DNA of 64,000 bases from Spirosoma endbachense. Its GTDB lineage: Bacteria > Bacteroidota > Bacteroidia > Cytophagales > Spirosomataceae. Both the position numbers and the translations under genes were made by a program. Shown one piece after another: positions 1 to 64,000 of the stretch (positions are counted from its first letter, which is position 1; each line of letters begins with the position of its first letter). The stretch spans positions 310,001 through 374,000 of the forward strand of contig NZ_CP045997.1 in assembly GCF_010233585.1 (NCBI RefSeq), in the 5' to 3' direction. The notes below the pieces were generated by a model, which was not told where the DNA came from, did no database searches, and saw only the letters and a program-made list of their open reading frames with translations.

Positions 1-28
1 TTTCGGTTACTTAAAACTGACATGGTGA

Positions 29-104
29 GGTTTAGAGAAACCGCGTCGTTCAAACTGAATGCATATTGAGAAACCGTAGGGGTCAGGTTCTTCAACCTGA
101 CCCC
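29..104. repeat. Two short hyphenated palindromes
   Basis: GGTTT-AGAG-AAACC lies at 29-42, and GGGGTCAGGTT-cttc-AACCTGACCCC at 79-104 (11-bp perfect arms, 4-base loop). Both sequence types recur at 1270-1512, so this is a small local family of REP-like hairpins flanking the broken gene between them. Function is unknown; positions were read directly from the sequence. Confidence 0.7.
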
Positions 105-180
105 ACATAATTTACAGTTAAAACGACTTACGTTTATCCCAAATTAGCTGGCTGAATCGTTATTTAATTCCTTACTGATT

Positions 181-1107
181 ATGTGGACGTTAAAACTTTA
201 TGTACTTGTTCTTTGCACAATTTCGTGCCAGCCAAATTTTGGCCAGGAAACAAAACAGCGAACAGAATCAGCGAGAAATTATGAACTTTCTTTTCAATTG
301 ACGGAGTCGAATAATCTTTCTATAGAAGCCATATTGAATGAAATTGACACGGTAAATTTAATGGTTCATACGGCCGCTAATTCTGTTACATTAACCGAAG
401 AGGCCATCCAGAAATTAAAAAGCTTGACATTTGCCGGAACCGATAGTGTAAAAAGCTGGGGAGGAGGAGGTAATTCGTCGAGATTCAGTAAAGGCAATAC
501 GCTGCAAATTGGCGAACTAAAATGGCAGGGTGTATCGATATGGGAGAATAAAAATTGAGGCCCGAAGACAGATGGGAAGTTTGGCAAAGATCTTTTTGGA
601 GACAAGATCATTGAATTTGACTTTGAGAAGAAACTCATTACACTCTATACCAGTCTGCCAGATAAAGCTACTACGTTTGAAAAACTCAACCTAACAAATG
701 AAAATGGAAATCTATTTCTGGAAGCAGGCTGCGAAATAGGTGGTCAATTATTTAGTAACAAATTCTTACTACACTCGGGTTATTCAGGAACTATTTTATT
801 GGACGATAAATTTACTGATGAAACTAAAATTGACGAAAAACTAAAAATTATTGCTGAGAAAGAATTGAAGGATTCTTTTGGTAATAGTTTAAAAACTAAA
901 AAAGCAATTTTGACAGCATTCTCGATCGGTAGTGTGAAATTATCAAACGTGCCAGTAGGATTCTTTAAAGGAGCAATCGGCAGGCAAAAGATGAGTATTA
1001 TCGGCGGATATTTATTAAAGCGATTTACAATACTAATTGATTCACAAGCAGGCACTATTTATCTAAAAAGTAACAATTTGGCTAAATTAGATTATGCCAA
1101 TAGTTAA
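181..1107 (+). pseudogene. Aspartyl-protease-like (retropepsin-fold) secreted protein, broken by one in-frame TGA
   Basis: One reading frame runs from ATG 181 to TAA 1107 (308 codons) and is interrupted only by TGA at 556-558. The N-terminus has a hydrophobic signal-like segment ending in TISC. The two halves look like the two lobes of a pepsin/retropepsin-type domain: VHTAANSVTLT in the first lobe and LLHSGYSGTILL in the second sit where DTG/DSG catalytic loops normally lie. Both carry His instead of the catalytic Asp, so even the intact protein may not be a classical aspartic protease. The residues after the stop (GPKTDGKFGKDLFG, then an FDFEKK strand) continue the fold without a gap, so a sense codon mutated to TGA is the simplest explanation. 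The gene is AT-rich relative to many neighbours and is flanked by palindromes. The family call rests on motif resemblance only. Confidence 0.6.
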
Positions 1108-1269
1108 CTAAAAATAGCTCAGCAATTAGCCTCAGTTAGGAATAAATGTATTTAACTGGTTTGTGATTAACTGCAAAAAATTGCTGAAATGCCAACCCAC
1201 TTTGACACCGGTAAGCGGATAGTACGTAACGTCAGGCTTATTGGCGTGGAATCAGGTCGGTTAGCGTGA

Positions 1270-1512
1270 GGTCAGGTTCTTCAACCTGACCCCTGCACGA
1301 GGTTTCTTAAAACCGAGTATATATTCTGGATGAGTTTTGTAGAATCGCTTTGACTTGTCGCCTTCGCTGTGTCGGTCGGTTTTAAGAAACCGACACCACA
1401 ACTCTACATTACCACATTGGCTGCTTAACTAATGTGTCGGGAATGATTTGAATGATTACAAACCTATAAGCCGGGCCGCCGTGCGGTTTCAAAAACCGTA
1501 TAGGTTTGTAAT
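1270..1512. repeat. Cluster of four intergenic palindromes
   Basis: Four hairpins fill the space between the broken protease-like gene and the trans-sulfuration gene. GGTCAGGTT-cttc-AACCTGACC (1270-1291) repeats the core of the 79-104 element. GGTTT-CTTA-AAACC lies at 1301-1314. GTCGGTTT-TAAG-AAACCGAC (1375-1394) has perfect 8-bp arms. ATTACAAACCTATA (1455-1468) pairs with TATAGGTTTGTAAT (1499-1512) and encloses a second GGTTT/AAACC hairpin. The common theme is GGTTT/AAACC with a tetraloop. No gene is visible at 1108-1551. Confidence 0.75.
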
Positions 1513-1551
1513 GGCCGAGTACTAGTTTATTTGTTCGAAATGACACAGAAA

Positions 1552-2682
1552 TCAGCGGAGGGCGTCCAAAGCCTGAGCCAGATCGGCAATCAAGTCTTCA
1601 GCATGCTCAAGCCCAACCGATACACGCAACAGGTTATGAGGTGTTGCCGAAGTTGGCCCTTCAACACTGGCTCGGTGCTCAATCAGGCTTTCTACTCCAC
1701 CCAGGCTCGTTGCCCTGGTGAATAAATGCAGCTTGCCAATAAATTGGAGCGCTTTGTCGGCCCCTCCTTTGACCTGAATTGACAACATAGCCCCCGGCCC
1801 GTTCATTTGCTGTTGTATTAAAGCCCGGTCGGGGTGATTTGGTAAGCCCGGATAGTGGATTGTCTCAACAGCTGGATGACCATCCAGGAACTCTCCAATA
1901 GCCTGAGCCGTAGCGGTTTGTGCCCGAATCCGAACGCCCAACGTCTTGATGCCCCGGCTGATCAGCCAACTGTCGAAGGGCGAAGGTACTGCACCCGAAA
2001 GCCCCTGCAATGTGCGGATACGTTGCGCAAACTCATTGTCGCGTTTAAAAATCAGAGCCCCACCTAATACATCGCTATGGCCACTCAGATACTTGGTGGT
2101 CGAATGCATGACAACATCACAATTGAAATCGAAAGGTCGCTGAAGCGCGGGAGTCGCCCAGGTATTGTCACAAACGCAGATGGCTCCGGCATCATGAGCC
2201 ATACTGCTGATGGTCAGCAAGTCGGTGATTGCCAGCATGGGATTCGATGGCGTTTCGCACCAGACAACCCGGGTATTTTCATGAATAGACTGCTGTACAG
2301 CATCAAGATCTCTCATATCTACCCGCGTATAGGTTAAGCCCCAGGGGTGAAAAACCTGTTCGAGCAGGGCTGGCGTTCCATAATAAGCATCAGCAGAAAG
2401 CACAACATGATCGCCCGGACGTAGCGCCTGAAATAAAGTCATTGTGGCAGCCTGTCCTGACGCGAACGCCATACCAACGGCTCCGCCTTCAAGCGCGGCC
2501 ATAGCTTTTTCCAGGGCTTCGCGGGTTGGATTATTGGGGCGAGTATAGCCAAAGTTGGCTGGTAGCTCATTCGCTTCATTGCGGGCAAATGTTGTTGAGA
2601 GGTAAATGGGCGGAATAACGGCTCCGGTTGTTGCGTCGGGCTGGTGAGTAGCGCGGAGGGCGAGGGTATCGAAATGAATCAT
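1552..2682 (-). CDS. Trans-sulfuration family PLP enzyme (cystathionine gamma-synthase/beta-lyase type)
   Basis: This 376-residue protein belongs to the Cys/Met-metabolism PLP-dependent family, which makes or cleaves the C-gamma/C-beta sulfur bond of cystathionine and related substrates in the cytoplasm. The PLP lysine is K197 in HSTTKYLSGHSDVLGG; D172 in CDNTWATP is the pyridine-nitrogen partner; FGYTRPNNPT (44-53) is the family's N-terminal substrate/phosphate loop; and SLGGVESL near the C-terminus is conserved. Length is typical (about 380). Sequence alone does not separate gamma-synthase (MetB) from beta-lyase (MetC) or methionine gamma-lyase. It is monocistronic, with the palindrome cluster downstream and a 341-bp divergent spacer upstream. 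A SAM riboswitch exists elsewhere in the window (19134) but not in front of this gene. Confidence 0.9.
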   Translation of the reverse strand: MIHFDTLALRATHQPDATTGAVIPPIYLSTTFARNEANELPANFGYTRPNNPTREALEKAMAALEGGAVGMAFASGQAATMTLFQALRPGDHVVLSADAYYGTPALLEQVFHPWGLTYTRVDMRDLDAVQQSIHENTRVVWCETPSNPMLAITDLLTISSMAHDAGAICVCDNTWATPALQRPFDFNCDVVMHSTTKYLSGHSDVLGGALIFKRDNEFAQRIRTLQGLSGAVPSPFDSWLISRGIKTLGVRIRAQTATAQAIGEFLDGHPAVETIHYPGLPNHPDRALIQQQMNGPGAMLSIQVKGGADKALQFIGKLHLFTRATSLGGVESLIEHRASVEGPTSATPHNLLRVSVGLEHAEDLIADLAQALDALR

Positions 2683-3023
2683 AGTTGTATGGATTGTGAG
2701 TCAGCTATCCATCTAGATTAAGAATGACTCTGAAGGCAGAGTGCACAGGATGAACCATTAATTGATCGCAATCATTCCTGTAAGTCCGGATCGATACGAT
2801 TGAAACGGAATCAATCCTTCAGAAAATGAGTCTGGCAGACAGATTAATTGCCCTATTTACAAATGATGGAGTAATTGTGAACGATAAGTGAAAATTATTA
2901 GATAATAGAGAGTTACTATTTGCTATATCAGACGATTATGATCTAATTTGTTAATTATATGGTCTAATTTTATCGTAATGAGAGTGCTATTTAACTCCAC
3001 TCTAAAAGTAAAATACTGCCTGA
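2683..3023. other. Divergent intergenic spacer
   Basis: This 341-bp AT-rich spacer separates the trans-sulfuration gene (minus) from the DUF1800 gene (plus). It should contain both promoters. I see no perfect TAnnTTTG element, no strong hairpin and no open frame that looks coding. Confidence 0.4.
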
Positions 3024-4667
3024 ATGCCTTACCTGGACCCGTATACGACACCACTGACTGTTGAGAAAGCTGCACACCTGCTCAGACGGGCAACGTTTGG
3101 ACCCACCCAAACTGAACTCACAAATTTTACGGGCCTGACAGCTTCGCAGGCAGTGCAACAACTGATCAATAACGCTAATTATTCACCTCCTCCGCCGGTT
3201 GATATCGATAGTACGAAGGCCACGGCTGGACAAACGTATCTGGACAAACCGTTTAATGGGGACCGTAATTTTGACTTCGGACATTATCTGCGTTACTGGT
3301 GGCTGGGGCTGATGACTTCCCAGACTGCACCTCCGAGTTTACTCGATAAACTGACACTTTTCTGGCAGAATCACTTCGTGACGACCCGCGAAGTGGTTGA
3401 TGATTACCGCTTTGTGAATCAGTATCTGTTACTCCTACGCAATAACGCCCTGGGGAACTTTCGCACACTGGTTACAAAAATCAGTAAGGAGCCAGCCATG
3501 TTGCGCTATCTGAACGGGAACGAAAACGAGGTAGGTAAACCCAACGAAAACTACGCCCGAGAACTTCAGGAACTCTTTACGGTAGGGGCCGTTGACTTTG
3601 CTGGTAACAAGAATTACACAGAAGACGATGTAAAAGCCGCAGCTCGTGTGCTGACTGGCTGGAAATATACGAATTACTGGGTGGTAGGGTCAACAAGCTT
3701 TGCGACAACGTTTACCAACAGCAAGCACGATGCTACCAACAAAACGTTTTCAGCTCATTACAACAATACCGTCATAACTGGTCGCGCAACCGCGCCTTCG
3801 CCCACCGTTACAGCGGGTGACGCCGAGCTCGACGACCTGGTGACCATGTTGCTGAATCACCCTCAGACGTCCCGGTTTATTTGTCGAAAACTATACCGCT
3901 GGTACGTTAATCCCAATGTCACCCAGCAAATTGAAGACAATGTGATTGTGCCACTGGCACAGTTTTTTGCGAGCTCCGGGAATAATTATGCGATTCAGCC
4001 GCTCATCGTCAAACTGTTGACGAGTCAGATTTTCTTTGACGATTCGAACCGGGGAGCCATTGTAAAATCACCAGCAGAGATTGCTGTTGGATCGCTCCGG
4101 TTCTTCAACCAGCCCGTTCCGGACATGAACACCGACTACGCGGCATTTGACACCTATTTTAGCTTTGTTTTCTGGCGAATGCGTGATATGCAGATGGCCC
4201 TGATCGATCAGCCGTCGGTGTTTGGTTATGAACCTTATTACCAGACGGGTTATTCGAAAATCTGGATGAATACAACGACCATTGCCCTCCGTAGCGACTA
4301 TACCGATGCGTTTATCTGGCGATGGCTTGAGGTAAAGCCAGGCTATAAAATGGGTATTGATCTGTTGGCCTGGGCTACCTCACTGCAACCTAATTTCTCC
4401 AATGTAGCCGGAACACCAGCCATTTCCTGCGCGGATGTGCAGGCCGCTTTTTCTAAAAACCTCTTTGCCATTGAGTTGCTTCAAACCCAGAAAGACTTTT
4501 TGATCGATACCATTATGATGCAGGGGATTCCGCGAACATCGTGGACATTTGAATGGAATGCCTATCGCAACGCCCCAAACGATACTAACAAAAGGAATGG
4601 CGTAACGTGGCGTCTACAGAACCTGATGAAGTATATGCTACGCATGGCTGAATACCATATTTCCTGA
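3024..4667 (+). CDS. DUF1800 domain-containing protein
   Basis: The 547-residue protein carries the DUF1800 hallmarks: LLRRATFGPTQTEL near the N-terminus (about 19-32), FWQNHFVT (about 113-120), and NENYARELQELFTVG (about 173-187). The family is widespread in Bacteroidota, Planctomycetota and Proteobacteria, and its biochemical role is not established. Genes of this family almost always sit directly upstream of a DUF1501 gene, as here (41-bp gap, same strand), so the two products probably act together, likely in the envelope or outside the cell. I see no classical signal peptide; the protein starts MPYLDPY. The stop is TGA, which confirms TGA is a normal stop codon here. Confidence 0.9.
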   Translation: MPYLDPYTTPLTVEKAAHLLRRATFGPTQTELTNFTGLTASQAVQQLINNANYSPPPPVDIDSTKATAGQTYLDKPFNGDRNFDFGHYLRYWWLGLMTSQTAPPSLLDKLTLFWQNHFVTTREVVDDYRFVNQYLLLLRNNALGNFRTLVTKISKEPAMLRYLNGNENEVGKPNENYARELQELFTVGAVDFAGNKNYTEDDVKAAARVLTGWKYTNYWVVGSTSFATTFTNSKHDATNKTFSAHYNNTVITGRATAPSPTVTAGDAELDDLVTMLLNHPQTSRFICRKLYRWYVNPNVTQQIEDNVIVPLAQFFASSGNNYAIQPLIVKLLTSQIFFDDSNRGAIVKSPAEIAVGSLRFFNQPVPDMNTDYAAFDTYFSFVFWRMRDMQMALIDQPSVFGYEPYYQTGYSKIWMNTTTIALRSDYTDAFIWRWLEVKPGYKMGIDLLAWATSLQPNFSNVAGTPAISCADVQAAFSKNLFAIELLQTQKDFLIDTIMMQGIPRTSWTFEWNAYRNAPNDTNKRNGVTWRLQNLMKYMLRMAEYHIS

Positions 4668-4708
4668 GCGGTTCATGACCTAAATCCTACAGCCAACCTG
4701 TTCTTACG

Positions 4709-6217
4709 ATGAAACGCAGAGATTTTTTAACGGCGGCTTCGGCGAGTGTGCTGCCTGTGTTGCTAGATGGATTTGGTGTAAAGGCCATGGCTCGCCAGTC
4801 GGTCTTAGTACAATCCTTATTGGCGACAACGGCGCTCAATAGCGACCGAGTTTTGGTGATTGTCTACCTGAATGGGGGTAACGATGGGTTAAATACTGTT
4901 ATTCCAATCGATCAACTAAGTGCCTATAATGGATTGCGGGCCAATATTGCGATTCCGCAAAACAAGATTCTGACGCTGGATGGAAATGCGGCTACGGGGC
5001 TGCATCCGGCCATGACCTGCATGCGCGACCTCTATAACAACGGAAAATTATCCATTGTCCATTCGGTATCCTATCCGAACCCGGATCAGTCTCATTATCG
5101 CTCAACCGACATCTGGATGACGGCCGTTGATGCCAATCAGACTTCAAACTCTGGCTGGGCTGGTCGGTACCTCGAAAACCAATTTCCGGGCTATCCGGCG
5201 GGTTATCCCAACACGCAAATGGAAGACCCGCTGGCGATTCAGATCGGTTACCTGACCTCAACGGCTCTGCTCGGCAGCCAACAGTCGATGGGCATTGCGC
5301 TCAATGACCCGAACAGTTTTTACCAACTGGTAGGGTCGGGCGACGCGACATCGCCGGGCGACGTACCCTGCTGCGATGCCGGTGATCTGATTGCCTTTAT
5401 TCGGAAGCAGCAGTCGTTGTCGGTGGGCTATGCCGCCGAAATTAAACGCGCAGCCGATGCAGGCCGAAACCTGGCTACCTATCCTGACGATACGGCCAAA
5501 AATTCACTGGCCGATCAACTGAAAATTGTAGCCCGACTCATCCACGGCGGGTTGAAAACAAAAATATATTTTGTGTCGCTGGGCGGGTTCGATACCCATT
5601 CGACTCAGGTAGACAGTAGTGATGTGACCAAAGGTGAGCATGGCAACTTGCTGGGCAAACTATCGACGGCTATTGCAACGTTTCAGCAGGATCTGAAGCT
5701 ACAGGGACTCGACGATCGGGTAGTTGGAATGACATTCTCCGAGTTTGGCCGACGGGCTAATTCCAATAATTCAAAAGGGACCGATCATGGCGTGGCGGCT
5801 CCCATGTTCGTTTTTGGTAATAGCCTCAAGCACCGAACCATTGGTCAGAATCCAGATCTGGCTAACCTGCCGGGCCAGACGGGCAGCAAAGACATTAACA
5901 TGCAGATCGATTTTCGGCGTGTATACACCGATATCCTGAACGATTGGTTTGGCACGGCTCAATCAACGACCAACAATCTGTTATTCCGCGAATTCCCAAC
6001 CGTTTCGTTGTTTTCTGATACAGTCGAAACGCTGGCATCCGGTAATTGGATGGATCAGTCAAAATGGACGGTTGGCCGGGTGCCTTTCGCCAACGAGTAC
6101 GTTAAAGTTAATGCCGGGCATACCATGACGGTCAACCAAACGATAACGGTGAAGCAACTTCGGCTAAATGGAAAAATCAACTTTACCGGCCCCTACACGA
6201 TCCGGATGACCGGGTAG
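4709..6217 (+). CDS. DUF1501 domain-containing secreted protein with a C-terminal add-on module
   Basis: The 502-residue protein begins MKRRDFLTAASASVLPVLL, a twin-arginine signal, so export in folded form is expected. The DUF1501 core is recognised by VLVIVYLNGGNDGLNTVIP (about 49-67) and by GGFDTHSTQ and FGRRANSN later on. It forms a two-gene unit with the DUF1800 gene. Residues about 434-502 are outside the usual domain and contain GNWMDQSKWTVGRVP followed by short beta-type strands. A clearly similar 65-residue tail ends the PQQ-type dehydrogenase at 35881-38871, so this looks like a portable C-terminal module. The enzymatic role of DUF1501 is unknown, although it resembles sulfatase/phosphatase-fold proteins. 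Confidence 0.9.
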   Translation: MKRRDFLTAASASVLPVLLDGFGVKAMARQSVLVQSLLATTALNSDRVLVIVYLNGGNDGLNTVIPIDQLSAYNGLRANIAIPQNKILTLDGNAATGLHPAMTCMRDLYNNGKLSIVHSVSYPNPDQSHYRSTDIWMTAVDANQTSNSGWAGRYLENQFPGYPAGYPNTQMEDPLAIQIGYLTSTALLGSQQSMGIALNDPNSFYQLVGSGDATSPGDVPCCDAGDLIAFIRKQQSLSVGYAAEIKRAADAGRNLATYPDDTAKNSLADQLKIVARLIHGGLKTKIYFVSLGGFDTHSTQVDSSDVTKGEHGNLLGKLSTAIATFQQDLKLQGLDDRVVGMTFSEFGRRANSNNSKGTDHGVAAPMFVFGNSLKHRTIGQNPDLANLPGQTGSKDINMQIDFRRVYTDILNDWFGTAQSTTNNLLFREFPTVSLFSDTVETLASGNWMDQSKWTVGRVPFANEYVKVNAGHTMTVNQTITVKQLRLNGKINFTGPYTIRMTG

Positions 6218-6232
6218 GGGCTGGAATAGGGC

Positions 6233-8881
6233 TTATTCACTCTTCAATACGGTTGCCGGATTGCTTCGGGCGGCTTTTAACGTTTGTGAGCCAATAAGTA
6301 AAAAAGCGATGGCCATAACCACCAGTACACTAGTCAACAGGTCAGTCAGACCGATCGGTTGATGGTAAGCGAATTTGGCCAGAACGACCTTATCGAAGAA
6401 GAGATAGGTAGTGGGAAGGGCGATAAGTGTTGCGATGACGAGCAGAAACAGGAAACCTTTGCTTAATAGGAAAATTAGTCTTCCTTCACTGGCTCCCAGT
6501 ACTTTACGGATGCTGATTTCCTTGAGTTTGGTTTCCGTTGTGAACACGACCATCCCAAACAGCCCCATCGATGCAATGCAGATGGCAAGGAAGGTAATGA
6601 ACCCAATTACTTTGACCATAACTTCAAACTGGCGGTAGGCTTCCTCAATCTGGTCGTCGTAGAATTTAGCGTCTAATTGATGTACCTTATCGATTTTCCG
6701 CCAGGCATTGTCAATAGTAGCCAGGGTTGTTGGCAAGTTTGTCGATTTTATTTTGACATTCAGATACCCCCCGTTTTCTCCGGTATAATAGCGGAATACC
6801 ATGGGTTCAATCTTGTTTTCCATGGTTCCGTAATGGAAATCTTTCAGTACGCCAACGATTGTCAATTTCTTGCCATCCATCGTCACCATTTCGCCCAACG
6901 CTTTAGCTGGATTGCGGTTCGCAATGTTGAATCGTTTTAATACCTGTTCATTTACAATAACTTCAGTTTCAGTTCCATTGACGGGTCGGGTTCTGAAATT
7001 TGTTCCAGCGATGAACTTATGCCGATGCAAAGGCAGATGCCGGGCATCGACCATATTGAGCCAGACGCCGGCCGAGTCCTGCGGATTTTTGTACTTCATC
7101 GACGATCCATTCAGGCTCCCCAGGCTGGTAACAAGCATTGATTGGGAAATATCGCTGACCTCCGGTATTTCAGCTAGTTCCTTTCTCAGTAACTCGGTTT
7201 TATTGCCCTGCATCCGGATGTTCAGAATATTTTCGGTGGTAAAGCCTAAATCGAACGAGATAAACCCCCGGTATTGACTGTAGCCAATAAGTGTTGCCGT
7301 AATAAAAATCAGCGAGAAGGTATATTGAATCACAATCAATGCTTTACGCATGCTAACATGCCGAAACATTTTGAGTGATGACGCATCTTTCAGAACCTGA
7401 ATGGCCTGAATTCGTGAGAAAAACAATGCTGGTACGAATCCAGCTGCGATGCCAACTACAATGGCAAGGGCCAGAAAATAGAGAATAATCCGGGGAGAAA
7501 GATCGAGAGAAACAAGGCTATCTAATTGGGGGGCAAGGGCAAGGAACTGTGTTCGCAGCACTAAAAAAAGCCCCAGCGAAAATACCAGTGCCAGAAGAGA
7601 AATGATCACCGATTCGGCAACAAACTGGCCCAGTACATGGCCTTTCAGGGCACCAACTATTTTACGGATACCTACTTCGCGCGAGCGTCTCATCGAACGG
7701 GCAATCGACAGGTTGGTATAATTGAAACAGGCCGAGAGAATAACCACAAACGCCAGCCCGGCCAGTATCCAGACTACCGGTATGGGTATGCTGGCACCGA
7801 TCTCGTTGACATAATGTGCACCTAACGCGATTTCGTCTAATGGTTGGAGTGATAATGTAATTTTACGGTTTTGAATACCCGCGTTTTCAGCTGCACTGAG
7901 TTTATCCAGATTCGCCTGGATGGCTTGCTTATTCGCATTTTCGGGAAGAACCAGGTAAACATAGTTGGAGTAAATACTTTTCCAACTCAGAAGCTCGCCA
8001 TCTGCATCGGCTTTTTGCCCGAGTATAGACGCGAACGAAACCAGGGCTTCAAACTGGATGTGAGATAGTTTGGGAATATCTTTTACTACACCAGTGACCG
8101 TATAAGTCAGGGTATCGAACCGTACCGTTTTACCCAGTGCGTCGGCGTCTCCAAACAACTTTTTTGCAGTTTTTTCGGTCAATACCAATGAATAGGGCTC
8201 GCGCAATGCAGTCGAAGGATCGCCTTTGATCAGTGGGAAGGTGAATACCTTAAAAAACGATTGGTCTGCCCATGTTGCGGCAATCGGTATGATAGTTTCT
8301 TCATTTATCCGGGCATCACCCTGAAACTCCTTGCGGAGTAAGGTCATCGCTTCAATGCCGGGTATTGTTTCCCGAATTCGGTTTCCAGCTTTAATTGACG
8401 TAGACGCGAAATTCATTTCGGGCTGATCGATGATTTCATTTTTTGTAAGAATGCGGTACATCCGGCCCTTTTTTTCATGGAAATCATCGTAGGAGAGCAG
8501 GTCGGTGAGAAAGGCGATCACCAGCAATCCGACCGACATGCTGACCGCCAGTCCAATAATGTTAATGGCCGAAAATAATTTGTTGCGCACCAGACTGCGC
8601 CGGGAAGTTTTGAGGTAGCTGCCAATCATAATCCAATGGACTAAAAGGTTGAGGAATTCAGGCTTACGAACAGTATATAATCGGAAGAATTTCAGGACAT
8701 CGATCACGTAAATCAACCGGGCTCTTTTTACGCTTTTGGTTTTCAGGTTTCGCTCGAAGTACTCATTCAGATCGCCCTGCAAATCTTCGAGCAGGTCGGA
8801 TCGGCAGTACCAGATCAGCAGACGCTGGGCCCAGCGGGGCGGTAGAGGAGATTCGCTGTTTTGGTGGTTCGGTGCTTTCAT
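6233..8881 (-). CDS. FtsX/MacB-type ABC transporter permease with N-terminal prefix domain
   Basis: At 882 residues this is a large inner-membrane permease. Residues about 12-75 (PPRWAQRLLIWYCRSDLLED to FFRLYTVRKP) form the 'permease prefix' region typical of Spirosoma/Dyadobacter relatives. A first membrane helix follows (about 103-125), then a MacB-like periplasmic domain, an FtsX helix block (about 375-490, with the REVGIRKIVGA coupling motif), a second periplasmic domain and a second FtsX block with KEISIRKVLGASEG. The duplicated layout fits a single-chain equivalent of two permease halves. The ATPase partner is not encoded nearby. It overlaps the upstream PadR gene by 4 bp (ATGA), implying translational coupling. 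The substrate is unknown; the family includes drug, peptide and lipoprotein exporters. Confidence 0.92.
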   Translation of the reverse strand: MKAPNHQNSESPLPPRWAQRLLIWYCRSDLLEDLQGDLNEYFERNLKTKSVKRARLIYVIDVLKFFRLYTVRKPEFLNLLVHWIMIGSYLKTSRRSLVRNKLFSAINIIGLAVSMSVGLLVIAFLTDLLSYDDFHEKKGRMYRILTKNEIIDQPEMNFASTSIKAGNRIRETIPGIEAMTLLRKEFQGDARINEETIIPIAATWADQSFFKVFTFPLIKGDPSTALREPYSLVLTEKTAKKLFGDADALGKTVRFDTLTYTVTGVVKDIPKLSHIQFEALVSFASILGQKADADGELLSWKSIYSNYVYLVLPENANKQAIQANLDKLSAAENAGIQNRKITLSLQPLDEIALGAHYVNEIGASIPIPVVWILAGLAFVVILSACFNYTNLSIARSMRRSREVGIRKIVGALKGHVLGQFVAESVIISLLALVFSLGLFLVLRTQFLALAPQLDSLVSLDLSPRIILYFLALAIVVGIAAGFVPALFFSRIQAIQVLKDASSLKMFRHVSMRKALIVIQYTFSLIFITATLIGYSQYRGFISFDLGFTTENILNIRMQGNKTELLRKELAEIPEVSDISQSMLVTSLGSLNGSSMKYKNPQDSAGVWLNMVDARHLPLHRHKFIAGTNFRTRPVNGTETEVIVNEQVLKRFNIANRNPAKALGEMVTMDGKKLTIVGVLKDFHYGTMENKIEPMVFRYYTGENGGYLNVKIKSTNLPTTLATIDNAWRKIDKVHQLDAKFYDDQIEEAYRQFEVMVKVIGFITFLAICIASMGLFGMVVFTTETKLKEISIRKVLGASEGRLIFLLSKGFLFLLVIATLIALPTTYLFFDKVVLAKFAYHQPIGLTDLLTSVLVVMAIAFLLIGSQTLKAARSNPATVLKSE

Positions 8882-9213
8882 ATTGAGCCTTCCAGATTAA
8901 ATCCAGGAATGATGCGCCAGAGCGATTCACGTACATCTTTGGCCTTGATCAGGGCGACTTTACCCGCGTGAGAAACCTCATAAAAGCGTTTGCGTTTGCC
9001 GCCCCGCTCACTGGTAGCTTCGCCTAATTTACTTTTCACCAATCCCTTCTCTTCAAGCCGGTTCAATACCGCGTGTACAACACCGAGCTTCGCTGCTCTG
9101 CCCGTATGTTTTTCTAATTCGTCGCAGATGGCCACACTATAAGCGTCGGTAATCAGGGCGGCAATTGTCAACAGGACTAATTCTTCAAATTCTCCCAGGT
9201 TGGTTCCTTTCAT
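8878..9213 (-). CDS. PadR family transcriptional regulator
   Basis: The 111-residue protein has the PadR winged-helix pattern: EFEELVLLTIAAL at the start, a recognition helix around GVVHAVLNRLEEKGLV, and a wing GGKRKRFYEVSHAG. PadR proteins are usually repressors that respond to small hydrophobic or phenolic compounds and control adjacent transporters. Its stop overlaps the start of the FtsX permease (ATGA), so both come from one mRNA. The tandem 32-bp repeat at 9243-9300, just upstream of this start, is a natural candidate for its own operator. Confidence 0.92.
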   Translation of the reverse strand: MKGTNLGEFEELVLLTIAALITDAYSVAICDELEKHTGRAAKLGVVHAVLNRLEEKGLVKSKLGEATSERGGKRKRFYEVSHAGKVALIKAKDVRESLWRIIPGFNLEGSI

Positions 9214-9242
9214 TGACCCGTTCGATTGGTTGTAGAATATTG

Positions 9243-9300
9243 ATTAACTCACTAAATGTATGTAAAATAATTTTATTAACTCCTTATTTGTATGTAAAAT
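9243..9300. promoter_or_regulatory. Tandem 32-bp-period repeat, candidate PadR operator
   Basis: ATTAACTC followed six bases later by TGTATGTAAAAT occurs twice with exact spacing: 9243-9250/9257-9268 and 9275-9282/9289-9300. The period is 32 bp, about three helical turns, so two dimers could bind the same face. It lies 30-90 bp upstream of the PadR start codon (9213, minus strand). Binding by PadR is inference. Confidence 0.6.
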
Positions 9301-9363
9301 ATTTTTTGGCTTAATAAATGGAGTTAACCACGGGCTGGTTGGTCAGATATACACGCTGATGTT

Positions 9364-9416
9364 TGCGTTGCATTTGGTAATTCTACTACCTTTACGAAAA
9401 CTGTATGCAAGCATAC
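9364..9416 (+). promoter_or_regulatory. Probable promoter and palindrome before the dienoyl-CoA isomerase gene
   Basis: TACCTTTA at 9387-9394 approximates the Bacteroidota -7 element (TAnnTTTG), with TTG triplets upstream around 9364-9370. Immediately downstream, GTATGC-AA-GCATAC (9403-9416) is a perfect 14-bp palindrome ending 7 bp before the ATG at 9424, where a bound repressor would block transcription or initiation. The regulator is unknown. Confidence 0.4.
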
Positions 9417-9423
9417 TATTGCT

Positions 9424-10263
9424 ATGGAATCTACCTATAAAGCCTTATCACTTACTGATGCTGCCGGCGTAATGACTGTCACTTTACTGGGACCAGGTAA
9501 AGGAAATGCTATGGGGCCGGAGTTTTGGGAGGAACTTCCCAAAGCGATGGACGAGATAAATCGTAGGCCCGACATCCGATGCATTGTTTTTCGGGGTAGT
9601 GGCGATCATTATAGCTATGGCCTGAATCTGCCGCAAATGATGCCCAGGCTGGCTACCATGACAACCGGTACTGTTGTGGCGCATCAACGTACTGACCTGA
9701 TGGCACAGATTCGGCAGATGCAGTCTGGATTTCAGAAAATGCATGAGTCGCCGAAGCCCGTTATCGTAGCGGTGCATGGCTGGTGTATTGGTGGTGGCGT
9801 CAACATGATTGCGGCTGCTGATATTCGGCTTTGCTCCCGCGATGCGAAGTTCAGTCTTCGTGAAGCCAAGCTTGCCATCACGCCCGATATTGGCGGTTTG
9901 CAGTTTTTGCCAACCATTATCGGCCAGGGGTTTACGCGCGAAATGGCCTTTACGGGTGCAGACTATGATGCCGCTTTTGCCGAACGAATCGGTTTGGTTA
10001 ATCACGTATATGACACGCCTGACCAACTTTTTGACGCAGCGGCTACACTCGCCCGCCAGATTGCCGATAATCCCGCAACGGCCGTTCAGGGAGCCAAACG
10101 TGTACTGAACTACAGTCTGAATAAATCCATTGAAGACGGATTGCAGTACGTGGCCGTCTGGAACTCATCGCAACTTCAGTCCGACGATTTCAGTGAAGCC
10201 ATTCAGGCCACAATGGAAAAACGCAAAGCAGAATTTAATAAAAAGACAAATCGAGGTTATTAA
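9424..10263 (+). CDS. Crotonase-family enzyme, probably delta(3,5)-delta(2,4)-dienoyl-CoA isomerase (ECH1-like)
   Basis: The 279-residue protein has the crotonase fold: YSYGLNLPQM and HGWCIGGGVNM supply the oxyanion hole. Aligned without gaps to mammalian ECH1 over this region, E147 (REAKL) and D155 (TPDIGG) fall on its catalytic Glu196 and Asp204. The third acidic residue of ECH1 (Asp176) is N127 here. The pair of acids points to a dienoyl-CoA isomerase rather than a simple hydratase. ECH1 moves double bonds of odd-position unsaturated fatty acyl-CoAs so that beta-oxidation can continue. The next gene is a DECR1-like 2,4-dienoyl-CoA reductase, the enzyme that uses the product, which supports the call. 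The alternative is a generic enoyl-CoA hydratase. Confidence 0.8.
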   Translation: MESTYKALSLTDAAGVMTVTLLGPGKGNAMGPEFWEELPKAMDEINRRPDIRCIVFRGSGDHYSYGLNLPQMMPRLATMTTGTVVAHQRTDLMAQIRQMQSGFQKMHESPKPVIVAVHGWCIGGGVNMIAAADIRLCSRDAKFSLREAKLAITPDIGGLQFLPTIIGQGFTREMAFTGADYDAAFAERIGLVNHVYDTPDQLFDAAATLARQIADNPATAVQGAKRVLNYSLNKSIEDGLQYVAVWNSSQLQSDDFSEAIQATMEKRKAEFNKKTNRGY

Positions 10264-10264
10264 A

Positions 10265-10367
10265 GAGTGAATAAATGAATTATTGAATGATTGATTGAAT
10301 ACCTAATGAGTATAACAATTGACCATCGGTAACCTATTCATTCAATCATTTAATAACTCATTCACTC
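10265..10367. repeat. Long low-complexity inverted repeat
   Basis: Left arm 10265-10301 and right arm 10335-10367 are complementary over about 33 bp with a few mismatches and one 4-base indel; both are built from GAGTGAAT/ATGATTGA-type words. It lies between the isomerase and reductase genes, ending 15 bp before ATG 10382. Similar but sequence-unrelated inverted repeats occur at several other intergenic sites in the window. Confidence 0.75.
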
Positions 10368-10381
10368 ATCCCCCCTTACTA

Positions 10382-11290
10382 ATGAACACGACAAGAATGC
10401 TCCGTGATGGAGCCATGCAGGGTAAAACGATAATCGTCACGGGTGGCGGAACGGGGCTTGGAAAGTCAATAAGCCGGTATTTAGTGCAACTGGGGGCTAA
10501 TGTCACGATTTGCAGCCGTCGGCAGGCGGTAATCGATGAGACCGCGCACGAGCTGATGACCGAACCCGGACGACCCGCCGGTGCCGGGCAGGTGCTGGCC
10601 GTTGCCTGCGATGTTCGCAATCCGACGGAGATCGAAAATGTGATCAGTCAGACGATTGAGAAATTTGGCCGCATTGATGGATTGCTTAATAATTCGGCTG
10701 GAAACTTCATCAGCCCCACAGAACGGTTGTCGTATAAAGCGTTCGATACCATCGTGGACATTGTTTTGCGGGGCACCTATTATTTCACGCTTGCGGTGGG
10801 CAAATACTGGATTGAAAATAAGATACCCGGCACCGTGCTCAATATATCAACGACCTATGCATCAACTGGTTCGGGCTATGTTGTGCCGTCGGCAGTTGCT
10901 AAAGGTGGAGCGCTGATCATGACGAAATCGCTGGCCGCCGAATGGGGAAAATATGGCATCCGGCTCAATGCGATTGCGCCGGGCCCATTTCCAACAAAAG
11001 GGGCATGGGATCGATTGTTTCCCGAACCACTGGCCAGCATGATGGACCCTACTAGCCGCATTCCGCTCAAGCGTGTGGGTGAACATGGCGAATTAGCAAA
11101 CCTGGCGGCTTACCTGCTGTCCGATTATTCCGGTTATATCACGGGCGAAACCATTACCATCGATGGGGGAGAAGTGCTGGCTGCTGGCGAATTCTCGCAC
11201 CTGGAGCAGGTAACCTCCGAACAGTGGGACATGATCGAACAAACCATCAAACAGGCCAATCGCGCCAGTAAGAAAGAAGGGCAGGGGTAA
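10382..11290 (+). CDS. SDR-family 2,4-dienoyl-CoA reductase (DECR1-like)
   Basis: I start this gene at ATG 10382 (302 residues). An ATG 63 bp upstream would translate the inverted-repeat arm and is unlikely. The Rossmann motif GGGTGLGKS is at about 21-29. The catalytic arrangement Y159...S170...K174, with spacing 11 and 15, matches the unusual Tyr-Ser-Lys arrangement of mitochondrial 2,4-dienoyl-CoA reductase instead of the common SDR YxxxK. SLAAEWGKYGIRLN, NLAAYLLSDYSGYITG and GEFSHLEQVTSEQWD also resemble that enzyme closely. It reduces 2,4-dienoyl-CoA with NADPH to 3-enoyl-CoA in the cytoplasm. With the upstream ECH1-like isomerase it gives the two accessory steps for polyunsaturated fatty-acid beta-oxidation. 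Confidence 0.88.
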   Translation: MNTTRMLRDGAMQGKTIIVTGGGTGLGKSISRYLVQLGANVTICSRRQAVIDETAHELMTEPGRPAGAGQVLAVACDVRNPTEIENVISQTIEKFGRIDGLLNNSAGNFISPTERLSYKAFDTIVDIVLRGTYYFTLAVGKYWIENKIPGTVLNISTTYASTGSGYVVPSAVAKGGALIMTKSLAAEWGKYGIRLNAIAPGPFPTKGAWDRLFPEPLASMMDPTSRIPLKRVGEHGELANLAAYLLSDYSGYITGETITIDGGEVLAAGEFSHLEQVTSEQWDMIEQTIKQANRASKKEGQG

Positions 11291-11325
11291 GGCAGCGCAG
11301 AAGCCTGTTCTCAGGCGTATGGGGT

Positions 11326-11826
11326 CTACAGTTTCTTTTCATAGGCTAGAAACCGTAGACCCGGCCGGAAACCCAGTGTGATTTCACCAGAATAGGTATA
11401 CCCCAGTTTTGGGAATAATCGCTGGGTGATCTGGTTTTCTGAATTTGTATCGATTCGTAAATAAGGAATGCCACGCTCAAGGGCTATTGTTTCGGCCTGA
11501 GTGAGCAATGCAGCCGCTACACCCTGACCACGGAAAGCGGGGTCAACGGCGAGCCGATGGGTGACAATGGCCCGTTGGCTGAGGTCGAACCCAACCTGTG
11601 CGTATTCGGGTTCCTGATCTTCGGTCAGGGCGGCTACCCCGGCAAGTTGGCCGTCTATATCAGCTACCCACAGCTGATTTTTAGCTATATCCTGACTAAA
11701 AACGGCTTCATTTGGGTAGTGGTCATCCCATTGGAAATTTCCTGCTTCGCGCATCAGCGGCACGATATGCTTGAGGAGGTTTAGTAAAGCTGGAAGGTCG
11801 GCAGTGGTGGCGGGGCGAATCGTCAT
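11326..11826 (-). CDS. GNAT family N-acetyltransferase
   Basis: The 166-residue protein begins MTIRPATTADLPALLNLL and contains the acetyl-CoA loop VDPAFRGQGVAAALLTQAE (about 95-113), the signature of GCN5-related acetyltransferases. LRIDTNSENQITQRLFPKLGY is the usual beta5/alpha4 element. The substrate cannot be predicted. It is a single gene, convergent with the reductase and divergent from the Uma2 pseudogene. Confidence 0.92.
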   Translation of the reverse strand: MTIRPATTADLPALLNLLKHIVPLMREAGNFQWDDHYPNEAVFSQDIAKNQLWVADIDGQLAGVAALTEDQEPEYAQVGFDLSQRAIVTHRLAVDPAFRGQGVAAALLTQAETIALERGIPYLRIDTNSENQITQRLFPKLGYTYSGEITLGFRPGLRFLAYEKKL

Positions 11827-11894
11827 CGGTGGTTACTTGCTAATTGCACGCAAATACGGTATTTTACCTATAATTAACCAGAGTAAGTGCTGTT

Positions 11895-12460
11895 ATGGAA
11901 CTGGAATTTCCGGTTATATTGAAGAAGCTGGAGGTGATGACAGATGACGAGTTCTTCGCATTTTGTCGGGCAAATGACCCTCTTGAGTTTGAACGGGATA
12001 AAATCGGAAATATCATTATTATTTCATCTGCCGGATCAAAAACAGGATTGCGTACTATTACAGTGGCAGGAGAATTGTATGCATGGAATAAATACAGTGA
12101 ATTAGGATACGCATTCGATTCATCTACTGGATTTAAATTGCCCAATGAAGCAACTCGTTCTCCAGATGTAGCCAAGATACAAAAAGATCGCTGGGAAGCT
12201 AATACCGATGACCAGCAGGAGAAGTTTGCCCCTATTTGTCCTGACTTTATTAGTGAACTTCGTTCGGCGAGCGACGATCTGAAATACCTTCAGGAAAAAT
12301 GGAAGAATACCGGGAGAATGGATGCTTATTAGGCTGGCTCATCGAACGGAAAGTAGAACAGGTGTTTATTTATCGACCTGGCCAACCGCTCGAAACGATT
12401 CCCTCATTTACTCAAACGCTTTCGGGTGAAATGTGCTACCAGGCTTTACCTTCGATTTAG
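11895..12460 (+). pseudogene. Uma2 family (PD-(D/E)XK-like) protein, frameshifted
   Basis: Frame one runs from ATG 11895 to TAG 12332 and encodes a Uma2-like domain: MTDDEFFAFCRAND, a variant of the usual strand around GNIIIISSAGSKTG, and the active-site strand TRSPDVAKIQKDRW. After about 12304 the homologous continuation moves to another frame (ENGCLLGWLIERKVEQVFIYRPG), ending at TAG 12458-12460. Loss of one base, most simply a G in the AAG-AATACCGG stretch near 12304, explains the switch and restores a normal length of about 188 residues. Uma2 proteins are abundant predicted restriction-endonuclease-fold proteins of uncertain role. A genuine mutation and a sequencing error are both possible. 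Confidence 0.75.
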
Positions 12461-12493
12461 CACTGCTGACACGTTAGTAGACTCTGGTTCAGC

Positions 12494-12865
12494 TTATTCG
12501 ACAACAACACGATCTCCGTGGCTTTTGGGCATTGATGTTACGGTAAAGACAAGGTCACTTGATGAATCGTTACGCATCTTATGGGCAACCAATGGAGGAA
12601 TCTCAACGCCTTCATTCGCTGTCAAACGAGTTGTTTTATCCCCGATTTCCAGAGTTGCTTCTCCCGAAAGGACAAAGAAAAACTGACGGGCTTTCTGGTG
12701 AAAATGCTTCACTTCCGATGTGCCGGGTGGCATCCGTTCCTGAATGATGCTCAATGAATCCGATTTCACTAAATGCCAGCCATCGCAATTATCACCCCAG
12801 ACGTAATGCTCGGCATTGTTGATGCTAACCGTTATATCAGACTTCTTTCTCATCGGATGAAACAA
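12494..12865 (-). CDS. Cupin domain-containing protein
   Basis: This is a single-domain cupin of 123 residues. PPGTSEVKHFHQKARQFFFVL carries the first cupin metal-binding motif (His-x-His type with a Glu upstream), and GVEIPPLVAHKMRNDS the second. The fold binds a metal and serves many enzymatic or sensory roles; no substrate can be named. It stands between the Uma2 pseudogene and the TlpA-like gene. Confidence 0.9.
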   Translation of the reverse strand: MFHPMRKKSDITVSINNAEHYVWGDNCDGWHLVKSDSLSIIQERMPPGTSEVKHFHQKARQFFFVLSGEATLEIGDKTTRLTANEGVEIPPLVAHKMRNDSSSDLVFTVTSMPKSHGDRVVVE

Positions 12866-12911
12866 CGGGATATCAACGAAAGGAAGCTATATGATTTCTC
12901 TTTAAGGGCAC

Positions 12912-14807
12912 TTATTTTCCTTCCTTAAGCATTTCAACGACCAGGGTCAGCTCATTAACAGTCGTCTCGGGATCGCCGGAATAGCCAATCTGGCGGTAGC
13001 GAACACGTCCGTTTGTGTCAATAACCACCTTTGTCGGAATACCCAGAACCTTATAGGCTCTCGATACGCGCTGACTGGCATCGACCGGTACCGTGAATCC
13101 GTATGGATGTTTGGCCATGAAATTGTGCACCCGCTGTATGGGGCCACCTTCACGGGTGTTAACGAATAAAAAACGCACATTAGGGTCGTTCTGAAAGCGT
13201 GTCTGCGCTTGCTGCATCGCCGGAAACGAAGCGATACATGGCCCACACCAGGTTGCCCAGAAATCCAGAACCACCACTTTGCCGCGCAATGAAGCCGACG
13301 AAATGGTACGTCCCTGCAAATCGGTCATCGAGAAGGCAGGTGCTGGTTCGTTGATGAGAATCTGCCGAAGTTCATCGCGTTGATCGGCCCGAAGGTCGGC
13401 TTCGAGTTCGGTTAGATAGGCATCAGCTTTTGCGACAGTATTACCGGGTTGCTTGGCATACCAGTCGCGGAGAGCCGTTTTAAGTCGGGGGGTAGCTTTA
13501 CCTACCTGAATAGCGGCTTCTGCCATTGGTTGAGCATCAGTGGCATGATTGGCCTGAAGGGCGCACAGGAAATACCGTTCATTGGTTCTTGGGTCACTAT
13601 TTTCGACATCATCAGGCAAAATAACATCCTGATAAGCAGTATACGCTTCCCCGTACCTGGCCTGTTGCTCAAGTACGCGGGCGTAGGTGTTCATTAATTG
13701 CCGTTGGCGGGTTTGTTTCTCGGTTTCCCAGTTCCCGGATATCGTAGCCGGTTTAGGTTGGGTTTTCAGAACAACCATGGCACGCTTGATCAACTGCTCG
13801 GCTTCGGGTAGCGACCGTCGTTCATCAGCTAATTGAAAGGCCATCGTATTTAGCATCAGCACATCGGTATGCGATACAGGTTGCTGATCGACAAACGGTA
13901 CTAAACCCCGAATGTCATTGTTTTTAAAATACCCATCCGTCATCATAACCGTCAATGCAGGCAGATAGGATGAATTGGGAAACTCCTTTTGATAAGCCTG
14001 ATAAGCTGCCTTTTTACGATTCCAGTCGGTTTCGTTCCGAACCACTGTAGCTCGATCTTTTTGCATGAGCGAACCCGCAGGATCGAGAGTTTTCATCCGC
14101 TCGCGAAGGGCATTTGATTTGGGAAAATCCCCCATGCTTTCGTATAACTGAGCTGCTGCTGTGAGTTCTATAGCTGTTGGGGTTGGGCGGGAAGCCAGAT
14201 AAGTCTCAATACTCGTTTTTACTTTGGGCCCATATCCTGGCTTCTTCTGGTTGATCTGTGCGGTCAGGTAATCCGACCAGTAGATGGGATAAAAATCAGG
14301 ATTTTGCTGAAACTCCTGCGAATAGAGCGAAATGACCCGATTCTGGTCAGGACGGCCACCAAGTTCATACAGGAAATGGCTACGCGTAAACACCGATGCC
14401 TGTCCGGCAAGCGCATGCGGTACGAGTTGCCCATTCGCATCGAAGAGTGGGATGGCATACAACAGCCCTTTGTTCAGATCGACACGCTTGGGTTGTTTGC
14501 TATTTCGGAAGGCGAGCATTGTACCGGCAACATTTTTTAAAGGGATGTAAATTTGCCCGATAAAAACGTCGCCCTGCCGAACAAGGGTAGTCGTAGTGGG
14601 ACGACTCAGGTGCATGGTACCCGGTAATCCATAGAACATAAATCGCCCTTCAACAGTGCTGTCGGTTGCCAAGGGGGTAGACTGTGGCGAGTAGGTAAAA
14701 GAAACGGTTTGCCCAACCTGTGGTTTTTCGGGGGTAAAGCGCAACTGGGCGAGCACTGCGCTATGAATAACCAGGGAAAAAAGCAGTGCAAAAAGATTGA
14801 TTCTCAT
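12912..14807 (-). CDS. Secreted thioredoxin/TlpA-like protein with long N-terminal region
   Basis: The 631-residue protein begins with a Sec signal (MRINLFALLFSLVIHSAVLA). Residues about 20-480 form a region with a beta-rich start and tetratricopeptide-like helices, common in Bacteroidota periplasmic proteins. The C-terminal 140 residues are a TlpA/ResA thioredoxin domain with active site FWATWCGPC near residue 520 and the cis-Pro loop KVLGIPTKVVID. It likely reduces or isomerises periplasmic disulfides, possibly in response to nutritional or cytochrome-assembly needs. The next gene downstream on the same strand is the cupin, 46 bp away. A 25-bp gap to the upstream symporter suggests co-transcription. 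Confidence 0.88.
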   Translation of the reverse strand: MRINLFALLFSLVIHSAVLAQLRFTPEKPQVGQTVSFTYSPQSTPLATDSTVEGRFMFYGLPGTMHLSRPTTTTLVRQGDVFIGQIYIPLKNVAGTMLAFRNSKQPKRVDLNKGLLYAIPLFDANGQLVPHALAGQASVFTRSHFLYELGGRPDQNRVISLYSQEFQQNPDFYPIYWSDYLTAQINQKKPGYGPKVKTSIETYLASRPTPTAIELTAAAQLYESMGDFPKSNALRERMKTLDPAGSLMQKDRATVVRNETDWNRKKAAYQAYQKEFPNSSYLPALTVMMTDGYFKNNDIRGLVPFVDQQPVSHTDVLMLNTMAFQLADERRSLPEAEQLIKRAMVVLKTQPKPATISGNWETEKQTRQRQLMNTYARVLEQQARYGEAYTAYQDVILPDDVENSDPRTNERYFLCALQANHATDAQPMAEAAIQVGKATPRLKTALRDWYAKQPGNTVAKADAYLTELEADLRADQRDELRQILINEPAPAFSMTDLQGRTISSASLRGKVVVLDFWATWCGPCIASFPAMQQAQTRFQNDPNVRFLFVNTREGGPIQRVHNFMAKHPYGFTVPVDASQRVSRAYKVLGIPTKVVIDTNGRVRYRQIGYSGDPETTVNELTLVVEMLKEGK

Positions 14808-14832
14808 AACGTAAAAAGATAAATAGTCTGGT

Positions 14833-16296
14833 TTATACCGCCACTGGTTCCTCTTTTCTTATCGGTTTCGATACGGCTAGTAAGCCGACGAACGTAAACA
14901 GGCCATTTAGCAGCAAACGCTCGAATCCGAACTGATAACCGCCAAACCAGGCTACAGAATTTTCATTGACAACATACGTCAATACGGGCGACGCCAGGCA
15001 AATAAAGGGCACCAGACGATCAATAACAGGCCGTTTACTAAAGATTCCGAACGCATATAAACCGAGCAGTGGTCCGTATGTATAGCCAGCAATGTCGAAT
15101 ACGGCGGTGATCACCTCTTTGCTGTTCAGTTGGCGAAAGACAATAATAACAACATAGAAAAGCAGCGAAAAGCCGATGTGTACAATGTGTTTAATGCGCG
15201 ACCGTTCCGCTTCCGGGCGACTTTCGACATTCATAAAATCGACACAAAAAGAGGTTGTCAGGGCAGTCAATGCCGAGTCGGCACTGGCGTAGGTTGCGGC
15301 TGTGATACCGAGCAGGAAGGTAATGGCAACGACTAAACCAAGGTGATTCAGGGCAAGCAACGGGTAGAGATCATCGGTGCGGGCCGGAATAGATATACCT
15401 TCCTGCTGTGCATACTGATACAGCAGTACGCCCAGGCTCAGAAACAGAAAATTGACCACGACCAGCGTACAGGTGAACCAGAACATATTTTTCTGAGCCT
15501 CACCAATGTTTTTGCAGGTCAGGTTTTTCTGCATCAGATCCTGATCCAGGCCAGTCATAACAATGGCAATGAACGTCCCGGAAATAAACTGTTTAAAGAA
15601 ATTCTTGGGGTCGTTACCGTCCCAGTAAAAGATCTGGGACATCGGGCTGTCACTCACTGTCTTCACCAGTCCGCCAAACGATAAATGAAGCTCTTTCGAG
15701 ATCAGAAAAATAGTCAGAATAACCGCAGTTACTAAAAATACGGTCTGGAGTGTGTCGGTTACGATAATCGTTTTAACGCCACCCTTAAAGGTATAAATCC
15801 AGATCAGCCCAATCGTAATCAGTACGGAAATTTCGAATGGGATACCCAGAGGGGTAAACAGGGCGATTTGCAATACACCAGCAGCCACATAGAGCCGAAC
15901 GGCCGAACCGACGGTTCGCGAGAGAAGAAAAAAGCCCGCTCCCGTCTTGTATGACCAGAAGCCAAAGCGTTTTTCGAGGTAGCCATAAATAGAAATCAGG
16001 TTTAGTCGATAGTAAAGCGGCATCAGCACGGAACCAATGACGAGGTAGCCAATGATGTAACCCAACACCACCTGAAAATACGAAAATCCAATTTTGCCAA
16101 CAGCGCCGGGCACCGAGATAAAGGTTACCCCCGATAACGACGTCCCGATCATGCCGAAAGCGACTAACCACCAGGGCGATTGCCGGTTAGCGGTAAAAAA
16201 CGTGTTGGTATCGGCTCCTCTGGCGGTGTAAAAAGAGACGGCGATCAACATTCCGAAATAGGCAATCAGGATCACTAACGCAACGGTGGTATTCAT
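14833..16296 (-). CDS. Sodium:solute symporter (SSS family)
   Basis: The 487-residue integral membrane protein has about 13 predicted helices. It starts MNTTVALVILIAYFGMLIAVSFYTARG, the family's helix 1, and has SLSGVTFISVPGAVGKIGF (helix 2-3, sodium-site region) and GLDQDLMQKNLTCKN, all typical of SSS proteins close to the sialic acid/proline group. It moves an organic solute into the cell with Na+; the substrate is not predictable. It lies 25 bp upstream of the TlpA-like gene on the same strand, and an operon is likely. Confidence 0.93.
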   Translation of the reverse strand: MNTTVALVILIAYFGMLIAVSFYTARGADTNTFFTANRQSPWWLVAFGMIGTSLSGVTFISVPGAVGKIGFSYFQVVLGYIIGYLVIGSVLMPLYYRLNLISIYGYLEKRFGFWSYKTGAGFFLLSRTVGSAVRLYVAAGVLQIALFTPLGIPFEISVLITIGLIWIYTFKGGVKTIIVTDTLQTVFLVTAVILTIFLISKELHLSFGGLVKTVSDSPMSQIFYWDGNDPKNFFKQFISGTFIAIVMTGLDQDLMQKNLTCKNIGEAQKNMFWFTCTLVVVNFLFLSLGVLLYQYAQQEGISIPARTDDLYPLLALNHLGLVVAITFLLGITAATYASADSALTALTTSFCVDFMNVESRPEAERSRIKHIVHIGFSLLFYVVIIVFRQLNSKEVITAVFDIAGYTYGPLLGLYAFGIFSKRPVIDRLVPFICLASPVLTYVVNENSVAWFGGYQFGFERLLLNGLFTFVGLLAVSKPIRKEEPVAV

Positions 16297-16471
16297 GCAG
16301 TGTAAGGCAACTTTATGGCGTAAAATCAGGTACTCTTAAGCAAGGTAATGGCTTTTAAAAGCGGCTATTTTTCTGTAAATCTTCACTATAAGTTATATTG
16401 CGTTGATTCACAGGTGATTTGCCTTATCGTGCTGAAACAATACATCGAATCGCTTTCAATAGCATACAAAA

Positions 16472-16512
16472 ATACAAAACCCCGGCTACTTATCGCAGTC
16501 GGGGTTTTGTAT
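16472..16512. terminator. Bidirectional hairpin terminator
   Basis: ATACAAAACCCCG (16472-16484) pairs perfectly with CGGGGTTTTGTAT (16500-16512) around a 15-base loop. The A/T flanks make it usable on either strand. It lies 176 bp upstream of the symporter start, so it probably ends transcription entering from the left or right of this gene-poor stretch. Confidence 0.65.
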
Positions 16513-16676
16513 GTGATTGGGTAGTTTTGGTGAATAGGGGATAATTCGCGGTTCTGTTTCTTGAGCCCCTGCAATTTTCTCTTGATTGGTTATTTTAAAG
16601 CGAAGTGAGAACTGGCGAAACAAACCTAGAACAATCGATACCTGTTTGTTATCCTGATCCCATAGGTTAGGTTAGG

Positions 16677-16713
16677 AAATTCCTGTCAATGTATTGTTTG
16701 ACAGGAATTTTTG
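16677..16713 (+). terminator. Hairpin with T-rich tail
   Basis: AAATTCCTGTCAA (16677-16689) pairs with TTGACAGGAATTT (16698-16710), followed by TTGTT. There is no intact gene directly upstream on the plus strand, so it may be a leftover terminator of a lost gene. The rest of 16297-17139 shows no supportable gene. Confidence 0.5.
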
Positions 16714-17139
16714 TTATAAACATTTTTTCAATTTGCTCCCAAAAAACGACTCCGACGTTAACCGTGCCGGGGTAGAAATATAACGAAACATACGGCTACT
16801 TACTCGGTAATGTATTGCTTGGGAAACTGGAATAGGAATCCCAAACTAAGGGACGGGTTATGGAGCTGGTTCAGGAACCTCATGGCTACCTCTCTGGGGG
16901 TTACTGGGACGGTCTGAATAACCATTTCCCGCGTCAGCTCCGCACGGAGCATTGGTGGTAGTCGCCGTGGTTCGTCTGGGCAATATTCTGGCAGCGGGTT
17001 CACTTGCTCTTCAGGTAGTCAACCAAATCACAGATATCGGCATAGTAAGCAAAGAAGTTGCCCGACTGAGCCGTGCACCGTAGCCGAATCGTCAGAAACT
17101 TTACAGGTTGTTTGCCTGTAAAACTGACCATGCACTCTA

Positions 17140-17511
17140 TAGGCTCAGGGTTTAGGCAATGTGCATGATTTAAATCGGGGGTCCGTTGTGACAGCTCTGG
17201 CCGCCCTGACCGACAGTACGTTTATTCCTCGGGTCAATCAGGCTATCACAGCCGAGCGAGTCAAGTGGCACACATTCGTCAACAAGCTGGGCATTTCTGA
17301 TCCAAGTTCGCAGGTCAGCTTTGTTTGCATTGACCTACAAAAGCCTTATGTTGAGGTGGCCGCCCGGTTTACCCAACATGGAATTCGGGTTGATCGGGCC
17401 TTGCCTCCCTATGACACCTGGATTAGGGTAATCATTGGTATATCCAAGGAAAATGGGAAATCCCAGGCCGTTATACTTCAGGTTTGCTCAGCGAAATCGT
17501 ATATGAAATAG
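17140..17511 (+). pseudogene. C-terminal remnant of a PLP aminotransferase (histidinol-phosphate aminotransferase-like)
   Basis: Only about the last 120 codons of an aminotransferase are present. GSVVTALAALTDSTFIPRVN and VAARFTQHGIRVDRALPPYD followed by TWIRVIIGISKEN match the C-terminal domain of class I/II enzymes of the HisC type, in which the Arg in the TWxRVxIG strand binds the substrate carboxylate. The PLP lysine and the whole large domain are missing. Stop codons lie in frame just upstream (TAG and TGA at about 17119-17142). No other recognisable aminotransferase piece is visible at 16297-17139. It is evidence of deletion in this decayed stretch. Confidence 0.65.
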
Positions 17512-17536
17512 AAACAATTGCTTGAACCCACGACAA

Positions 17537-17878
17537 TTATTTACCGACAATTTCTTTCCTAAAATGCTTGCCCCAGTTTCGCAATTCGACTAAAAGATTT
17601 TGTAGTGACTGACCAAGTGGCGTTAACGAATATTCCACTGTAACAGGCATCCGGTCGTAAAGTGTGCGGGTAATAATTTGGTTTTCTTCCAGCGACTTTA
17701 ATTCCTGCGATAGCATTTTGGGCGATATATCGGGCATATCTCGGTGGATTTCCCCAAATCGTTTTGTTCCATAAGTCAAGGATATAACAATAGGAATACG
17801 CCATTTACCTTGAATTACTTCCAACGCATCTCTTGCCGCCATTAATTCATATTGGCAGGCTGCTTCAGTACTTTTCAT
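17537..17878 (-). CDS. HxlR family transcriptional regulator
   Basis: The 113-residue winged-helix protein has the HxlR pattern: CQYELMAARDALEVIQGKWRIPIV, GTKRFGEIHRDMPDISPKMLSQELKSLEEN (helix-turn-helix) and YSLTPLGQSL. HxlR regulators often respond to aldehydes, quinones or redox stress, using a conserved N-terminal Cys, here in AACQYE. It is divergent from the hydrolase gene at 17999, and a perfect 40-bp palindrome lies between the two starts, so it most likely controls that gene and itself. Confidence 0.92.
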   Translation of the reverse strand: MKSTEAACQYELMAARDALEVIQGKWRIPIVISLTYGTKRFGEIHRDMPDISPKMLSQELKSLEENQIITRTLYDRMPVTVEYSLTPLGQSLQNLLVELRNWGKHFRKEIVGK

Positions 17879-17896
17879 AAGCTAACTAAATAAAGC

Positions 17897-17936
17897 GTAG
17901 TTACCTTTTAGTAACTAGTTACTAAAAGGTAACTAC
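17897..17936. promoter_or_regulatory. Perfect 40-bp palindrome, candidate HxlR operator
   Basis: AGTTACCTTTTAGTAACT (17899-17916) is followed without a spacer by its exact reverse complement (17917-17934), and the symmetry extends two more bases on each side (17897-17936). It sits between the divergent HxlR and hydrolase genes, 18 bp from the HxlR start. Each half is itself partly symmetric (GTTACC/GTAAC), suggesting four half-sites and two dimers. Confidence 0.75.
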
Positions 17937-17960
17937 TATCTTTTGGTAAGTAAATGTAGC

Positions 17961-17968
17961 TAGATTTG
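17961..17968 (+). promoter_or_regulatory. -7 promoter element of the hydrolase gene
   Basis: TAGATTTG is a perfect match to the Bacteroidota -7 consensus TAnnTTTG, placed 31 bp before ATG 17999. A TTTG at 17942-17945 could be the -33 element, although the 15-bp spacing is short. The 40-bp palindrome ends just upstream, so a bound HxlR protein would overlap the polymerase site. Confidence 0.5.
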
Positions 17969-17998
17969 CTTCATTGATAACCATTTAGGAAACAAATT

Positions 17999-18754
17999 AT
18001 GAAGAAATTCCTGTTTATTTTCGCCATTACGTTTACAACCGCCTGCTTTGGACAAACCCACCAGCCAAGAACTTTCCTATTAGTACATGGTGCTTGGTCT
18101 GGCGGTTGGGACTACGCCAAAGTAGATGCCATTTTAAGCGCCAAAGGCGATATTGTTTACCGCCCCACCCTGACTGGGCTTGGCGAACGGGTACATTTGT
18201 CAAATGCAAAAATTAACCTAAGCACCTATATTGCCGACATTGTAAATGTGATAAAATTTGAAGACCTGCACAACATCATTTTGATGGGTCACAGCTTTGG
18301 AGGCATGGTTATTTCGGGGGTAGCCGAGCAAGTCCCCGACCGCATAAGTCAGCTCATTTATTTAGATGCTATGGTGCCTAATAATGGCGAAAGTGCTCAA
18401 GCAGTTTGTGGCGATTTATGGAACGTTCTAATAGCCCCCAACATAAAAGATAGCCTTGTTTTATATCCATTCGGTTCCACCAAACCCACGCCACCGACCG
18501 ATGTACCACAGCCATTAAAAACCTATACCGAATCGCTGAAACTAAATAATCCTTTAGTCAAAAAAATTCCAACCGCTTATATTGTCATGACAAAAAACGG
18601 CAAAAGCGACAGTGCTACGGATAAAATGGGGGTAAACAGAGCCCGGGCAAGAAACTGGAAAGTGTACAACTTTGAGGGCGGGCATTATTCTATGCGTGAA
18701 CAACCTTATAATTTAGTGAAAAAGTTAGAGTTAATTTTACAAAATGAGCAATAG
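17999..18754 (+). CDS. Secreted alpha/beta hydrolase (EstC / hydroxynitrile-lyase-like subfamily)
   Basis: The 251-residue protein has a signal peptide (MKKFLFIFAITFTTACFGQ) followed by an alpha/beta hydrolase domain: LLVHGAWSGGW (oxyanion loop), PTLTGLGERVHL, LMGHSFGGMVI with nucleophile Ser at about residue 99, and C-terminal EGGHYSMREQP with the catalytic His. The PTLTGLGER signature is typical of the EstC/salicylate-esterase/methyl-ketone-synthase group, which hydrolyse small aromatic or aliphatic esters. Regulation by the divergent HxlR protein is likely. The gene is AT-rich relative to the neighbouring symporter and may be acquired. The substrate is unknown. Confidence 0.88.
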   Translation: MKKFLFIFAITFTTACFGQTHQPRTFLLVHGAWSGGWDYAKVDAILSAKGDIVYRPTLTGLGERVHLSNAKINLSTYIADIVNVIKFEDLHNIILMGHSFGGMVISGVAEQVPDRISQLIYLDAMVPNNGESAQAVCGDLWNVLIAPNIKDSLVLYPFGSTKPTPPTDVPQPLKTYTESLKLNNPLVKKIPTAYIVMTKNGKSDSATDKMGVNRARARNWKVYNFEGGHYSMREQPYNLVKKLELILQNEQ

Positions 18755-18768
18755 TCATTGAACAGTTC

Positions 18769-18819
18769 ATGGTTTCTCGTAACAGACTAGAAAGTTCCTG
18801 GGCTGTTACGAGAAACCAT
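18769..18819. terminator. 17-bp perfect hairpin after the hydrolase gene
   Basis: ATGGTTTCTCGTAACAG (18769-18785) pairs exactly with CTGTTACGAGAAACCAT (18803-18819) around a 17-base loop, 14 bp after the hydrolase stop. No T-run follows, so it may be an mRNA 3'-end stabiliser or one of the locus-specific palindromes seen elsewhere rather than a standard terminator. The AT-rich stretch at 18820-19060 shows nothing coding. Confidence 0.5.
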
Positions 18820-19064
18820 TCGATTCGTAGGAATCTAATTTAAGCCATTGAAAGTAAAGGCGAAATCCAGGGACTAATTAAAAAAAACATAAAGTCTGAT
18901 TGTCAATGACTTATGGCTTTGTCTATAGACTTAAAGAAGTAATACTGCTATCGATAGGCTTGCTGAGAAAATTAAATTAAAATATATAAGTAATTGATTT
19001 ATAGTTAATTAACTTAATAAGTTTAGATGTAGTGAAAAAAATCTATTAAATTTATAGATCAAGC

Positions 19065-19096
19065 TTGGAAAAGTAAATTTAGAGACTTTATCTTTG
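19065..19096 (+). promoter_or_regulatory. Promoter of the SAM riboswitch transcript
   Basis: TTG at 19065-19067 and TATCTTTG at 19089-19096 fit the Bacteroidota promoter (TTG, 21-bp spacer, TAnnTTTG). The riboswitch begins about 37 bp downstream, a sensible position for a transcription start in between. Confidence 0.6.
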
Positions 19097-19133
19097 AGCC
19101 GTCTTACACTTACTACCTGCAAAGTAGCTGTGG

Positions 19134-19231
19134 ATTTATACCGAAAGGGGGAGAGACAGGCTCACTGAACCCTTAGCAACTTGCCCATTGGCGATAGTGC
19201 TAACCTGCCTACTTCGTTAGGAACTATAAAT
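19134..19231 (+). promoter_or_regulatory. SAM riboswitch (S-box / SAM-I type)
   Basis: P1 closes as ATTTATA (19134-19140) with TATAAAT (19225-19231). Between them are conserved S-box segments: GGGGGAGAGACAGGCTC (P2/internal loop), CTGAACCCTTAGCAAC (the usual 'tGAAgCCcgGCAACC' region), a TGCC-catt-GGCG hairpin (P3), AGTGCTAA (the usual 'GGTGCTAA') and a closing CCT/AGG hairpin. The order and spacing match the family. It binds S-adenosylmethionine and normally switches off methionine or sulfur-assimilation genes. A good promoter lies upstream, but no intact gene follows on this strand for more than 6 kb. Confidence 0.85.
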
Positions 19232-19242
19232 TTACAATCGTT

Positions 19243-19314
19243 ATGTCTACGCTAGATTCATTTCAGAGAACCGGGCCAATCCAGGCCCCAGTAGTTGCCC
19301 CCCAGTCCTCCTAA
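19243..19314 (+). CDS. Short ORF directly behind the SAM riboswitch (23 codons), possible ruined gene start
   Basis: ATG 19243 begins a 23-codon frame (MSTLDSFQRTGPIQAPVVAP...) ending at TAA 19312-19314, 11 bp after riboswitch P1. A second ATG overlaps the stop (TAATG, 19314-19316) and opens 19 more codons to TAG 19373. Either this is a natural leader peptide, or, more likely in my view, the first codons of a methionine-pathway gene whose remainder has been lost or shifted. I cannot identify that gene. Confidence 0.35.
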   Translation: MSTLDSFQRTGPIQAPVVAPQSS

Positions 19315-19516
19315 TGCTGTTGCTATTGGTAAATTTCGGAAACTCGAAAGGTATTCACTTATTTTTCAGGTAGTTCAGTCATTTGTTGAGCTCATCATAA
19401 GTTAAACGTTTTGAATATTATCCTATATAATCTATGGGCTTCTGAGAGACGTTCCATTTCTTCCAGCTGGGGACTGCATTGTAAGAGCAGAAAATCAACA
19501 CCGACTTTATATGAAT

Positions 19517-19560
19517 TGGACCAGCCAGGGATTGAACATATTCCAACCCTGGCTGGTCCA
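19517..19560 (+). terminator. 14-bp GC-rich hairpin
   Basis: TGGACCAGCCAGGG (19517-19530) pairs perfectly with CCCTGGCTGGTCCA (19547-19560), followed by TTGATTTTGT. It is placed to end the riboswitch transcript. The 66-codon frame across this hairpin is not a credible gene. Confidence 0.6.
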
Positions 19561-19602
19561 TTGATTTTGTCAGAGTTTATAAACCTTTACTTGGCAACAA
19601 GG

Positions 19603-19642
19603 CACTCGTGATGAAGGTCACTTATACCCTTCATCACGAGTG
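19603..19642 (-). terminator. 15-bp hairpin downstream of the susD-like gene
   Basis: CACTCGTGATGAAGG (19603-19617) pairs with CCTTCATCACGAGTG (19628-19642). It lies 63 bp past the SusD stop codon on the minus strand and is the likely end of the susCD transcript. No strong T-run is seen. Confidence 0.5.
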
Positions 19643-19704
19643 TTACATTTGTACTCTATTTTAACGATAGCGATTTTACTATAAATCCGCTGAATCATCA
19701 TCCG

Positions 19705-21204
19705 CTACAGGTTTGGGTTGTTACTGATCTCATTCAGAGGAATCGGAAAGAGGTAATATTTGCTGTTGGGAACGAACGCCGTTCCATCGGGAAATTTGGT
19801 GATCCAGTGCCCCAAAACACTAACCGTTGCCCCCTTGGTATCGACAAATTTTTCCGATGTTTCCTTTCGTACAGGGGCGGTTTGGGTTCTCAAAATGTCG
19901 TACAGACGGAAACCTTCACCCCAAAGCTCCTTACGACGTTCGAGTAAAATCTCATCGATCAAACTGTTTTTGTCCAGTCCTGCCGACAAATCAGTCAGGT
20001 TTCGTTTCCGTCTCAATTCATTTAACGTTTCTATGGCCCCCTGCAGGTTATTCAATCTTGCTTTACTTTCGGCTTCAATCAGCAGTTGTTCCGACGAACG
20101 CATCAACACAATATGACCCTCATGATTGGGATACTTGTTTCTGAATTTTTTGTAACGGTACCCTCTGTAAAGAGCCTCAGTGGGCTGTTTGGCAATTTCA
20201 AATAACGTTTTGCGGATGTCGTTCGGACTGAACAATGCTATAAAATTCGGATCCGGCATAATGCTATTGTAGCCGTAATAGAGGTTCGTGCCGGCTGCAT
20301 CCGTCGAATACGGCGTTGTTTCGATATAGGCCAGATACGAGGCTCCCCCCAAATTCTGCGTTACTGTTTGCGGATGCCCCCAAATCCATTCAGGATTGCT
20401 TACATCACTGAACCCCTGGATATATTGATCGGCGGTCATAATCGGATAGCCGACACGCGCTTTGGCTGAATAATCCCGGGCCAGTTCCCATTTTTCCTGG
20501 GTCAGGTAAGCGCGGGCAAATAGCCCATATACGACGTTAACGTCGGGGCGATTTTTGACCGAACGCGTGTAGCCGGTTAACAACTTTTCCGCTTCCGTTA
20601 AATCACTGAACACCAGATTGTAGATTTCTTCGACCGTCGCGCGCGGCTTGGGTACTGTACTAGGCGTTGTAGGTTCGGTGTAAATAGGAACGGCTTTCGC
20701 CTTTGGGTCTTTGACGTAGGTAAATTGATACTGCCTCACTAAATTCAGGTAGTTGTTTGCCCGTAGTGCATACGCTTGTCCTTTAAGGTATTTTAAACTG
20801 GGCTTGCTCGTATCGTCGATTTTAATATTAGCAATAATATTGTTGGTATGATCAATCGAGGTGTATTGCAATGTCCAGAAAAACAGAGCGCGCCTTGTCG
20901 TATTATCATACGGATCGCGGTAGGGATACGAATCCCGGAATCCATAGCGGCCGTCCCGGGCAAAAGCATCTTCGCCCATTACATCATGCGTTAAGAAAAT
21001 GGTCGGCAGACCAGGGTTGTCCTGAGACGTGCTGTTTTCCAGCAGAAAGCGGATGGAGCCATTCACAAAAGCGTCAATGTTGGCTTCCGAGGAGAATACC
21101 TCCGGGGTCGTAATCTGGGTTGCCGGAGCAGTCTCAAAGAAGTTGTCGCTGCAGGATGTAAACAAAACCAGAGCAACGAATAAATAACTGAATTTCCGTA
21201 TCAT
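19705..21204 (-). CDS. SusD/RagB family nutrient-binding outer-membrane lipoprotein
   Basis: I choose ATG at 21204 (499 residues) because MIRKFSYLFVALVLFTSC is a clean lipoprotein signal (lipobox LFTSC); an ATG 33 bp upstream would place 11 extra residues before it and overlap the SusC stop. The protein shows SusD features: TPEVFSSEANIDAFVNG, TPR-like helices with LKGQAYALRANNYLNLVRQY, and a C-terminal LIDEILLERRKELWGEGFRLYDILR. SusD proteins sit on the cell surface as the lid of the partner SusC transporter and bind glycans or peptides. The SusC gene is immediately upstream, 19 bp away. Confidence 0.95.
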   Translation of the reverse strand: MIRKFSYLFVALVLFTSCSDNFFETAPATQITTPEVFSSEANIDAFVNGSIRFLLENSTSQDNPGLPTIFLTHDVMGEDAFARDGRYGFRDSYPYRDPYDNTTRRALFFWTLQYTSIDHTNNIIANIKIDDTSKPSLKYLKGQAYALRANNYLNLVRQYQFTYVKDPKAKAVPIYTEPTTPSTVPKPRATVEEIYNLVFSDLTEAEKLLTGYTRSVKNRPDVNVVYGLFARAYLTQEKWELARDYSAKARVGYPIMTADQYIQGFSDVSNPEWIWGHPQTVTQNLGGASYLAYIETTPYSTDAAGTNLYYGYNSIMPDPNFIALFSPNDIRKTLFEIAKQPTEALYRGYRYKKFRNKYPNHEGHIVLMRSSEQLLIEAESKARLNNLQGAIETLNELRRKRNLTDLSAGLDKNSLIDEILLERRKELWGEGFRLYDILRTQTAPVRKETSEKFVDTKGATVSVLGHWITKFPDGTAFVPNSKYYLFPIPLNEISNNPNL

Positions 21205-21223
21205 GGTTGAATAAGCGTTGTCG

Positions 21224-24200
21224 TTAAAATGATACATTTAGAACGGCTGAAACTGATTTTTGCGCAGGATAGCGATAGTAAGTAGACCCTGAAATGGTCT
21301 GTTCTGGATCTAATCCTTTATGCCCGTAAAAAGTCAGCAGGTTATCGCCTACCAAACGTATGGTAACATTGGTCAACGACAGTTGGGATACCAGGCTGCG
21401 AGGCAATGTATACGAAAGGGAGATATTTTTCAGCCGCGCGTAAGTCGCATCATATAAAAATCGGGTAGACGGAATGGTATTCCAGGCGTCAGAAACGTAT
21501 GTGAGACGAGGAAAATTGGTGTTTGTATTTTCCGGTGTCCAGCGAGTGAGGGCCTCTTCCGACCAGGCGCGACCTGGGGCATTGCCAAGATGGGCGATCA
21601 TCGGCTCGTCTCCATCGAAAATTTTACCCCCTATACTATACGCCATCAGGAAGGAGAACTCAACGTTTTTGAACGAAATACTGTTGGTAAATCCGCCGTA
21701 AAAGTCAGGAAGGGAGCTCCCCTGGAAATAAGGAGTGGCTTCAGTTTGATTTTCGGTAGTTGTCCTGCCAGTAACAGTTTTATTGCCGTCCAAAACGTCC
21801 TTATACCAGGTGGCTTTGCCGTTTTGCGGGTTAACTCCCGCCCATTCTTTGATGTAAAAATCGTAAATAGAACCGCCTTCAACCATCTTTTTGGTATTTC
21901 CATACTGACCAATTGCGCCAGTCAGGATTTCTTTCTGCGGCAATTTTGTGATCTTATTGGTGTAGTGCCCAAAATTCAGGGTAACATTCCATCTGAAATC
22001 CTTACTGCGAATGGGTACGCCGGTAATTTGGCCGTCAATACCTCGGTTACTTAATGAGCCGATGTTGTCATCGATTCCACCATAACCGGTTGATGGGGAA
22101 AGCGGTCTGTTAAATAACAGATCTTTTGACTGGCGGTCGAACACATCCAGCTGGGCTGCGATCCGGTTGTTAAACAGGGAAATGTCAACCCCAACATTGA
22201 GATTCAGGTTGGTCTCCCATTTTAGATTCGGTGTGGGAAGCGAAGAGGGTAATAATCCCAGTTTATCCAGGCTGTTGTAAATGGAATAGAATCCGCCGTA
22301 CGCGTAATTGCCGACATTATCATTGCCCTGGGCTCCGTAACTGGCGCGCAGATTGAGGTTATCCAGGTAGGATCTATTTTTCAGGAATTCTTCCTGTTTA
22401 ATATTCCAGGCGGCTCCCACCGACCAAAAATTACCCCATCTGGTTTGTTCACTGAAGCGGGAGGAACCGTCCCGACGATAACTGGTGGAAAAATGGTAAC
22501 GTCCCAGGTAATCGTAATCCAGTTTGGCCAGTCCACTCGCCAACCGGTAATCCGATGATGTTCCATTAAATACGCCACTGAGCGTTCCAGCAGAAGGCTC
22601 GGTTTTTCCCAGAACCTGAAAGCCAGTGCGGCTTCCGGATAAGGAAGAGATGTTATTGACGTAGATCTCAGGACCGGCGAGCAGGCTCAGTGTATGGGCT
22701 CCAGGCAAGTAGACGGAGTAATTCAGGAAGCTATTGACGGTGTAGTTGAGCGTACGGCTTGAGCTTCTGGATGCGGATCCAGCGCCGTCGGTGATTACGC
22801 CCGTGCTGTAATAGGAGTGTGAATAAGTAAGCGAACTACCAGCACGATAATCCACGTTCGCCGTTGTTTTTAAAAACAATCCTTTCAGAAACGTAATGGT
22901 GAAATTGGTTCCGAGCAACACGGCATCCGTCTGATCACCCGATATCGCATTCTCGGCCGAGCCCAGAATATTTGACCCGCTGGCTGCGGTGGTTGGGCGA
23001 TATCTTCCGTAATCCCACTTTTTATTCCCCGCATCATCCAAACTATAGGAACCGTCTGGATTACGTTCGTAAACGGGGTAAATATTCGCTATGAGTCGTT
23101 GGAAATTGGCAAAATTACCGGTGTTACTATCGCTTTGGGTAGGTGATTTTTGAAAACCTGACGACAACGAGATGTTGGCACCTGCTTCAAACCAATTGTT
23201 GACTTTCGATTGTAAATTCGTGCGAAGATTGAAACGCCTGAACTCAGAGGTCCTGATCCAGCCCTGTTCATTTAAATACCCCGCTGAGAGAAAATATTTG
23301 GTTGCAGCACTGCCACCGCTGATGCTGAGGTCATACTGTTGGCGAATTCCCTGACGGGAGATGGCTTTCCCCCAATCATCCGTCCAAAGGGGAGTGGCGC
23401 CTGCGACTAATTTACCGTCCAAACCAATCGGCTTTGGATAATTCGAACCGAAGATATTGACTTTCAGTGAACCATCGACGAGATAGTCTGTCGCATACTG
23501 AGCGGCTACTGCTGCTGTTTTACCCTGATCCAACTGCGTGTTGCGAATGGCCTCCCACTGTAATTCATAATAATCTTTCGCTGACAAATACGCATAATCC
23601 TTCACTGCCCGAGACGTGAAGCCGTAGTTGGCAGAAAAGTTGAACGTAGGTTTTGCATTCAGTGATCCGGATTTGGTGGTAACCACAATCACACCGTTAG
23701 CACCCCGGGAACCATAGAGTGCGCTTGCCGTCGCGTCTTTTAATACCGAGATGGATTGAATATCTCTGGGATTCAAATTATTCGCATTCGCTCCGGGGAT
23801 ACCGTCGACCACATAAAGCGGAGCGGTTGACGCATTGACTGAACCAACACCCCGCACAAACAGATCGGCATCGGCTCCGGGCTGACCTGCCGATGCAATG
23901 GATTGAAGGCCCGGCACAGTTCCCTGTAAGGCTTTGCCAATAGAGGTAATCTGCAGATTTTCAAGGTCCCGTGCGTTGACAACCGATACAGATCCTGTAT
24001 AGCTCGACCGTTTGGCTGTTGTGTAACCAACGACAACGGTCTCGTCCAACTGGTTTGCTGTTTCTGCCAACTGGATGAGGAGTGGTTCCAGGCTAAGGCC
24101 GGTGGTGATTTCCTGGGCTTTATAGCCTAAAAAACTCACCACGAGTGTCAAGGGTAATGATTTAGTGGTCGATAAGCTAAATTTCCCATTTGCATCAGAC

Positions 24201-24400
24201 GTTGTTCCAGCATCCGTTGATTTAATGACAACGGTAGCGCCGGGTATCACCTGATTTTTTTCGTCGAGGACGGTTCCCTTGATTACGTTCTGTCCATAGC
24301 TGTTAAAAAAGCCGAAAAACAGAATCAACGATGTATACTGTATTTTTTTCAGGAAAGAACCCCTCTTAAGGCTCTGAAAGGATCGTAATTTATTCTTCAT
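21224..24400 (-). CDS. SusC/RagA family TonB-linked outer-membrane transporter
   Basis: The 1058-residue protein has a signal region (about 18-36), a carboxypeptidase-like N-terminal domain beginning KGTVLDEKNQVIPGATVVIK, the TonB box DETVVVGYTTAKR, a plug domain with LQGTVPGLQSIASAGQPGAD and SALYGSRGANGVIVVTTKSG, and a beta-barrel ending in VLNVSF with terminal Phe. It imports the ligand captured by the SusD partner, powered by TonB. The pair is the core of a polysaccharide or nutrient utilisation locus; the divergent GH42-type glycosidase suggests a galactoside-containing substrate, although 1.5 kb separates them. Two inverted repeats 198-256 bp upstream are candidate regulator sites. Confidence 0.96.
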   Translation of the reverse strand: MKNKLRSFQSLKRGSFLKKIQYTSLILFFGFFNSYGQNVIKGTVLDEKNQVIPGATVVIKSTDAGTTSDANGKFSLSTTKSLPLTLVVSFLGYKAQEITTGLSLEPLLIQLAETANQLDETVVVGYTTAKRSSYTGSVSVVNARDLENLQITSIGKALQGTVPGLQSIASAGQPGADADLFVRGVGSVNASTAPLYVVDGIPGANANNLNPRDIQSISVLKDATASALYGSRGANGVIVVTTKSGSLNAKPTFNFSANYGFTSRAVKDYAYLSAKDYYELQWEAIRNTQLDQGKTAAVAAQYATDYLVDGSLKVNIFGSNYPKPIGLDGKLVAGATPLWTDDWGKAISRQGIRQQYDLSISGGSAATKYFLSAGYLNEQGWIRTSEFRRFNLRTNLQSKVNNWFEAGANISLSSGFQKSPTQSDSNTGNFANFQRLIANIYPVYERNPDGSYSLDDAGNKKWDYGRYRPTTAASGSNILGSAENAISGDQTDAVLLGTNFTITFLKGLFLKTTANVDYRAGSSLTYSHSYYSTGVITDGAGSASRSSSRTLNYTVNSFLNYSVYLPGAHTLSLLAGPEIYVNNISSLSGSRTGFQVLGKTEPSAGTLSGVFNGTSSDYRLASGLAKLDYDYLGRYHFSTSYRRDGSSRFSEQTRWGNFWSVGAAWNIKQEEFLKNRSYLDNLNLRASYGAQGNDNVGNYAYGGFYSIYNSLDKLGLLPSSLPTPNLKWETNLNLNVGVDISLFNNRIAAQLDVFDRQSKDLLFNRPLSPSTGYGGIDDNIGSLSNRGIDGQITGVPIRSKDFRWNVTLNFGHYTNKITKLPQKEILTGAIGQYGNTKKMVEGGSIYDFYIKEWAGVNPQNGKATWYKDVLDGNKTVTGRTTTENQTEATPYFQGSSLPDFYGGFTNSISFKNVEFSFLMAYSIGGKIFDGDEPMIAHLGNAPGRAWSEEALTRWTPENTNTNFPRLTYVSDAWNTIPSTRFLYDATYARLKNISLSYTLPRSLVSQLSLTNVTIRLVGDNLLTFYGHKGLDPEQTISGSTYYRYPAQKSVSAVLNVSF

Positions 24401-24597
24401 AGGTCCGGCGTGTGTTTGCTTTGGCTGATTTCATAGCACATTTCTGGAATTATACTTACTGTTTGGTTAAAGAGACTTAGGTTAGAATTGGTCGCATGTT
24501 TCATACCTGCGGTAGAGCTTTTGCTTCGGCGCCAATCCGGCGGACCGTTCCGATTTTTCCAGATGGCGATATTAATAGGGTCTTTATGTAAATAATA

Positions 24598-24656
24598 TAT
24601 ATTATCTATAGAATTTATAGATAATATACCTAAACGATTGATTAACCGTTTAGGTA
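24598..24656. promoter_or_regulatory. Two adjacent inverted repeats upstream of susC
   Basis: TATATTATCTATA (24598-24610) pairs with TATAGATAATATA (24616-24628) across 5 bases. TACCTAAACG (24627-24636) pairs with CGTTTAGGTA (24647-24656) across 10 bases. The two elements share two bases. Their place 200-256 bp upstream of the SusC start suggests regulator binding, but no regulator gene is adjacent. A role as a terminator is less likely because no operon ends here. Confidence 0.5.
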
Positions 24657-25935
24657 TGCACCTTTACCAGCGTCTATTTCAAACGCTTACGGATTAAAGT
24701 AGCAGGAAGGGACGAGAGAGTTGACCGACAGTAGCGGACAGGAAAACGAATTATTGGCAGGCAATAAGACCAATACCTACTGATTTGACTAATTGGCTTT
24801 CGAAACGGGGGTAAAGAAGAAGTAGGGATACAGGCATACGTTTGAGTGGTTAGTTTGAGAAAGTTGAATAGTAGTCTTGTTGTTTGATAGGCAAAGGTGA
24901 ATGGTATTTTTCTTATTTACAAGAAAATTAAAGGAAAATTAAAAAGGGCAATTACCTCTAAAACTCTATCGAGAAGTCTCTTTTTGGCTAAAATAAAGGG
25001 TTTTTAAGTTTTTGATAGTACTCTGTCGGCAGATAAAGGAATAGTATAAAACGAATACTGGGTTAATGTGCGCTATATGGATTAACTTAATAGAGTAAAC
25101 TTGCAGAAAATGCGATTATCGAGTTTGGTGTTAATGTCGACGTACCTGCATCGGTAAATGATGTTGCATAATGCCTTGTAAGCTTCCCCGAAAAGTCGTC
25201 AGTAAAAAACAGTTGATTGGTACTTGGTGGAGGAGCACGTGCTGGAATCGGCGGCATGGCTTCGTCCGACATTTGCATTAGGCGTATGCCTTTAGGTTTG
25301 AGCTATGCTATTATTCCAAGGTTGGCTTTGCTGTTCTAGACCAATAGTCGTCGCCTTGGTTTCAGTGCTTACCCTCTTTAATGTACAATGATTCGAATGA
25401 CTTGCAGGTTTCAGCTAAGCAGAACTTAGAGGCTATCGCAACGTCCACCCAAAAAGGCGGTAATAAACAAGGTACTAAAGGAGTTATCGAATTTAAATCA
25501 TTTTTTTAGGAATGTAAAACAGGTTCGGTCAACGAATCCCCTACCATTGAACAACCCTATTCCCCAAGGCCTTAACTGAATTGACGGATGATTGGAAATT
25601 GAGACAGGTAAATTAACTAGTGAACCATTAAATCCTCCTAATTTTGAGAATAAGGGTTTTCAAGTCTCTGCTTCGGGAAACGGGCAATTAATTAAAGCGA
25701 CGGCTCTGTAGCTTGCTAGCAGATGAATTATACCAGTGCGAGGAGCACGCTAAATTGGTCAGAGTCCTAACTGGCCAGTGATGAGTCGATTTGTCCGTTC
25801 ATGCCGCCTTTGCTGTGTTTATTGAAAGTTCGCACGCCACGGGGAGCCCTCCTCAAAATTCACATAGCTTTGGGGATGCTTTGCTAAAGTTTAAACTGAT
25901 TCCAGATTCACTGAAAAAATCCTAAACTTATTCTC
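24657..25935. other. Long gene-poor spacer between susC and the glycosidase
   Basis: About 1.28 kb without a supportable gene. A 42-codon frame at 25381-25509 (plus, starting MYNDSNDLQV) and a 63-codon frame on the minus strand at 25087-25278 are possible but resemble nothing I know and lack clear initiation signals. Several stretches look like eroded coding sequence. The promoter of the glycosidase should lie near 25900, but I see no perfect TAnnTTTG there. Confidence 0.4.
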
Positions 25936-28035
25936 ATGAATAAACGATTTGCCTGCGTTGTTACGCTCCTTTTTTGCCTAACCAGCTTTGCGTGGGCGCA
26001 AGGTCCTAAACTGGATAAGCTGCTGTTTGGCGTTGCGTATTATGACGAATACATGCCCTACGAGCGACTGGACAAGGACGTTGCCATGATGAAAGAAGCG
26101 GGCATTAACGTAGTGCGCATTGCCGAATCTACTTGGAGCACGGTTGAACCACAGGACGGTACATTCGATTTTTCGCACATCGATCGGGTGCTGAATGCGA
26201 TGCATAAAGCAGGCATTTATGTTATTGTGGGAACGCCTACTTATGCCGTGCCAACCTGGTTAGTCAGAATGTACCCCGACGTGCTGGCAACGACTCCGCA
26301 GGGCCAGAACCGCTACGGTCCCCGTCAGAATATGGATATTGTTAATACGCACTTCCGTTTTCATGCCGAACGCGTTATTCGGAAGATAATGGAACATGTA
26401 AAAGATCACCCGGCAATCATTGGTTATCAGGTCGATAACGAAACAAAGCATTACAACACAACGGGCGCGAATGTGCAGAAACTCTTTGTGGACTACATGA
26501 AAGAGAAATACAAATCGCTGGACGTAGTTAACAAAACCTACGGCCTCGATTATTGGAGCAACCGAATCAATTCGTGGGAAGATTTCCCATCGACAGTTGG
26601 CACAATCAACGCTAGCCTTAGTTCAGAATTCGCTACGTTCCAGCGGAAGATGGTGACGGATTACCTGGCCTGGCAAGCCGCGATTGTCAATGAATACAAG
26701 CGACCGGGCCAGTTCGTTACGCAGAATTTTGATTTCGAGTGGCGCGGCTATTCGTATGGTATTCAGCCCGATGTCGATCATTTCGCGGCTGCCAAAGCGT
26801 TGGATATTGCGGGCGTAGACATTTACCATCCCACGCAGAGCCAACTCAGCGGAACTGAAATTTCGTTTGGTGGCGACGTAGCGCGTTCCATGAAAGTCGA
26901 TGCATCCAACCGGGGCAAAAATTATCTGGTGCTTGAAACGGAAGCGCAGGGTTTTCCGCAGTGGGTGCCGTATCCGGGACAGTTGCGGTTACAGGCGTTC
27001 AGTCACCTGGCTTCGGGAGCGTCTATGCTTGAATACTGGCATTGGCATTCTATTCACAACTCGGCAGAAACGTACTGGAAAGGCTTGCTAAGTCATGATT
27101 TTGAGCCGAATCCTACTTATGAAGAAGCCAAAACTATTGGTAAAGATTTTGCCAGACTCAGTCCGAATTTGGTCAATCTGAAGAGAACAAATTCGGTGGC
27201 TATGCTCTTCAGTAACCAAGCGCTGACGGGCTTTAACGCGTTCAGTTTTGGATGGGGCGCTAGGGAAAAATACAACGACGTCCTTCGTCCCATGTACGAC
27301 GCTTTATACCACATGAATATTGGCGTTGATTTTGTAGATCCGTCCAGCACAAACCTTGAAAACTATAAACTGTTGATTGTTCCAGCCCTATATGCAGCCT
27401 CGGACGCGTTACTGCAGCGACTGAATCAGTTCGTGAAAAATGGTGGCCATATTGTGTATACCTTTAAAAGTGGTTTTTCGGACGAAAACGTGAAAGTTCG
27501 GACCACTCCTCAGCCGGGGATTATCGGCGAGGCTTGCGGTATTACATATTCGCAGTTTACGATTCCCCAGCAGGTATCGTTAAAAAACGATCCGTATCAG
27601 GTTGGAAAAGATAATAACGTAGTGAAAACCTGGATGGAATTAATTACGCCGACAACGGCCAAGGTTTTGGCGTATTACGATCACCCGGTTTGGGGGAAAT
27701 ATGCTGCCGTTACCGAAAACACCTTTGGAAAAGGAATGGCCACCTACATCGGTTTTATGACCAGCGATGCCGTTTTGCGGAAAATACTGGAAGATGCCAG
27801 CAGGAAAGCGAAGGTCTGGGGGCCCGATCAGCAAATAACCTTCCCGCTGATTACCAAGTCGGGCGTTAATCAACAGGGCAAAACAATTCATTACTACTTC
27901 AATTACTCCGCAGCATCCGGCACCGTTACGTATCCGTATAAGGATGGAAAAGAATTACTAACGAATGAATCCATAGCGAATGACAAGCCGATTAAATTGG
28001 ACGCCTGGGGCGTGAAGATTGTGGAGGAAAATTAA
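25936..28035 (+). CDS. Secreted glycoside hydrolase family 42-type beta-galactosidase
   Basis: The 699-residue protein has a Sec signal (MNKRFACVVTLLFCLTSFAWAQ). A TIM-barrel GH42 domain starts FGVAYYDEYMPYERLDKDVAMM and has general acid/base E169 in QVDNETKHY and likely nucleophile E334 in LVLETEAQG. RIAESTWSTVEPQDGTFDFS (about 61-80) is the family's first barrel segment. A trimerisation/Rossmann-like domain follows (about 415-615) and a short beta domain ends the protein. It should release galactose or related sugars in the periplasm or outside. It is divergent from the SusCD pair, which could import the products. No partner gene follows on the same strand. Confidence 0.9.
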   Translation: MNKRFACVVTLLFCLTSFAWAQGPKLDKLLFGVAYYDEYMPYERLDKDVAMMKEAGINVVRIAESTWSTVEPQDGTFDFSHIDRVLNAMHKAGIYVIVGTPTYAVPTWLVRMYPDVLATTPQGQNRYGPRQNMDIVNTHFRFHAERVIRKIMEHVKDHPAIIGYQVDNETKHYNTTGANVQKLFVDYMKEKYKSLDVVNKTYGLDYWSNRINSWEDFPSTVGTINASLSSEFATFQRKMVTDYLAWQAAIVNEYKRPGQFVTQNFDFEWRGYSYGIQPDVDHFAAAKALDIAGVDIYHPTQSQLSGTEISFGGDVARSMKVDASNRGKNYLVLETEAQGFPQWVPYPGQLRLQAFSHLASGASMLEYWHWHSIHNSAETYWKGLLSHDFEPNPTYEEAKTIGKDFARLSPNLVNLKRTNSVAMLFSNQALTGFNAFSFGWGAREKYNDVLRPMYDALYHMNIGVDFVDPSSTNLENYKLLIVPALYAASDALLQRLNQFVKNGGHIVYTFKSGFSDENVKVRTTPQPGIIGEACGITYSQFTIPQQVSLKNDPYQVGKDNNVVKTWMELITPTTAKVLAYYDHPVWGKYAAVTENTFGKGMATYIGFMTSDAVLRKILEDASRKAKVWGPDQQITFPLITKSGVNQQGKTIHYYFNYSAASGTVTYPYKDGKELLTNESIANDKPIKLDAWGVKIVEEN

Positions 28036-28602
28036 ACATCGCTACATGAAAGATGGAAATGTTTTTTTGTCAGCCTAAACTATGGAGCTATTTAAACGTT
28101 TCTTTTAGCTCAACCATTGGTGAATTTTTTGTCATTCCTACATCAGGGCAGGAGGAATGGCAACCCTCCACTCCATTTTATTTCCATTATAGAAAGTTTA
28201 AACAGTTTCTGATTTTCTCAAAAAATCGCTCCTACTTGAGACGAATGAACGTTCATGTATCTACTTCTTAATTCGGGCGATTTCTGAAACGGTACTTAGC
28301 GCGGGCAGAATCCATGGGCAGCACAAATGGCATCCGCTTCCTGGTGTTGTGAATGTATTCGATCAGCGGATTGAATGGCGGGCAGAAAAGGCGAGAAAAA
28401 CTTAGAAGGTGCGCCAGGGTGTGAATTGGTACTATTTGTCGGGATTCACCCGGAAACTGTCGCTTTTACACATCGCCAAACGCTGAAAGGCTTTCTAACT
28501 TTGGATAATCGGTAAAGTCGAAAATCAAATCTGTATCCTGTTACGAAAAATCCATTCAAAACAGGCAATACGCTTAAATCAATACGACCAATAGCAAGCA
28601 CT
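28036..28602. other. Spacer with possible eroded coding sequence
   Basis: This 567-bp interval has no gene I can support. The stretch 28268-28450 is open on both strands in the same codon register and reads like protein on either, suggesting a fragment of a former gene, but I could not assign it. Confidence 0.35.
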
Positions 28603-29418
28603 ATGTCTGCTCTATCTCAATCCAACCAACAACAAAGCAAGCCTTACGACAGTGGCTATGCACCTGTTAATGGCATCGATTTGTATTACGAAGTATATGG
28701 CGAGGGCAGCCCAATCGTGTTACTGCATGGTGCTTATATGACCATTGATATGAACTGGGGGCAATTCATACCCGAATTGTCAAAAAACAGGAAAGTAATT
28801 GCTATTGAATTGCAGGGACATGGACATACTCCGTTTTCAGATCGAAAATTGTCAAGGGCTACTTTAGCCCGTGATGTGGAAGGCGTCATGGATCACCTGA
28901 ACATTGACAGCGCGGATGTAGTAGGTTATAGTTTTGGTGGCTCTGTGGCTTACCAGTTTGCCATACAAAGCCCTGGACGGTTAAAGAAGTTAGTGATCAT
29001 TTCGTCTACCTATAAAAGTAGTGGTTGGATTCCAGAAGTGACTGACAGGTTTAAACAAACAAAACCTGAATTTTTTACAAACACGCCTTTGAAAGCCGCC
29101 TATGAGGCTGTGGCACCTGATAAAAGCAAATGGACCGCGTTCTTAGAACAGATGATCACTTCGGCTTCAACACCCTTTGACCTGGGTGATGCCAATATTT
29201 CTCAAATTTCTGCACCTGTACTGATCATAGCCGGCGACAATGACGGTTTGGATAAAATTGAACTGATAAAAACATATCAACGCCTGGGGGGTGTGCTAGG
29301 TACTGATCTAAGCGCAATGCCGAAATCTCAATTGGCTATTGTTCCTGGGCAGGGGCATGTTTCCCTGATAATGCAAACAGCCACCATCTTAGGTTATCTG
29401 GATGGCTTTTTAAAGTGA
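28603..29418 (+). CDS. Alpha/beta hydrolase
   Basis: The 271-residue protein has the fold's landmarks: VNGIDLYYEVYGEGSPIVLLHGAYM (HG oxyanion loop), VVGYSFGGSVAYQF with the nucleophile in GYSFGG (about residue 110), a family acid around AGDNDG, and a C-terminal PGQGHVS with the catalytic His. I see no signal peptide, so it is cytoplasmic. It resembles general ester/epoxide/peroxide hydrolases of the MhpC group; the substrate is unknown. It is AT-rich and sits next to a decayed integrase, which fits horizontal arrival, but this is inference. Confidence 0.88.
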   Translation: MSALSQSNQQQSKPYDSGYAPVNGIDLYYEVYGEGSPIVLLHGAYMTIDMNWGQFIPELSKNRKVIAIELQGHGHTPFSDRKLSRATLARDVEGVMDHLNIDSADVVGYSFGGSVAYQFAIQSPGRLKKLVIISSTYKSSGWIPEVTDRFKQTKPEFFTNTPLKAAYEAVAPDKSKWTAFLEQMITSASTPFDLGDANISQISAPVLIIAGDNDGLDKIELIKTYQRLGGVLGTDLSAMPKSQLAIVPGQGHVSLIMQTATILGYLDGFLK

Positions 29419-29537
29419 ATATAGCTTCGTCGCCTGATTGCATTCTTATTTCCAACGCTGTGTCAATTAAGATCTGTATGCTACTCTCCATCTGTTTTGG
29501 GGAGTAGCATAGTCTACGTTCGGCAGAAACACTTTAA

Positions 29538-30721
29538 CCCAGGGGTACTTATGATAATGAAAACTGGGTTCGAAAGTATCAAGATCAGGTACTGCGACTC
29601 AATGAACTGGGTAGAGCCTACACGGTTGATGAGGTAAAACAGCGTCTGGAAAAAACAGAATCCGTTTCACTGGCCGACCATATCCGGGATTTTGTCAAAC
29701 GTCTGGATGAACGGGGTGAAAAAGGCACAGCCGATAACCATCGTTACAAACTTTGAGCTTTTCTGCGGTTCTTGAAACTCAACCCGGAGACAGGGCAATT
29801 CTCGCTACAACAGCTTACCCTGGAGTTATTCGATAAATACGAGACGCATTTGTTGACCCGGCCACCGATGCGGAAAACCTCCACTGAATCAAGTCGGCGA
29901 ATTACAACCTGCAAATATTTGCGTAAACTCCACCAGCATATTCGCTCATTTATTATCAAGTATAAACTGCCCGATGAGCTTGATCCGCTTCGGGTGCGAA
30001 CCTTTAAAGAAGCACCTACGGAACGAATCGTGTTTAATAAAGCGGAATTTCAAATTTGGTCAACGTTAACCTTGCCCACGAGGATAAAAGGTGAGCGAAC
30101 CCGGAATCATACCCGAAACATTTACCTGGTCAGCTATTACCTGCATGGCCTGCGGGCAATGGATTTGATGGTTGCCAAGGTTTCACAGGTGCAAACCATA
30201 TGGCCGATGAAAGAAGGAAAAATTGTGCAAGAATACCGCTTTTATACCGTCGCTGAGAAAACGAATAAATCAAAATTGGTGTTAATAGAGAAGCGATTCT
30301 TCCGTTGATTTTGTCGTATTCGGAGGGCAAAGAACCGGACGATTATCTCTTTCCATTTATGCCACCGTCAACGCGGCATCTTAGGCGAGATAAACTAAAG
30401 GGCAAGGCCAATAATCGGACTAAGTATGTGGATCAGTTATTGAAAGAAGTTGCGCAAACAGCAGGCTTCAATAAACTAGTTTCCATGCACTCGGCCCGAC
30501 ACTTATTTGCTGAAGATTTATTCGAATACTCTGGCGACCTGCGATTGGTTTCCGTATCGTTGTCTCATTCAGATTTGGAGACGACGCAACGGTATTTGAA
30601 ACGTAAGAGCCAGATGATAATCGACCGGGCTAATAGTGTATATCGGAAGCAGGTAATCGAAGAATCGGACGAAAGCCAGGACGAGGGTGTTAGTGATCGG
30701 TTGGCAAGTGGAATGCTTTAA
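29538..30721 (+). pseudogene. Tyrosine recombinase (phage/transposon integrase), 5'-truncated with stop and frameshift
   Basis: The frame from 29538 reads NWVRKYQDQVLRLNELGRAY through a typical Bacteroidota integrase arm/core-binding region, is stopped by TGA at 29754-29756, and continues in frame (AFLRFLKLNPETG) to a stop at 30306-30308. It then continues in another frame from about 30300 (LPLILSYSEGKEPDDYLFPF) to TAA 30719-30721. Catalytic-domain signatures remain: YYLHGLRAMDL (first Arg box), MHSARHLFAEDL (H-x-x-R) and LSHSDLETTQRYL (His and nucleophile Tyr). The start is missing. Two lesions plus truncation mean it is dead. It marks an old integration event; I found no attachment-site repeats around it. 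Confidence 0.85.
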
Positions 30722-30845
30722 GTCCATTGAACCATTGGCCGGAATAAGGCGAAATAAACGTTTTCGGAATTGACTGGTAAAGTATTGGTAACCACTAATA
30801 ACGAAAAGAAAAATTCCGCTGTTTTTCGTTGCAGCAGTTTTACTG

Positions 30846-30853
30846 TAAATTTG
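30846..30853 (+). promoter_or_regulatory. -7 promoter element of clpS
   Basis: TAAATTTG matches TAnnTTTG perfectly, 25 bp upstream of the clpS ATG. A matching -33 TTTG at the usual distance is not clear. Confidence 0.45.
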
Positions 30854-30878
30854 CTAAATAAATACCATTTTATCTCCC

Positions 30879-31157
30879 ATGCAACCTTTTGAAGAAACCG
30901 ATGTGGACGTGCTCGATGAAGTCATTGCAACCGACGTTCATAGCCTCGTAGTCTTCAATGACGATGTGAACACGTTCGATCACGTAATCGAAACGTTGAT
31001 TGACGTGTGCCATCATACACCAGAGCAGGCTGAGCAGTGTACACTTTTGATCCACTATAAAGGAAAATGCGCCGTTAAGAATGGCTCGTGGGAAGAACTT
31101 GTGCCAATGCGCAACGAAATCTGCCGCCGGGGCATCTCGGCCGAAGTACTGAAATAA
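30879..31157 (+). CDS. clpS: ATP-dependent Clp protease adaptor ClpS
   Basis: The 92-residue protein contains the ClpS core: HSLVVFNDDVNTFDHVIETL (the N-degron pocket DDxxT/H pattern), HHTPEQAEQCTLLIHYKGKCAVKNG and a final alpha/beta turn. ClpS binds N-terminal destabilising residues (Leu, Phe, Tyr, Trp) and hands proteins to ClpA/ClpC-ClpP. Length and motifs are normal. A hairpin overlaps its stop codon and lies before recR (31157-31213), so the two genes are probably not a simple operon. Confidence 0.95.
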   Translation: MQPFEETDVDVLDEVIATDVHSLVVFNDDVNTFDHVIETLIDVCHHTPEQAEQCTLLIHYKGKCAVKNGSWEELVPMRNEICRRGISAEVLK

Positions 31158-31213
31158 ATGAGTACAGCCTGATGAACAATGATACTGATTGAGTTCATTA
31201 GGCTGTATTCATT
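31157..31213. repeat. Inverted repeat between clpS and recR
   Basis: AATGAGTACAGCCTGATGAA (31157-31176) pairs with 31194-31213, mismatched at two positions. It begins at the clpS stop and ends 27 bp before the recR start. No T-run follows. It belongs to the group of locus-specific intergenic inverted repeats in this window and may still work as a terminator or attenuator. Confidence 0.6.
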
Positions 31214-31240
31214 GTTCAATAGTCATTAAACAACAGACTC

Positions 31241-31852
31241 TTGGAGTATCCATCCAAACTTATAGAAGCTGCGGTAAACGAGGTATCAAAACTGCCGGGA
31301 ATCGGGAAGAAAACTGCCCTCCGGCTGGTTCTGCACTTGCTTAAACGCGACGAAGAGCAAACCGAAACGTTGGCTCAAAGCCTGACGGCTATGCGTACGC
31401 AGGTCAAATACTGCCGCAAATGCCATAACCTCTCAGACCATGATCTCTGTTCGATCTGCACCAGTAACAAGCGTGATCAATCATTGATCTGTGTTGTTGA
31501 AGATACGCGCGATGTGCTGGCCATTGAGAATACCGCTCAATATAAGGGTCTTTATCATGTGCTCGGAGGAATCATATCCCCCGTAGAAGGAATTGGCCCC
31601 AGTGATCTACAGATTGACTCACTAATTACGCGATTACGCGGCCCGGAGAGCGAGCAGGTACGCGAAATTATTCTGGCCATAAGCCCGACGATGGAAGGGG
31701 ATACAACGGCGTTTTATCTGCAAAAGAAACTCAAGCCGTTTAACCTGAAAATCTCGACGATTGCCCGGGGAGTGCCTATCGGGGGAGACCTCGAATATGC
31801 TGATGAGGTTACGCTGGGGCGAAGTATTTTAAGCCGAATAGCTTATGATTAA
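31241..31852 (+). CDS. recR: Recombination protein RecR
   Basis: The 203-residue protein has an N-terminal helix-hairpin-helix (KLPGIGKKTALRLVLHLL), a zinc finger (CRKCHNLSDHDLCSIC) and a Toprim domain starting LICVVEDTRDVLAIE, with GGIISPVEGIGP and EGDTTAFYLQ. It works with RecF/RecO in loading RecA at gaps. The start I use is TTG 31241 (encoding MEYPSKLIEAAV), because this is exactly where homologues start (MEYPSKLIE) and no in-frame ATG is suitable. The gene ends inside a strong terminator. Confidence 0.95.
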   Translation: MEYPSKLIEAAVNEVSKLPGIGKKTALRLVLHLLKRDEEQTETLAQSLTAMRTQVKYCRKCHNLSDHDLCSICTSNKRDQSLICVVEDTRDVLAIENTAQYKGLYHVLGGIISPVEGIGPSDLQIDSLITRLRGPESEQVREIILAISPTMEGDTTAFYLQKKLKPFNLKISTIARGVPIGGDLEYADEVTLGRSILSRIAYD

Positions 31853-31887
31853 TTAAAAAAGCACCGATCCAGGTGCTTTTTTAATTA
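31850..31887. terminator. Intrinsic terminator after recR
   Basis: TAATTAAAAAAGCACC (31850-31865) pairs with GGTGCTTTTTTAATTA (31872-31887). The hairpin has a GC core and T/A-rich arms usable in both directions. The recR stop codon forms its first bases. Confidence 0.85.
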
Positions 31888-31959
31888 ATTCTATAACCTT
31901 ATCCCGAAACTTCTGGTTTCCTGCATACAAATCCCTAATCTGAAAAAGATCCTGGAATT

Positions 31960-32397
31960 ATGGTGCTGGAAAACAGTCAAAATAGATTGACCATCAGTAT
32001 CTTAGATTATGAAGATGGTACGGCTAAAAATCGTATTGACCGCAATACGCTATTGACAAGTATCGAGCTACAACATGAGGGGAAATCCTCCATCGTAACG
32101 GCTCCGGTCATGTCAACGCATGAGTTGTCGGCTTTGGCTCATTGGTTTGAACTGGTGGCTACCGGGAAGCCAGCAAAGCCTGTTGTCTTGCAGGAGCCGT
32201 GTTTATTTTTTGATTGTCACCAGCGAGTCCTCGATAAGTTCAGGCTTACGGTACGGATGGAAGCAGAAGCATCGCCGGTCTGGACCAGCTATTATGCCGA
32301 ACCGTTTACGATGGTTTTTTGGCTGACCTATAAGGAGATGCTCGAAACAGCACAATCTCTTCGTCAGTTGCACTACAATTTCCCCACCCAGGCCTAG
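31960..32397 (+). CDS. Uncharacterised protein resembling the WapI immunity family
   Basis: The 145-residue soluble protein has the order of elements of the WapI-type family: an N-terminal beta strand (LTISILDYEDG), a strand with SIELQHEGKSSIVTAPVMSTHEL, then a helix ELSALAHWFELVATG, a strand with EPCLFFDCHQ and a terminal helix after LTYKEMLETAQSLRQLHYNFP. WapI-like proteins protect against secreted Rhs/WapA-type toxins; no toxin gene is visible here. Family assignment rests on recalled pattern and needs a profile search. It stands alone between recR and the superoxide dismutase gene. Confidence 0.45.
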   Translation: MVLENSQNRLTISILDYEDGTAKNRIDRNTLLTSIELQHEGKSSIVTAPVMSTHELSALAHWFELVATGKPAKPVVLQEPCLFFDCHQRVLDKFRLTVRMEAEASPVWTSYYAEPFTMVFWLTYKEMLETAQSLRQLHYNFPTQA

Positions 32398-32521
32398 AAT
32401 CCATATTTTCGCGGAAATATTTCGTTCTTTGCATTTATAGCTTTAGGTTCGCTGAACATCTGTCAGCGTGACGGGTTGTATTCGCAAAACGTTATAAATT
32501 TCTCTACAAACCAACATTCGC

Positions 32522-33232
32522 ATGAATCGCTCCGAGTTTTTAAAATTGGCCTTTGGTGCTTCGGCCGGTTTAGTTGCTTTCCGCTCTTTCGGTCGGGCTG
32601 CGTCCAGCTTCGGTCTGAACCAGGCAGAAGGTCCGTTCAAACTGGCTCCTCTGCCGTTTGACGCGGGTGCGCTGGAACCGCACATCGATAAAACCACTAT
32701 GGAGATCCACCACGACAAGCACCATAAAGCTTATGTGGACAACCTGAATAAGGCCGTAGCCGGAACCGATATGGCTAAAATGGACATTGAGGCTTTGGTA
32801 AAAAGCATCAGCAGCAGTACGCCCGCAGCGGTTCGCAACAATGCCGGTGGCCACTGGAATCACACATTCTTCTGGAGTATTCTTGGACCCAATGCAGGTG
32901 GTGCGCCAAAAGGTGCGTTGGCCGATGCGATTAACAAGAAGTTTGGATCGTTCGATAACTTCAAAACAGAGTGGGCAAAGGCCGCAACGGGTCGTTTCGG
33001 CTCGGGTTGGGTATGGCTTATCAAGAGTGGTAGCGATGTCGAAATCGTATCGACGCCTAACCAGGACAATCCGCTGATGGCGTTGGCCGAGAAAAAAGGA
33101 ACACCGGTCATGGGCCTTGATGTTTGGGAACATGCCTACTATCTGAAATACCAAAACCGTCGGCCAGAGTACGTTACAGCTGCCTGGAACGTGTTTGACT
33201 GGAACAAAATCGGTAAGAACTTTGCGGGATAA
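32522..33232 (+). CDS. sodA: Superoxide dismutase (Fe/Mn family, Mn-type residues), exported form
   Basis: The 236-residue enzyme converts superoxide to hydrogen peroxide and oxygen. Metal ligands are H63 (MEIHHDKHH), H114 (HWNHTFFW), D200 and H204 (DVWEHAYYL). G110 (NNAGGH) and Q181 (NQDNPL) are the residues that distinguish Mn from Fe enzymes, so manganese is favoured. Unlike cytoplasmic SODs it has about 35 extra N-terminal residues: [31 protein letters not shown]. This resembles a Tat signal with only one Arg before the FLK motif, implying export to the periplasm. It is monocistronic with a hairpin downstream. Confidence 0.95.
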
Positions 33233-33252
33233 AAGCTCATAAAGCTTAGGTG

Positions 33253-33320
33253 ATGGCATTCGGTTAACAGAGGTCCGTTGATATGGTTTCTAACGGAGTA
33301 TGCTGTAACCTGAATGCCAT
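33253..33320. repeat. Inverted repeat after the superoxide dismutase gene
   Basis: ATGGCATTCGGTTAACAG (33253-33270) pairs with CTGTAACCTGAATGCCAT (33303-33320) with a one-base bulge and one shift. An inner CCGTT/AACGG pair lies between. It lies 20 bp past the stop and can serve as a terminator-like hairpin. The remaining spacer to 33534 has a -7 element TATTTTTG (33510-33517) for the next gene. Confidence 0.55.
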
Positions 33321-33534
33321 TGGCATCTACAGCTAAAGAAGCAGAAAGGTAGTGCAGGTTTGTGCTAGTCGTGGAGCTAAGCATGGTGTAGCAAGGGTAA
33401 TGGAACCTGCCCATTGACCTCATTCGCGAAATTTATTCTATGGGCTGTTAACTAAACGAAACGGTTCTTTGTGTTGCAGGGATTGATGGACAGATTGGGT
33501 AAACTTTTGTATTTTTGCGAAAACAGATTAGTCT

Positions 33535-34494
33535 ATGTCATCACAAGAATTGTACGATGAAATCCCGTCGTTGGATCTGGCTGATTTCACATCGGGCGAT
33601 CCGGAACGCAAAGCTCGCTTTGTGCAGGATTTAGGTCGGGCGTTTAATCAGATTGGCTTCGTGGCCATCCGCAATCACGGGTTGACCGATGACCTTACAC
33701 AGCGACTTTATGAGTCAGCTAAAGCGTTTTTTTCGGCTCCAGACGATATTAAGCGGAAATATGAACACCCCGAATTAAGTGGCCAACGGGGTTATATTGG
33801 CAAAGGGAAAGAAACAGCCAAAGGGTTTAAAGTAGCAGATCTCAAAGAATTCTACCATATTGGTCAGCCTGAGCCGGTTGGGGAAATGCCAGCCAATGTG
33901 TTTCCGGAAGAATATCCTGAATTTGGTGAAGCGACGTTAACGGCTTATCAAACGCTCGAAAATGCGGGTAAGCAGTTACTGCGGGCAATAGCGCTTTATC
34001 TGGAGTTGCCGGAAATGTATTTCGATGATAAAGTGAAAAATGGAGACAGTATCCTCAGGGCGCTCCACTATTTTCCCCTCGATCCCGAAAAAACACCCGA
34101 TGGAGCGGTACGTGCGGCAGCGCATGGTGATATTAACCTCATTACGTTACTGATGGGAGCCTCGGCAGATGGACTGGAAGTACTCCGGCGCGATGGCAAA
34201 TGGATTGGAATCACTGCCCTTCCCGATCAGGTTGTTGTAAACGTTGGCGATATGCTCGACCGGCTGACAAATCATAAACTCAAGTCGACGATTCATCAGG
34301 TGGTGAATCCACCACGTGAAAAAATGAACCAGTCCCGGTATTCGATTCCATTTTTTATGCACCCACGTGCCGATATGGATTTGAAGAGCCTGGAGAGTTG
34401 TATCGACACGGAGCATCCTAAACTCTATGTGGACATGACGGCTGGTGAATTTCTGAACGAACGGTTGATGGAACTGGGGTTGAAAAAAGCGTAA
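33535..34494 (+). CDS. 2-oxoglutarate/Fe(II)-dependent oxygenase of the isopenicillin-N-synthase family
   Basis: The 319-residue protein starts IPSLDLADFTSGDPERKARF and has N-terminal FNQIGFVAIRNHGLT and a jelly-roll core. The metal ligands follow the H-x-D...H pattern: AAHGDINLITLL (H and D) and STIHQVVNP (distal His), with the co-substrate Arg in RYSIPFF. Members oxidise diverse small molecules using O2 and 2-oxoglutarate; many bacterial versions have unknown substrates. A promoter -7 element TATTTTTG at 33510-33517 lies 17 bp upstream of the ATG. A strong hairpin follows before the chromate transporter gene. Confidence 0.9.
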   Translation: MSSQELYDEIPSLDLADFTSGDPERKARFVQDLGRAFNQIGFVAIRNHGLTDDLTQRLYESAKAFFSAPDDIKRKYEHPELSGQRGYIGKGKETAKGFKVADLKEFYHIGQPEPVGEMPANVFPEEYPEFGEATLTAYQTLENAGKQLLRAIALYLELPEMYFDDKVKNGDSILRALHYFPLDPEKTPDGAVRAAAHGDINLITLLMGASADGLEVLRRDGKWIGITALPDQVVVNVGDMLDRLTNHKLKSTIHQVVNPPREKMNQSRYSIPFFMHPRADMDLKSLESCIDTEHPKLYVDMTAGEFLNERLMELGLKKA

Positions 34495-34569
34495 TAACGC
34501 AGGCCTCTCTAAGCTGTCATTTGCAAAAACTGACGATTTCGAGTCAGTGCTACTACTGAAGTTTATAGT

Positions 34570-34613
34570 CGTTGCCGGGCGCTGAAAATTGATTGGTTCA
34601 GCGCCCGGCAACG
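34570..34613. terminator. 17-bp perfect GC-rich hairpin
   Basis: CGTTGCCGGGCGCTGAA (34570-34586) pairs exactly with TTCAGCGCCCGGCAACG (34597-34613) around a 10-base loop. It is 75 bp after the oxygenase stop and 33 bp before the chromate transporter ATG. No T-run is present, so it may be a Rho-independent end of weak type, an mRNA-stabilising hairpin or a block before the transporter. Confidence 0.6.
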
Positions 34614-34646
34614 AACTAAACCGCCCCGCTCGCTTCTCCGTTTATT

Positions 34647-35849
34647 ATGCCTCCCTATCTGACACCAGTCAAGCCCGTACGACGAATCCGCTTCCTTATC
34701 TTCCTGAAAGATGTGCTGATTTTGTCCCTTACTACCTTCGGCGGGCCGCAGGTGCACCTGGCGATGTTGTATGAACGCTTTGTGCAGAAACGACGGTATC
34801 TGACGGAAACTGAACTAATGGAGCTGAATGCCCTCTGTCAGATTCTGCCAGGGCCAACCTCTACACAAACCATTACGGCTGTTGGGTTTAAAATTGGTGG
34901 CCCAAATTTAGCCTATGTTACCCTGCTGATCTGGATATTGCCCGCTGTCAGCATTATGACAGCCGTTGGCATGGGTATTAACTACCTCGAACAACACCAT
35001 CTTTCGTTACGATTTGCCCGCTATATACAGCCAATGGCCGTTGGCTTTCTGATCGTGGCGGGGTATCGCATTGGCCAGAAAGTGATCAAAGATAAAGTCA
35101 GTCTGGCACTTGCCATTACTGCCGCACTGGTCGCTTATGTTTTCCGGTCGCCGGTTATGACACCGATTGTTATTGTGGCTGGTGGTTTAGTAACCGCACT
35201 GACCTACGAAAAGCAGGAGCGAATGGAAAAAAAACCTCTCAAAGTACAGTGGGCTAATTTTTTCCTGTGGCTGGGTGTACTGATCGGCGCGGCTGGTCTT
35301 GGTGCAGTTACGCAATCGCTGCCCGTTCGTTTGTTCGAGAATTTTTACCGAAACGGCAGTCTGGTCTTTGGCGGTGGGCAAGTCTTGACACCGATGCTTT
35401 ACAATGAGTTTGTCGCGTTTAAGCACTACCTCACCCGCGAAGAGTTTCTGTCTGGATTAGGGTTGGTTCAGGCGTTGCCGGGTCCTGTGTTTTCGTTTGC
35501 TTCCTACATTGGTGCATTATCCATGCGTGATGCCGGATTTAGCGGCCAGTTGTGGGGGAGCTGCGTGTCGACAGCCGGGATTTTCCTTCCCGGAACATTT
35601 CTAATATTCTTCGTTTACCGCTTCTGGGAGCAGCTGAAACGCTACCGTGTTGTCAGGGCTTCGCTGGATGGCGTCAATGCCGCCAGTACGGGTTTAACAG
35701 CGGCAGCGGCTATTGTTCTTTTTCAACCCATGGCGCCCCACTGGCCATCTGTCGTTGTTGTGCTGATAACAATGGGCGTTTTGCTCTATACCCGAATTCC
35801 TCCCTTTATCGTCGTTGTTGGTGGCTTGATGGCCGGTATTGTTTTATAG
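34647..35849 (+). CDS. chrA: Chromate transporter (CHR family, two-domain)
   Basis: The 400-residue membrane protein is a duplicated CHR protein. The first half has LSLTTFGGPQVHLAMLYERFV and LCQILPGPTSTQ; the second repeats this as GSLVFGGGQVLTPMLYNEFV and LVQALPGPVFSF. The FGGxQ and QxLPGP motifs are family signatures. ChrA exports chromate by coupling to proton movement; in genomes without metal stress it may move other oxyanions such as sulfate. The orientation is tail-to-tail with the PQQ dehydrogenase. No chromate regulator is nearby. The two halves are fused in one chain, as in most long-form ChrA. Confidence 0.92.
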   Translation: MPPYLTPVKPVRRIRFLIFLKDVLILSLTTFGGPQVHLAMLYERFVQKRRYLTETELMELNALCQILPGPTSTQTITAVGFKIGGPNLAYVTLLIWILPAVSIMTAVGMGINYLEQHHLSLRFARYIQPMAVGFLIVAGYRIGQKVIKDKVSLALAITAALVAYVFRSPVMTPIVIVAGGLVTALTYEKQERMEKKPLKVQWANFFLWLGVLIGAAGLGAVTQSLPVRLFENFYRNGSLVFGGGQVLTPMLYNEFVAFKHYLTREEFLSGLGLVQALPGPVFSFASYIGALSMRDAGFSGQLWGSCVSTAGIFLPGTFLIFFVYRFWEQLKRYRVVRASLDGVNAASTGLTAAAAIVLFQPMAPHWPSVVVVLITMGVLLYTRIPPFIVVVGGLMAGIVL

Positions 35850-35880
35850 CACAAGCCGGGCAATTGCTATCAGACAATTG

Positions 35881-38871
35881 TCATTGGCTAAGCTTCAATT
35901 TCGCGTTGGTACCAACAAGCAGTTTAATTCCGCTACTAAAGGTTACTTTCGAGGCAGATGCCGTAATCTGGTTCGGAATACTAACAATGTGGTTCAATTG
36001 CACAGCATCCGTGCTGTTTGGAATCCGGTTGCATGACCAGACCGTAGGGTCGTTCCAGTTACCAGTCTTTAGGGTGAACATGGTACAGACACCGGTGTTA
36101 ATGGTCACGGTAGTAGACGCCGTTAAACTGCCGGGATCAGTTGCCACAATAGTGAACACATAAGTGTTTGCCGCTGTTGCAGTACCGCTTAAGACACGTG
36201 TTGTTTCATTGAACGTTAGCCACGCTGGCAGGTTGATGGCACTATAGGCCAGCGTTTGACTTTCGGGGTCTGTAAAAGCAGCTACTGTATAACTAAAAGG
36301 CTGATTCGGCAGAATTGTCTGAACAATCTGGCTAGGAGCAGTGGGCGGTAAGTTTGGAATAGCACTGACCTCAACTCCACCATTCCAGGTATTCCCCACG
36401 CGAGTGTAGACCCGGAAATAGTATTGAACTAACGGATTCAAATTGGTTACCGTTACGCTGGTTCCTGTGCCCCGATAAACTACTTTTCCTCCTTCAATTG
36501 GTGAACCGTTGCCCGTAAAACTGGCAACCGCCGTATACGATGTTCCATTGGGCACGTCGGTAAATCCAGTCCCTTCCCTGGCGGCAACCAGTATCTCATC
36601 AAATAAAAGTTCAGGGTTTATCCAGCTTACCTGAACAGCACTAAGCTGACGAGTTGCTGTTACATGAGTTACTAATGAACTGGCTGAATTGCAATCGGGA
36701 TACAGCGTAACCGATTGAGTGGCCGTTAACCCGCCATTATCGGTTACTTTCACTGAAAGCAGGTAAGAATAGGTTTCATTGGGGCTACACCCTACCGGCG
36801 AAACCGTTATAACCGGGCTTGAGCCAGTAAGAATAGGTTCTGGATGCGTGTGATTATTATGCTGGAGCTTCACCTGCCATTCATACGTTAGGCCGCTGAG
36901 ATCCGTATCGGTAACATTCGCCTGAACCGTGTAGGACGTGGGTTGACTCATCGTGTACAACGTGCCAGGGGCTGGGTTCGTGATTTGAACTGCCGGGGGG
37001 GTATTATTCACCGATATAATGATCACTTTGGGAATTGACTGTTGCCCCTGATTATCAGTAACAGTCAAGCTGACAGTGAACTTCTGCACTGCTGTGTTCG
37101 AAAAGACATGAGTGGGGTTGGCAACTGTTGACGTTGTTCCATCACCAAAATTCCACAAATACGTTAGCGGTAAACCTTCCGGATCGACGGAGTTTGACCC
37201 CGTAAACTGAACGTTGAGGGGAGATGGCCCGTAAGTTACGTTTGAGGATGCGCTGGCTACGGGTGGTTGATTCCCTCCATAACTAATTCGCGATATTGTT
37301 CCCAGAATCTGGACATAATAAATGGAACCATCGCGTGGGTTCATCTTCATATCCACGATACCCGTTTCAAAACTATAGGGTGCAAAGTCTCTCACTTCAT
37401 GAATTTTATGGTCGCCTTCATCATGTAATTCCAGATTTTTGATCCAACCCATGCTATGGTCGGTCAGGAAGTACGTGTTTTTATAGTCAGCCGGAAATTG
37501 GTTGCCCGTATAATACACACCACCTATCGCACAATACCCATAAAACGATGTTCCGGCAGGGGCACCGGTTGTTCCAATTATCCGCGTAATGGGTGTTGTT
37601 CCGTTAAAAGCAGGAACCCGAGTTATGGCATTAGGACCATGACTGTAATCCAGGGCCGGACGGGAGTGGGTAAAGCGACGAAGGGCAGGATTCGGATCAT
37701 CGATGAATGACGTAGGCTGAACACAAAGGCTTTCAAACGTTGGCTGACCAGGTTCATCGAGATTAGGAACGTTGGTCCCGTTATAGGATATCGTTGGTTC
37801 CAGCCCTTCATAGACCGGCCAGCCGCAGTTAAGCCCGGCCTTATCAACTATATGGAAATCTTCGATTTTATACCAGCCTACATCGGCTATGAGCAATGTG
37901 CCTGGATTGCCGTCGCTGGCAGTTGTGCTGCCCGTACTATCCTGCAACACCATTCGGTAGGGATTGCGTAAACCTAGTGTCCATACCCGCGATTGTGGAG
38001 AGCGGGGGTTTGCCGGATCGTAGAAGGGATTACTCGATACGCCGTTACCTGTGGCAGGATCAAGGCGTAGAATTTTACCGCACATCGAATTGACCATCTG
38101 CGAACGCATGGCGCCAACATTCTCGTTAGCTCTCATCATGTTGTAATCCAGCGATTCCTGAAAGAAAGTATCACTACGGTTCCCCACATCAACACCTTCA
38201 TGATGACCACCATCACCCGTAGCCAGTAGCAAGGTGCCATCGCGACCGAATAACAGTGTGCCGCCTGCGTGCGATTCGTAGGTGACAGGAACACCGGTTG
38301 TTATTGACTCGCCCAGGAGAACATGCCGACTGTTGTAATCAGTTGTGAGATTACCACCCGAATTTTGAAGGTGATACCGTGTTACACGGCTGATTGTTGC
38401 ATGCCTGTACAGATTAGCAGTGCTACTGTATTGCGGAGTACCATAGTACAATAAGTAATGGAGATCAACTTGATAGAATAAGTAAATCAGGCCATTGGTT
38501 TCATAGTTTGGATCAAAACAAATACTATGCAGGCCGAAATCATTCCAATCACCAACTTCTTCCTGTATATCCAAAACGGGCGTAGCCTGCCGGACATAGG
38601 AGGTTCCATTCCAGGTTGATACCCAAAGCAGTCCTTTTTTTTCCCAAACAAAGAATTGATTGCCAGTACGACTAAAGTTCATCCCGATCGGGGTTGTATA
38701 GTCCTCCTGAACTACATTTTTAGAAAAGCCTGAGGGAAGCTGGGCAAAAAGGCAGGTATTGGTTAATGACAAACCAATGATCAGCGCTAGAAGCCATGAA
38801 AAAGTAGAAAGTTCACGAATAAAACGGTGATAGCCCAATGAGTGTAGCATATAAAAATGTGGAATAGTCAT
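35881..38871 (-). CDS. Secreted PQQ-type sugar dehydrogenase with PKD, Ig-like and C-terminal attachment modules
   Basis: The 996-residue exported protein has an uncleaved-looking long leader (hydrophobic about 24-42, ending LFAQ). Residues about 45-535 form a glucose/sorbosone dehydrogenase beta-propeller: LPSGFSKNVVQEDYTTPIGM, FGLHSICFDPNY, GDGGHHEGVDVGN, RVWTLGLRNPYRMV and DVGWYKIEDFH. A PKD domain follows at about 537-620 (PLTYLWNFGDGTTSTVANPTHVF), then Ig/cadherin-like and fibronectin-like stretches and a putative-Ig repeat around LPPTAPSQIVQTILPNQPFSY. The final 65 residues resemble the tail of the DUF1501 protein. The enzyme would oxidise extracellular sugars using PQQ and pass electrons to the chain; PQQ synthesis genes are not visible here. 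Confidence 0.9.
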   Translation of the reverse strand: MTIPHFYMLHSLGYHRFIRELSTFSWLLALIIGLSLTNTCLFAQLPSGFSKNVVQEDYTTPIGMNFSRTGNQFFVWEKKGLLWVSTWNGTSYVRQATPVLDIQEEVGDWNDFGLHSICFDPNYETNGLIYLFYQVDLHYLLYYGTPQYSSTANLYRHATISRVTRYHLQNSGGNLTTDYNSRHVLLGESITTGVPVTYESHAGGTLLFGRDGTLLLATGDGGHHEGVDVGNRSDTFFQESLDYNMMRANENVGAMRSQMVNSMCGKILRLDPATGNGVSSNPFYDPANPRSPQSRVWTLGLRNPYRMVLQDSTGSTTASDGNPGTLLIADVGWYKIEDFHIVDKAGLNCGWPVYEGLEPTISYNGTNVPNLDEPGQPTFESLCVQPTSFIDDPNPALRRFTHSRPALDYSHGPNAITRVPAFNGTTPITRIIGTTGAPAGTSFYGYCAIGGVYYTGNQFPADYKNTYFLTDHSMGWIKNLELHDEGDHKIHEVRDFAPYSFETGIVDMKMNPRDGSIYYVQILGTISRISYGGNQPPVASASSNVTYGPSPLNVQFTGSNSVDPEGLPLTYLWNFGDGTTSTVANPTHVFSNTAVQKFTVSLTVTDNQGQQSIPKVIIISVNNTPPAVQITNPAPGTLYTMSQPTSYTVQANVTDTDLSGLTYEWQVKLQHNNHTHPEPILTGSSPVITVSPVGCSPNETYSYLLSVKVTDNGGLTATQSVTLYPDCNSASSLVTHVTATRQLSAVQVSWINPELLFDEILVAAREGTGFTDVPNGTSYTAVASFTGNGSPIEGGKVVYRGTGTSVTVTNLNPLVQYYFRVYTRVGNTWNGGVEVSAIPNLPPTAPSQIVQTILPNQPFSYTVAAFTDPESQTLAYSAINLPAWLTFNETTRVLSGTATAANTYVFTIVATDPGSLTASTTVTINTGVCTMFTLKTGNWNDPTVWSCNRIPNSTDAVQLNHIVSIPNQITASASKVTFSSGIKLLVGTNAKLKLSQ

Positions 38872-39403
38872 AAATGAAGCTTATATCCTGCGTATTGACA
38901 GCAAGAAATGTATAAGTTCATACTAATATTATGGCATTTACCGACCTGGTAGAATGGAGTGTGTAACTTTAATGCAGGATGAGTCGTAGCGGTAGCAGCC
39001 CAGGCCACAGTTAGAAAGTTGGCGTTCTTAGGTTGTCAAGCCGAGTCTTATTTGCCTGGCGGGACTTTGTTTCTAGGCTGTTTAATTGAAAGCGTTTGGT
39101 GAAAGAGCCAGTAAAGAGTTGTTCCATTTTTGCGAAAAGTTAAGGGATAAAGCAACTATTTTATGAAGTAAGTTAAAAAAATATAAAAAACAAATGAAAT
39201 TCAATAAGTAAGAGGATCGTATTTTTAGTAAATGACAACTAATGGGTTTCCCATATACTTATGTTGGTATTTTATTTTGGATTTTTACAAACCTTTCATG
39301 GAGTAATTCCAGTCCAGCGCTTTGTACACAATGAAACCCAGAAAAGATTGCCAGATACCGCGACCAATATAATTTCAAGTTGAATCAAATCAACAAACTA
39401 GCC
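38872..39403. other. AT-rich spacer without genes
   Basis: This 532-bp interval lies upstream of the dehydrogenase (minus strand) and downstream of the phzF gene. I see no open frame of interest, no strong hairpin and no perfect promoter element. Confidence 0.4.
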
Positions 39404-40321
39404 CTAAAAATACCAGACTCCTTCTGAAATTAATTTATTTTTTCCACCAACATTAATTTCAAAATGACCATCCTGTACGTTTCCATTGAGATATAAATAG
39501 GATTTCCTGCCCATTTGAAAACCCTGCTCTACAGTCACATTAATTTCTGCGCCCTCATGGGTTAACAGATAGGCAAGAAAACACCCATTTGCACTTCCCG
39601 TAGCAGCGTCTTCGGATAGTTTGTTATTTTCAATTAAGAGCATTCTCGTATTATATGAATTGCCGGTTTCATACGCTTCTTTTGTAAAGAAAAACAACGA
39701 AGTTGAATGGCCAGTTTTGCTATTCGTCCTGTACTTATTTTTTGATATCAGGAAATCTTTAAATGCCTGATAAGTAAGGTCGAGGCTTTCCATGGCTGCC
39801 AAATTTTTAAGCGGGACTAAAATGTAAGGGAGCCCCGTACTAATTTCCTGAATGGGAAGCAAAAGGTCTAAGCTAGAGAGTTCAATATCAAGCCCTTCTG
39901 CAATCTCCTGGTGAGTAAATGTATCTCTGAATTCAGGCTGAGCCTGTCGCATATAGACGATGCTTTCGTCGAGATTATTGGGTTCAGGAATTGAAATTTC
40001 CAGATCACAATGAGCTAATTCTAACGTTAGTTTTGGTGTTCTGGTAGCTAGTAGAAATTTCGAAATAACATAGCTGGTTCCTATTGAAGGATGACCCGCA
40101 AACGGAACTTCATGGTCAGGCGTAAATATCCTGACTGCAAATCGACTATCATTTTTATTTTCTTTGATAAAAGTGGTTTCTGCAAAGTTTATCTCTTTGG
40201 CAATTTGCTGCATTTGTTTTTCAGATAACCGATTCTCCAGGTCCAGGAAAACAGCTAACTGATTTCCTTCGTATTTATTGGAAGCAAAAACATCGACTAT
40301 ATAGTAATTAATTCGTTCCAT
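39404..40321 (-). CDS. PhzF family isomerase/epimerase
   Basis: The 305-residue protein has the diaminopimelate-epimerase-like fold of the PhzF family: IVDVFASNKYEGNQLAVF at the start, catalytic Glu in INFAETTFI (E48), PFAGHPSIGTSYV and EDAATGSANGCFLAYLL. PhzF of Pseudomonas isomerises a phenazine precursor, but most homologues have unknown substrates, and there are no phenazine genes here. It is directly downstream (35 bp) of an ArsR-type regulator gene on the same strand, so expression is probably controlled by that protein. The gene is AT-rich compared with neighbouring dehydrogenase and membrane genes. Confidence 0.92.
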   Translation of the reverse strand: MERINYYIVDVFASNKYEGNQLAVFLDLENRLSEKQMQQIAKEINFAETTFIKENKNDSRFAVRIFTPDHEVPFAGHPSIGTSYVISKFLLATRTPKLTLELAHCDLEISIPEPNNLDESIVYMRQAQPEFRDTFTHQEIAEGLDIELSSLDLLLPIQEISTGLPYILVPLKNLAAMESLDLTYQAFKDFLISKNKYRTNSKTGHSTSLFFFTKEAYETGNSYNTRMLLIENNKLSEDAATGSANGCFLAYLLTHEGAEINVTVEQGFQMGRKSYLYLNGNVQDGHFEINVGGKNKLISEGVWYF

Positions 40322-40356
40322 GTATGGTGAAATTATTGATGTAAAAGTGTTAAAAA

Positions 40357-40659
40357 TTATAATTCTAAAACTAGTTGGGTAAGATAGGCTTTAATATTTT
40401 TTTCATCTCTTCGATAATAGGTCCACTTGCCGTGCCTTGTTGGAATGACAAGTCCAGCCTCCTGCAACACCGATAAATAATGCGAAATGGTTGACTGCGA
40501 TAGGCCTGTCTTTAGCTGAATATTTTTCACACAGACGCCATCATCAAACCCCTCCACCTCAACATGAGGGGGGAAATTAGCCGCTGGTTCTTTAAGCCAC
40601 TTCATAATTTCTAACCTGACATTGTTAGAAAGGGCTGCATTCACTTTCAGAATATCCAT
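40357..40659 (-). CDS. ArsR family helix-turn-helix regulator
   Basis: The 100-residue winged helix protein contains NVRLEIMKWLKEPAANF, a DNA-recognition segment LSQSTISHYLSVLQEAGLV and wing RHGKWTYYRRDEKNIKAYL. The recognition region fits the ArsR family, and no metal-binding Cys pair of the classic CxC type is visible, so the signal may not be a metal. It precedes phzF in an operon, and a palindrome lies just upstream of its ATG. Confidence 0.9.
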   Translation of the reverse strand: MDILKVNAALSNNVRLEIMKWLKEPAANFPPHVEVEGFDDGVCVKNIQLKTGLSQSTISHYLSVLQEAGLVIPTRHGKWTYYRRDEKNIKAYLTQLVLEL

Positions 40660-40666
40660 ACTGCAA

Positions 40667-40680
40667 ATATAGATCTATAT
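40667..40680. promoter_or_regulatory. Palindrome before the ArsR gene
   Basis: ATATAGATCTATAT is a perfect 14-bp palindrome 8 bp upstream of the ArsR ATG (40659, minus strand), with two TCGA words just beyond. It is a natural autoregulatory site for the ArsR dimer; binding is inference. Confidence 0.5.
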
Positions 40681-40736
40681 ATCGAGAATTATCGAAATGT
40701 TTAGGCATTGTTAAAACCATTTGCAAGTATTAAAGC

Positions 40737-40776
40737 AAAAACGCTCGCTTACAGTTTGAGGTAAGCGAGCGTTTTT
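40737..40776 (-). terminator. Intrinsic terminator for the minus-strand coil-membrane gene
   Basis: AAAAACGCTCGCTTAC (40737-40752) pairs perfectly with GTAAGCGAGCGTTTTT (40761-40776) around 8 bases. It begins 17 bp past the stop of the 461-residue protein and has T-runs on both strands, so it can end transcription from either side. Confidence 0.85.
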
Positions 40777-40793
40777 AAGCTTTTTATGTAGGT

Positions 40794-42179
40794 CTACATG
40801 TCATCCGACAGAAACTTCCGGATTGTTTGATAGGGCCGTAATCCCTGCGTTTTACCGTTGGTATTTTTATCCGGATTGGCACCATTTGGGCGTGGTTCGC
40901 CGGGCCGATTACTGCCATTGACCCGGTTGCCATTCTGAAGTGAAAGCATCTCCTTGCGAAGTTGCCGCTGTTCTTCGTCGCTCAAACCCGTACGGGTCGC
41001 TTCGCCCTGTCCATACCCATCGTTAAAGTTGCTGATGCGACTATCAGTCTGGGCTAGTTTCAATTCAGCCAGTAGCTCGTTCAGTTCATCAGCGGCCGAC
41101 TGGCGTTTTTCTTTTAATTCGTCAAGAATTGGTAGCAGATCCAGATTGTGTTGAAGCACGTTCTGTTGTGTCCGTTGTTCGGCCAGTTGCGCATCCAGGG
41201 GCGCTATTTCCTGATTTAGTCGTTTGATTCGTCGACGTAGTTTCCATAGCTTAACATCGGCTTGTAGCCATCGGAACCAGAAAGCAGCTAGTACCGGCAA
41301 CGCGATACCCAGGCAAACAGCACCGGCCAGCGCAAACAGAATTCCGCTTAAAACGAATGATAACAATGCCCACGGGCTATTGACAAGCGCCAGATTCAAT
41401 TCGCTCGATTCACTTAATTGCTGCTCAATTTTACTCAGTGTCGACGGACTGAGCGTCTGCGTAGCGGCTGTGGGATCGGTATTTAGCTGAAGCTGACGAA
41501 CCGATTTATTAATGGCTGCTTTGAGTTGGTCTGTGCGATAGGCTTCATAACGGAACCAACCTAGTACGGCAAGCGTCAGCACTGAAAAGAGAGCCAGTGC
41601 AATTTTGAAACGCTCGTATTTGCCCCGATTTTTCTCTGGGTTTTCCTGGTATGGCTTTTCGATCAGTCGGTCGTAAGCAGGTTTTAGCAGAATCGATACC
41701 ATGGCCAGACCAACTGCAAATGCCCAGGCTTCGTTGGTATTGCGAATGTTTAGCGCGTAGGCCACAATCTCATGCGAAATAATCAGATCACCCGCCAAAA
41801 AGGAAATTCCGGCAACCAGAAACAAGAGACCTGCTAACAGTGAATAGTCGGGAGCTGCTTTCGTTCGGCGTTCGCGGAGGTTGTCGCGGTCCGCTTCCAG
41901 CGCCAGCCGGTCGGATTCGCGTTGTTTAACCTGCTTGTCCAGGCGTTCAACCTGAAGGGCGTGGTTTTGCAATTCGGCATAAGCCGTACGACGGGCTTCG
42001 ATTGCATCCGCCAACTGACGGTCAGAATCCGTTACTTCCGTTCGCTTTTCCTGAATTCGATCCTGAAGCCAGTCTGTATTGACCTGACTTGACAGATATC
42101 CTTCGTATGTTTCCCGGTTAACACCTTCAACACCACTTGTATAGCCATGCTGAAAGTCGGGATTGTTTGTTGGTTCCAT
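40794..42179 (-). CDS. Uncharacterised coil-membrane-coil protein (461 aa)
   Basis: I do not recognise this protein. It has a long N-terminal coiled coil (about 36-108, rich in E/R/Q/L), membrane helices at about 113-134, 151-165, 192-209 and 269-303 (the last possibly two), a loop of about 60 residues between the third and fourth, a second coiled coil (about 310-378), and a C-terminal tail rich in Asn, Gly and Arg. The motif F-x-x-G-Y-x-x-G appears twice: FQHGYTSG at 9-16 and FNDGYGQG at 385-392. The neighbouring 357-residue protein has the same coil-membrane-coil order, though I see no clear sequence identity. It is the last gene before a terminator. The architecture suggests a membrane scaffold, stress- or envelope-associated assembly; no enzymatic motif is visible. 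Confidence 0.85.
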   Translation of the reverse strand: MEPTNNPDFQHGYTSGVEGVNRETYEGYLSSQVNTDWLQDRIQEKRTEVTDSDRQLADAIEARRTAYAELQNHALQVERLDKQVKQRESDRLALEADRDNLRERRTKAAPDYSLLAGLLFLVAGISFLAGDLIISHEIVAYALNIRNTNEAWAFAVGLAMVSILLKPAYDRLIEKPYQENPEKNRGKYERFKIALALFSVLTLAVLGWFRYEAYRTDQLKAAINKSVRQLQLNTDPTAATQTLSPSTLSKIEQQLSESSELNLALVNSPWALLSFVLSGILFALAGAVCLGIALPVLAAFWFRWLQADVKLWKLRRRIKRLNQEIAPLDAQLAEQRTQQNVLQHNLDLLPILDELKEKRQSAADELNELLAELKLAQTDSRISNFNDGYGQGEATRTGLSDEEQRQLRKEMLSLQNGNRVNGSNRPGEPRPNGANPDKNTNGKTQGLRPYQTIRKFLSDDM

Positions 42180-42199
42180 AAATAAGTAAGATAATAAAC

Positions 42200-42283
42200 T
42201 ATGAATGATGATTTTAGCGCACTAGGTATGAGTTAAGTATTGAATAGAAATTAAGTATCATAAGTCATTATTCATCATTCATA
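42200..42283. repeat. Inverted repeat between the two coil-membrane genes
   Basis: TATGAATGATGA (42200-42211) pairs with TCATCATTCATA (42272-42283), with further partial pairing inside (GAGTTAAGTAT/TAAGTATCATAAG). It occupies most of the 99-bp spacer and overlaps the last bases of the upstream gene. It is of the same ATGAATGA-rich type as the elements at 10265, 48631 and 49254. Confidence 0.6.
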
Positions 42284-43352
42284 ATTCGTTAAACATTGAT
42301 TCCCGCTGTTGCTCTGAGAGCCTGTTGCGGATACTGCGAGCGAGTTCATACTCGCTCATAAATAGATTAACAAGCTGATCGCGCCTGGTGTTCAATCTGG
42401 CCAGATCAGTTTCCAAAGTAGTCAGGGCTGTAACAACGGGCCATTTTTGCGTTCGGATGCTATCAATCTCCTGATCAAGCCGTTCGATCTCGGCTTCCCA
42501 AACGGGCAAATTCTGTTGTTTGTCAACTAACAACTGGCGATTTGCCTGACTAATACTGATTCCATTTTGTAGAAGGGTTACTGTGCTAAAAAGCAGTTTC
42601 CCCGCTAGTAGAAATAGGAAAAATACAAAAATAAATAAGGCTCCCGCCTGCCATACGGTCTGTGTTTTCAGGGCTTGCGACAGTACAAATACCGACGTTG
42701 CCAGCGGTAATCCTATTTCTTCAATCACCCGTCGACTGGTCAGGAGTGTACTTTCCTCATAAAAAAACGATGTGCGACCGAATAAATTGAACATACCTGC
42801 CAGAAACACGCCAATAGAAATCCAGTGATTTGGATAGGCTGGCTCCAGGGTTTCGTCAATCAGGTAAAATGTTCCAATGCTCATACCGATTGCCAGCATA
42901 AGGCTTACTGTCGTTCGAAGCAGGCCGTTGGGTGTAGATTGACGGTCACTTACACTTTTTAGTTGGTCTTGCAGCACCAGAATGCGATTTTCACGCTGCC
43001 CAATCAGCAAATTTAATTCGCCAATTTTTTCGATGTATTGGTTGCGTTGTTTATCGAGCGGAATTGCCTGCTGCTCGAAATGTGCCCGGATTTCGGCGAC
43101 TTTCTCCGTAGGCTGAGCATCGGCCAACCCGAATAATACGCCTTCATCACGCAATGATTCTTCGCTGGTGAGCCAATAGGGTAATGGCTCATTGGAGATG
43201 AATAGGGGAGGTGTTTTATACAGAGTCGCCTGAATTTCAGGCTGGCTCAGTAATTCAGGTACATTAGGTTTCTTGATAACAGGTACAGCAACCGGGCGGG
43301 CTGGCGCTGGGATGGGCACAAAAAGCGAGCGAAGGCGTTTGATAAACGTCAT
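42279..43352 (-). CDS. Uncharacterised coil-membrane-coil protein (357 aa)
   Basis: Not recognised. A basic, proline-rich N-terminus (PIPAPARPVAVPV) is followed by a coiled coil (about 84-138), four hydrophobic segments (about 146-165, 177-192, 212-228 and 236-258), and a second coiled coil (about 265-330). The order mirrors the downstream 461-residue protein, so the two likely form one complex or arose by duplication followed by strong divergence. No catalytic motif is visible. It lies 309 bp downstream of the 254-residue gene on the same strand and 99 bp upstream of the 461-residue gene, with an inverted repeat between. Confidence 0.85.
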   Translation of the reverse strand: MTFIKRLRSLFVPIPAPARPVAVPVIKKPNVPELLSQPEIQATLYKTPPLFISNEPLPYWLTSEESLRDEGVLFGLADAQPTEKVAEIRAHFEQQAIPLDKQRNQYIEKIGELNLLIGQRENRILVLQDQLKSVSDRQSTPNGLLRTTVSLMLAIGMSIGTFYLIDETLEPAYPNHWISIGVFLAGMFNLFGRTSFFYEESTLLTSRRVIEEIGLPLATSVFVLSQALKTQTVWQAGALFIFVFFLFLLAGKLLFSTVTLLQNGISISQANRQLLVDKQQNLPVWEAEIERLDQEIDSIRTQKWPVVTALTTLETDLARLNTRRDQLVNLFMSEYELARSIRNRLSEQQRESMFNEL

Positions 43353-43661
43353 TAGTCAAACCCAAAAATGGGTTGGTGGGTACAATGGGTACTAGTGAAA
43401 CGGTGGTAAATACGCGAATAGTGCCCCAATAATACAAATATCAATCAATTATACACACCGAAGAATGATGAGCGGAATGCCGATAAATCGCCTGTTGACA
43501 TCTATTCTGGAATTAACTCCCAGCTAGAACGATAAACGGTCTCCTTGGTAATTTACTAGAATAGGAATTTGGATAACTGGCAACTGTTCACACTATCTGG
43601 TTTGCTCAACGAGATAGAAGACCATCCTTCCAACGGGTGCCGGGAATAGGTAATTAGCCAG
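43353..43661. other. Spacer upstream of the 357-aa gene
   Basis: A 309-bp interval with no credible open frame. It should contain the promoter of the coil-membrane pair on the minus strand; I see no perfect TAnnTTTG there. Confidence 0.35.
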
Positions 43662-44426
43662 TTAGCGCTGTAAAAATATTCGCTGGAGAGCACCCCAAAG
43701 CCGCTTCTTAAGATTCTGATCGGCTTCGATGGTAGGAAGCGAGTCAGCCATGAGGAACGTTATGCCAAAAAAACGAATGGGTAGGTATCGATCCATCGCA
43801 ATATCCAGATGAATACGATTGAAGGGAACACCGAAGGTTATGAAGTGATGAATCTTTTTATCCTGAACCAGCTCAGCAAAGTCGAGGTCACGAGCGCCGT
43901 GCAGGTTCAGTAAATCTACCCCGTCGATATTAAGATTGACGGCCTTCAGAATTTTCTCCAGAAAGAGCAGATTGCTGGGATCCAGTTCTTCATCGGCCAA
44001 TAACAAAACTTTGTGGTTGAGTTGGGGCATCCGGACTTGCTGAATCGGGGGTGTAACCGATGGAGCCGTTGGGCGTGGATTTACCTGAGGTAGTGGTTCT
44101 GGTGTCGTAATTACAGATACAGGTTCAGGCACACTAATTACCTCAAGAGCAATGGCAGTCTCACTAGCTGGTACTGGTATGATATCGGGTGTTGTAGATG
44201 CTGCCGGAGTGGGTATAGGAGCAGCCGCCAACGCATCAAGTTCTGCCAGCAAGTCAGTACTAGCCAGTAAAACAGGTATATCAGTGGTTTCCTCCGAAAG
44301 GCTAATAACTTCGTCGGCTACCTGGGTTGGTATGGAGGACTCGCTCCCCAAATTCCAGGAGTCATTGGCCACCCGGAATAACTGGTCATTCTGGTAAAGC
44401 GTCTGATAAAAATTCTTTGCTGACAT
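43662..44426 (-). CDS. Uncharacterised protein with Pro/Thr-rich middle and a Rossmann-like C-terminal domain
   Basis: The 254-residue protein starts MSAKNFYQTLYQNDQLFRV. Residues about 40-130 are low-complexity (Pro, Val, Thr, Ala-rich), probably disordered. Residues about 131-254 form an alternating alpha/beta domain: HKVLLLADEELDPSNLLFL, KILKAVNLNIDGVDLLNL, KIHHFITFGVPF and a final helix KKRLWGALQRIF. The strand-helix order faintly recalls the DNA polymerase III psi subunit (HolD)/uracil-glycosylase fold, which I offer only as a hint. It starts 10 bp after the stop of the cytochrome gene on the same strand, so it is likely co-transcribed with the sulfite dehydrogenase genes. Function is unknown. 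Confidence 0.8.
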   Translation of the reverse strand: MSAKNFYQTLYQNDQLFRVANDSWNLGSESSIPTQVADEVISLSEETTDIPVLLASTDLLAELDALAAAPIPTPAASTTPDIIPVPASETAIALEVISVPEPVSVITTPEPLPQVNPRPTAPSVTPPIQQVRMPQLNHKVLLLADEELDPSNLLFLEKILKAVNLNIDGVDLLNLHGARDLDFAELVQDKKIHHFITFGVPFNRIHLDIAMDRYLPIRFFGITFLMADSLPTIEADQNLKKRLWGALQRIFLQR

Positions 44427-44436
44427 TCGCTGATGG

Positions 44437-44865
44437 TTATCGTCCGGTTTCCAGTTTATGCCACTTTACGTTCTTCAATGGTTCGCGCCGACCGTCGAAC
44501 GGGCGTTCAATTGGCCCATAATGTTTAACGAGATAAGCAAGAATAACAGGCTCAGATTCACCGAGATCCCAAAGTTTCTGCGTGCGCTGCATCCATCGGA
44601 TGCGTTCAATCCATTTGTCCCGCGAAAAATGACTTTGCAGGATCAATTTGCTCGAATGACAAGCCGTACATTGAGCTTTCACAAGCATGAACTGATCATC
44701 GACGGCAAGGCCGGTCTCCGGATCGGTTTTTACTGAGTCCAGATGCACAACCTGAACGACTGGTTGGTGTTCAGGGTATTTTGCTAATAAGCCAATACGT
44801 GCTGTTGCCGATAATAGCCCTGCCAAAATGACGACGAGTACCAATAATTTGTTGCTTGCTTTCAT
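44437..44865 (-). CDS. c-type cytochrome subunit of the sulfite dehydrogenase (SorB-like)
   Basis: I start at ATG 44865 (142 residues: MKASNKLLVLVVILAGLLSA, a signal anchor); an ATG 21 bp upstream, overlapping the sorA-like stop, is the alternative. One heme-attachment motif, CTACHSSK, is present, and IRWMQRTQK supplies a likely Met axial ligand. It follows the molybdopterin oxidoreductase gene directly and should accept its electrons in the periplasm, as SorB does for SorA. The family is the monoheme cytochrome type linked to sulfite oxidation. Confidence 0.82.
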   Translation of the reverse strand: MKASNKLLVLVVILAGLLSATARIGLLAKYPEHQPVVQVVHLDSVKTDPETGLAVDDQFMLVKAQCTACHSSKLILQSHFSRDKWIERIRWMQRTQKLWDLGESEPVILAYLVKHYGPIERPFDGRREPLKNVKWHKLETGR

Positions 44866-44878
44866 CCCGTTGCTTTCG

Positions 44879-46120
44879 TTACCCAATTTTTACCGCAATT
44901 CGATGGCAGGCATTGTTACAGTATCCCTCCGGATTCCATTGGGGCATAACCATTGGCTGTGCTACACCGGCGCTGTCGGTGGCTCGTGCCCAGATTTCGT
45001 AATAGCCCGATTGAGGAAGCTTTACTTCTGCCGTCCACTGTTGCCAGGCAAGCCGGTTTTTAGGCGGTTTCAGGTCGGCTTTTTGCCAGGTTGCGCCAAA
45101 ATCAACCGATACAGCTACATCTCGCACCGATCGGTCGCCTGCCCAGGCATGGCCACGAAGGGTAAGCGATTGACCTTTCGTGAGCATAGCACCCGTTTGC
45201 GGGAATGTGATAATCGATTTGACGGGCATCGATTCAATAATCCGAAACTGATCTTCGGGGGGATCAACACCGGGTTCAACAGGGTTGATCGGCACTTTAT
45301 AACTTTTGCCCGTCATCTTGGCACCATCGTGAACTTTGTTGCGGATGGCTATCGTATGCAGCCACTTCCCGGACGTAGACGCAGGCCACCCGCCCACGAC
45401 CAGTCTTAACGGTGCGCCGTGAACCAGCGGAATATCCTGCCCATTCATGGCCCAGGCAAGTAGCGTTTCATCTTCAAGGGCTTTCCGCATCGGGACGCCC
45501 CGGGAGATCACTTCTTTTTTCGGGTCGAGGCTTATGTGCAGATCTTTTCCATAATACCCAATGTACACCGCATCATCTTTCAGGCCAACGTCGGCCAGAA
45601 CATCTTTTAACCGAACCCCTGTCCATTCTGCACAGCCGACACCCCCGTCTGTCCATTGATTTCCTGCCGTTTTTGGGAAATAACCGGCTCGCCCATTTCC
45701 CGCGCATTCCAGCACCAATTGATAGGTATAGTGCTTGAAGCGTTTCTTTAAGTCGTCAAGTTTGTAGGTTTTGGCTTGTTTAACCGACTCACCATTAATG
45801 GTTAGTGTCCAGGTCTCCGGATCAATCTTTTCTGGAATCAGGCCATTATTCCGAATAAAGAGTTTGTCGGCGGGCGTAATGGCATCATCGAGTAGATGGG
45901 CGGGGGTTTCAACATTCCAGGGCTTATCGTTCAAAACGACCAGTCCTTTATTTTTTGTGGCCATTGGATCAACCTCGAAGGCCAGCGGGAGATAATGTTG
46001 GGGTAATCGATCAGCAAAGACGATGTCAGTCCCAATCAGGGTAGCAAGCGTAGCCAGAGAGCTTTTTTTGAGAAAACCCCGGCGGTCGAAGTGATTATGA
46101 GTTGGGTTAAGGAAAGCCAT
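44879..46120 (-). CDS. Molybdopterin-dependent sulfite oxidase/dehydrogenase (SorA-like)
   Basis: The 413-residue protein has a twin-arginine signal (FDRRGFLKKSSLATLATLIG), so it is exported folded with its cofactor. The molybdenum-binding Cys is C139 in LVLECAGNGRAGYFP, a sulfite-oxidase signature; VGCAEWTGVRLKDVL and the C-terminal Mo-co dimerisation domain (SIITFPQTGAMLTKGQSLTLRGHAWAGDRSV) complete the fold. It oxidises sulfite to sulfate in the periplasm and passes electrons to the cytochrome encoded just downstream. The initiation codon region of that gene overlaps or nearly abuts its stop. No molybdopterin synthesis genes are nearby. Other oxidoreductases of the same fold (e.g. YedY-like) lack this companion. 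Confidence 0.92.
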   Translation of the reverse strand: MAFLNPTHNHFDRRGFLKKSSLATLATLIGTDIVFADRLPQHYLPLAFEVDPMATKNKGLVVLNDKPWNVETPAHLLDDAITPADKLFIRNNGLIPEKIDPETWTLTINGESVKQAKTYKLDDLKKRFKHYTYQLVLECAGNGRAGYFPKTAGNQWTDGGVGCAEWTGVRLKDVLADVGLKDDAVYIGYYGKDLHISLDPKKEVISRGVPMRKALEDETLLAWAMNGQDIPLVHGAPLRLVVGGWPASTSGKWLHTIAIRNKVHDGAKMTGKSYKVPINPVEPGVDPPEDQFRIIESMPVKSIITFPQTGAMLTKGQSLTLRGHAWAGDRSVRDVAVSVDFGATWQKADLKPPKNRLAWQQWTAEVKLPQSGYYEIWARATDSAGVAQPMVMPQWNPEGYCNNACHRIAVKIG

Positions 46121-46159
46121 GTACGTAGGAAAGTACCGAATTGATGGATCAAAATTACA

Positions 46160-46198
46160 TAAAAAATGCCAGCCTCTGTTTATCCAGTGAGGCTGGCA
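46160..46198 (-). terminator. Intrinsic terminator of purA
   Basis: TGCCAGCCTC (46167-46176) pairs with GAGGCTGGCA (46189-46198). On the minus strand the hairpin is followed by TTTTTT, giving a classical terminator 23 bp after the purA stop. Confidence 0.88.
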
Positions 46199-46221
46199 AG
46201 GTATACTCTATCGCAGACAGC

Positions 46222-47511
46222 TCAGTGAATGCCTACTGCCTGCCGGTAGATGATGGCTTCGCGATCGGGGCTGGTCGAGATAAAACTAATCGGTAACCCA
46301 AGTGATTCTTCGAGGAAGCTGACGTAGGTTGCCAGTTCGGCCGGCATCTCATCGAACGAATGAATATTCGCCAGATCAGTCTGCCAGCCTTTGAATGATT
46401 TATAAACCGGAATCACCGCTGTATCGCAAAGATCATAGGGTAAATGCTCGGTTGTCGTACCATCGGGAAGCTGATAATGGGTGCAAATCTGAATTTCATC
46501 GAAGATATTCAGCACATCTACTTTCATCATCACCAACTGGGTAACACCATTGATCATAATGGCGTATTTCAGGGCAGGCAAATCGAGCCATCCACACCGG
46601 CGGGGACGCCCCGTTGTGGCACCAAATTCGCGGCCTTCCTGCCGGATACGTTCGCCCGTTTCATCAGAGAGTTCGGTAGGGAAGGGACCACTGCCAACCC
46701 GGGTGCAATAGGCTTTAAAAATTCCAAAGACCTCACCGATTTGACGGGGAGCTACACCTAGCCCGGTGCAGGCACCGGCCGTCATCGTGTTCGACGAGGT
46801 TACGAACGGATAGGAGCCAAAATCAATGTCGAGCAGTGATCCCTGTGCACCCTCAGCCAGCACCTTGCGACCATCACTTAAAGCCTGATTGACTTCATAT
46901 TCGCTGTCGGTCAACTGGAATTGCTTCATAAACTCCACCGCGGCAAAAAAATCAATTTCAGCCTGAGGAAGTACCGAAGCATAATCGAAATTATTCTGCT
47001 CCAGTATGACTTTATGAATGGCTACCAGCTTACCATATTTCTCCTGAAAATTAGGTGACAGAATATCGCCGACACGTAAACCCTGTCGGGCCACTTTATC
47101 CTGATAGGTTGGCCCAATACCCCGAAGCGTCGATCCAATTTTCGACTCTCCTTTGGCTTGTTCATAGGCCGCATCCAGCAGACGATGGGTTGGAATAATG
47201 ATTGACGCTTTTTTCGAAATCTGGAGATTTTTCGTCAGTGCCAGATTGAACTTAGCCAGCCCGTCAATTTCTTTTCTGAAAACGATGGGGTCGAGTACAA
47301 CGCCATTGCCAATAATATTCAGGATATCATCCCGGAAAACGCCGGATGGGATCTGGTGTAAAACATGCTTGAATCCGTTGAATTCGAGCGTATGCCCGGC
47401 ATTTGGGCCACCCTGAAAACGGGCCACAACCTGATACTGTGGCGCCAGCACGTCCACGATTTTGCCTTTTCCTTCATCGCCCCACTGGAGGCCTAATAAA
47501 ACATCTACCAT
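46222..47511 (-). CDS. purA: Adenylosuccinate synthetase
   Basis: The 429-residue enzyme condenses IMP and aspartate, using GTP, in the first committed step to AMP. It begins MVDVLLGLQWGDEGKGKIVDVLA (GTP-binding P-loop) and contains GPNAGHTLEFNG (IMP/catalytic His), STLRGIGPTYQDK, EGAQGSLLDIDFGSYPFVTSSNT and TTTGRPRRCGWLD. All are family signatures and length is normal. A T-run terminator follows. Upstream are the HNH fragment and partner on the same strand, with no overlap. Confidence 0.97.
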   Translation of the reverse strand: MVDVLLGLQWGDEGKGKIVDVLAPQYQVVARFQGGPNAGHTLEFNGFKHVLHQIPSGVFRDDILNIIGNGVVLDPIVFRKEIDGLAKFNLALTKNLQISKKASIIIPTHRLLDAAYEQAKGESKIGSTLRGIGPTYQDKVARQGLRVGDILSPNFQEKYGKLVAIHKVILEQNNFDYASVLPQAEIDFFAAVEFMKQFQLTDSEYEVNQALSDGRKVLAEGAQGSLLDIDFGSYPFVTSSNTMTAGACTGLGVAPRQIGEVFGIFKAYCTRVGSGPFPTELSDETGERIRQEGREFGATTGRPRRCGWLDLPALKYAIMINGVTQLVMMKVDVLNIFDEIQICTHYQLPDGTTTEHLPYDLCDTAVIPVYKSFKGWQTDLANIHSFDEMPAELATYVSFLEESLGLPISFISTSPDREAIIYRQAVGIH

Positions 47512-47920
47512 TTAATTGTCAGATTGATAATGAGTTCGCTCGTTTGACCGCTCTTCATCATTGAACTTAAATATAATAACGGTGACTTTTCCGATGACCG
47601 TAACCGGCTCAATTAAGGCACCTGATAAACGAAAGTGTTCAGCCCAAAAATCCATTCTTGGATTAAAAAAAACGCGTAATCTGCATTGTCTCCCAGTCGA
47701 TGGAAGCAATGTCACTGCCCTTATTTCGATTACAATCCGGACAGGAATATGTTAAATTTGCTTCATTACTGGAACCCCCATGTTTCAGACTAATTATGTG
47801 ATCGACTTCATATCCGATGAACGAGTCTGCTTCCGGTAGTAAGCAATATTCATAACTATATCCGGCTCGTAAAGCAACCAGTTTTCGGACAGTAAGTGGA
47901 ACATAATTACTGCTTGACAT
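47512..47920 (-). pseudogene. HNH endonuclease, frameshifted at an 8-T tract
   Basis: Frame one (start 47920) encodes an HNH nuclease domain of 85 codons: VRKLVALRAGYSYEYCLLPE, VDHIISLKHGG (catalytic D40/H41) and YSCPDCNRNKGSD, then stops at TAA 47663-47665. The natural continuation, FNPRMDFWAEHFRLSGALIE and on to TAA 47512, is in another frame that joins if one T is removed from the eight T's on the minus strand (A's at 47665-47672). The joined length of about 134 matches the family. The first zinc Cys of the usual CEYC motif is Tyr here (Y23), although the second pair (CPDC) is intact. Both features suggest decay, but slippage-dependent expression or a sequencing error is possible. Confidence 0.78.
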
Positions 47921-48137
47921 ACTGTCGGGCTTTAATCTTTGTCATCCGAAGTATATGCTCAAGCTGTAGAAATTGATCTAGTTTCTTTCGTTCTTCTTCC
48001 GATGCAATACCTGCTTTCTCTTTGCTTAGGAGACTGTAAAAGTAATCATGAGTTTCCTCCGATGCTTTAAATTCCGCAATAAGTTCAGGTTTAATGTTTG
48101 CAACAATGAAGTCAATAAACCCGGCATAAACATTCAT
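47907..48137 (-). CDS. Small uncharacterised partner of the HNH gene
   Basis: The 76-residue protein (MNVYAGFIDFIVANIKPELIAE) is alpha-helical with a charged middle (KASEETHDYFYSLLSKEKAGIASEEERKKLDQF) and C-terminal HILRMTKIKARQYVK. Its end overlaps the start of the HNH gene by 14 bp, so the two are translationally coupled. From memory, proteins with this length and a 'LQLEHxxRxxKxxAR' ending precede HNH nucleases in other bacteria, which would fit an antitoxin-like or accessory role; I state this as inference. Confidence 0.7.
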   Translation of the reverse strand: MNVYAGFIDFIVANIKPELIAEFKASEETHDYFYSLLSKEKAGIASEEERKKLDQFLQLEHILRMTKIKARQYVKQ

Positions 48138-48148
48138 AGTACAATCAT

Positions 48149-48619
48149 TTATAAAGTTGACGGAACGATTGCCTCCGGCATTGGCTGAATGTCGCGGAAT
48201 GTAAAGGCCTGCGGCCCCGACCCAACTTTATTAAGGTGCTCAAGTCGTTCTTTGGCTTCCGTAATTGTGGGAATATGACCAACCGGAATCCACCACAATA
48301 CCGTCATCAGCTGATCTGGTTTTTCAAACCATTTCCGGCGTTCTTTCATCACGTCTGTGTGCCTGCTCTTGAACACAAACGCCTGTAAATGCTCCGGTGA
48401 CTCCCAAACCGACATGTTGACAATAATACGCTCATCGTCGAATGGTCGAAACTCAGTGGCATCATTGCCATCCCCTTTTAACCGCCAGACAAACCCATCA
48501 CTTTCTTCGGCCAATTGGTTGATCGGGTCGAGTTGTGCCACAAAGTCGGCCATGATCGGATGATTGATATCCGGCACGTGCATTCGGGCAATGTTAAGCT
48601 GGGCAAGATGATGCATCAT
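48149..48619 (-). CDS. DUF3291 domain-containing protein
   Basis: The 156-residue protein starts HLAQLNIARMHVPDINHPIMADFV and has VWRLKGDGNDATEFRPFDDERIIVNMSVWESPEHLQAFVF and WWIPVGHIPTITEAKERLEHL, the pattern of the DUF3291 dimeric alpha-beta barrel family. Such barrels are often monooxygenase-like; no cofactor site can be assigned. It lies 11 bp upstream of the small HNH partner gene on the same strand and may be co-transcribed. Confidence 0.88.
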   Translation of the reverse strand: MMHHLAQLNIARMHVPDINHPIMADFVAQLDPINQLAEESDGFVWRLKGDGNDATEFRPFDDERIIVNMSVWESPEHLQAFVFKSRHTDVMKERRKWFEKPDQLMTVLWWIPVGHIPTITEAKERLEHLNKVGSGPQAFTFRDIQPMPEAIVPSTL

Positions 48620-48630
48620 AAAGAAATAAT

Positions 48631-48697
48631 GAAGAGTTATGAATGAAAATAAACGATGAGTAGCTGACTACCCTTCATGCATCATTCATAACTCTTC
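48631..48697. repeat. Perfect 16-bp inverted repeat between DUF3291 and fur genes
   Basis: GAAGAGTTATGAATGA (48631-48646) pairs exactly with TCATTCATAACTCTTC (48682-48697), with looser pairing inside. It fills the spacer just downstream of the Fur gene (ends 48706, minus strand) and just upstream of the DUF3291 start (48619). No T-run follows. Confidence 0.7.
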
Positions 48698-48705
48698 ACC
48701 GATTT

Positions 48706-49215
48706 TTATCCTTCAACAGGTACTTGAACACCCTGGATGTCTTTGGCCGTTTGTTGCCTGTTTTCGCAGAAATCGCGGGCACATGCCCCATAAAAGATCA
48801 ACGAATGGTGCATCACATTAAACTTTAGCATATCGCCGACCATGCTCTGAATGTTCTGAACGCGCGGATCGCAGAATTCCATCACCTTGTGGCAATCCGT
48901 GCAGATCAGGTGGTCGTGCTGACGGTAGCCATACGATTTCTCGTATTGAGCCAGATTCCGACCAAACTGATGTTTAGTCACCAAATCACAGTCTACCAGC
49001 ACATCGAGTGTATTGTAAACTGTGGCCCGGCTAACGCGGTAGTTCTTATTCTTCATGGAGATATACAGCTCATCCACGTCGAAGTGGTCCTGGCGGTTAT
49101 AAATCTCTTCCAGAATAGCGAATCGTTCCGGCGTTTTTCGAAGCCCCTTGTTTTCCAGGTAAGCCGTGAAAATTGTCCGGGCAGATTCTAAATTGGTTTG
49201 TTTCGGCGCAGCCAT
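48706..49215 (-). CDS. Fur family transcriptional regulator
   Basis: The 169-residue protein begins with helices of the Fur winged helix (RFAILEEIYNRQDHFDVDELYISMKNKNYRVSRATVYNTLDVLVDCDLV), then has HDHLICTDCHKVMEFCDP with the metal-binding His and Cys residues of the dimerisation domain. It lacks a long His-rich tail. The call could be Fur, PerR or Zur; the sequence does not settle metal specificity. It is flanked by inverted repeats on both sides. Confidence 0.92.
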   Translation of the reverse strand: MAAPKQTNLESARTIFTAYLENKGLRKTPERFAILEEIYNRQDHFDVDELYISMKNKNYRVSRATVYNTLDVLVDCDLVTKHQFGRNLAQYEKSYGYRQHDHLICTDCHKVMEFCDPRVQNIQSMVGDMLKFNVMHHSLIFYGACARDFCENRQQTAKDIQGVQVPVEG

Positions 49216-49253
49216 ATCCGTTCCGATTATTGAGAGTGCAAAAATAGTGAAAG

Positions 49254-49321
49254 GAATGATGAATGATAACTTATGAATGATCTATGGGAAGATTCATCCT
49301 TTATTATTTATCATTTTGATG
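49254..49321. repeat. Imperfect inverted repeat between fur and the RelA/SpoT gene
   Basis: AATGATGAATGATAACTTAT and following bases (49256-49283) pair imperfectly with 49291-49319 (complement runs AATGATAAATAATAAAGG...). It is the same low-complexity ATGAATGA style as at 48631 and 42200, in the 107-bp spacer. Confidence 0.45.
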
Positions 49322-49322
49322 T

Positions 49323-51578
49323 TTACGAGTCGAATCGAACGACCTCGAATACGCCCTGAACACGTTCAAGCTTACGCATCAGGGTTTCGAGGTGACCGGT
49401 ATCGTGAACATAGAGCCGAATATTACCCTCAAAAATTCCATCTGTTGAGTCAATCGTGACCGAGCGCATATTGATATGCAGCTCATTGCTGATGACCCGC
49501 GTTACATCGTTCACTAAGCCTACCCGATCCGTACCTGTAATTCGCAGACCCGCCAGGAATGCCAGTTCTTTCTGGGAAGTCCACTTCGCCTTGATAATCC
49601 GGTTTCCGTGGTTCGACATCAGTTCGACGGCGTTTGGACAGGTAACCCGGTGAATTTTAATGCCATCATTGATGGTTACAAATCCGAATACGTCGTCGCC
49701 CGAAATCGGGTTACAACACTTGGAGAGCGTATAATCAATCCGGTCCATGTCTTCGCCAATGAGCAACATATCGGCATCGGCCCGTTCACCATGAATTTTT
49801 TTAAGCTCTTTCGTAAACGACTTCCCGTCCTGAATCGTATCGGTATTGAGTTTGTTCAGGCGATTTTCCTTCGCTTCTTTGTCAGATTTGAATTTCTTTA
49901 GTTCCTGTACATCAATATGGCCTTTGCCCACCCGATAGAAAAAATCATCGGTGGTTTTAGAGCCGAAGTAAGCCCGGAGTTGATTGATGGTCTCATTGGT
50001 CATTTCCATCCGCAACACCCGTAGTTTCTTCTGAACCAGATCACGGCCATCGGTAACGAACCGTTTGTTATCTTCCTTGATTAAATCCTTGATCTTGGTC
50101 TTGGCCTTGGAAGTAACAACGAAACGCAGCCAGTCTTCGCTGGGTTTCTGGCGATTGGAGGTGATAACTTCCACCTGGTCGCCATTTTGCAGAACGTGAC
50201 TAAGCGGCACGAGCGTATTATTGACCTTGGCCGCCATACAGCGTGCCCCGATCTGGGTGTGAATGTCGAACGCAAAGTCCAGCGCAGTTGCTCCCCGCTG
50301 CAATACTTTCAGGTCACCTTTCGGCGTGAATACAAAAACTTCTTCGCTATAGAGGTTGCTTCGAAAGTCATCGACAAATTCGATAGCAGCTTTTTTGTCG
50401 CCACTCCCTGCCGATTCGATCATGTCGCGTACCTGACTGATCCAGGCTTCAATCCCTGCACCTGTCTGCGTATCGTTTCCTTTGTATTTCCAGTGGGCTG
50501 CGTAGCCTTTCTCCGCAATTTCGTTCATCCGTTCGGTCCGGATCTGCACTTCAACCCACTGGCCCGACCGGCTCATAACAGTTGTATGAAGCGATTCATA
50601 GCCGTTCGTGCGTGGGGTGCTGATCCAGTCTTTAAGGCGATCGGGGTTCGGCTTGTAATGGTCAGTAACGATTGAATAGGCACGCCAGCAGGCGGCTTTT
50701 TCTTCTTCGGGTGGTACATTCAGAATAATCCGAACGGCGAATAGATCGTAGATTTCCTCGAACGGTTTCTGCGACTTATTCAGCTTGGTCCAGATCGAAT
50801 AAATGGACTTTGGCCTACCTTTTATTATATACTTGATCTTCGTTTCTGCCAGGTCTTTTTCAATGGGTTCGATAAACCGACCAATAAACCGATCGCGGGC
50901 AACCCTGGTTTCGCGCAGTTTTTTGGCGATGTCCTTGTAGGCTTCCGGTTCAACGTGTTTCAAATACAGATCCTCCAGTTCAGATTTGATCGCATACAAA
51001 CCCAGCCGGTGCGCCAGGGGAGCATAGATATAGATCGTTTCGGAGGCAATTTTTAACTGCTTATCGCGGGGCATCGAATCCAGCGTCCGCATATTATGGA
51101 GCCGGTCTGCCAGTTTTACCAGAATTACCCGAACATCATCTGACAGGGTCAGCAACATTTTTCGGAAATTCTCGGCCTGTTGCGAGGTGCCGTATTCAAA
51201 GATTCCTGAGATTTTGGTCAGGCCATCAATAATGCGGGCTACTTTGAGGCCAAACGCCCGTTCGATATCGGCAATGGTCGTATCGGTATCTTCCACGACG
51301 TCGTGGAGCAGAGCCGCCACGATACTGGTTGTTCCCAACCCAATTTCTTCAACCGCAATCTGGGCAACCGCGAGCGGATGGTAGATATACGGTTCACCCG
51401 ACCGCCTGCGCATGTTCTTGTGCGCTTCGGCAGATGTGTTAAACGCTTTTTTAATCAGTTTGGCGTCATCGCCCTTCAACATTGGCTTAGCCGCCCGCAG
51501 CAAGCGTCGGTAGCGTTTCAGGATTTCCTGACGCTCCAACTCTAAATCAATGGCAGGTTCGGCAGTGGCATTCATCAT
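49323..51578 (-). CDS. spoT: Bifunctional (p)ppGpp synthetase/hydrolase (RelA/SpoT family)
   Basis: The 751-residue stringent-response enzyme has an HD hydrolase domain (about 60-200; YHPLAVAQIAVEE, ALLHDVVEDT, KLADRLHNMRT), a synthetase domain (about 240-370; RPKSIYSIWTKL, YDLFAVRII, RTNGYESLHTTV), a TGS domain (about 405-470; VFTPKGDLKVLQRGATALDFAF), a helical region and a C-terminal ACT domain. HD metal residues are intact, so both activities are expected. It makes and degrades pppGpp/ppGpp in response to starvation. It is located between fur and the tRNA-Leu/tig segment. There is normally one such gene in Bacteroidota genomes. Confidence 0.96.
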   Translation of the reverse strand: MMNATAEPAIDLELERQEILKRYRRLLRAAKPMLKGDDAKLIKKAFNTSAEAHKNMRRRSGEPYIYHPLAVAQIAVEEIGLGTTSIVAALLHDVVEDTDTTIADIERAFGLKVARIIDGLTKISGIFEYGTSQQAENFRKMLLTLSDDVRVILVKLADRLHNMRTLDSMPRDKQLKIASETIYIYAPLAHRLGLYAIKSELEDLYLKHVEPEAYKDIAKKLRETRVARDRFIGRFIEPIEKDLAETKIKYIIKGRPKSIYSIWTKLNKSQKPFEEIYDLFAVRIILNVPPEEEKAACWRAYSIVTDHYKPNPDRLKDWISTPRTNGYESLHTTVMSRSGQWVEVQIRTERMNEIAEKGYAAHWKYKGNDTQTGAGIEAWISQVRDMIESAGSGDKKAAIEFVDDFRSNLYSEEVFVFTPKGDLKVLQRGATALDFAFDIHTQIGARCMAAKVNNTLVPLSHVLQNGDQVEVITSNRQKPSEDWLRFVVTSKAKTKIKDLIKEDNKRFVTDGRDLVQKKLRVLRMEMTNETINQLRAYFGSKTTDDFFYRVGKGHIDVQELKKFKSDKEAKENRLNKLNTDTIQDGKSFTKELKKIHGERADADMLLIGEDMDRIDYTLSKCCNPISGDDVFGFVTINDGIKIHRVTCPNAVELMSNHGNRIIKAKWTSQKELAFLAGLRITGTDRVGLVNDVTRVISNELHINMRSVTIDSTDGIFEGNIRLYVHDTGHLETLMRKLERVQGVFEVVRFDS

Positions 51579-51693
51579 GGTTGGCGTCTTTGCAGGTAAT
51601 TGCCTATCGGTTGTACTCGTACTACCAAGATAACAAAATAATAATCTAAAAATGACGAGAGACTTACTAAAAATAAATCCTTCCTGAATTTGC

Positions 51694-51723
51694 TTGGTGA
51701 ATTAAAATTCTTTTGTACTTTTG
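51694..51723 (+). promoter_or_regulatory. Promoter for the tRNA-Leu transcript
   Basis: TTG (51694-51696), 19-bp spacer, TACTTTTG (51716-51723): a near-ideal Bacteroidota promoter. The tRNA begins about 103 bp downstream, so the precursor would carry a 5' leader. Confidence 0.65.
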
Positions 51724-51826
51724 CACCTCCAAAACACGAGTTGACGGGTTTTAGAGTCGAATTTGCTGACCGTTGGTGGAGACAGTAACGAGAAGCCAAC
51801 TCTGGAAAATTTCAACCGTCAGAGCC

Positions 51827-51908
51827 GCGGGCGTGGCGAAATTGGTAGACGTGCCAGACTTAGGATCTGGTGCCGCAAGGCATGGGGGTTCGAGTCCCTC
51901 CGCCCGTA
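51827..51908 (+). tRNA. tRNA-Leu (anticodon UAG)
   Basis: GCGGGCG (51827-51833) pairs with CGCCCGT (51901-51907), and A51908 is the discriminator. The anticodon arm is CCAGA-CTTAGGA-TCTGG with anticodon TAG at 51861-51863. A long variable arm and GGGTTCGAGTCCC T-arm are present. CCA is not encoded. Length (82 nt) and the long variable region fit a leucine tRNA reading CUA/CUN. Confidence 0.95.
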
Positions 51909-51917
51909 CAAATAGCT

Positions 51918-52002
51918 AAAAGAGTGAAAGAGATAAAGAGTGAAAGAGTGAAATGTTTACGGACAGGCGCTCTATCACTCATTCGCTCTTTCGCTCTTTA
52001 AT
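51918..52002. repeat. Low-complexity inverted repeat between tRNA-Leu and tig
   Basis: The left arm (about 51918-51954) is built from AAAGAGTGAAAGAG words; the right arm (51969-52002) is the approximate complement (TCACTCATTCGCTCTTTCGC and on). It is similar in style to the repeat at 10265-10367 and ends 20 bp before the trigger factor start. Confidence 0.65.
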
Positions 52003-52022
52003 TATTTAAAACCGATATAAAC

Positions 52023-53369
52023 GTGGATATTACCCTAGAAAAAGCCAGCGACACAAATGCTTCGCTGAAAATCGTCCTGACTCCGGCCGATTATAAACCA
52101 GAAGTAGATAAGAAACTGAAAGACTACGGTCGTAAGGTTCAATTGAAAGGGTTCCGTCCGGGTCACGTGCCAGCATCGCTCGTTCAGAAGATGTATGGCA
52201 AAAGCATTCTGGTGGATGAAATTAACTCGATGCTGAGCAAAACAGTTAGCCAGTATATTCGCGAAAACAAACTACAGGTTGTTGGCGATCCGGTTCCGAA
52301 CCGCGACGAAGCGGATGCAATCGACTGGGATAACCAATCTGATTTCGCGTTCAGCTATACACTCGGTCTGGCTTCGGAATTTGATATCGATTTCAGTGAC
52401 CTTCCAAGCGTAACTCAATACGAAATACAGGCTGGTGAGTCGGAAATTAATTCGACCATCGCTGATCTGCAACAACGTTTTCATACCCACGCGCATGGGG
52501 AAGAGGTTGGCGACGGTGATACCATCTACGGCGAACTGAAACAACTGAATGGTGAGTTTACCGCAAAAACAGCCTTCCCGATGAACCAAATGGCTGAAGA
52601 GGCCAAAGGTCAATTTGTCGGTAAGAAAAAAGGTGACATAGTGACGTTCGTATTAGAGGACGCATTCCCGGACGAGAAAGCTCGTGCCACAGCTACCGGC
52701 GCAAGCAAAGAAGAAGTTGGTGACCTGACCGGTGAATTCACGTTTGAGGTTGACGACATTACCCGCCACGAGCCAGCCGAATTAAATCAGGAGTTTTTTG
52801 ATAAAGTGCTTGGCGCCGGAGCGGTTGAAGAGGAAGAGCAGTTCCGCGTAAAAGTAGCTGAGATTATTCGGGGTAACTACGGTCGCGAATCGACTCAATT
52901 GCTGCGGTTAGATATCGAAAAGAACCTGCTTGACAATACGCCGATCCTGTTGCCCGACGAGTTTCTGAAAAACTGGCTGCTGGAAGTGAACGAAGGTAAG
53001 TTTACGCCGGAGCAGATTGATGAGCAGTATGATGACTTTACAAAGTCGGTAAAACTGCAACTCATCAAGAACAAAATCGCCTATAAAGCCGACATCAAAG
53101 TTGAGTTCGATGAAGTTCTTGAGGTAACGCGCCAGATGGTTCGCGAGCAGTTTGGTTTCGCGGGTGGCGAGAACGAGGAGATGAACCAAACCATCGACCG
53201 TATTGCCCGGAATTATCTGCTGGATGAAAAGAACAACGGTCAGAATTATACGAGCACCTTCAATCGGGTTTATGACGATAAAGTCATTGACTATGCAAAA
53301 ACGCAACTAACCATCGTGTCGCAGGATGTGACAGTTGATGAGTTTAAAGCATTGGTTGAGAATCGTTGA
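52023..53369 (+). CDS. tig: Trigger factor
   Basis: The 448-residue ribosome-associated chaperone has an N-terminal ribosome-binding domain (MDITLEKASDTNASLKIVL; GFRPGHVPASLVQKMYG is the signature loop), a PPIase-like domain (about 150-250), and a C-terminal helical region ending VTVDEFKALVENR. The start is GTG 52023; no in-frame ATG fits. It assists folding of nascent proteins at the ribosome exit. It is followed by a strong terminator. Confidence 0.95.
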   Translation: MDITLEKASDTNASLKIVLTPADYKPEVDKKLKDYGRKVQLKGFRPGHVPASLVQKMYGKSILVDEINSMLSKTVSQYIRENKLQVVGDPVPNRDEADAIDWDNQSDFAFSYTLGLASEFDIDFSDLPSVTQYEIQAGESEINSTIADLQQRFHTHAHGEEVGDGDTIYGELKQLNGEFTAKTAFPMNQMAEEAKGQFVGKKKGDIVTFVLEDAFPDEKARATATGASKEEVGDLTGEFTFEVDDITRHEPAELNQEFFDKVLGAGAVEEEEQFRVKVAEIIRGNYGRESTQLLRLDIEKNLLDNTPILLPDEFLKNWLLEVNEGKFTPEQIDEQYDDFTKSVKLQLIKNKIAYKADIKVEFDEVLEVTRQMVREQFGFAGGENEEMNQTIDRIARNYLLDEKNNGQNYTSTFNRVYDDKVIDYAKTQLTIVSQDVTVDEFKALVENR

Positions 53370-53384
53370 TAGATTTTAAAAGGT

Positions 53385-53425
53385 AAATACAGAAGGCCCG
53401 GTCGTTGACTGGGCCTTCTGTATTT
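53385..53425 (+). terminator. Intrinsic terminator of tig
   Basis: AAATACAGAAGGCCC (53385-53399) pairs perfectly with GGGCCTTCTGTATTT (53411-53425). The 15-bp stem starts 16 bp after the tig stop. Confidence 0.85.
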
Positions 53426-53667
53426 ATGGACCAGCAGATCACAGTCCAGAACGAATTGCCAGCTTACAAGGGGGAGGTTAACCATTTTTTTTCATCGGCG
53501 AGTAAATACCTTTATAGGCCTACTAATGATATAGTTTCAAGAAATCAGCCGTATTAAACAGTATATTTTCCCCGAATTCAGCTATTAGTTATACCAACTG
53601 TTCTGGGATTTACTTCAAGCCATCAGCATTTACCCATTTGTTTAAACGATTAAGGAAGTCGCTATTC

Positions 53668-56079
53668 ATGCGTATGAAACCAAGTTTACTGATTCTATTT
53701 CTATTACCGCTGTTGACGTTAGCACAAAATAAAACGGATCATCAGGTAACGATAAAAGGTGTTCTGATTGACGAGCAAAGCAAACCCATTCCATTTGGAA
53801 CCGTCACCCTCCACCAGAAATCGGATTCGTCAATGGTAACAGGCTCAATATCTGATGAAGCCGGAAAATTTGAACTGCGTAGTAAACCCGGCTCTTTCTG
53901 GCTGAAAGTTACGGTCGTTTCCTATCAGGACCGGCGGATTCCGGCCATTCAGGTAGTCGATAAAACGATCGATTTAGGAAAGCTGATTCTTAAAGCCACA
54001 ACCAAACGATTGGACGAGGTCATTGTAAAAGGTGAACGAAGCCAGATGGAACTGTCGCTGGATAAACGCATTTTCAACGTCGGTAAAGATCTGGCGAATG
54101 CCGGAGGAACAGCCGTTGATATTTTGAGCAATGTACCATCTGTTGCGGTCGATGCCGAAGGCAATGTTAGTCTTAGAGGGAGTAACAGCGTCCGGATTCT
54201 GATCGATGGGAAGCCATCGGGTCTGGTAAGTCTAAAAGGTGGCAGCGGCTTACAACAGTTACAGGGCAGTAGCATTGAACGCGTTGAAGTGATCACGAAT
54301 CCCTCCGCCCGCTACGAGGCAGAAGGGATGGGAGGTATCATTAACATTGTTTTAAAGAAAGAGCATAAAGAAGGAATCAACGGTTCGTTCGATCTGATAA
54401 CGGGCTACCCGAGTAATTTTGGAGTAGCTGCCAACGTAAACTACCGCCGGAAAAACCTCAATTTCTTTGTCAATTATACTGCCTCGTACCGAAATACGCC
54501 CGGCCGCAGTTCTTTGTATCAGGAATTATACCGCAATGATACGACCTTCATCACCCAACAGAATTCGACCAATCGCCTGAAAGGATTAAATAATAACGCC
54601 CGTGCTGGTCTCGATTATTTCTTCAATCCTAAAAATGTCCTGACTGCTTCGTATACGTGGCGCCTGAGTAAGGGAAAACGATTTGCTGATATTGTTTATC
54701 GGGATTATCAGTTTACGACCAATAATCTCCGAAGTACAACCAATCGCACGCAGGATGAAACCGAAACTGAACCAAACTCGGAGTATGCGCTAACCTATAA
54801 GCGAACATTTGCCCGTGAAGGTCACGAACTGACTGCCGATGTCCGATACCTCGACAATTGGGAGAGTTCTGATCAGTATTTTAACCAGCAGACGTTTCAG
54901 GCAGATGGAATAACAGCGAGTGCACCAGCAACCTTGCAGCGATCACTTAATGATGAAACAGAAAAACAGTTTTTGGTTCAGATTGATTATATCCGACCCT
55001 TCAGCAAGAATGGGAAGATAGAGGCTGGATTGCGCAGCAGTTCCCGCGATATGACCAACGATTATTCGGTTACCCAACGGGCCGACAACGGGAGCTGGAC
55101 GCCATTGCCGGGCCTGACCAACGACTTTCTGTACGAAGAGCGAATCAATGCGGCCTATGCCATAATTGGAAACAAAGCGCGTAAACTGTCCTATCAGGCG
55201 GGGTTGCGCGCCGAAATGACCGATGTAACCACAACACTTCGGCAAACCAACGATGTCAATCCTCGTCATTATGCGAACCTGTTTCCCAGTGTGCATGTCA
55301 CCTACGATCTGCCCCGCCAGCATGCGCTTCAACTTAGCTATAGCCGTCGAATTCGCCGACCGCAGTATAACGACCTAAGTCCGTTTATGACATTTAGCGA
55401 CAATCGGAACTTCTGGAGCGGTAATCCAAACCTGAATCCTGAATTCACGAATGCGTTCGAGATTGGCCACATCAAATATTTCAACAAAGGCTCCATCAGT
55501 TCATCCGTATATTACCGGCACACCGACAATAAAATTCTGTCGATTCGGCGGGTTAATGACCAGGGTTTTTCAACGACCCGGCCCGAAAACCTTGCTGGTG
55601 AACATTCTTATGGGGCAGAATTTGCCGGATCGTATTCCCCGTTTACCTGGTGGAAACTCGATGGTAGTTTCAACTTTTTTCGGGCCGTAACCAATGGGAG
55701 TAACCTCGATGTTAATTATCAAAGTGATACCTATAGCTGGTTTACCCGGATGATTTCCCGTTTTACCGTCTGGAAATCCACAGATATTCAGTTGCGGGGA
55801 AATTACGAAGCTCCTCAGCAAACACCTCAGGGACGACGGAAAGCGCTGGCTACGCTCGATTTATCGGTAAGTAAGGATCTGTTCAATAATAACGGCACAT
55901 TGACCCTCAATGTACTTGATGTTTTCAATTCCCGTCGCTTTCGGTCAATTACAGAAGGGCCTAATTTTTACGCCGAAAGCAGTTCCCAATTTCGGCTTCG
56001 CCAGTTTAATCTAACCCTCAGCTATCGGTTACGTCAGGCGAAGAAGAAAGTAAAAGAAGGCGCAGAAGGCGAGTTCTAA
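53668..56079 (+). CDS. TonB-dependent receptor with carboxypeptidase-like N-terminal domain
   Basis: I choose ATG 53668 (803 residues: MRMKPSLLILFLLPLLTLAQ, a signal peptide). A TTG 30 bp upstream is an unlikely start. A carboxypeptidase-like beta domain follows (VTIKGVLIDEQSKPIPFGTVTLHQK), then a plug domain with LDEVIVKGERSQMELSLDKRIFNVGKD and VSLRGSNSVRILIDGKPSGL, and an outer-membrane barrel of the family-3 beta-barrel type ending in FNLTLSYRLR. It moves an unknown ligand (siderophore, peptide or metal complex) with TonB energy. It lies alone and has no SusD partner. Confidence 0.93.
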   Translation: MRMKPSLLILFLLPLLTLAQNKTDHQVTIKGVLIDEQSKPIPFGTVTLHQKSDSSMVTGSISDEAGKFELRSKPGSFWLKVTVVSYQDRRIPAIQVVDKTIDLGKLILKATTKRLDEVIVKGERSQMELSLDKRIFNVGKDLANAGGTAVDILSNVPSVAVDAEGNVSLRGSNSVRILIDGKPSGLVSLKGGSGLQQLQGSSIERVEVITNPSARYEAEGMGGIINIVLKKEHKEGINGSFDLITGYPSNFGVAANVNYRRKNLNFFVNYTASYRNTPGRSSLYQELYRNDTTFITQQNSTNRLKGLNNNARAGLDYFFNPKNVLTASYTWRLSKGKRFADIVYRDYQFTTNNLRSTTNRTQDETETEPNSEYALTYKRTFAREGHELTADVRYLDNWESSDQYFNQQTFQADGITASAPATLQRSLNDETEKQFLVQIDYIRPFSKNGKIEAGLRSSSRDMTNDYSVTQRADNGSWTPLPGLTNDFLYEERINAAYAIIGNKARKLSYQAGLRAEMTDVTTTLRQTNDVNPRHYANLFPSVHVTYDLPRQHALQLSYSRRIRRPQYNDLSPFMTFSDNRNFWSGNPNLNPEFTNAFEIGHIKYFNKGSISSSVYYRHTDNKILSIRRVNDQGFSTTRPENLAGEHSYGAEFAGSYSPFTWWKLDGSFNFFRAVTNGSNLDVNYQSDTYSWFTRMISRFTVWKSTDIQLRGNYEAPQQTPQGRRKALATLDLSVSKDLFNNNGTLTLNVLDVFNSRRFRSITEGPNFYAESSSQFRLRQFNLTLSYRLRQAKKKVKEGAEGEF

Positions 56080-56396
56080 TGACTTCTCTCTGGACTTTGG
56101 GGCCAGCAAAAATGAATTCGTCTTCAATCAGCCCCTATGTTTTTTAGAAATTTACCCTACATTTGCCGTACTGAAAATCACATTTGCCACATACCGCAGC
56201 CCTTCTTAAAGGCACCTACCCGTTCAGCTTATTGAACGAAGCTAGTTGCGCTAGTCTGGTCTTGCTATACGGTGATTCGCCCGTAGCTCAATACTAAACA
56301 AGGCGTCAACAATCAGGGTAGGCTGTTTGCTGCGACCTTACCAGACAGGGATAGCTTCTCCTGCCATTCTTCCTATTTCTCATTTTTTACTTTCTG
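56080..56396. other. Spacer with eroded sequence
   Basis: No gene is supported in 56080-56396. A short minus-strand stretch near 56200-56320 reads DALFSIELRANHRIARPD, which hints at old coding sequence but is too short to name. Confidence 0.35.
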
Positions 56397-57278
56397 ATGC
56401 CAATGAAATTCAATCATTTCATTCCTGGCACGGTATGTCTAATCGCGTGCCTGTCAGTGTCGTGCTCAAGTTCCAATTTTCAGTTCAAGACCAAACGTGA
56501 ATCAGCGATGGACCAACATAGCGTAAACAAAACACTAATCCGCGATTTCTACAGACGAGCCTTAGGGCAGGGCGACATCGATTTTGCCAGGGAAATCGTG
56601 GCAGATGGGTATATTCAGCATAGTGCAATGGGTAAACCGGGTAAAGCGGGCCTCATTGAATCCCTGGAATCGTTCGGAAAAATGCCCAAACCCGTATCAA
56701 CCTCAAAACCATTTATGCGATTACTGGCGGAAGGTGATTTTGTTGTAACGAACATGAGTTTTGGGTGGGGTGGCTCGCAGAAAGTGGTAGTTGATCTGTT
56801 CCGATTTGAAAATGGGCAGGTTATTGAGCATTGGGATGCGGTTCAGGATCAGCCCGAATCCACCCGCAATGGAAATGCTATGTTGGATGGAGCCGTGGAG
56901 GCTGATCCGACCGAGCCAACGGAAACCAACAAAGCAGTTGTTGCGGATTATTACCAACGAGTTTTGATTCAGCGACAATCCGATCGGCTTACCGACTTTG
57001 TAGTGGTAGATCTTATTCAGCACAATCCCGAAATAGCGAATGGAGCCACCGGTTTGCAAGCGTATTTTAGTGGGGAATCCAGCAAATTTTCCGTTAAAAA
57101 GGTACATCGGATTATTGGCGAAGGCAATTTTGTGGTTGTTCAGGCAGAGGGCCAACTGGCAGGGAAGCCGACTGTGTTCTATGATATATTCCGTTTGACT
57201 GGAGGAAAGATCGTCGAGCAATGGTCGGTAAGCCAGACTATACCGGCCAGCATGCCGCACGAAAATGGTATGCTTTAA
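56397..57278 (+). CDS. Lipoprotein with two SnoaL-like (NTF2-fold) domains
   Basis: The 293-residue protein has a lipoprotein signal (MPMKFNHFIPGTVCLIACLSVSC). Two SnoaL/NTF2 domains follow in tandem: about 43-155 (VNKTLIRDFYRRALGQGDIDFAREIVADGYIQHS; FRFENGQVIEHWDAVQD) and about 178-285 (NKAVVADYYQRVLIQRQSDRLTDFVVVDLIQHN; FRLTGGKIVEQWSVSQ). Such domains bind or convert small hydrophobic ligands. Tandem fusion and lipid anchoring are less usual than the common free-standing form. Substrate is unknown. Confidence 0.88.
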   Translation: MPMKFNHFIPGTVCLIACLSVSCSSSNFQFKTKRESAMDQHSVNKTLIRDFYRRALGQGDIDFAREIVADGYIQHSAMGKPGKAGLIESLESFGKMPKPVSTSKPFMRLLAEGDFVVTNMSFGWGGSQKVVVDLFRFENGQVIEHWDAVQDQPESTRNGNAMLDGAVEADPTEPTETNKAVVADYYQRVLIQRQSDRLTDFVVVDLIQHNPEIANGATGLQAYFSGESSKFSVKKVHRIIGEGNFVVVQAEGQLAGKPTVFYDIFRLTGGKIVEQWSVSQTIPASMPHENGML

Positions 57279-57330
57279 GACTGTTTAAGCGGGTCAGATT
57301 TTCTGCCTGTGGCTGACAAACGAATCAAAA

Positions 57331-57363
57331 AAAATCCCGGAAGCGCTAAGCAACCGGGATTTT
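57331..57363. terminator. Bidirectional hairpin terminator
   Basis: AAAATCCCGG (57331-57340) pairs with CCGGGATTTT (57354-57363). It serves the SnoaL lipoprotein gene on the plus strand and the convergent lipoprotein gene on the minus strand (A-run and T-run on both sides). Confidence 0.82.
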
Positions 57364-57381
57364 CAGGTTTATGCTATTTCT

Positions 57382-58419
57382 TTATTGATACTGAATGTAC
57401 ATGGGCTTGGGAGTCAATGCCAGTACCTCTTCGGGGGTCATGATACGTGAGCCAGGCTTACGGAAATCATTATCGTAAAACAGCTTGAAGCCAGTATACT
57501 GAACCGGTTCTTTCTGAATGTAATCGTGATACGAATCTTTCTTTAGTACCGGCGGGCCCCAACCGTCCATATCCATCACGATCTGTACATTTGGATCAAG
57601 CTTAATGTTTTTGTAGTTCTTGATCATGCCCTGCGTAAAACGGTGAACGACCAGCACTTTTGGCGGCAGCTTATATTCTTTTACCATACGGCTCAGAAAC
57701 TGCACCGCCTGGTTGACATCAGCGGCATCATAGCTACCAATTTTAGTGCCTGGTTTAGCACCCGTCACCATAGAGAACTCGGGATCAATGCCAAGATGCA
57801 CAAACGGCAGTTTCAGGTATTTTCCTAAGAATTCCATCTCTGGGCCAAGGGGTGCATGACCTCGCTGAATGTCCAGAAACACAATCGCTTTGTGTTCATT
57901 GCCCCATTTCAAAACTTTCTTGATCGTTTTGTCGGACATGCGCATTCGGTAGCCGCCATCTTTACCGGGAGCTCCCTGAGCCGATATAGCCACCAGATGA
58001 AGGGCAGGCTGAATCGGTGTGGCAGGATCTGCTTTTTCCCAGTTTTTTATTTCCCGGTCGAGCCTTTCCAGCATCTCCTCTTTAGGATATTTACCCAGAA
58101 TTCCCATTTTCTTGGAATGAGGATTACCATAGTAAGCGAAGATTCGTTTTTGGGGAAGAATAGCTCCTTCTGGTGCGTATGTGAGCGAATCGAGTGTAGA
58201 ATCTCCCGTGGATACCGCACGATTTGACGCCATTGGTCGGGCTTCAGCAGCGGGCTTTTCTGACGAGTCAACCTTGGCGTTAGCTGGCTCGGCTGATGCT
58301 TCAGCAGTGATTTTGCCAGTTTGAGCGGTATTTTCCTGTTGAGATTGGGAAGTGCAGCCAGTAAGTTGACTGAGAGCCAGCAGAGATAGTGCGGCCAGGG
58401 GGAAACGCATGTTAATCAA
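57382..58419 (-). CDS. Uncharacterised lipoprotein (345 aa), possible TIM-barrel enzyme
   Basis: Lipobox LTGC follows a signal; ATG 58419 or the third codon's ATG at 58410 could start it. Residues about 24-80 are a low-complexity linker rich in Ala, Glu and Ser. Residues about 88-345 look like a compact alpha/beta domain: RIFAYYGNPHSKKMGILGKY, ALHLVAISAQGAPGKDGGYRMRMS, HKAIVFLDIQRGHAPLGPEM, LPFVHLGIDPEFSMV, KVLVVHRFTQGMIKNY, VQIVMDMDGWGPP and VQYTGFKLFYDNDF. Repeated strand-end acidic residues (D/E) are typical of TIM-barrel hydrolases. I do not recognise the family. Confidence 0.8.
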   Translation of the reverse strand: MINMRFPLAALSLLALSQLTGCTSQSQQENTAQTGKITAEASAEPANAKVDSSEKPAAEARPMASNRAVSTGDSTLDSLTYAPEGAILPQKRIFAYYGNPHSKKMGILGKYPKEEMLERLDREIKNWEKADPATPIQPALHLVAISAQGAPGKDGGYRMRMSDKTIKKVLKWGNEHKAIVFLDIQRGHAPLGPEMEFLGKYLKLPFVHLGIDPEFSMVTGAKPGTKIGSYDAADVNQAVQFLSRMVKEYKLPPKVLVVHRFTQGMIKNYKNIKLDPNVQIVMDMDGWGPPVLKKDSYHDYIQKEPVQYTGFKLFYDNDFRKPGSRIMTPEEVLALTPKPMYIQYQ

Positions 58420-58513
58420 CTAGGTTAGAAGGATAAGTCGTGAAAAAAGGGCTATGTTTCACATGAATGAACGCTTAGCCTAGGGTGCAAGTATAGAATC
58501 TTATTGTAACTTT

Positions 58514-59134
58514 TCAAAGCATTAATTCGCCTAAGCCCTGTCGAATTATCGAAAAATCATCATCGGTAGCGTCAATGATTGTGGAAGGAATATTGCCGCC
58601 GTAGCCTCCATCGATTACGATATCGACCTGATGCTGGAACTTCTCGAAGATTAACTCCGGATCGGTCGAATATTCAATGACTTCATCTTCATCACGGATC
58701 GATGTTGTAATAATAGGATTTCCCAGCTCATGGACAATCTGGCGGGGAATGCTGTTGTCAGGAACACGAATACCCACTGTTTTCTTGTTCGTATTGAGCA
58801 GTTTTGGAACGCTGCCGCTTGCTTCCAGAATGAACGTAAATGGTCCGGGCAACAATTTTTTCATCAGCTTAAACGCCTGATTGCTCACTCGGGCATAATC
58901 GGCAATATGGCTCAGGTCGTAGCAGATGAATGAAAAATCGTTTTTTGCTGGCTTTATTCCTTTAATTCGGGCTACTCGTTCAACGGACCGGGCGTTATGG
59001 ATATCGCAACCCATGCCATAAATTGTATCGGTTGGGTAGATAATAACGGCCCCATCGCGTAACGCTTTCACGATATAATCAATACGTCGAGGGTCGGGGT
59101 TCTGGGGATATAGTTTAATAAATTCAGCTGGCAT
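58514..59134 (-). CDS. L-threonylcarbamoyladenylate synthase (Sua5/YrdC family)
   Basis: The 206-residue protein begins with the YrdC domain: [78 protein letters not shown]. It makes threonylcarbamoyl-AMP from threonine, bicarbonate and ATP for the t6A37 modification of tRNA. Conserved KxR and S/T pockets are present. It is short, without the C-terminal Sua5 domain, so it is the TsaC type. Confidence 0.93.
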
Positions 59135-59145
59135 GGGAAGTCGGG

Positions 59146-59216
59146 TTTACAGTTTTTAGTTGGTCCAGCTTGCAAATGGGGCTTTCGGGCTAATGCTTAA
59201 CTGAAAACTGTAAACT
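59146..59216. repeat. 17-bp inverted repeat before the TsaC-type gene
   Basis: GTTTACAGTTTTTAGTT (59146-59162) pairs with AACTGAAAACTGTAAAC (59200-59216), 16 of 17 positions. It separates the TsaC-type and glycosyltransferase genes. No terminator T-run follows. Confidence 0.65.
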
Positions 59217-59225
59217 GCAAACAGG

Positions 59226-60269
59226 CTAAACCAGTTTCACCTGTGGGTAGGGGGATTGGCGGGCCCGATTCCATTTGAGGTAATGCCGGTATAAGCTGTT
59301 GACGGGCGGATGAAAATGGTTTAGGCTGAGAATCAGATTGGTTAACAGGTCTGGTTGCTCAATATACTGTAATAACTGGCCGAATTGAGACACTAATTCA
59401 AACTGCTCAGTATAAAATGATTTTCGAATAAATTTTCGAATGCGACCCGCAAGCGCCTGGTATTCGGCGGGGGTGGTGCAACGGTCAAAGGCTTTATAAC
59501 ATACGGCCAATGATGAGCTAAGCAATTGGTTCTCCGGTAGCACTACCTGCGCCTGCATTGAATCAGGAAGCCGACGTTTTAGCGTTAATACTTCGTCGAG
59601 ATAGGCATAATGATAGATTCGGGATGAGCGCACCCAGAAATCAAAATCCTCATACGATAGCGTTTCGTCGTAACCTCCAAGTTCATTCAGCACATCGCGA
59701 CGCATCATCATGGTTGGCGTGCAGATAAAGTAAGACTCCAGAATCTGCTGAAATACGTCTCCTGAAGGTACTTTGGTTCGAGCACGGCCATCGGCATCCA
59801 CGGCGTAGTGAATGGCAATTTCTTTGCCTTGCTCGTCAATATAAACAGCGTTCGAAAAGACAACGGCATAAGGCCCGGACAACTGCTCGAATAAGTCGGC
59901 CTGTTGAGCAATCCGGTTCGGCAGGAGTACATCATCCGCAGCCAGATCGATCACATATCGGCCACCCGCTAAAGCAAGTCCCTGATTAAAAGCACGGTTT
60001 AAGCCAAGATTGGTAAGATTTTTGAGGAACCGTACGGCTGGATTCGTTTCTACGAAATTGGTAATCAGCTCGGCAGAACGATCAGTACTGCCATTATCGA
60101 TAACAATCAGTTCAACATTCGGGTAATTCTGGTCAACTACAGATTGAAGTGCTTGTTCAATATAGGCTTCATGGTTATAACTGGTGCAGATAACACTTAC
60201 CCACGGCTTAATCCGATTGAGGTAAGGACTCATCGGAAGTGGGTTAGATTGGCCAGTAACAGAAATCAT
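59226..60269 (-). CDS. Family 2 glycosyltransferase
   Basis: The 347-residue cytoplasmic or membrane-peripheral enzyme begins with a GT-A fold: PWVSVICTSYNHEAYIEQALQSVVDQNYPNVELIVIDNGSTDRSAELI, LIDLAADDVLLPNRI (acidic DxD-like nucleotide-sugar/metal site) and YEDFDFWVRSSRIY. It transfers a sugar to a polysaccharide or lipid acceptor. No cell-wall cluster is adjacent, so its pathway cannot be assigned. Confidence 0.92.
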   Translation of the reverse strand: MISVTGQSNPLPMSPYLNRIKPWVSVICTSYNHEAYIEQALQSVVDQNYPNVELIVIDNGSTDRSAELITNFVETNPAVRFLKNLTNLGLNRAFNQGLALAGGRYVIDLAADDVLLPNRIAQQADLFEQLSGPYAVVFSNAVYIDEQGKEIAIHYAVDADGRARTKVPSGDVFQQILESYFICTPTMMMRRDVLNELGGYDETLSYEDFDFWVRSSRIYHYAYLDEVLTLKRRLPDSMQAQVVLPENQLLSSSLAVCYKAFDRCTTPAEYQALAGRIRKFIRKSFYTEQFELVSQFGQLLQYIEQPDLLTNLILSLNHFHPPVNSLYRHYLKWNRARQSPYPQVKLV

Positions 60270-60538
60270 ACAGGCTGATCAGTTAATAGAACGGCAGAAA
60301 TAAAAGTAGCTATGTATTCAGTACTAAACTATACAGCAATACTACAAACGGTTTGTCACCGAATTTCTGTTTTTTGAGTAAACGGGAAAAAAGAATATGC
60401 CCAGGCTAAATAAATAATGGAATTGGCACGGTTTTTCGACATAAATCAAAAAGCGGATTCAGAAGACGACAGCAACTGGAGTCAGACGACCGTACTTACA
60501 TTTATGGGTTAGGGTTTGCAAACGCCATCTAAGGTATT

Positions 60539-61483
60539 CTAGGTGGCGTTTGTTGTTTTTTCGGCAACGCTGGGATTGCGTTCACCTTCGAGGTCATAAA
60601 GCGCAACGTTCATCTCGAAACCAATAATCAGCAATAGAGAAATCAGATTGATCCAGATCATCAGCGCAATCAGCGTACCGATGGAACCATAGACTTTATT
60701 ATACGAGCTAAAATTGGAAACATAATACGAAAAACCGAGCGTCGTCAGCACAATCAGGACCGATGCGGTAACCGATCCGGGTGTAACAAAGGCCCATTTC
60801 ATCCGAACGTCAGGGCCAAAGTGATAAATGACCGAAACCGCTGCCACAAATACCGCGAAAACCAGCAGATAACGCCCTAAAGCCAGCAGGTTGATGAAAA
60901 TGAGGTTGTTCAGAATACCAAAATGCAAGAGGTAGTCGCTTACGACACCCCCCACAATAAGCACGATAATAGCCAGAATCAGCGCAACCGCCAAAATAAA
61001 CGTTAAGCCAATGGCAACGGCCCGTACCTGAAAAAATCCCCGTCTGTCCTGGGTTTCGTTGGATGAATTAAAGGCATTCATTAGGGCAACGACCCCACTG
61101 GTAGCTGAATAAAGTGCCAGCAGGAAGCCAAACGAAAGCACCCCTCCTCGCGGGCGGCTGATGATATCACGAATCGTTGTTTCAACCGAACTGAATGTGT
61201 CGCCAGGTAAAACTTCTTTCAGAAACCCCATTATTTGCTCCTCAAGATTAGGAACGGGAATGTAAGGAATAAGTGTAAACAGAAAAATGACTGTAGGGAA
61301 GACTGACAAAATAAGGCTGTACGATACCGATGCCGCTCGCTCACTGGTATCGTTCTCCGTGATTTTATCGCCCATCTTTTTTAGAAAATCGTACCAGCTT
61401 CTCTTTGAGTTGAACGGCTTATGATCACGGAGCCATACGCGAGTACCACGCAACGCCTTGAAGCTCAACAGTTTTTCAATCAT
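60539..61483 (-). CDS. YihY/BrkB family membrane protein
   Basis: The 314-residue protein has six predicted helices: SLILSVFPTVIFLFTLIPYI, VLSFGFLLALYSATSGVVALMNAFN, VAIGLTFILAVALILAIIVLIVGG, RYLLVFAVFVAAVSVIYHF, VLIVLTTLGFSYYV and GTLIALMIWINLISLLLIIGFEMNVAL. The final stretch is the BrkB family signature. The function is not well established; the family is often annotated as ribonuclease BN, which is incorrect. A hairpin (about 60519-60552) overlaps its stop codon and may terminate transcription. Confidence 0.93.
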   Translation of the reverse strand: MIEKLLSFKALRGTRVWLRDHKPFNSKRSWYDFLKKMGDKITENDTSERAASVSYSLILSVFPTVIFLFTLIPYIPVPNLEEQIMGFLKEVLPGDTFSSVETTIRDIISRPRGGVLSFGFLLALYSATSGVVALMNAFNSSNETQDRRGFFQVRAVAIGLTFILAVALILAIIVLIVGGVVSDYLLHFGILNNLIFINLLALGRYLLVFAVFVAAVSVIYHFGPDVRMKWAFVTPGSVTASVLIVLTTLGFSYYVSNFSSYNKVYGSIGTLIALMIWINLISLLLIIGFEMNVALYDLEGERNPSVAEKTTNAT

Positions 61484-61563
61484 ACATAAGTCGATAAAGT
61501 AATAAGCCGCTAAGCAATGACATACGTGCTCATTAGTAACTCATTGACTGTTTTTTTAACCGG

Positions 61564-61974
61564 CTACTCAAAAAAAGGTTTAGCCGCGTCTACCAAATCG
61601 GCCGGAGCCGGGCCTGGACGACCGGTAGACGATTTAAGAAAAATGAGCGTGGTTTCACCCGTATTGAGTAATTGTCCGTCTTGATTGAAGATTTCGTATC
61701 GGAACAGAATACGTGTAGTAGGAAGTTGAGGAATGGTAACCCGAATCGTGAGCAAGTCGTCGTATTTAGCGGGTCGAATAAAGCGGGAACTCATGTCATA
61801 GACTGGCATTCCAATGCCTCGAGCTTCGAGATTTTTGTACTCCATACCCAGATGGCGAAGTGCTTCAACACGCCCAATCTCATAAAAACGGGCATAATTG
61901 CCGTAATAAACGATACCCATCTGGTCTGTATCATAATACCGAACACGGATACCTGTAACGTCGTGAACAAACAT
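61564..61974 (-). CDS. Acyl-CoA thioesterase (YbgC/FadM-like hotdog fold)
   Basis: I start at ATG 61974 (136 residues; MFVHDVTGIRVRYYDTDQMG); ATG 62022 upstream would add 16 residues that overlap a terminator-like hairpin and lack family resemblance. The hotdog motif YDTDQMGIVYYGNYARFYEIGR has the catalytic Asp, and the segment ending FFE closes the domain. It hydrolyses acyl-CoA thioesters, perhaps small or hydroxyaromatic acyl groups. It is a small single-domain enzyme in an envelope-gene neighbourhood, as seen for Tol-Pal-linked YbgC, although tol-pal genes are not nearby. Confidence 0.9.
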   Translation of the reverse strand: MFVHDVTGIRVRYYDTDQMGIVYYGNYARFYEIGRVEALRHLGMEYKNLEARGIGMPVYDMSSRFIRPAKYDDLLTIRVTIPQLPTTRILFRYEIFNQDGQLLNTGETTLIFLKSSTGRPGPAPADLVDAAKPFFE

Positions 61975-62000
61975 GGTGAGAGCTTTGGCAGCTAGTAAAG

Positions 62001-62051
62001 AAAATTGGCGTAAACAAGGCAATTGGTTAATTCCTTATTTACGCCAATTTT
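62001..62051 (-). terminator. 14-bp hairpin downstream of mltG
   Basis: AAAATTGGCGTAAA (62001-62014) pairs with TTTACGCCAATTTT (62038-62051). It directly follows the mltG stop codon (minus strand) with T-run on exit, so it ends that transcript. Confidence 0.8.
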
Positions 62052-63089
62052 CTATTTCATAATTTTCATCCGTGTCAACGCCTGCTGATAGAGACGGGCG
62101 TTGGCTAAATGTTCGGCCAGCGTTTTCGAGAAGGTATGGTAGCCGTTGAAATTGGCATTAACCACAAAATAAAGGTAATCGTGTTGCTCAGCATTCAGTA
62201 CGGCGTCAATAGTAGCGGGAGCCGGTAGATTAATTGGTCCCGGTGGCAAGCCTGTATATCGATAGGTGTTGTAAGGAGAATCAACGGCCAGCTGACGATT
62301 TAGCAATCGCCGAATGCTAAAATCGCGTAAGGCAAAAATTACAGTTGGGTCGGCTTCGAGTTTGATACCCTGCTTCAGACGGTTGAGGTAAACCCCGGCA
62401 ACACGGGGTTGTTCATCCCGTTTATTGGTTTCGGCCGCTACAATAGACGCCAGTACCTGGGTTTGTGTTTGGCTTAATCCCAGTGCTTTAGCTTTAGCCT
62501 GACGCTCGGGTGTCCAGAATTTTTTGTATTCACTACCCATTCGCTCCAGAAAAGCCTCGGGTTTGATCGTCCAGAAAAATTCGTAGGTGTTTGGTAGAAA
62601 CAGACAGACGATGGTCGTCGTATCAAAGCCAAATTTCTCACAAGTGGCCGGATCGTTGAGCAGGTTGCCAAGCGCATCGGGGCCAAATTCAAATTTGCTG
62701 CCTAATCGCTGGATCAGGTCGCTCTTCATGCGCATGGAGTTGAACGTAACGGGCATAGCGTCCTGACTGCCACTGCGAAGTTTGGTGAGAGCGTCTCGGT
62801 TGCCCATCCGCGGTTTGATCTCGTACCGGCCTTCTTTTACGCGCTCAGGGTACTTCATCAATTTAGCCAGGAAACGAAACGACAGCTCATCATTAATGAC
62901 CTGGTGCGTTTTAAGCGTATCCATCACCGACTCGAAGGTAGAGCCTCTCGGAATGAGTAGGGCAAAGGTTTTATCGTTGTCCCTGACCTGAAGGTTTGGA
63001 CTTTTAAAGATCTGCCAGAAGTAAAAAGTAAACGTCGTTAGCAGGATGGAAACGGTGAGAAATAAGCCAATTTTAAGATTGCGAGACAT
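62052..63089 (-). CDS. mltG: Endolytic murein transglycosylase MltG
   Basis: The 345-residue protein has one N-terminal membrane helix (IGLFLTVSILLTTFTFYFW), a LysM-like domain (about 40-110), and a C-terminal catalytic domain with LASIVAAETNKRDEQPRVAGVYLNRLKQGIKLEADPTVIFAL, which carries the catalytic Glu, and YNTYRYTGLPPGPINLP. It cleaves nascent peptidoglycan strands and sets their length at the membrane surface. Length and motifs are normal. Confidence 0.95.
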   Translation of the reverse strand: MSRNLKIGLFLTVSILLTTFTFYFWQIFKSPNLQVRDNDKTFALLIPRGSTFESVMDTLKTHQVINDELSFRFLAKLMKYPERVKEGRYEIKPRMGNRDALTKLRSGSQDAMPVTFNSMRMKSDLIQRLGSKFEFGPDALGNLLNDPATCEKFGFDTTTIVCLFLPNTYEFFWTIKPEAFLERMGSEYKKFWTPERQAKAKALGLSQTQTQVLASIVAAETNKRDEQPRVAGVYLNRLKQGIKLEADPTVIFALRDFSIRRLLNRQLAVDSPYNTYRYTGLPPGPINLPAPATIDAVLNAEQHDYLYFVVNANFNGYHTFSKTLAEHLANARLYQQALTRMKIMK

Positions 63090-63340
63090 AACAAATGGAT
63101 AAGTTATGATTTACGGAAGGTAATCAGACGTTGCGGTACATTAGGGCAGAAGTGATTTAATGAATGCCTGAAACATGACCAGAAGCTGCCGTCAGACATG
63201 CCTGCTGTAAATCGTCCACATAAAGATGAGGAGGAGGGTAGGTGGTTGATTTATAGATTGTTATGAAAATATTAAGGAAAAGCACCGGAAATAAACAGGC
63301 TGGTTTTGATTTCGGGCGGCAAGTTACTACAAAAAAGAAA

Positions 63341-63387
63341 AACCCGTTGGCTGGATAGAAGGTATTCTGCTAAACAGCCAACGGGTT
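63341..63387 (-). terminator. Intrinsic terminator of the response regulator gene
   Basis: AACCCGTTGGCTG (63341-63353) pairs with CAGCCAACGGGTT (63375-63387). On the minus strand the stem is followed by TTTTTCTTTTTT, a strong terminator 36 bp after the response regulator stop. Confidence 0.88.
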
Positions 63388-63423
63388 CAGTCAGCACCGG
63401 CTAGTCGATAGTCACGGAGTAGA

Positions 63424-63906
63424 TCAGGTGTAAACGGGAGACGTGGTTCGAATTTTAGGCAAAGGCTCAAATATCTTTTCAAACCAGATGCCTGGTAAAC
63501 TGACAGTCTCGTACCAGTAAATTCGTAACCGGCTCAGATAGTCTTTCCATTCGGTATAACAATACGGTTTACTGGTAAAAGAAGTCGCTCCCAGTTCGTA
63601 GGCTTCCCGAATTTGATGGGACGATTCACTCGCGGAGAGCATAATAGTTGGCACTAAACGGCCCTGCGGATGGCTTCTAAGGGGCGATAAAAAGCCAAGC
63701 CCTTCACCATCACTTTCCAGATTTATATCCATCACTATATGTTTAGGGTCTTTGCCTTCGAGATTTTCCAGGTAAGAGAGAGCATCATCAATAGTACGAA
63801 CAGGCGTAAATGAAGCTTCTGGGAAATTGCTTTTAGCGGCACGCTGGAGAATTTCGGCAATGGCCGGATCATCGTCGACGACTAATGTAGGGACATGGTA
63901 CGCCAT
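63424..63906 (-). CDS. Response regulator, receiver domain only
   Basis: The 160-residue protein is a REC domain with acidic pocket D11-D13 (VVDDDPAIA), phospho-acceptor D60 (VMDINLESDGE), the conserved Ser S91 (MLSASES) and Lys K113 (TSKPY). The remaining 45 residues (EWKDYLSRLRIYWYETVSLPGIW onward) are an aromatic-rich extension with no DNA-binding fold. It resembles CheY-like single-domain regulators that act through protein contacts. Any histidine kinase could be the partial gene upstream on the same strand at the window edge. Confidence 0.92.
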   Translation of the reverse strand: MAYHVPTLVVDDDPAIAEILQRAAKSNFPEASFTPVRTIDDALSYLENLEGKDPKHIVMDINLESDGEGLGFLSPLRSHPQGRLVPTIMLSASESSHQIREAYELGATSFTSKPYCYTEWKDYLSRLRIYWYETVSLPGIWFEKIFEPLPKIRTTSPVYT

Positions 63907-63953
63907 ACGACCTTACCGGATAGGGCGGGGATAATAGAACTAAATACCCCCGT

Positions 63954-64000
63954 CTACTTATTCTCAATATCGTTAATAAGCTGAACTATTGCATCCTGAT
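63954..64000 (-). CDS. 3' end of a minus-strand gene cut by the window edge
   Basis: The last 47 bp read, on the minus strand, as QDAIVQLINDIENK and a TAG stop at 63954-63956. It lies 47 bp upstream of the response regulator gene on the same strand. Too short to identify; a sensor kinase is one option. Confidence 0.45.
   Translation of the reverse strand, partial: QDAIVQLINDIENK

Follow-up and report, generated by a model that had tools for sequence, protein, structure and literature searches.

The window, by which we mean the whole 64,000-nucleotide stretch of the Spirosoma endbachense genome analysed here, carries on its plus strand a SAM-I (S-box) riboswitch aptamer that is followed by a short open reading frame (ORF) and, convergently, by a susD gene on the minus strand (19705–21237), the stop codon of which lies 472 bases past the aptamer end (Table 1). 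No gene-sized plus-strand ORF was found between the aptamer and susD; the longest one before susD has 66 codons and a TTG start (19411–19611) and spans a gene relic and a hairpin. A preliminary description of the locus had noted that no intact methionine gene follows on this strand, and this is borne out. There is no downstream gene for the aptamer to control in cis, the next gene being on the other strand; this bears on function and leaves the identity of the aptamer untouched.

Table 1. Sequence features surrounding the SAM aptamer, in window coordinates
Feature	Position	Strand	Basis or remark
Upstream palindrome AAATCTATTAAATTTATAGATCA, weak candidate operator	19039..19061	.	15 of 19 consensus positions
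Bacteroidota-type promoter: TTG at 19065, TATCTTTG at 19089-19096	19065..19096	+	Cassette alignment
Small 5' hairpin CTAC-CTGCAAA-GTAG in constant 5' element	19113..19127	+	Minimum-energy fold, sequence conserved
SAM-I (S-box) aptamer	19129..19236	+	Longer P1 (12 pairs); core of the Rfam model at 19133-19232
23-codon leader ORF MSTLDSFQRTGPIQAPVVAPQSS, stop TAA	19243..19314	+	Same place as leader ORFs of nine other cassettes
In-frame TGC TGT TGC TAT TGG TAA directly behind leader TAA	19315..19332	+	Cysteine run that most relatives have before the stop
Second palindrome TATCCTATATAATCTATGGGCTT, right half lost	19419..19441	.	14 of 19, against 15-18 of 19 in the nine relatives that supplied the consensus
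Relic VGVDFLLLQCSPQLEEMERLSEA, C-terminal piece of SfnG-like flavin monooxygenase gene	19437..19505	-	DNA identity across 69 bp: 81% with G019, 80% with G035
GC-rich hairpin, possible transcript end	19517..19560	.	-31.8 kcal/mol, z -6.2
Second strong hairpin, behind susD	19602..19643	.	-30.3 kcal/mol, z -7.9

Since the single-sequence fold of 19100–19240 is no better than that of shuffled sequences (z −0.58), the aptamer call rests on the covariance model. The scan with the Rfam SAM model, which the preliminary description had proposed as a check on an S-box-type aptamer placed at 19134–19231, matched RF00162 at 19133–19232(+) with 69 bits (E 5e-14; gathering cutoff 44.4 bits) over the full length of the model (positions 1–108 of 108). 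The lengthened P1 also appears when the window and nine relatives are folded to a consensus; there it is nearly invariant and without covariation support (a double change in only two of the 34 pairs of the fold). Six bases separate the end of its 3' strand (19236) from the leader ATG at 19243. The small 5' hairpin is absent from the centroid of the fold that yielded it and from the consensus fold of ten cassettes.

The genome (10.3 Mb, single contig) contains five SAM hits, one before metH, one before metX (MetX models score below their own cutoffs on the latter gene) and three in near-identical cassettes, including that of the window, the near-identity covering promoter, 5' element and aptamer. 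No decay is visible in the window aptamer: its 69 bits compare with 69.8 and 73.3 in the other two cassette copies, it differs at none of the columns constant in nine other cassettes, and the single letter unique to the window within a 153-bp block is placed in a hairpin loop. The aptamer looks intact and may have retained SAM binding, and the RNA is probably still made.

A search of 36 genomes of the genus gave 72 SAM rows, 71 of them above the cutoff, and the downstream context was inspected for all 72. Ten rows carry the constant 5' element and constitute the cassette type, nine being assigned by an automatic mark and one (G003) by alignment. A pattern search with this element retrieved seven stretches in genome contigs, three of them from Spirosoma. 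Common to the ten cassettes are a -7 box, the 5' element and an aptamer with a 12-pair P1, then a short ORF and, ahead of the gene, a palindrome; the window copy follows this layout up to the palindrome. The targets are SusC-type receptors (four cassettes), YceI (four, one of them broken, in G021) and a class-V aminotransferase resembling cysteine desulfurases (one), while the window has none; family searches covered one SusC, two YceI and the aminotransferase, the other targets being named by likeness. The remaining 62 rows precede metH-, metY- or metX-like genes as far as the printed starts show, with one example of each checked. In the genus, a short ORF, often of 13 codons and of the form MLYxxxCMPxxAY, lies right behind the SAM aptamer at metY/metX loci such as L038, L039 and L078.

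The window is thus the only orphan among the 72 SAM hits of the genus. The one further damaged case is the broken target in G021 (L083), where the YceI-like gene is cut after about 40 codons and a transposase-like frame lies on the other strand; target loss therefore happens in cassettes of this type. The loss of a methionine gene, which had been implied earlier, is probably the wrong reading of the window, as the cassette type precedes SusC, YceI and class-V aminotransferase genes. A lost methionine gene as the default was also rejected because metH and metY/metX carry two other SAM leader types. Identity of the window SusC with other cassette targets was likewise rejected, the protein being only 29–31% identical to the three compared.

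The promoter of Table 1, which we take to be of the Bacteroidota form, has a -7 box of the type TAnnTTT(G/A) in all ten cassettes. A scan for sigma-70 promoters gave chance-level matches only; the 'proper promoter' noted earlier accordingly stands in its Bacteroidota form, with TTG and TATCTTTG, and not as a sigma-70 one. The two palindromes were scored against a consensus drawn by eye from the downstream sites of the relatives. The upstream one is weakly conserved, with 11–16 of 19 positions at the same place in nine relatives. On the plus strand of the window, sites with at least 14 of 19 positions were found by scanning in five places (19039, 19419, 24593, 24602 and 33529), and with up to three mismatches the whole genome has 15 places (nine forward and ten reverse hits, against 0 and 2 in the control). 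The palindrome was rejected as the mark of a regulon, a leader of the cassette kind being found at only two cassette places among the 15. It adjoins an Rrf2 gene in G008 and G020 (the G020 gene identified by Pfam). Rrf2 as its regulator stays a lead: in G019 no Rrf2 gene was seen beside the palindrome, and near the two Rrf2 copies of the source genome no site scored above 13 of 19.

As had been stated in the preliminary description, the leader ORF has 23 codons, lies at 19243–19314 and ends at a TAA overlapped by a second ATG (TAATG). The leaders of the nine other cassettes, counted from the first ATG, range from 12 to 36 codons in length (28 in five cases) and are rich in cysteine near their ends. 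In their last eight codons they contain on average 2.6 cysteines; for 904 small ORFs from these sequences, the nine leaders included, the average is 0.26. None of 20000 resamplings reached the mean of the leaders; the totals are 23 cysteines in frame versus 1 and 1 in the other frames. Two or more cysteines are present in these eight codons in seven of the nine, and one each in G003 and G021. In G003 the first frame has 12 codons and no cysteine run, and a second ATG opens a frame of 29 codons with one late cysteine. The window ORF itself contains no cysteine, and the run is found in frame behind its stop; among 1346 small ATG ORFs (59 loci and the window), no other is followed by three or more cysteines within the five codons past its stop. 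A search of six short peptides against NCBIfam gave no family, and a 251-base DNA query against the 36 genomes found no relative matching the ORF part of the window.

Further downstream, the second palindrome is cut at about 19437, where the inverted relic starts. The preliminary description had overlooked the palindromes and the relic, as well as the cysteine run behind the leader stop. The relic matches G019 and G035 at the DNA level with E values of 1.4e-11 and 4.4e-10, respectively, and is an inverted piece of 23 codons; 22 of its 23 residues are also found in the C-terminal part of the G035 protein, a luciferase-like monooxygenase. For this protein the best NCBIfam name is SfnG (248 bits, below the cutoff of 383), and the Pfam family is Bac_luciferase. 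At E 1e-60, matches to the monooxygenase were found in five of the 36 genomes (four full length, that of G002 partial) and none in the source genome, weaker relatives being unlisted. In G019, G020 and G008 the monooxygenase gene is located behind SusC-, SusD- and ATP-grasp-like genes (the ATP-grasp identity checked for G008), and in G035 and G002 only an ATP-grasp-like gene directly precedes it. The minus-strand order in the window is SusC, SusD, relic. SusC and SusD of the window and of the monooxygenase loci are distant (26–31%), and the shared order is therefore suggestive of common descent but no proof of it.

None of the genes flanking the window cassette has an orthologue in place in the other 35 genomes, and the lost gene therefore cannot be named. 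Among the matches listed elsewhere in the genus, no relative of the window SusD exceeds 36%, and the a/b hydrolase has, among the matches listed, one relative at 70% (G017) and paralogues of its own above 60%. A strong hairpin lies behind the a/b hydrolase gene, at 18769–18819. The GC-rich hairpin that had been proposed to close the transcript at 19517–19560 is indeed strong; it has no U-run behind it and does not figure in the terminator-scan list, and its role as a transcript end is accordingly only possible. From its position, the second hairpin is possibly the end of the convergent susCD transcript.

We consider it the best explanation, with a probability of about two in three, that the target gene was lost by rearrangement and that the window holds a paralogous Spirosoma leader cassette left without its gene. 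All nine other cassettes have a target gene or its remains and the window palindrome is cut at the relic junction, which supports the deletion reading and, with it, the earlier suggestion that the gene under control had been deleted. What we infer from the observed anatomy, homology, junction, relic and lack of a gene is loss rather than original absence, as well as its timing. Being on the opposite strand, the relic need not be the lost target. An intact aptamer would also be expected of a living unit, which speaks against loss.

The cassette normally sits before sulfur-related or uptake genes, and in its complete form it might work as follows. SAM would close the lengthened P1 and thereby hinder ribosome access to, or translation of, the short leader ORF, the direction of this control being our assumption. 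The cysteine codons at the ORF end would let the ribosome sense cysteine supply: on shortage they would be read slowly, and the slow reading of the run would change expression of the downstream gene. The stretch separating leader and gene yielded neither a terminator nor an alternative hairpin, so that the attenuation step is putative. Transcription, cysteine sensing and an operator role of the palindromes are likewise presumed. In the window, a rearrangement at about 19437 would have removed the target gene, cut the second palindrome and left the inverted 23-codon relic of the SfnG-like gene; with the leader ORF now stopping just before its own cysteine run, only a 23-codon frame would be left for the aptamer to switch.

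In order of standing, the next explanation is that the unit is alive without a gene, giving a SAM-controlled short transcript, the RNA or the 23-residue peptide of which acts elsewhere. We regard this as unlikely for the window, but elsewhere in the family the idea is realistic. SAM hits are present in 97 of 101 genomes drawn from it, and we examined 142 loci, 72 within the genus and 70 outside (a part of all family hits). Of the 70, 22 were judged only by an automatic script, which missed two orphans elsewhere. The automatic orphan count flagged 12 of the 142 loci, among which L037, L044, L207, L225 and L188 proved on reading to be false flags and L083 to have a broken target; L194 and L214, missed because of antisense ORFs, were confirmed as orphans. 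No gene follows the aptamer at eight of the 142 loci, the window and seven in another genus, g16 (L194, L211, L214, L217, L220, L223 and L226), where all seven sampled genomes have one such locus each. At six of the seven, a gene for a 162-residue protein lies right behind on the opposite strand (five copies are 75–82% identical to that of G076). G050 has other neighbours, so that the gene-less state in g16 is not tied to one place.

The g16 ORF has 22 codons (28 in G050) and the core RCDPDQDWHL in all seven genomes. Over its codons 8–18 the variable sites number 1, 0 and 7 by codon position, the sole residue change being one Q to H. At all seven loci a hairpin of −19 to −26 kcal/mol (calculated without shuffle control) starts 13–20 bases past the stop. 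Outside g16, a QRCDPDQDWHL core is present in G081, of another genus, in a 29-codon ORF before an M28 peptidase gene, and the leaders of Dyadobacter fermentans and G096 contain the shorter echoes RCCPADIW and KCCPNDKW.

The window ORF starts 10 bases behind the aptamer, the same distance as in g16, and in an ungapped comparison from the Met up to seven further residues match g16-type peptides (shuffle p 0.00085), more than in any of 1062 background ORFs; such a likeness would favour the TAA as a genuine stop and count against loss. However, the comparison was chosen after the data had been seen, three of the 1062 ORFs and one ordinary Spirosoma leader reach six matches, and the sequence likeness is a lead only. 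Only R, P and Q of the core are kept in the window, C, D, D, D, W, H and L being missing, and hence also the C, D, D, W and H common to all seven g16 peptides. Unlike at the g16 loci, no strong hairpin directly follows the window ORF, the best having −10.1 kcal/mol at 19346 (again without shuffle control). The ORF part remained unmatched in the DNA search of the 36 genomes, and the cut palindrome and the relic point to loss. Thus, the earlier proposal of an RNA or short peptide acting on its own is realistic for g16 and finds no support in the window, with its unmatched, cysteine-free ORF. The more far-reaching view, that SAM riboswitches of the family became stand-alone genes whose only product, as in g16, is a conserved cysteine-containing peptide of ~22 residues with a hairpin of its own, and that the window is a living, diverged member of these, we hold to be rather improbable. 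The conserved gene-less unit of g16 is a more surprising result than the window orphan and deserves a study of its own.

It is also conceivable, if distinctly improbable, that only a ~153-bp block arrived here as a copy, through gene conversion or a small insertion, and that no target gene ever existed at this site. The block, which runs from the -7 box to seven bases past the aptamer, agrees at 148 of 153 bp (97%) with the genome's own YceI copy, whereas the adjoining flanks align to it at only 43–44%. The five differences equal in number those between the YceI copy and its counterpart in G004, where the upstream flank is 92% identical to that of the YceI copy. Such near-identity could reflect strong constraint, gene conversion or a late block copy. 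Against an isolated block, the window has outside it a leader ORF, the stop of which is followed in frame by a cysteine run, and a palindrome at the usual distance, and the genome's other paralogues also have unalignable flanks and yet possess genes. That the RNA is an antisense or 3'-end element of the susCD operon, towards which it is convergently directed at the distance given above, is scarcely credible, as two strong hairpins separate it from susD and none of the genus's nine other cassettes has this arrangement.

Leaders of related layout were also encountered with another insert in place of the aptamer or with none. Four Spirosoma loci (L100, the same as L017; L102, the same as L023; L103, the same as L025; and L019) represent a second leader type, which shares the 5' element and has an AT-rich closing stem enclosing a ~100-base insert that has no Rfam match; the three loci with downstream sequence read have a cysteine-rich ORF and a palindrome-like site after the insert. 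This insert is a candidate for a new structured RNA in place of the SAM aptamer. In Dyadobacter fermentans (L105, about 2000–2450), the same 5' element and stem enclose a ~30-base insert replacing the aptamer; downstream come a cysteine-rich ORF of 29 codons, a palindrome scoring 17 of 19 and a SusC-like gene. In the window itself, at 24560–24840 on the minus strand before susC, a 28-codon ORF ending in ACQ and overlapping palindromes show the layout without an aptamer, the cysteine evidence being weak.

The usual view of SAM switches is that they control methionine genes. The position of the cassette, in a soil genus, before a cysteine-run ORF and uptake or sulfur genes suggests a single leader reading both methionine (as SAM) and cysteine supply, of which the window would be a picture after gene loss. 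Should the g16 unit be confirmed, it would represent a riboswitch with a small conserved peptide as its whole output, a metabolite-controlled small protein or a trans-acting leader. Among the titles and abstracts listed from the open literature searched, none deals with a cysteine-run ORF behind a SAM aptamer, and those that combine Spirosoma and riboswitches do not address this subject either.

Among known systems, the window aptamer is a full-length, above-threshold match to the SAM-I riboswitch RF00162, from which it differs in lacking a gene, in having a short ORF as the first item that could be controlled and in a P1 longer than the Rfam core. Short ORFs rich in cysteine codons are also the mark of the mycobacterial polycysteine leader ORFs, by title a cysteine-responsive attenuator (Canestrari et al. 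2020, via PMC9094748); the present ones occur in Bacteroidota, behind a SAM aptamer, and in the window with the run after the stop, and their response to cysteine is putative. The uORFC-8-2 motif before cysS of Rhodobacterales, proposed to act by ribosome-mediated attenuation, likewise has a uORF with tandem cysteine codons, but it belongs to another phylum and gene and has a terminator stem of its own, no SAM aptamer being mentioned (PMC8632094). As for RNAs with functions of their own, SreA of Listeria, a SAM riboswitch RNA, works as a trans-acting small RNA as well; SreA has genes in cis, and for the window RNA no trans target is known (PMC8079631). In Sinorhizobium, the SAM riboswitch leaders RZ and RA accumulate as small RNAs, but they are of the SAM-II class and have genes behind them (PMC9373788). 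Finally, the leader peptide peTrpL of Sinorhizobium has a function of its own in trans; it comes from an attenuator leader without a riboswitch and offers an analogy for the g16 unit only (PMC7298713).
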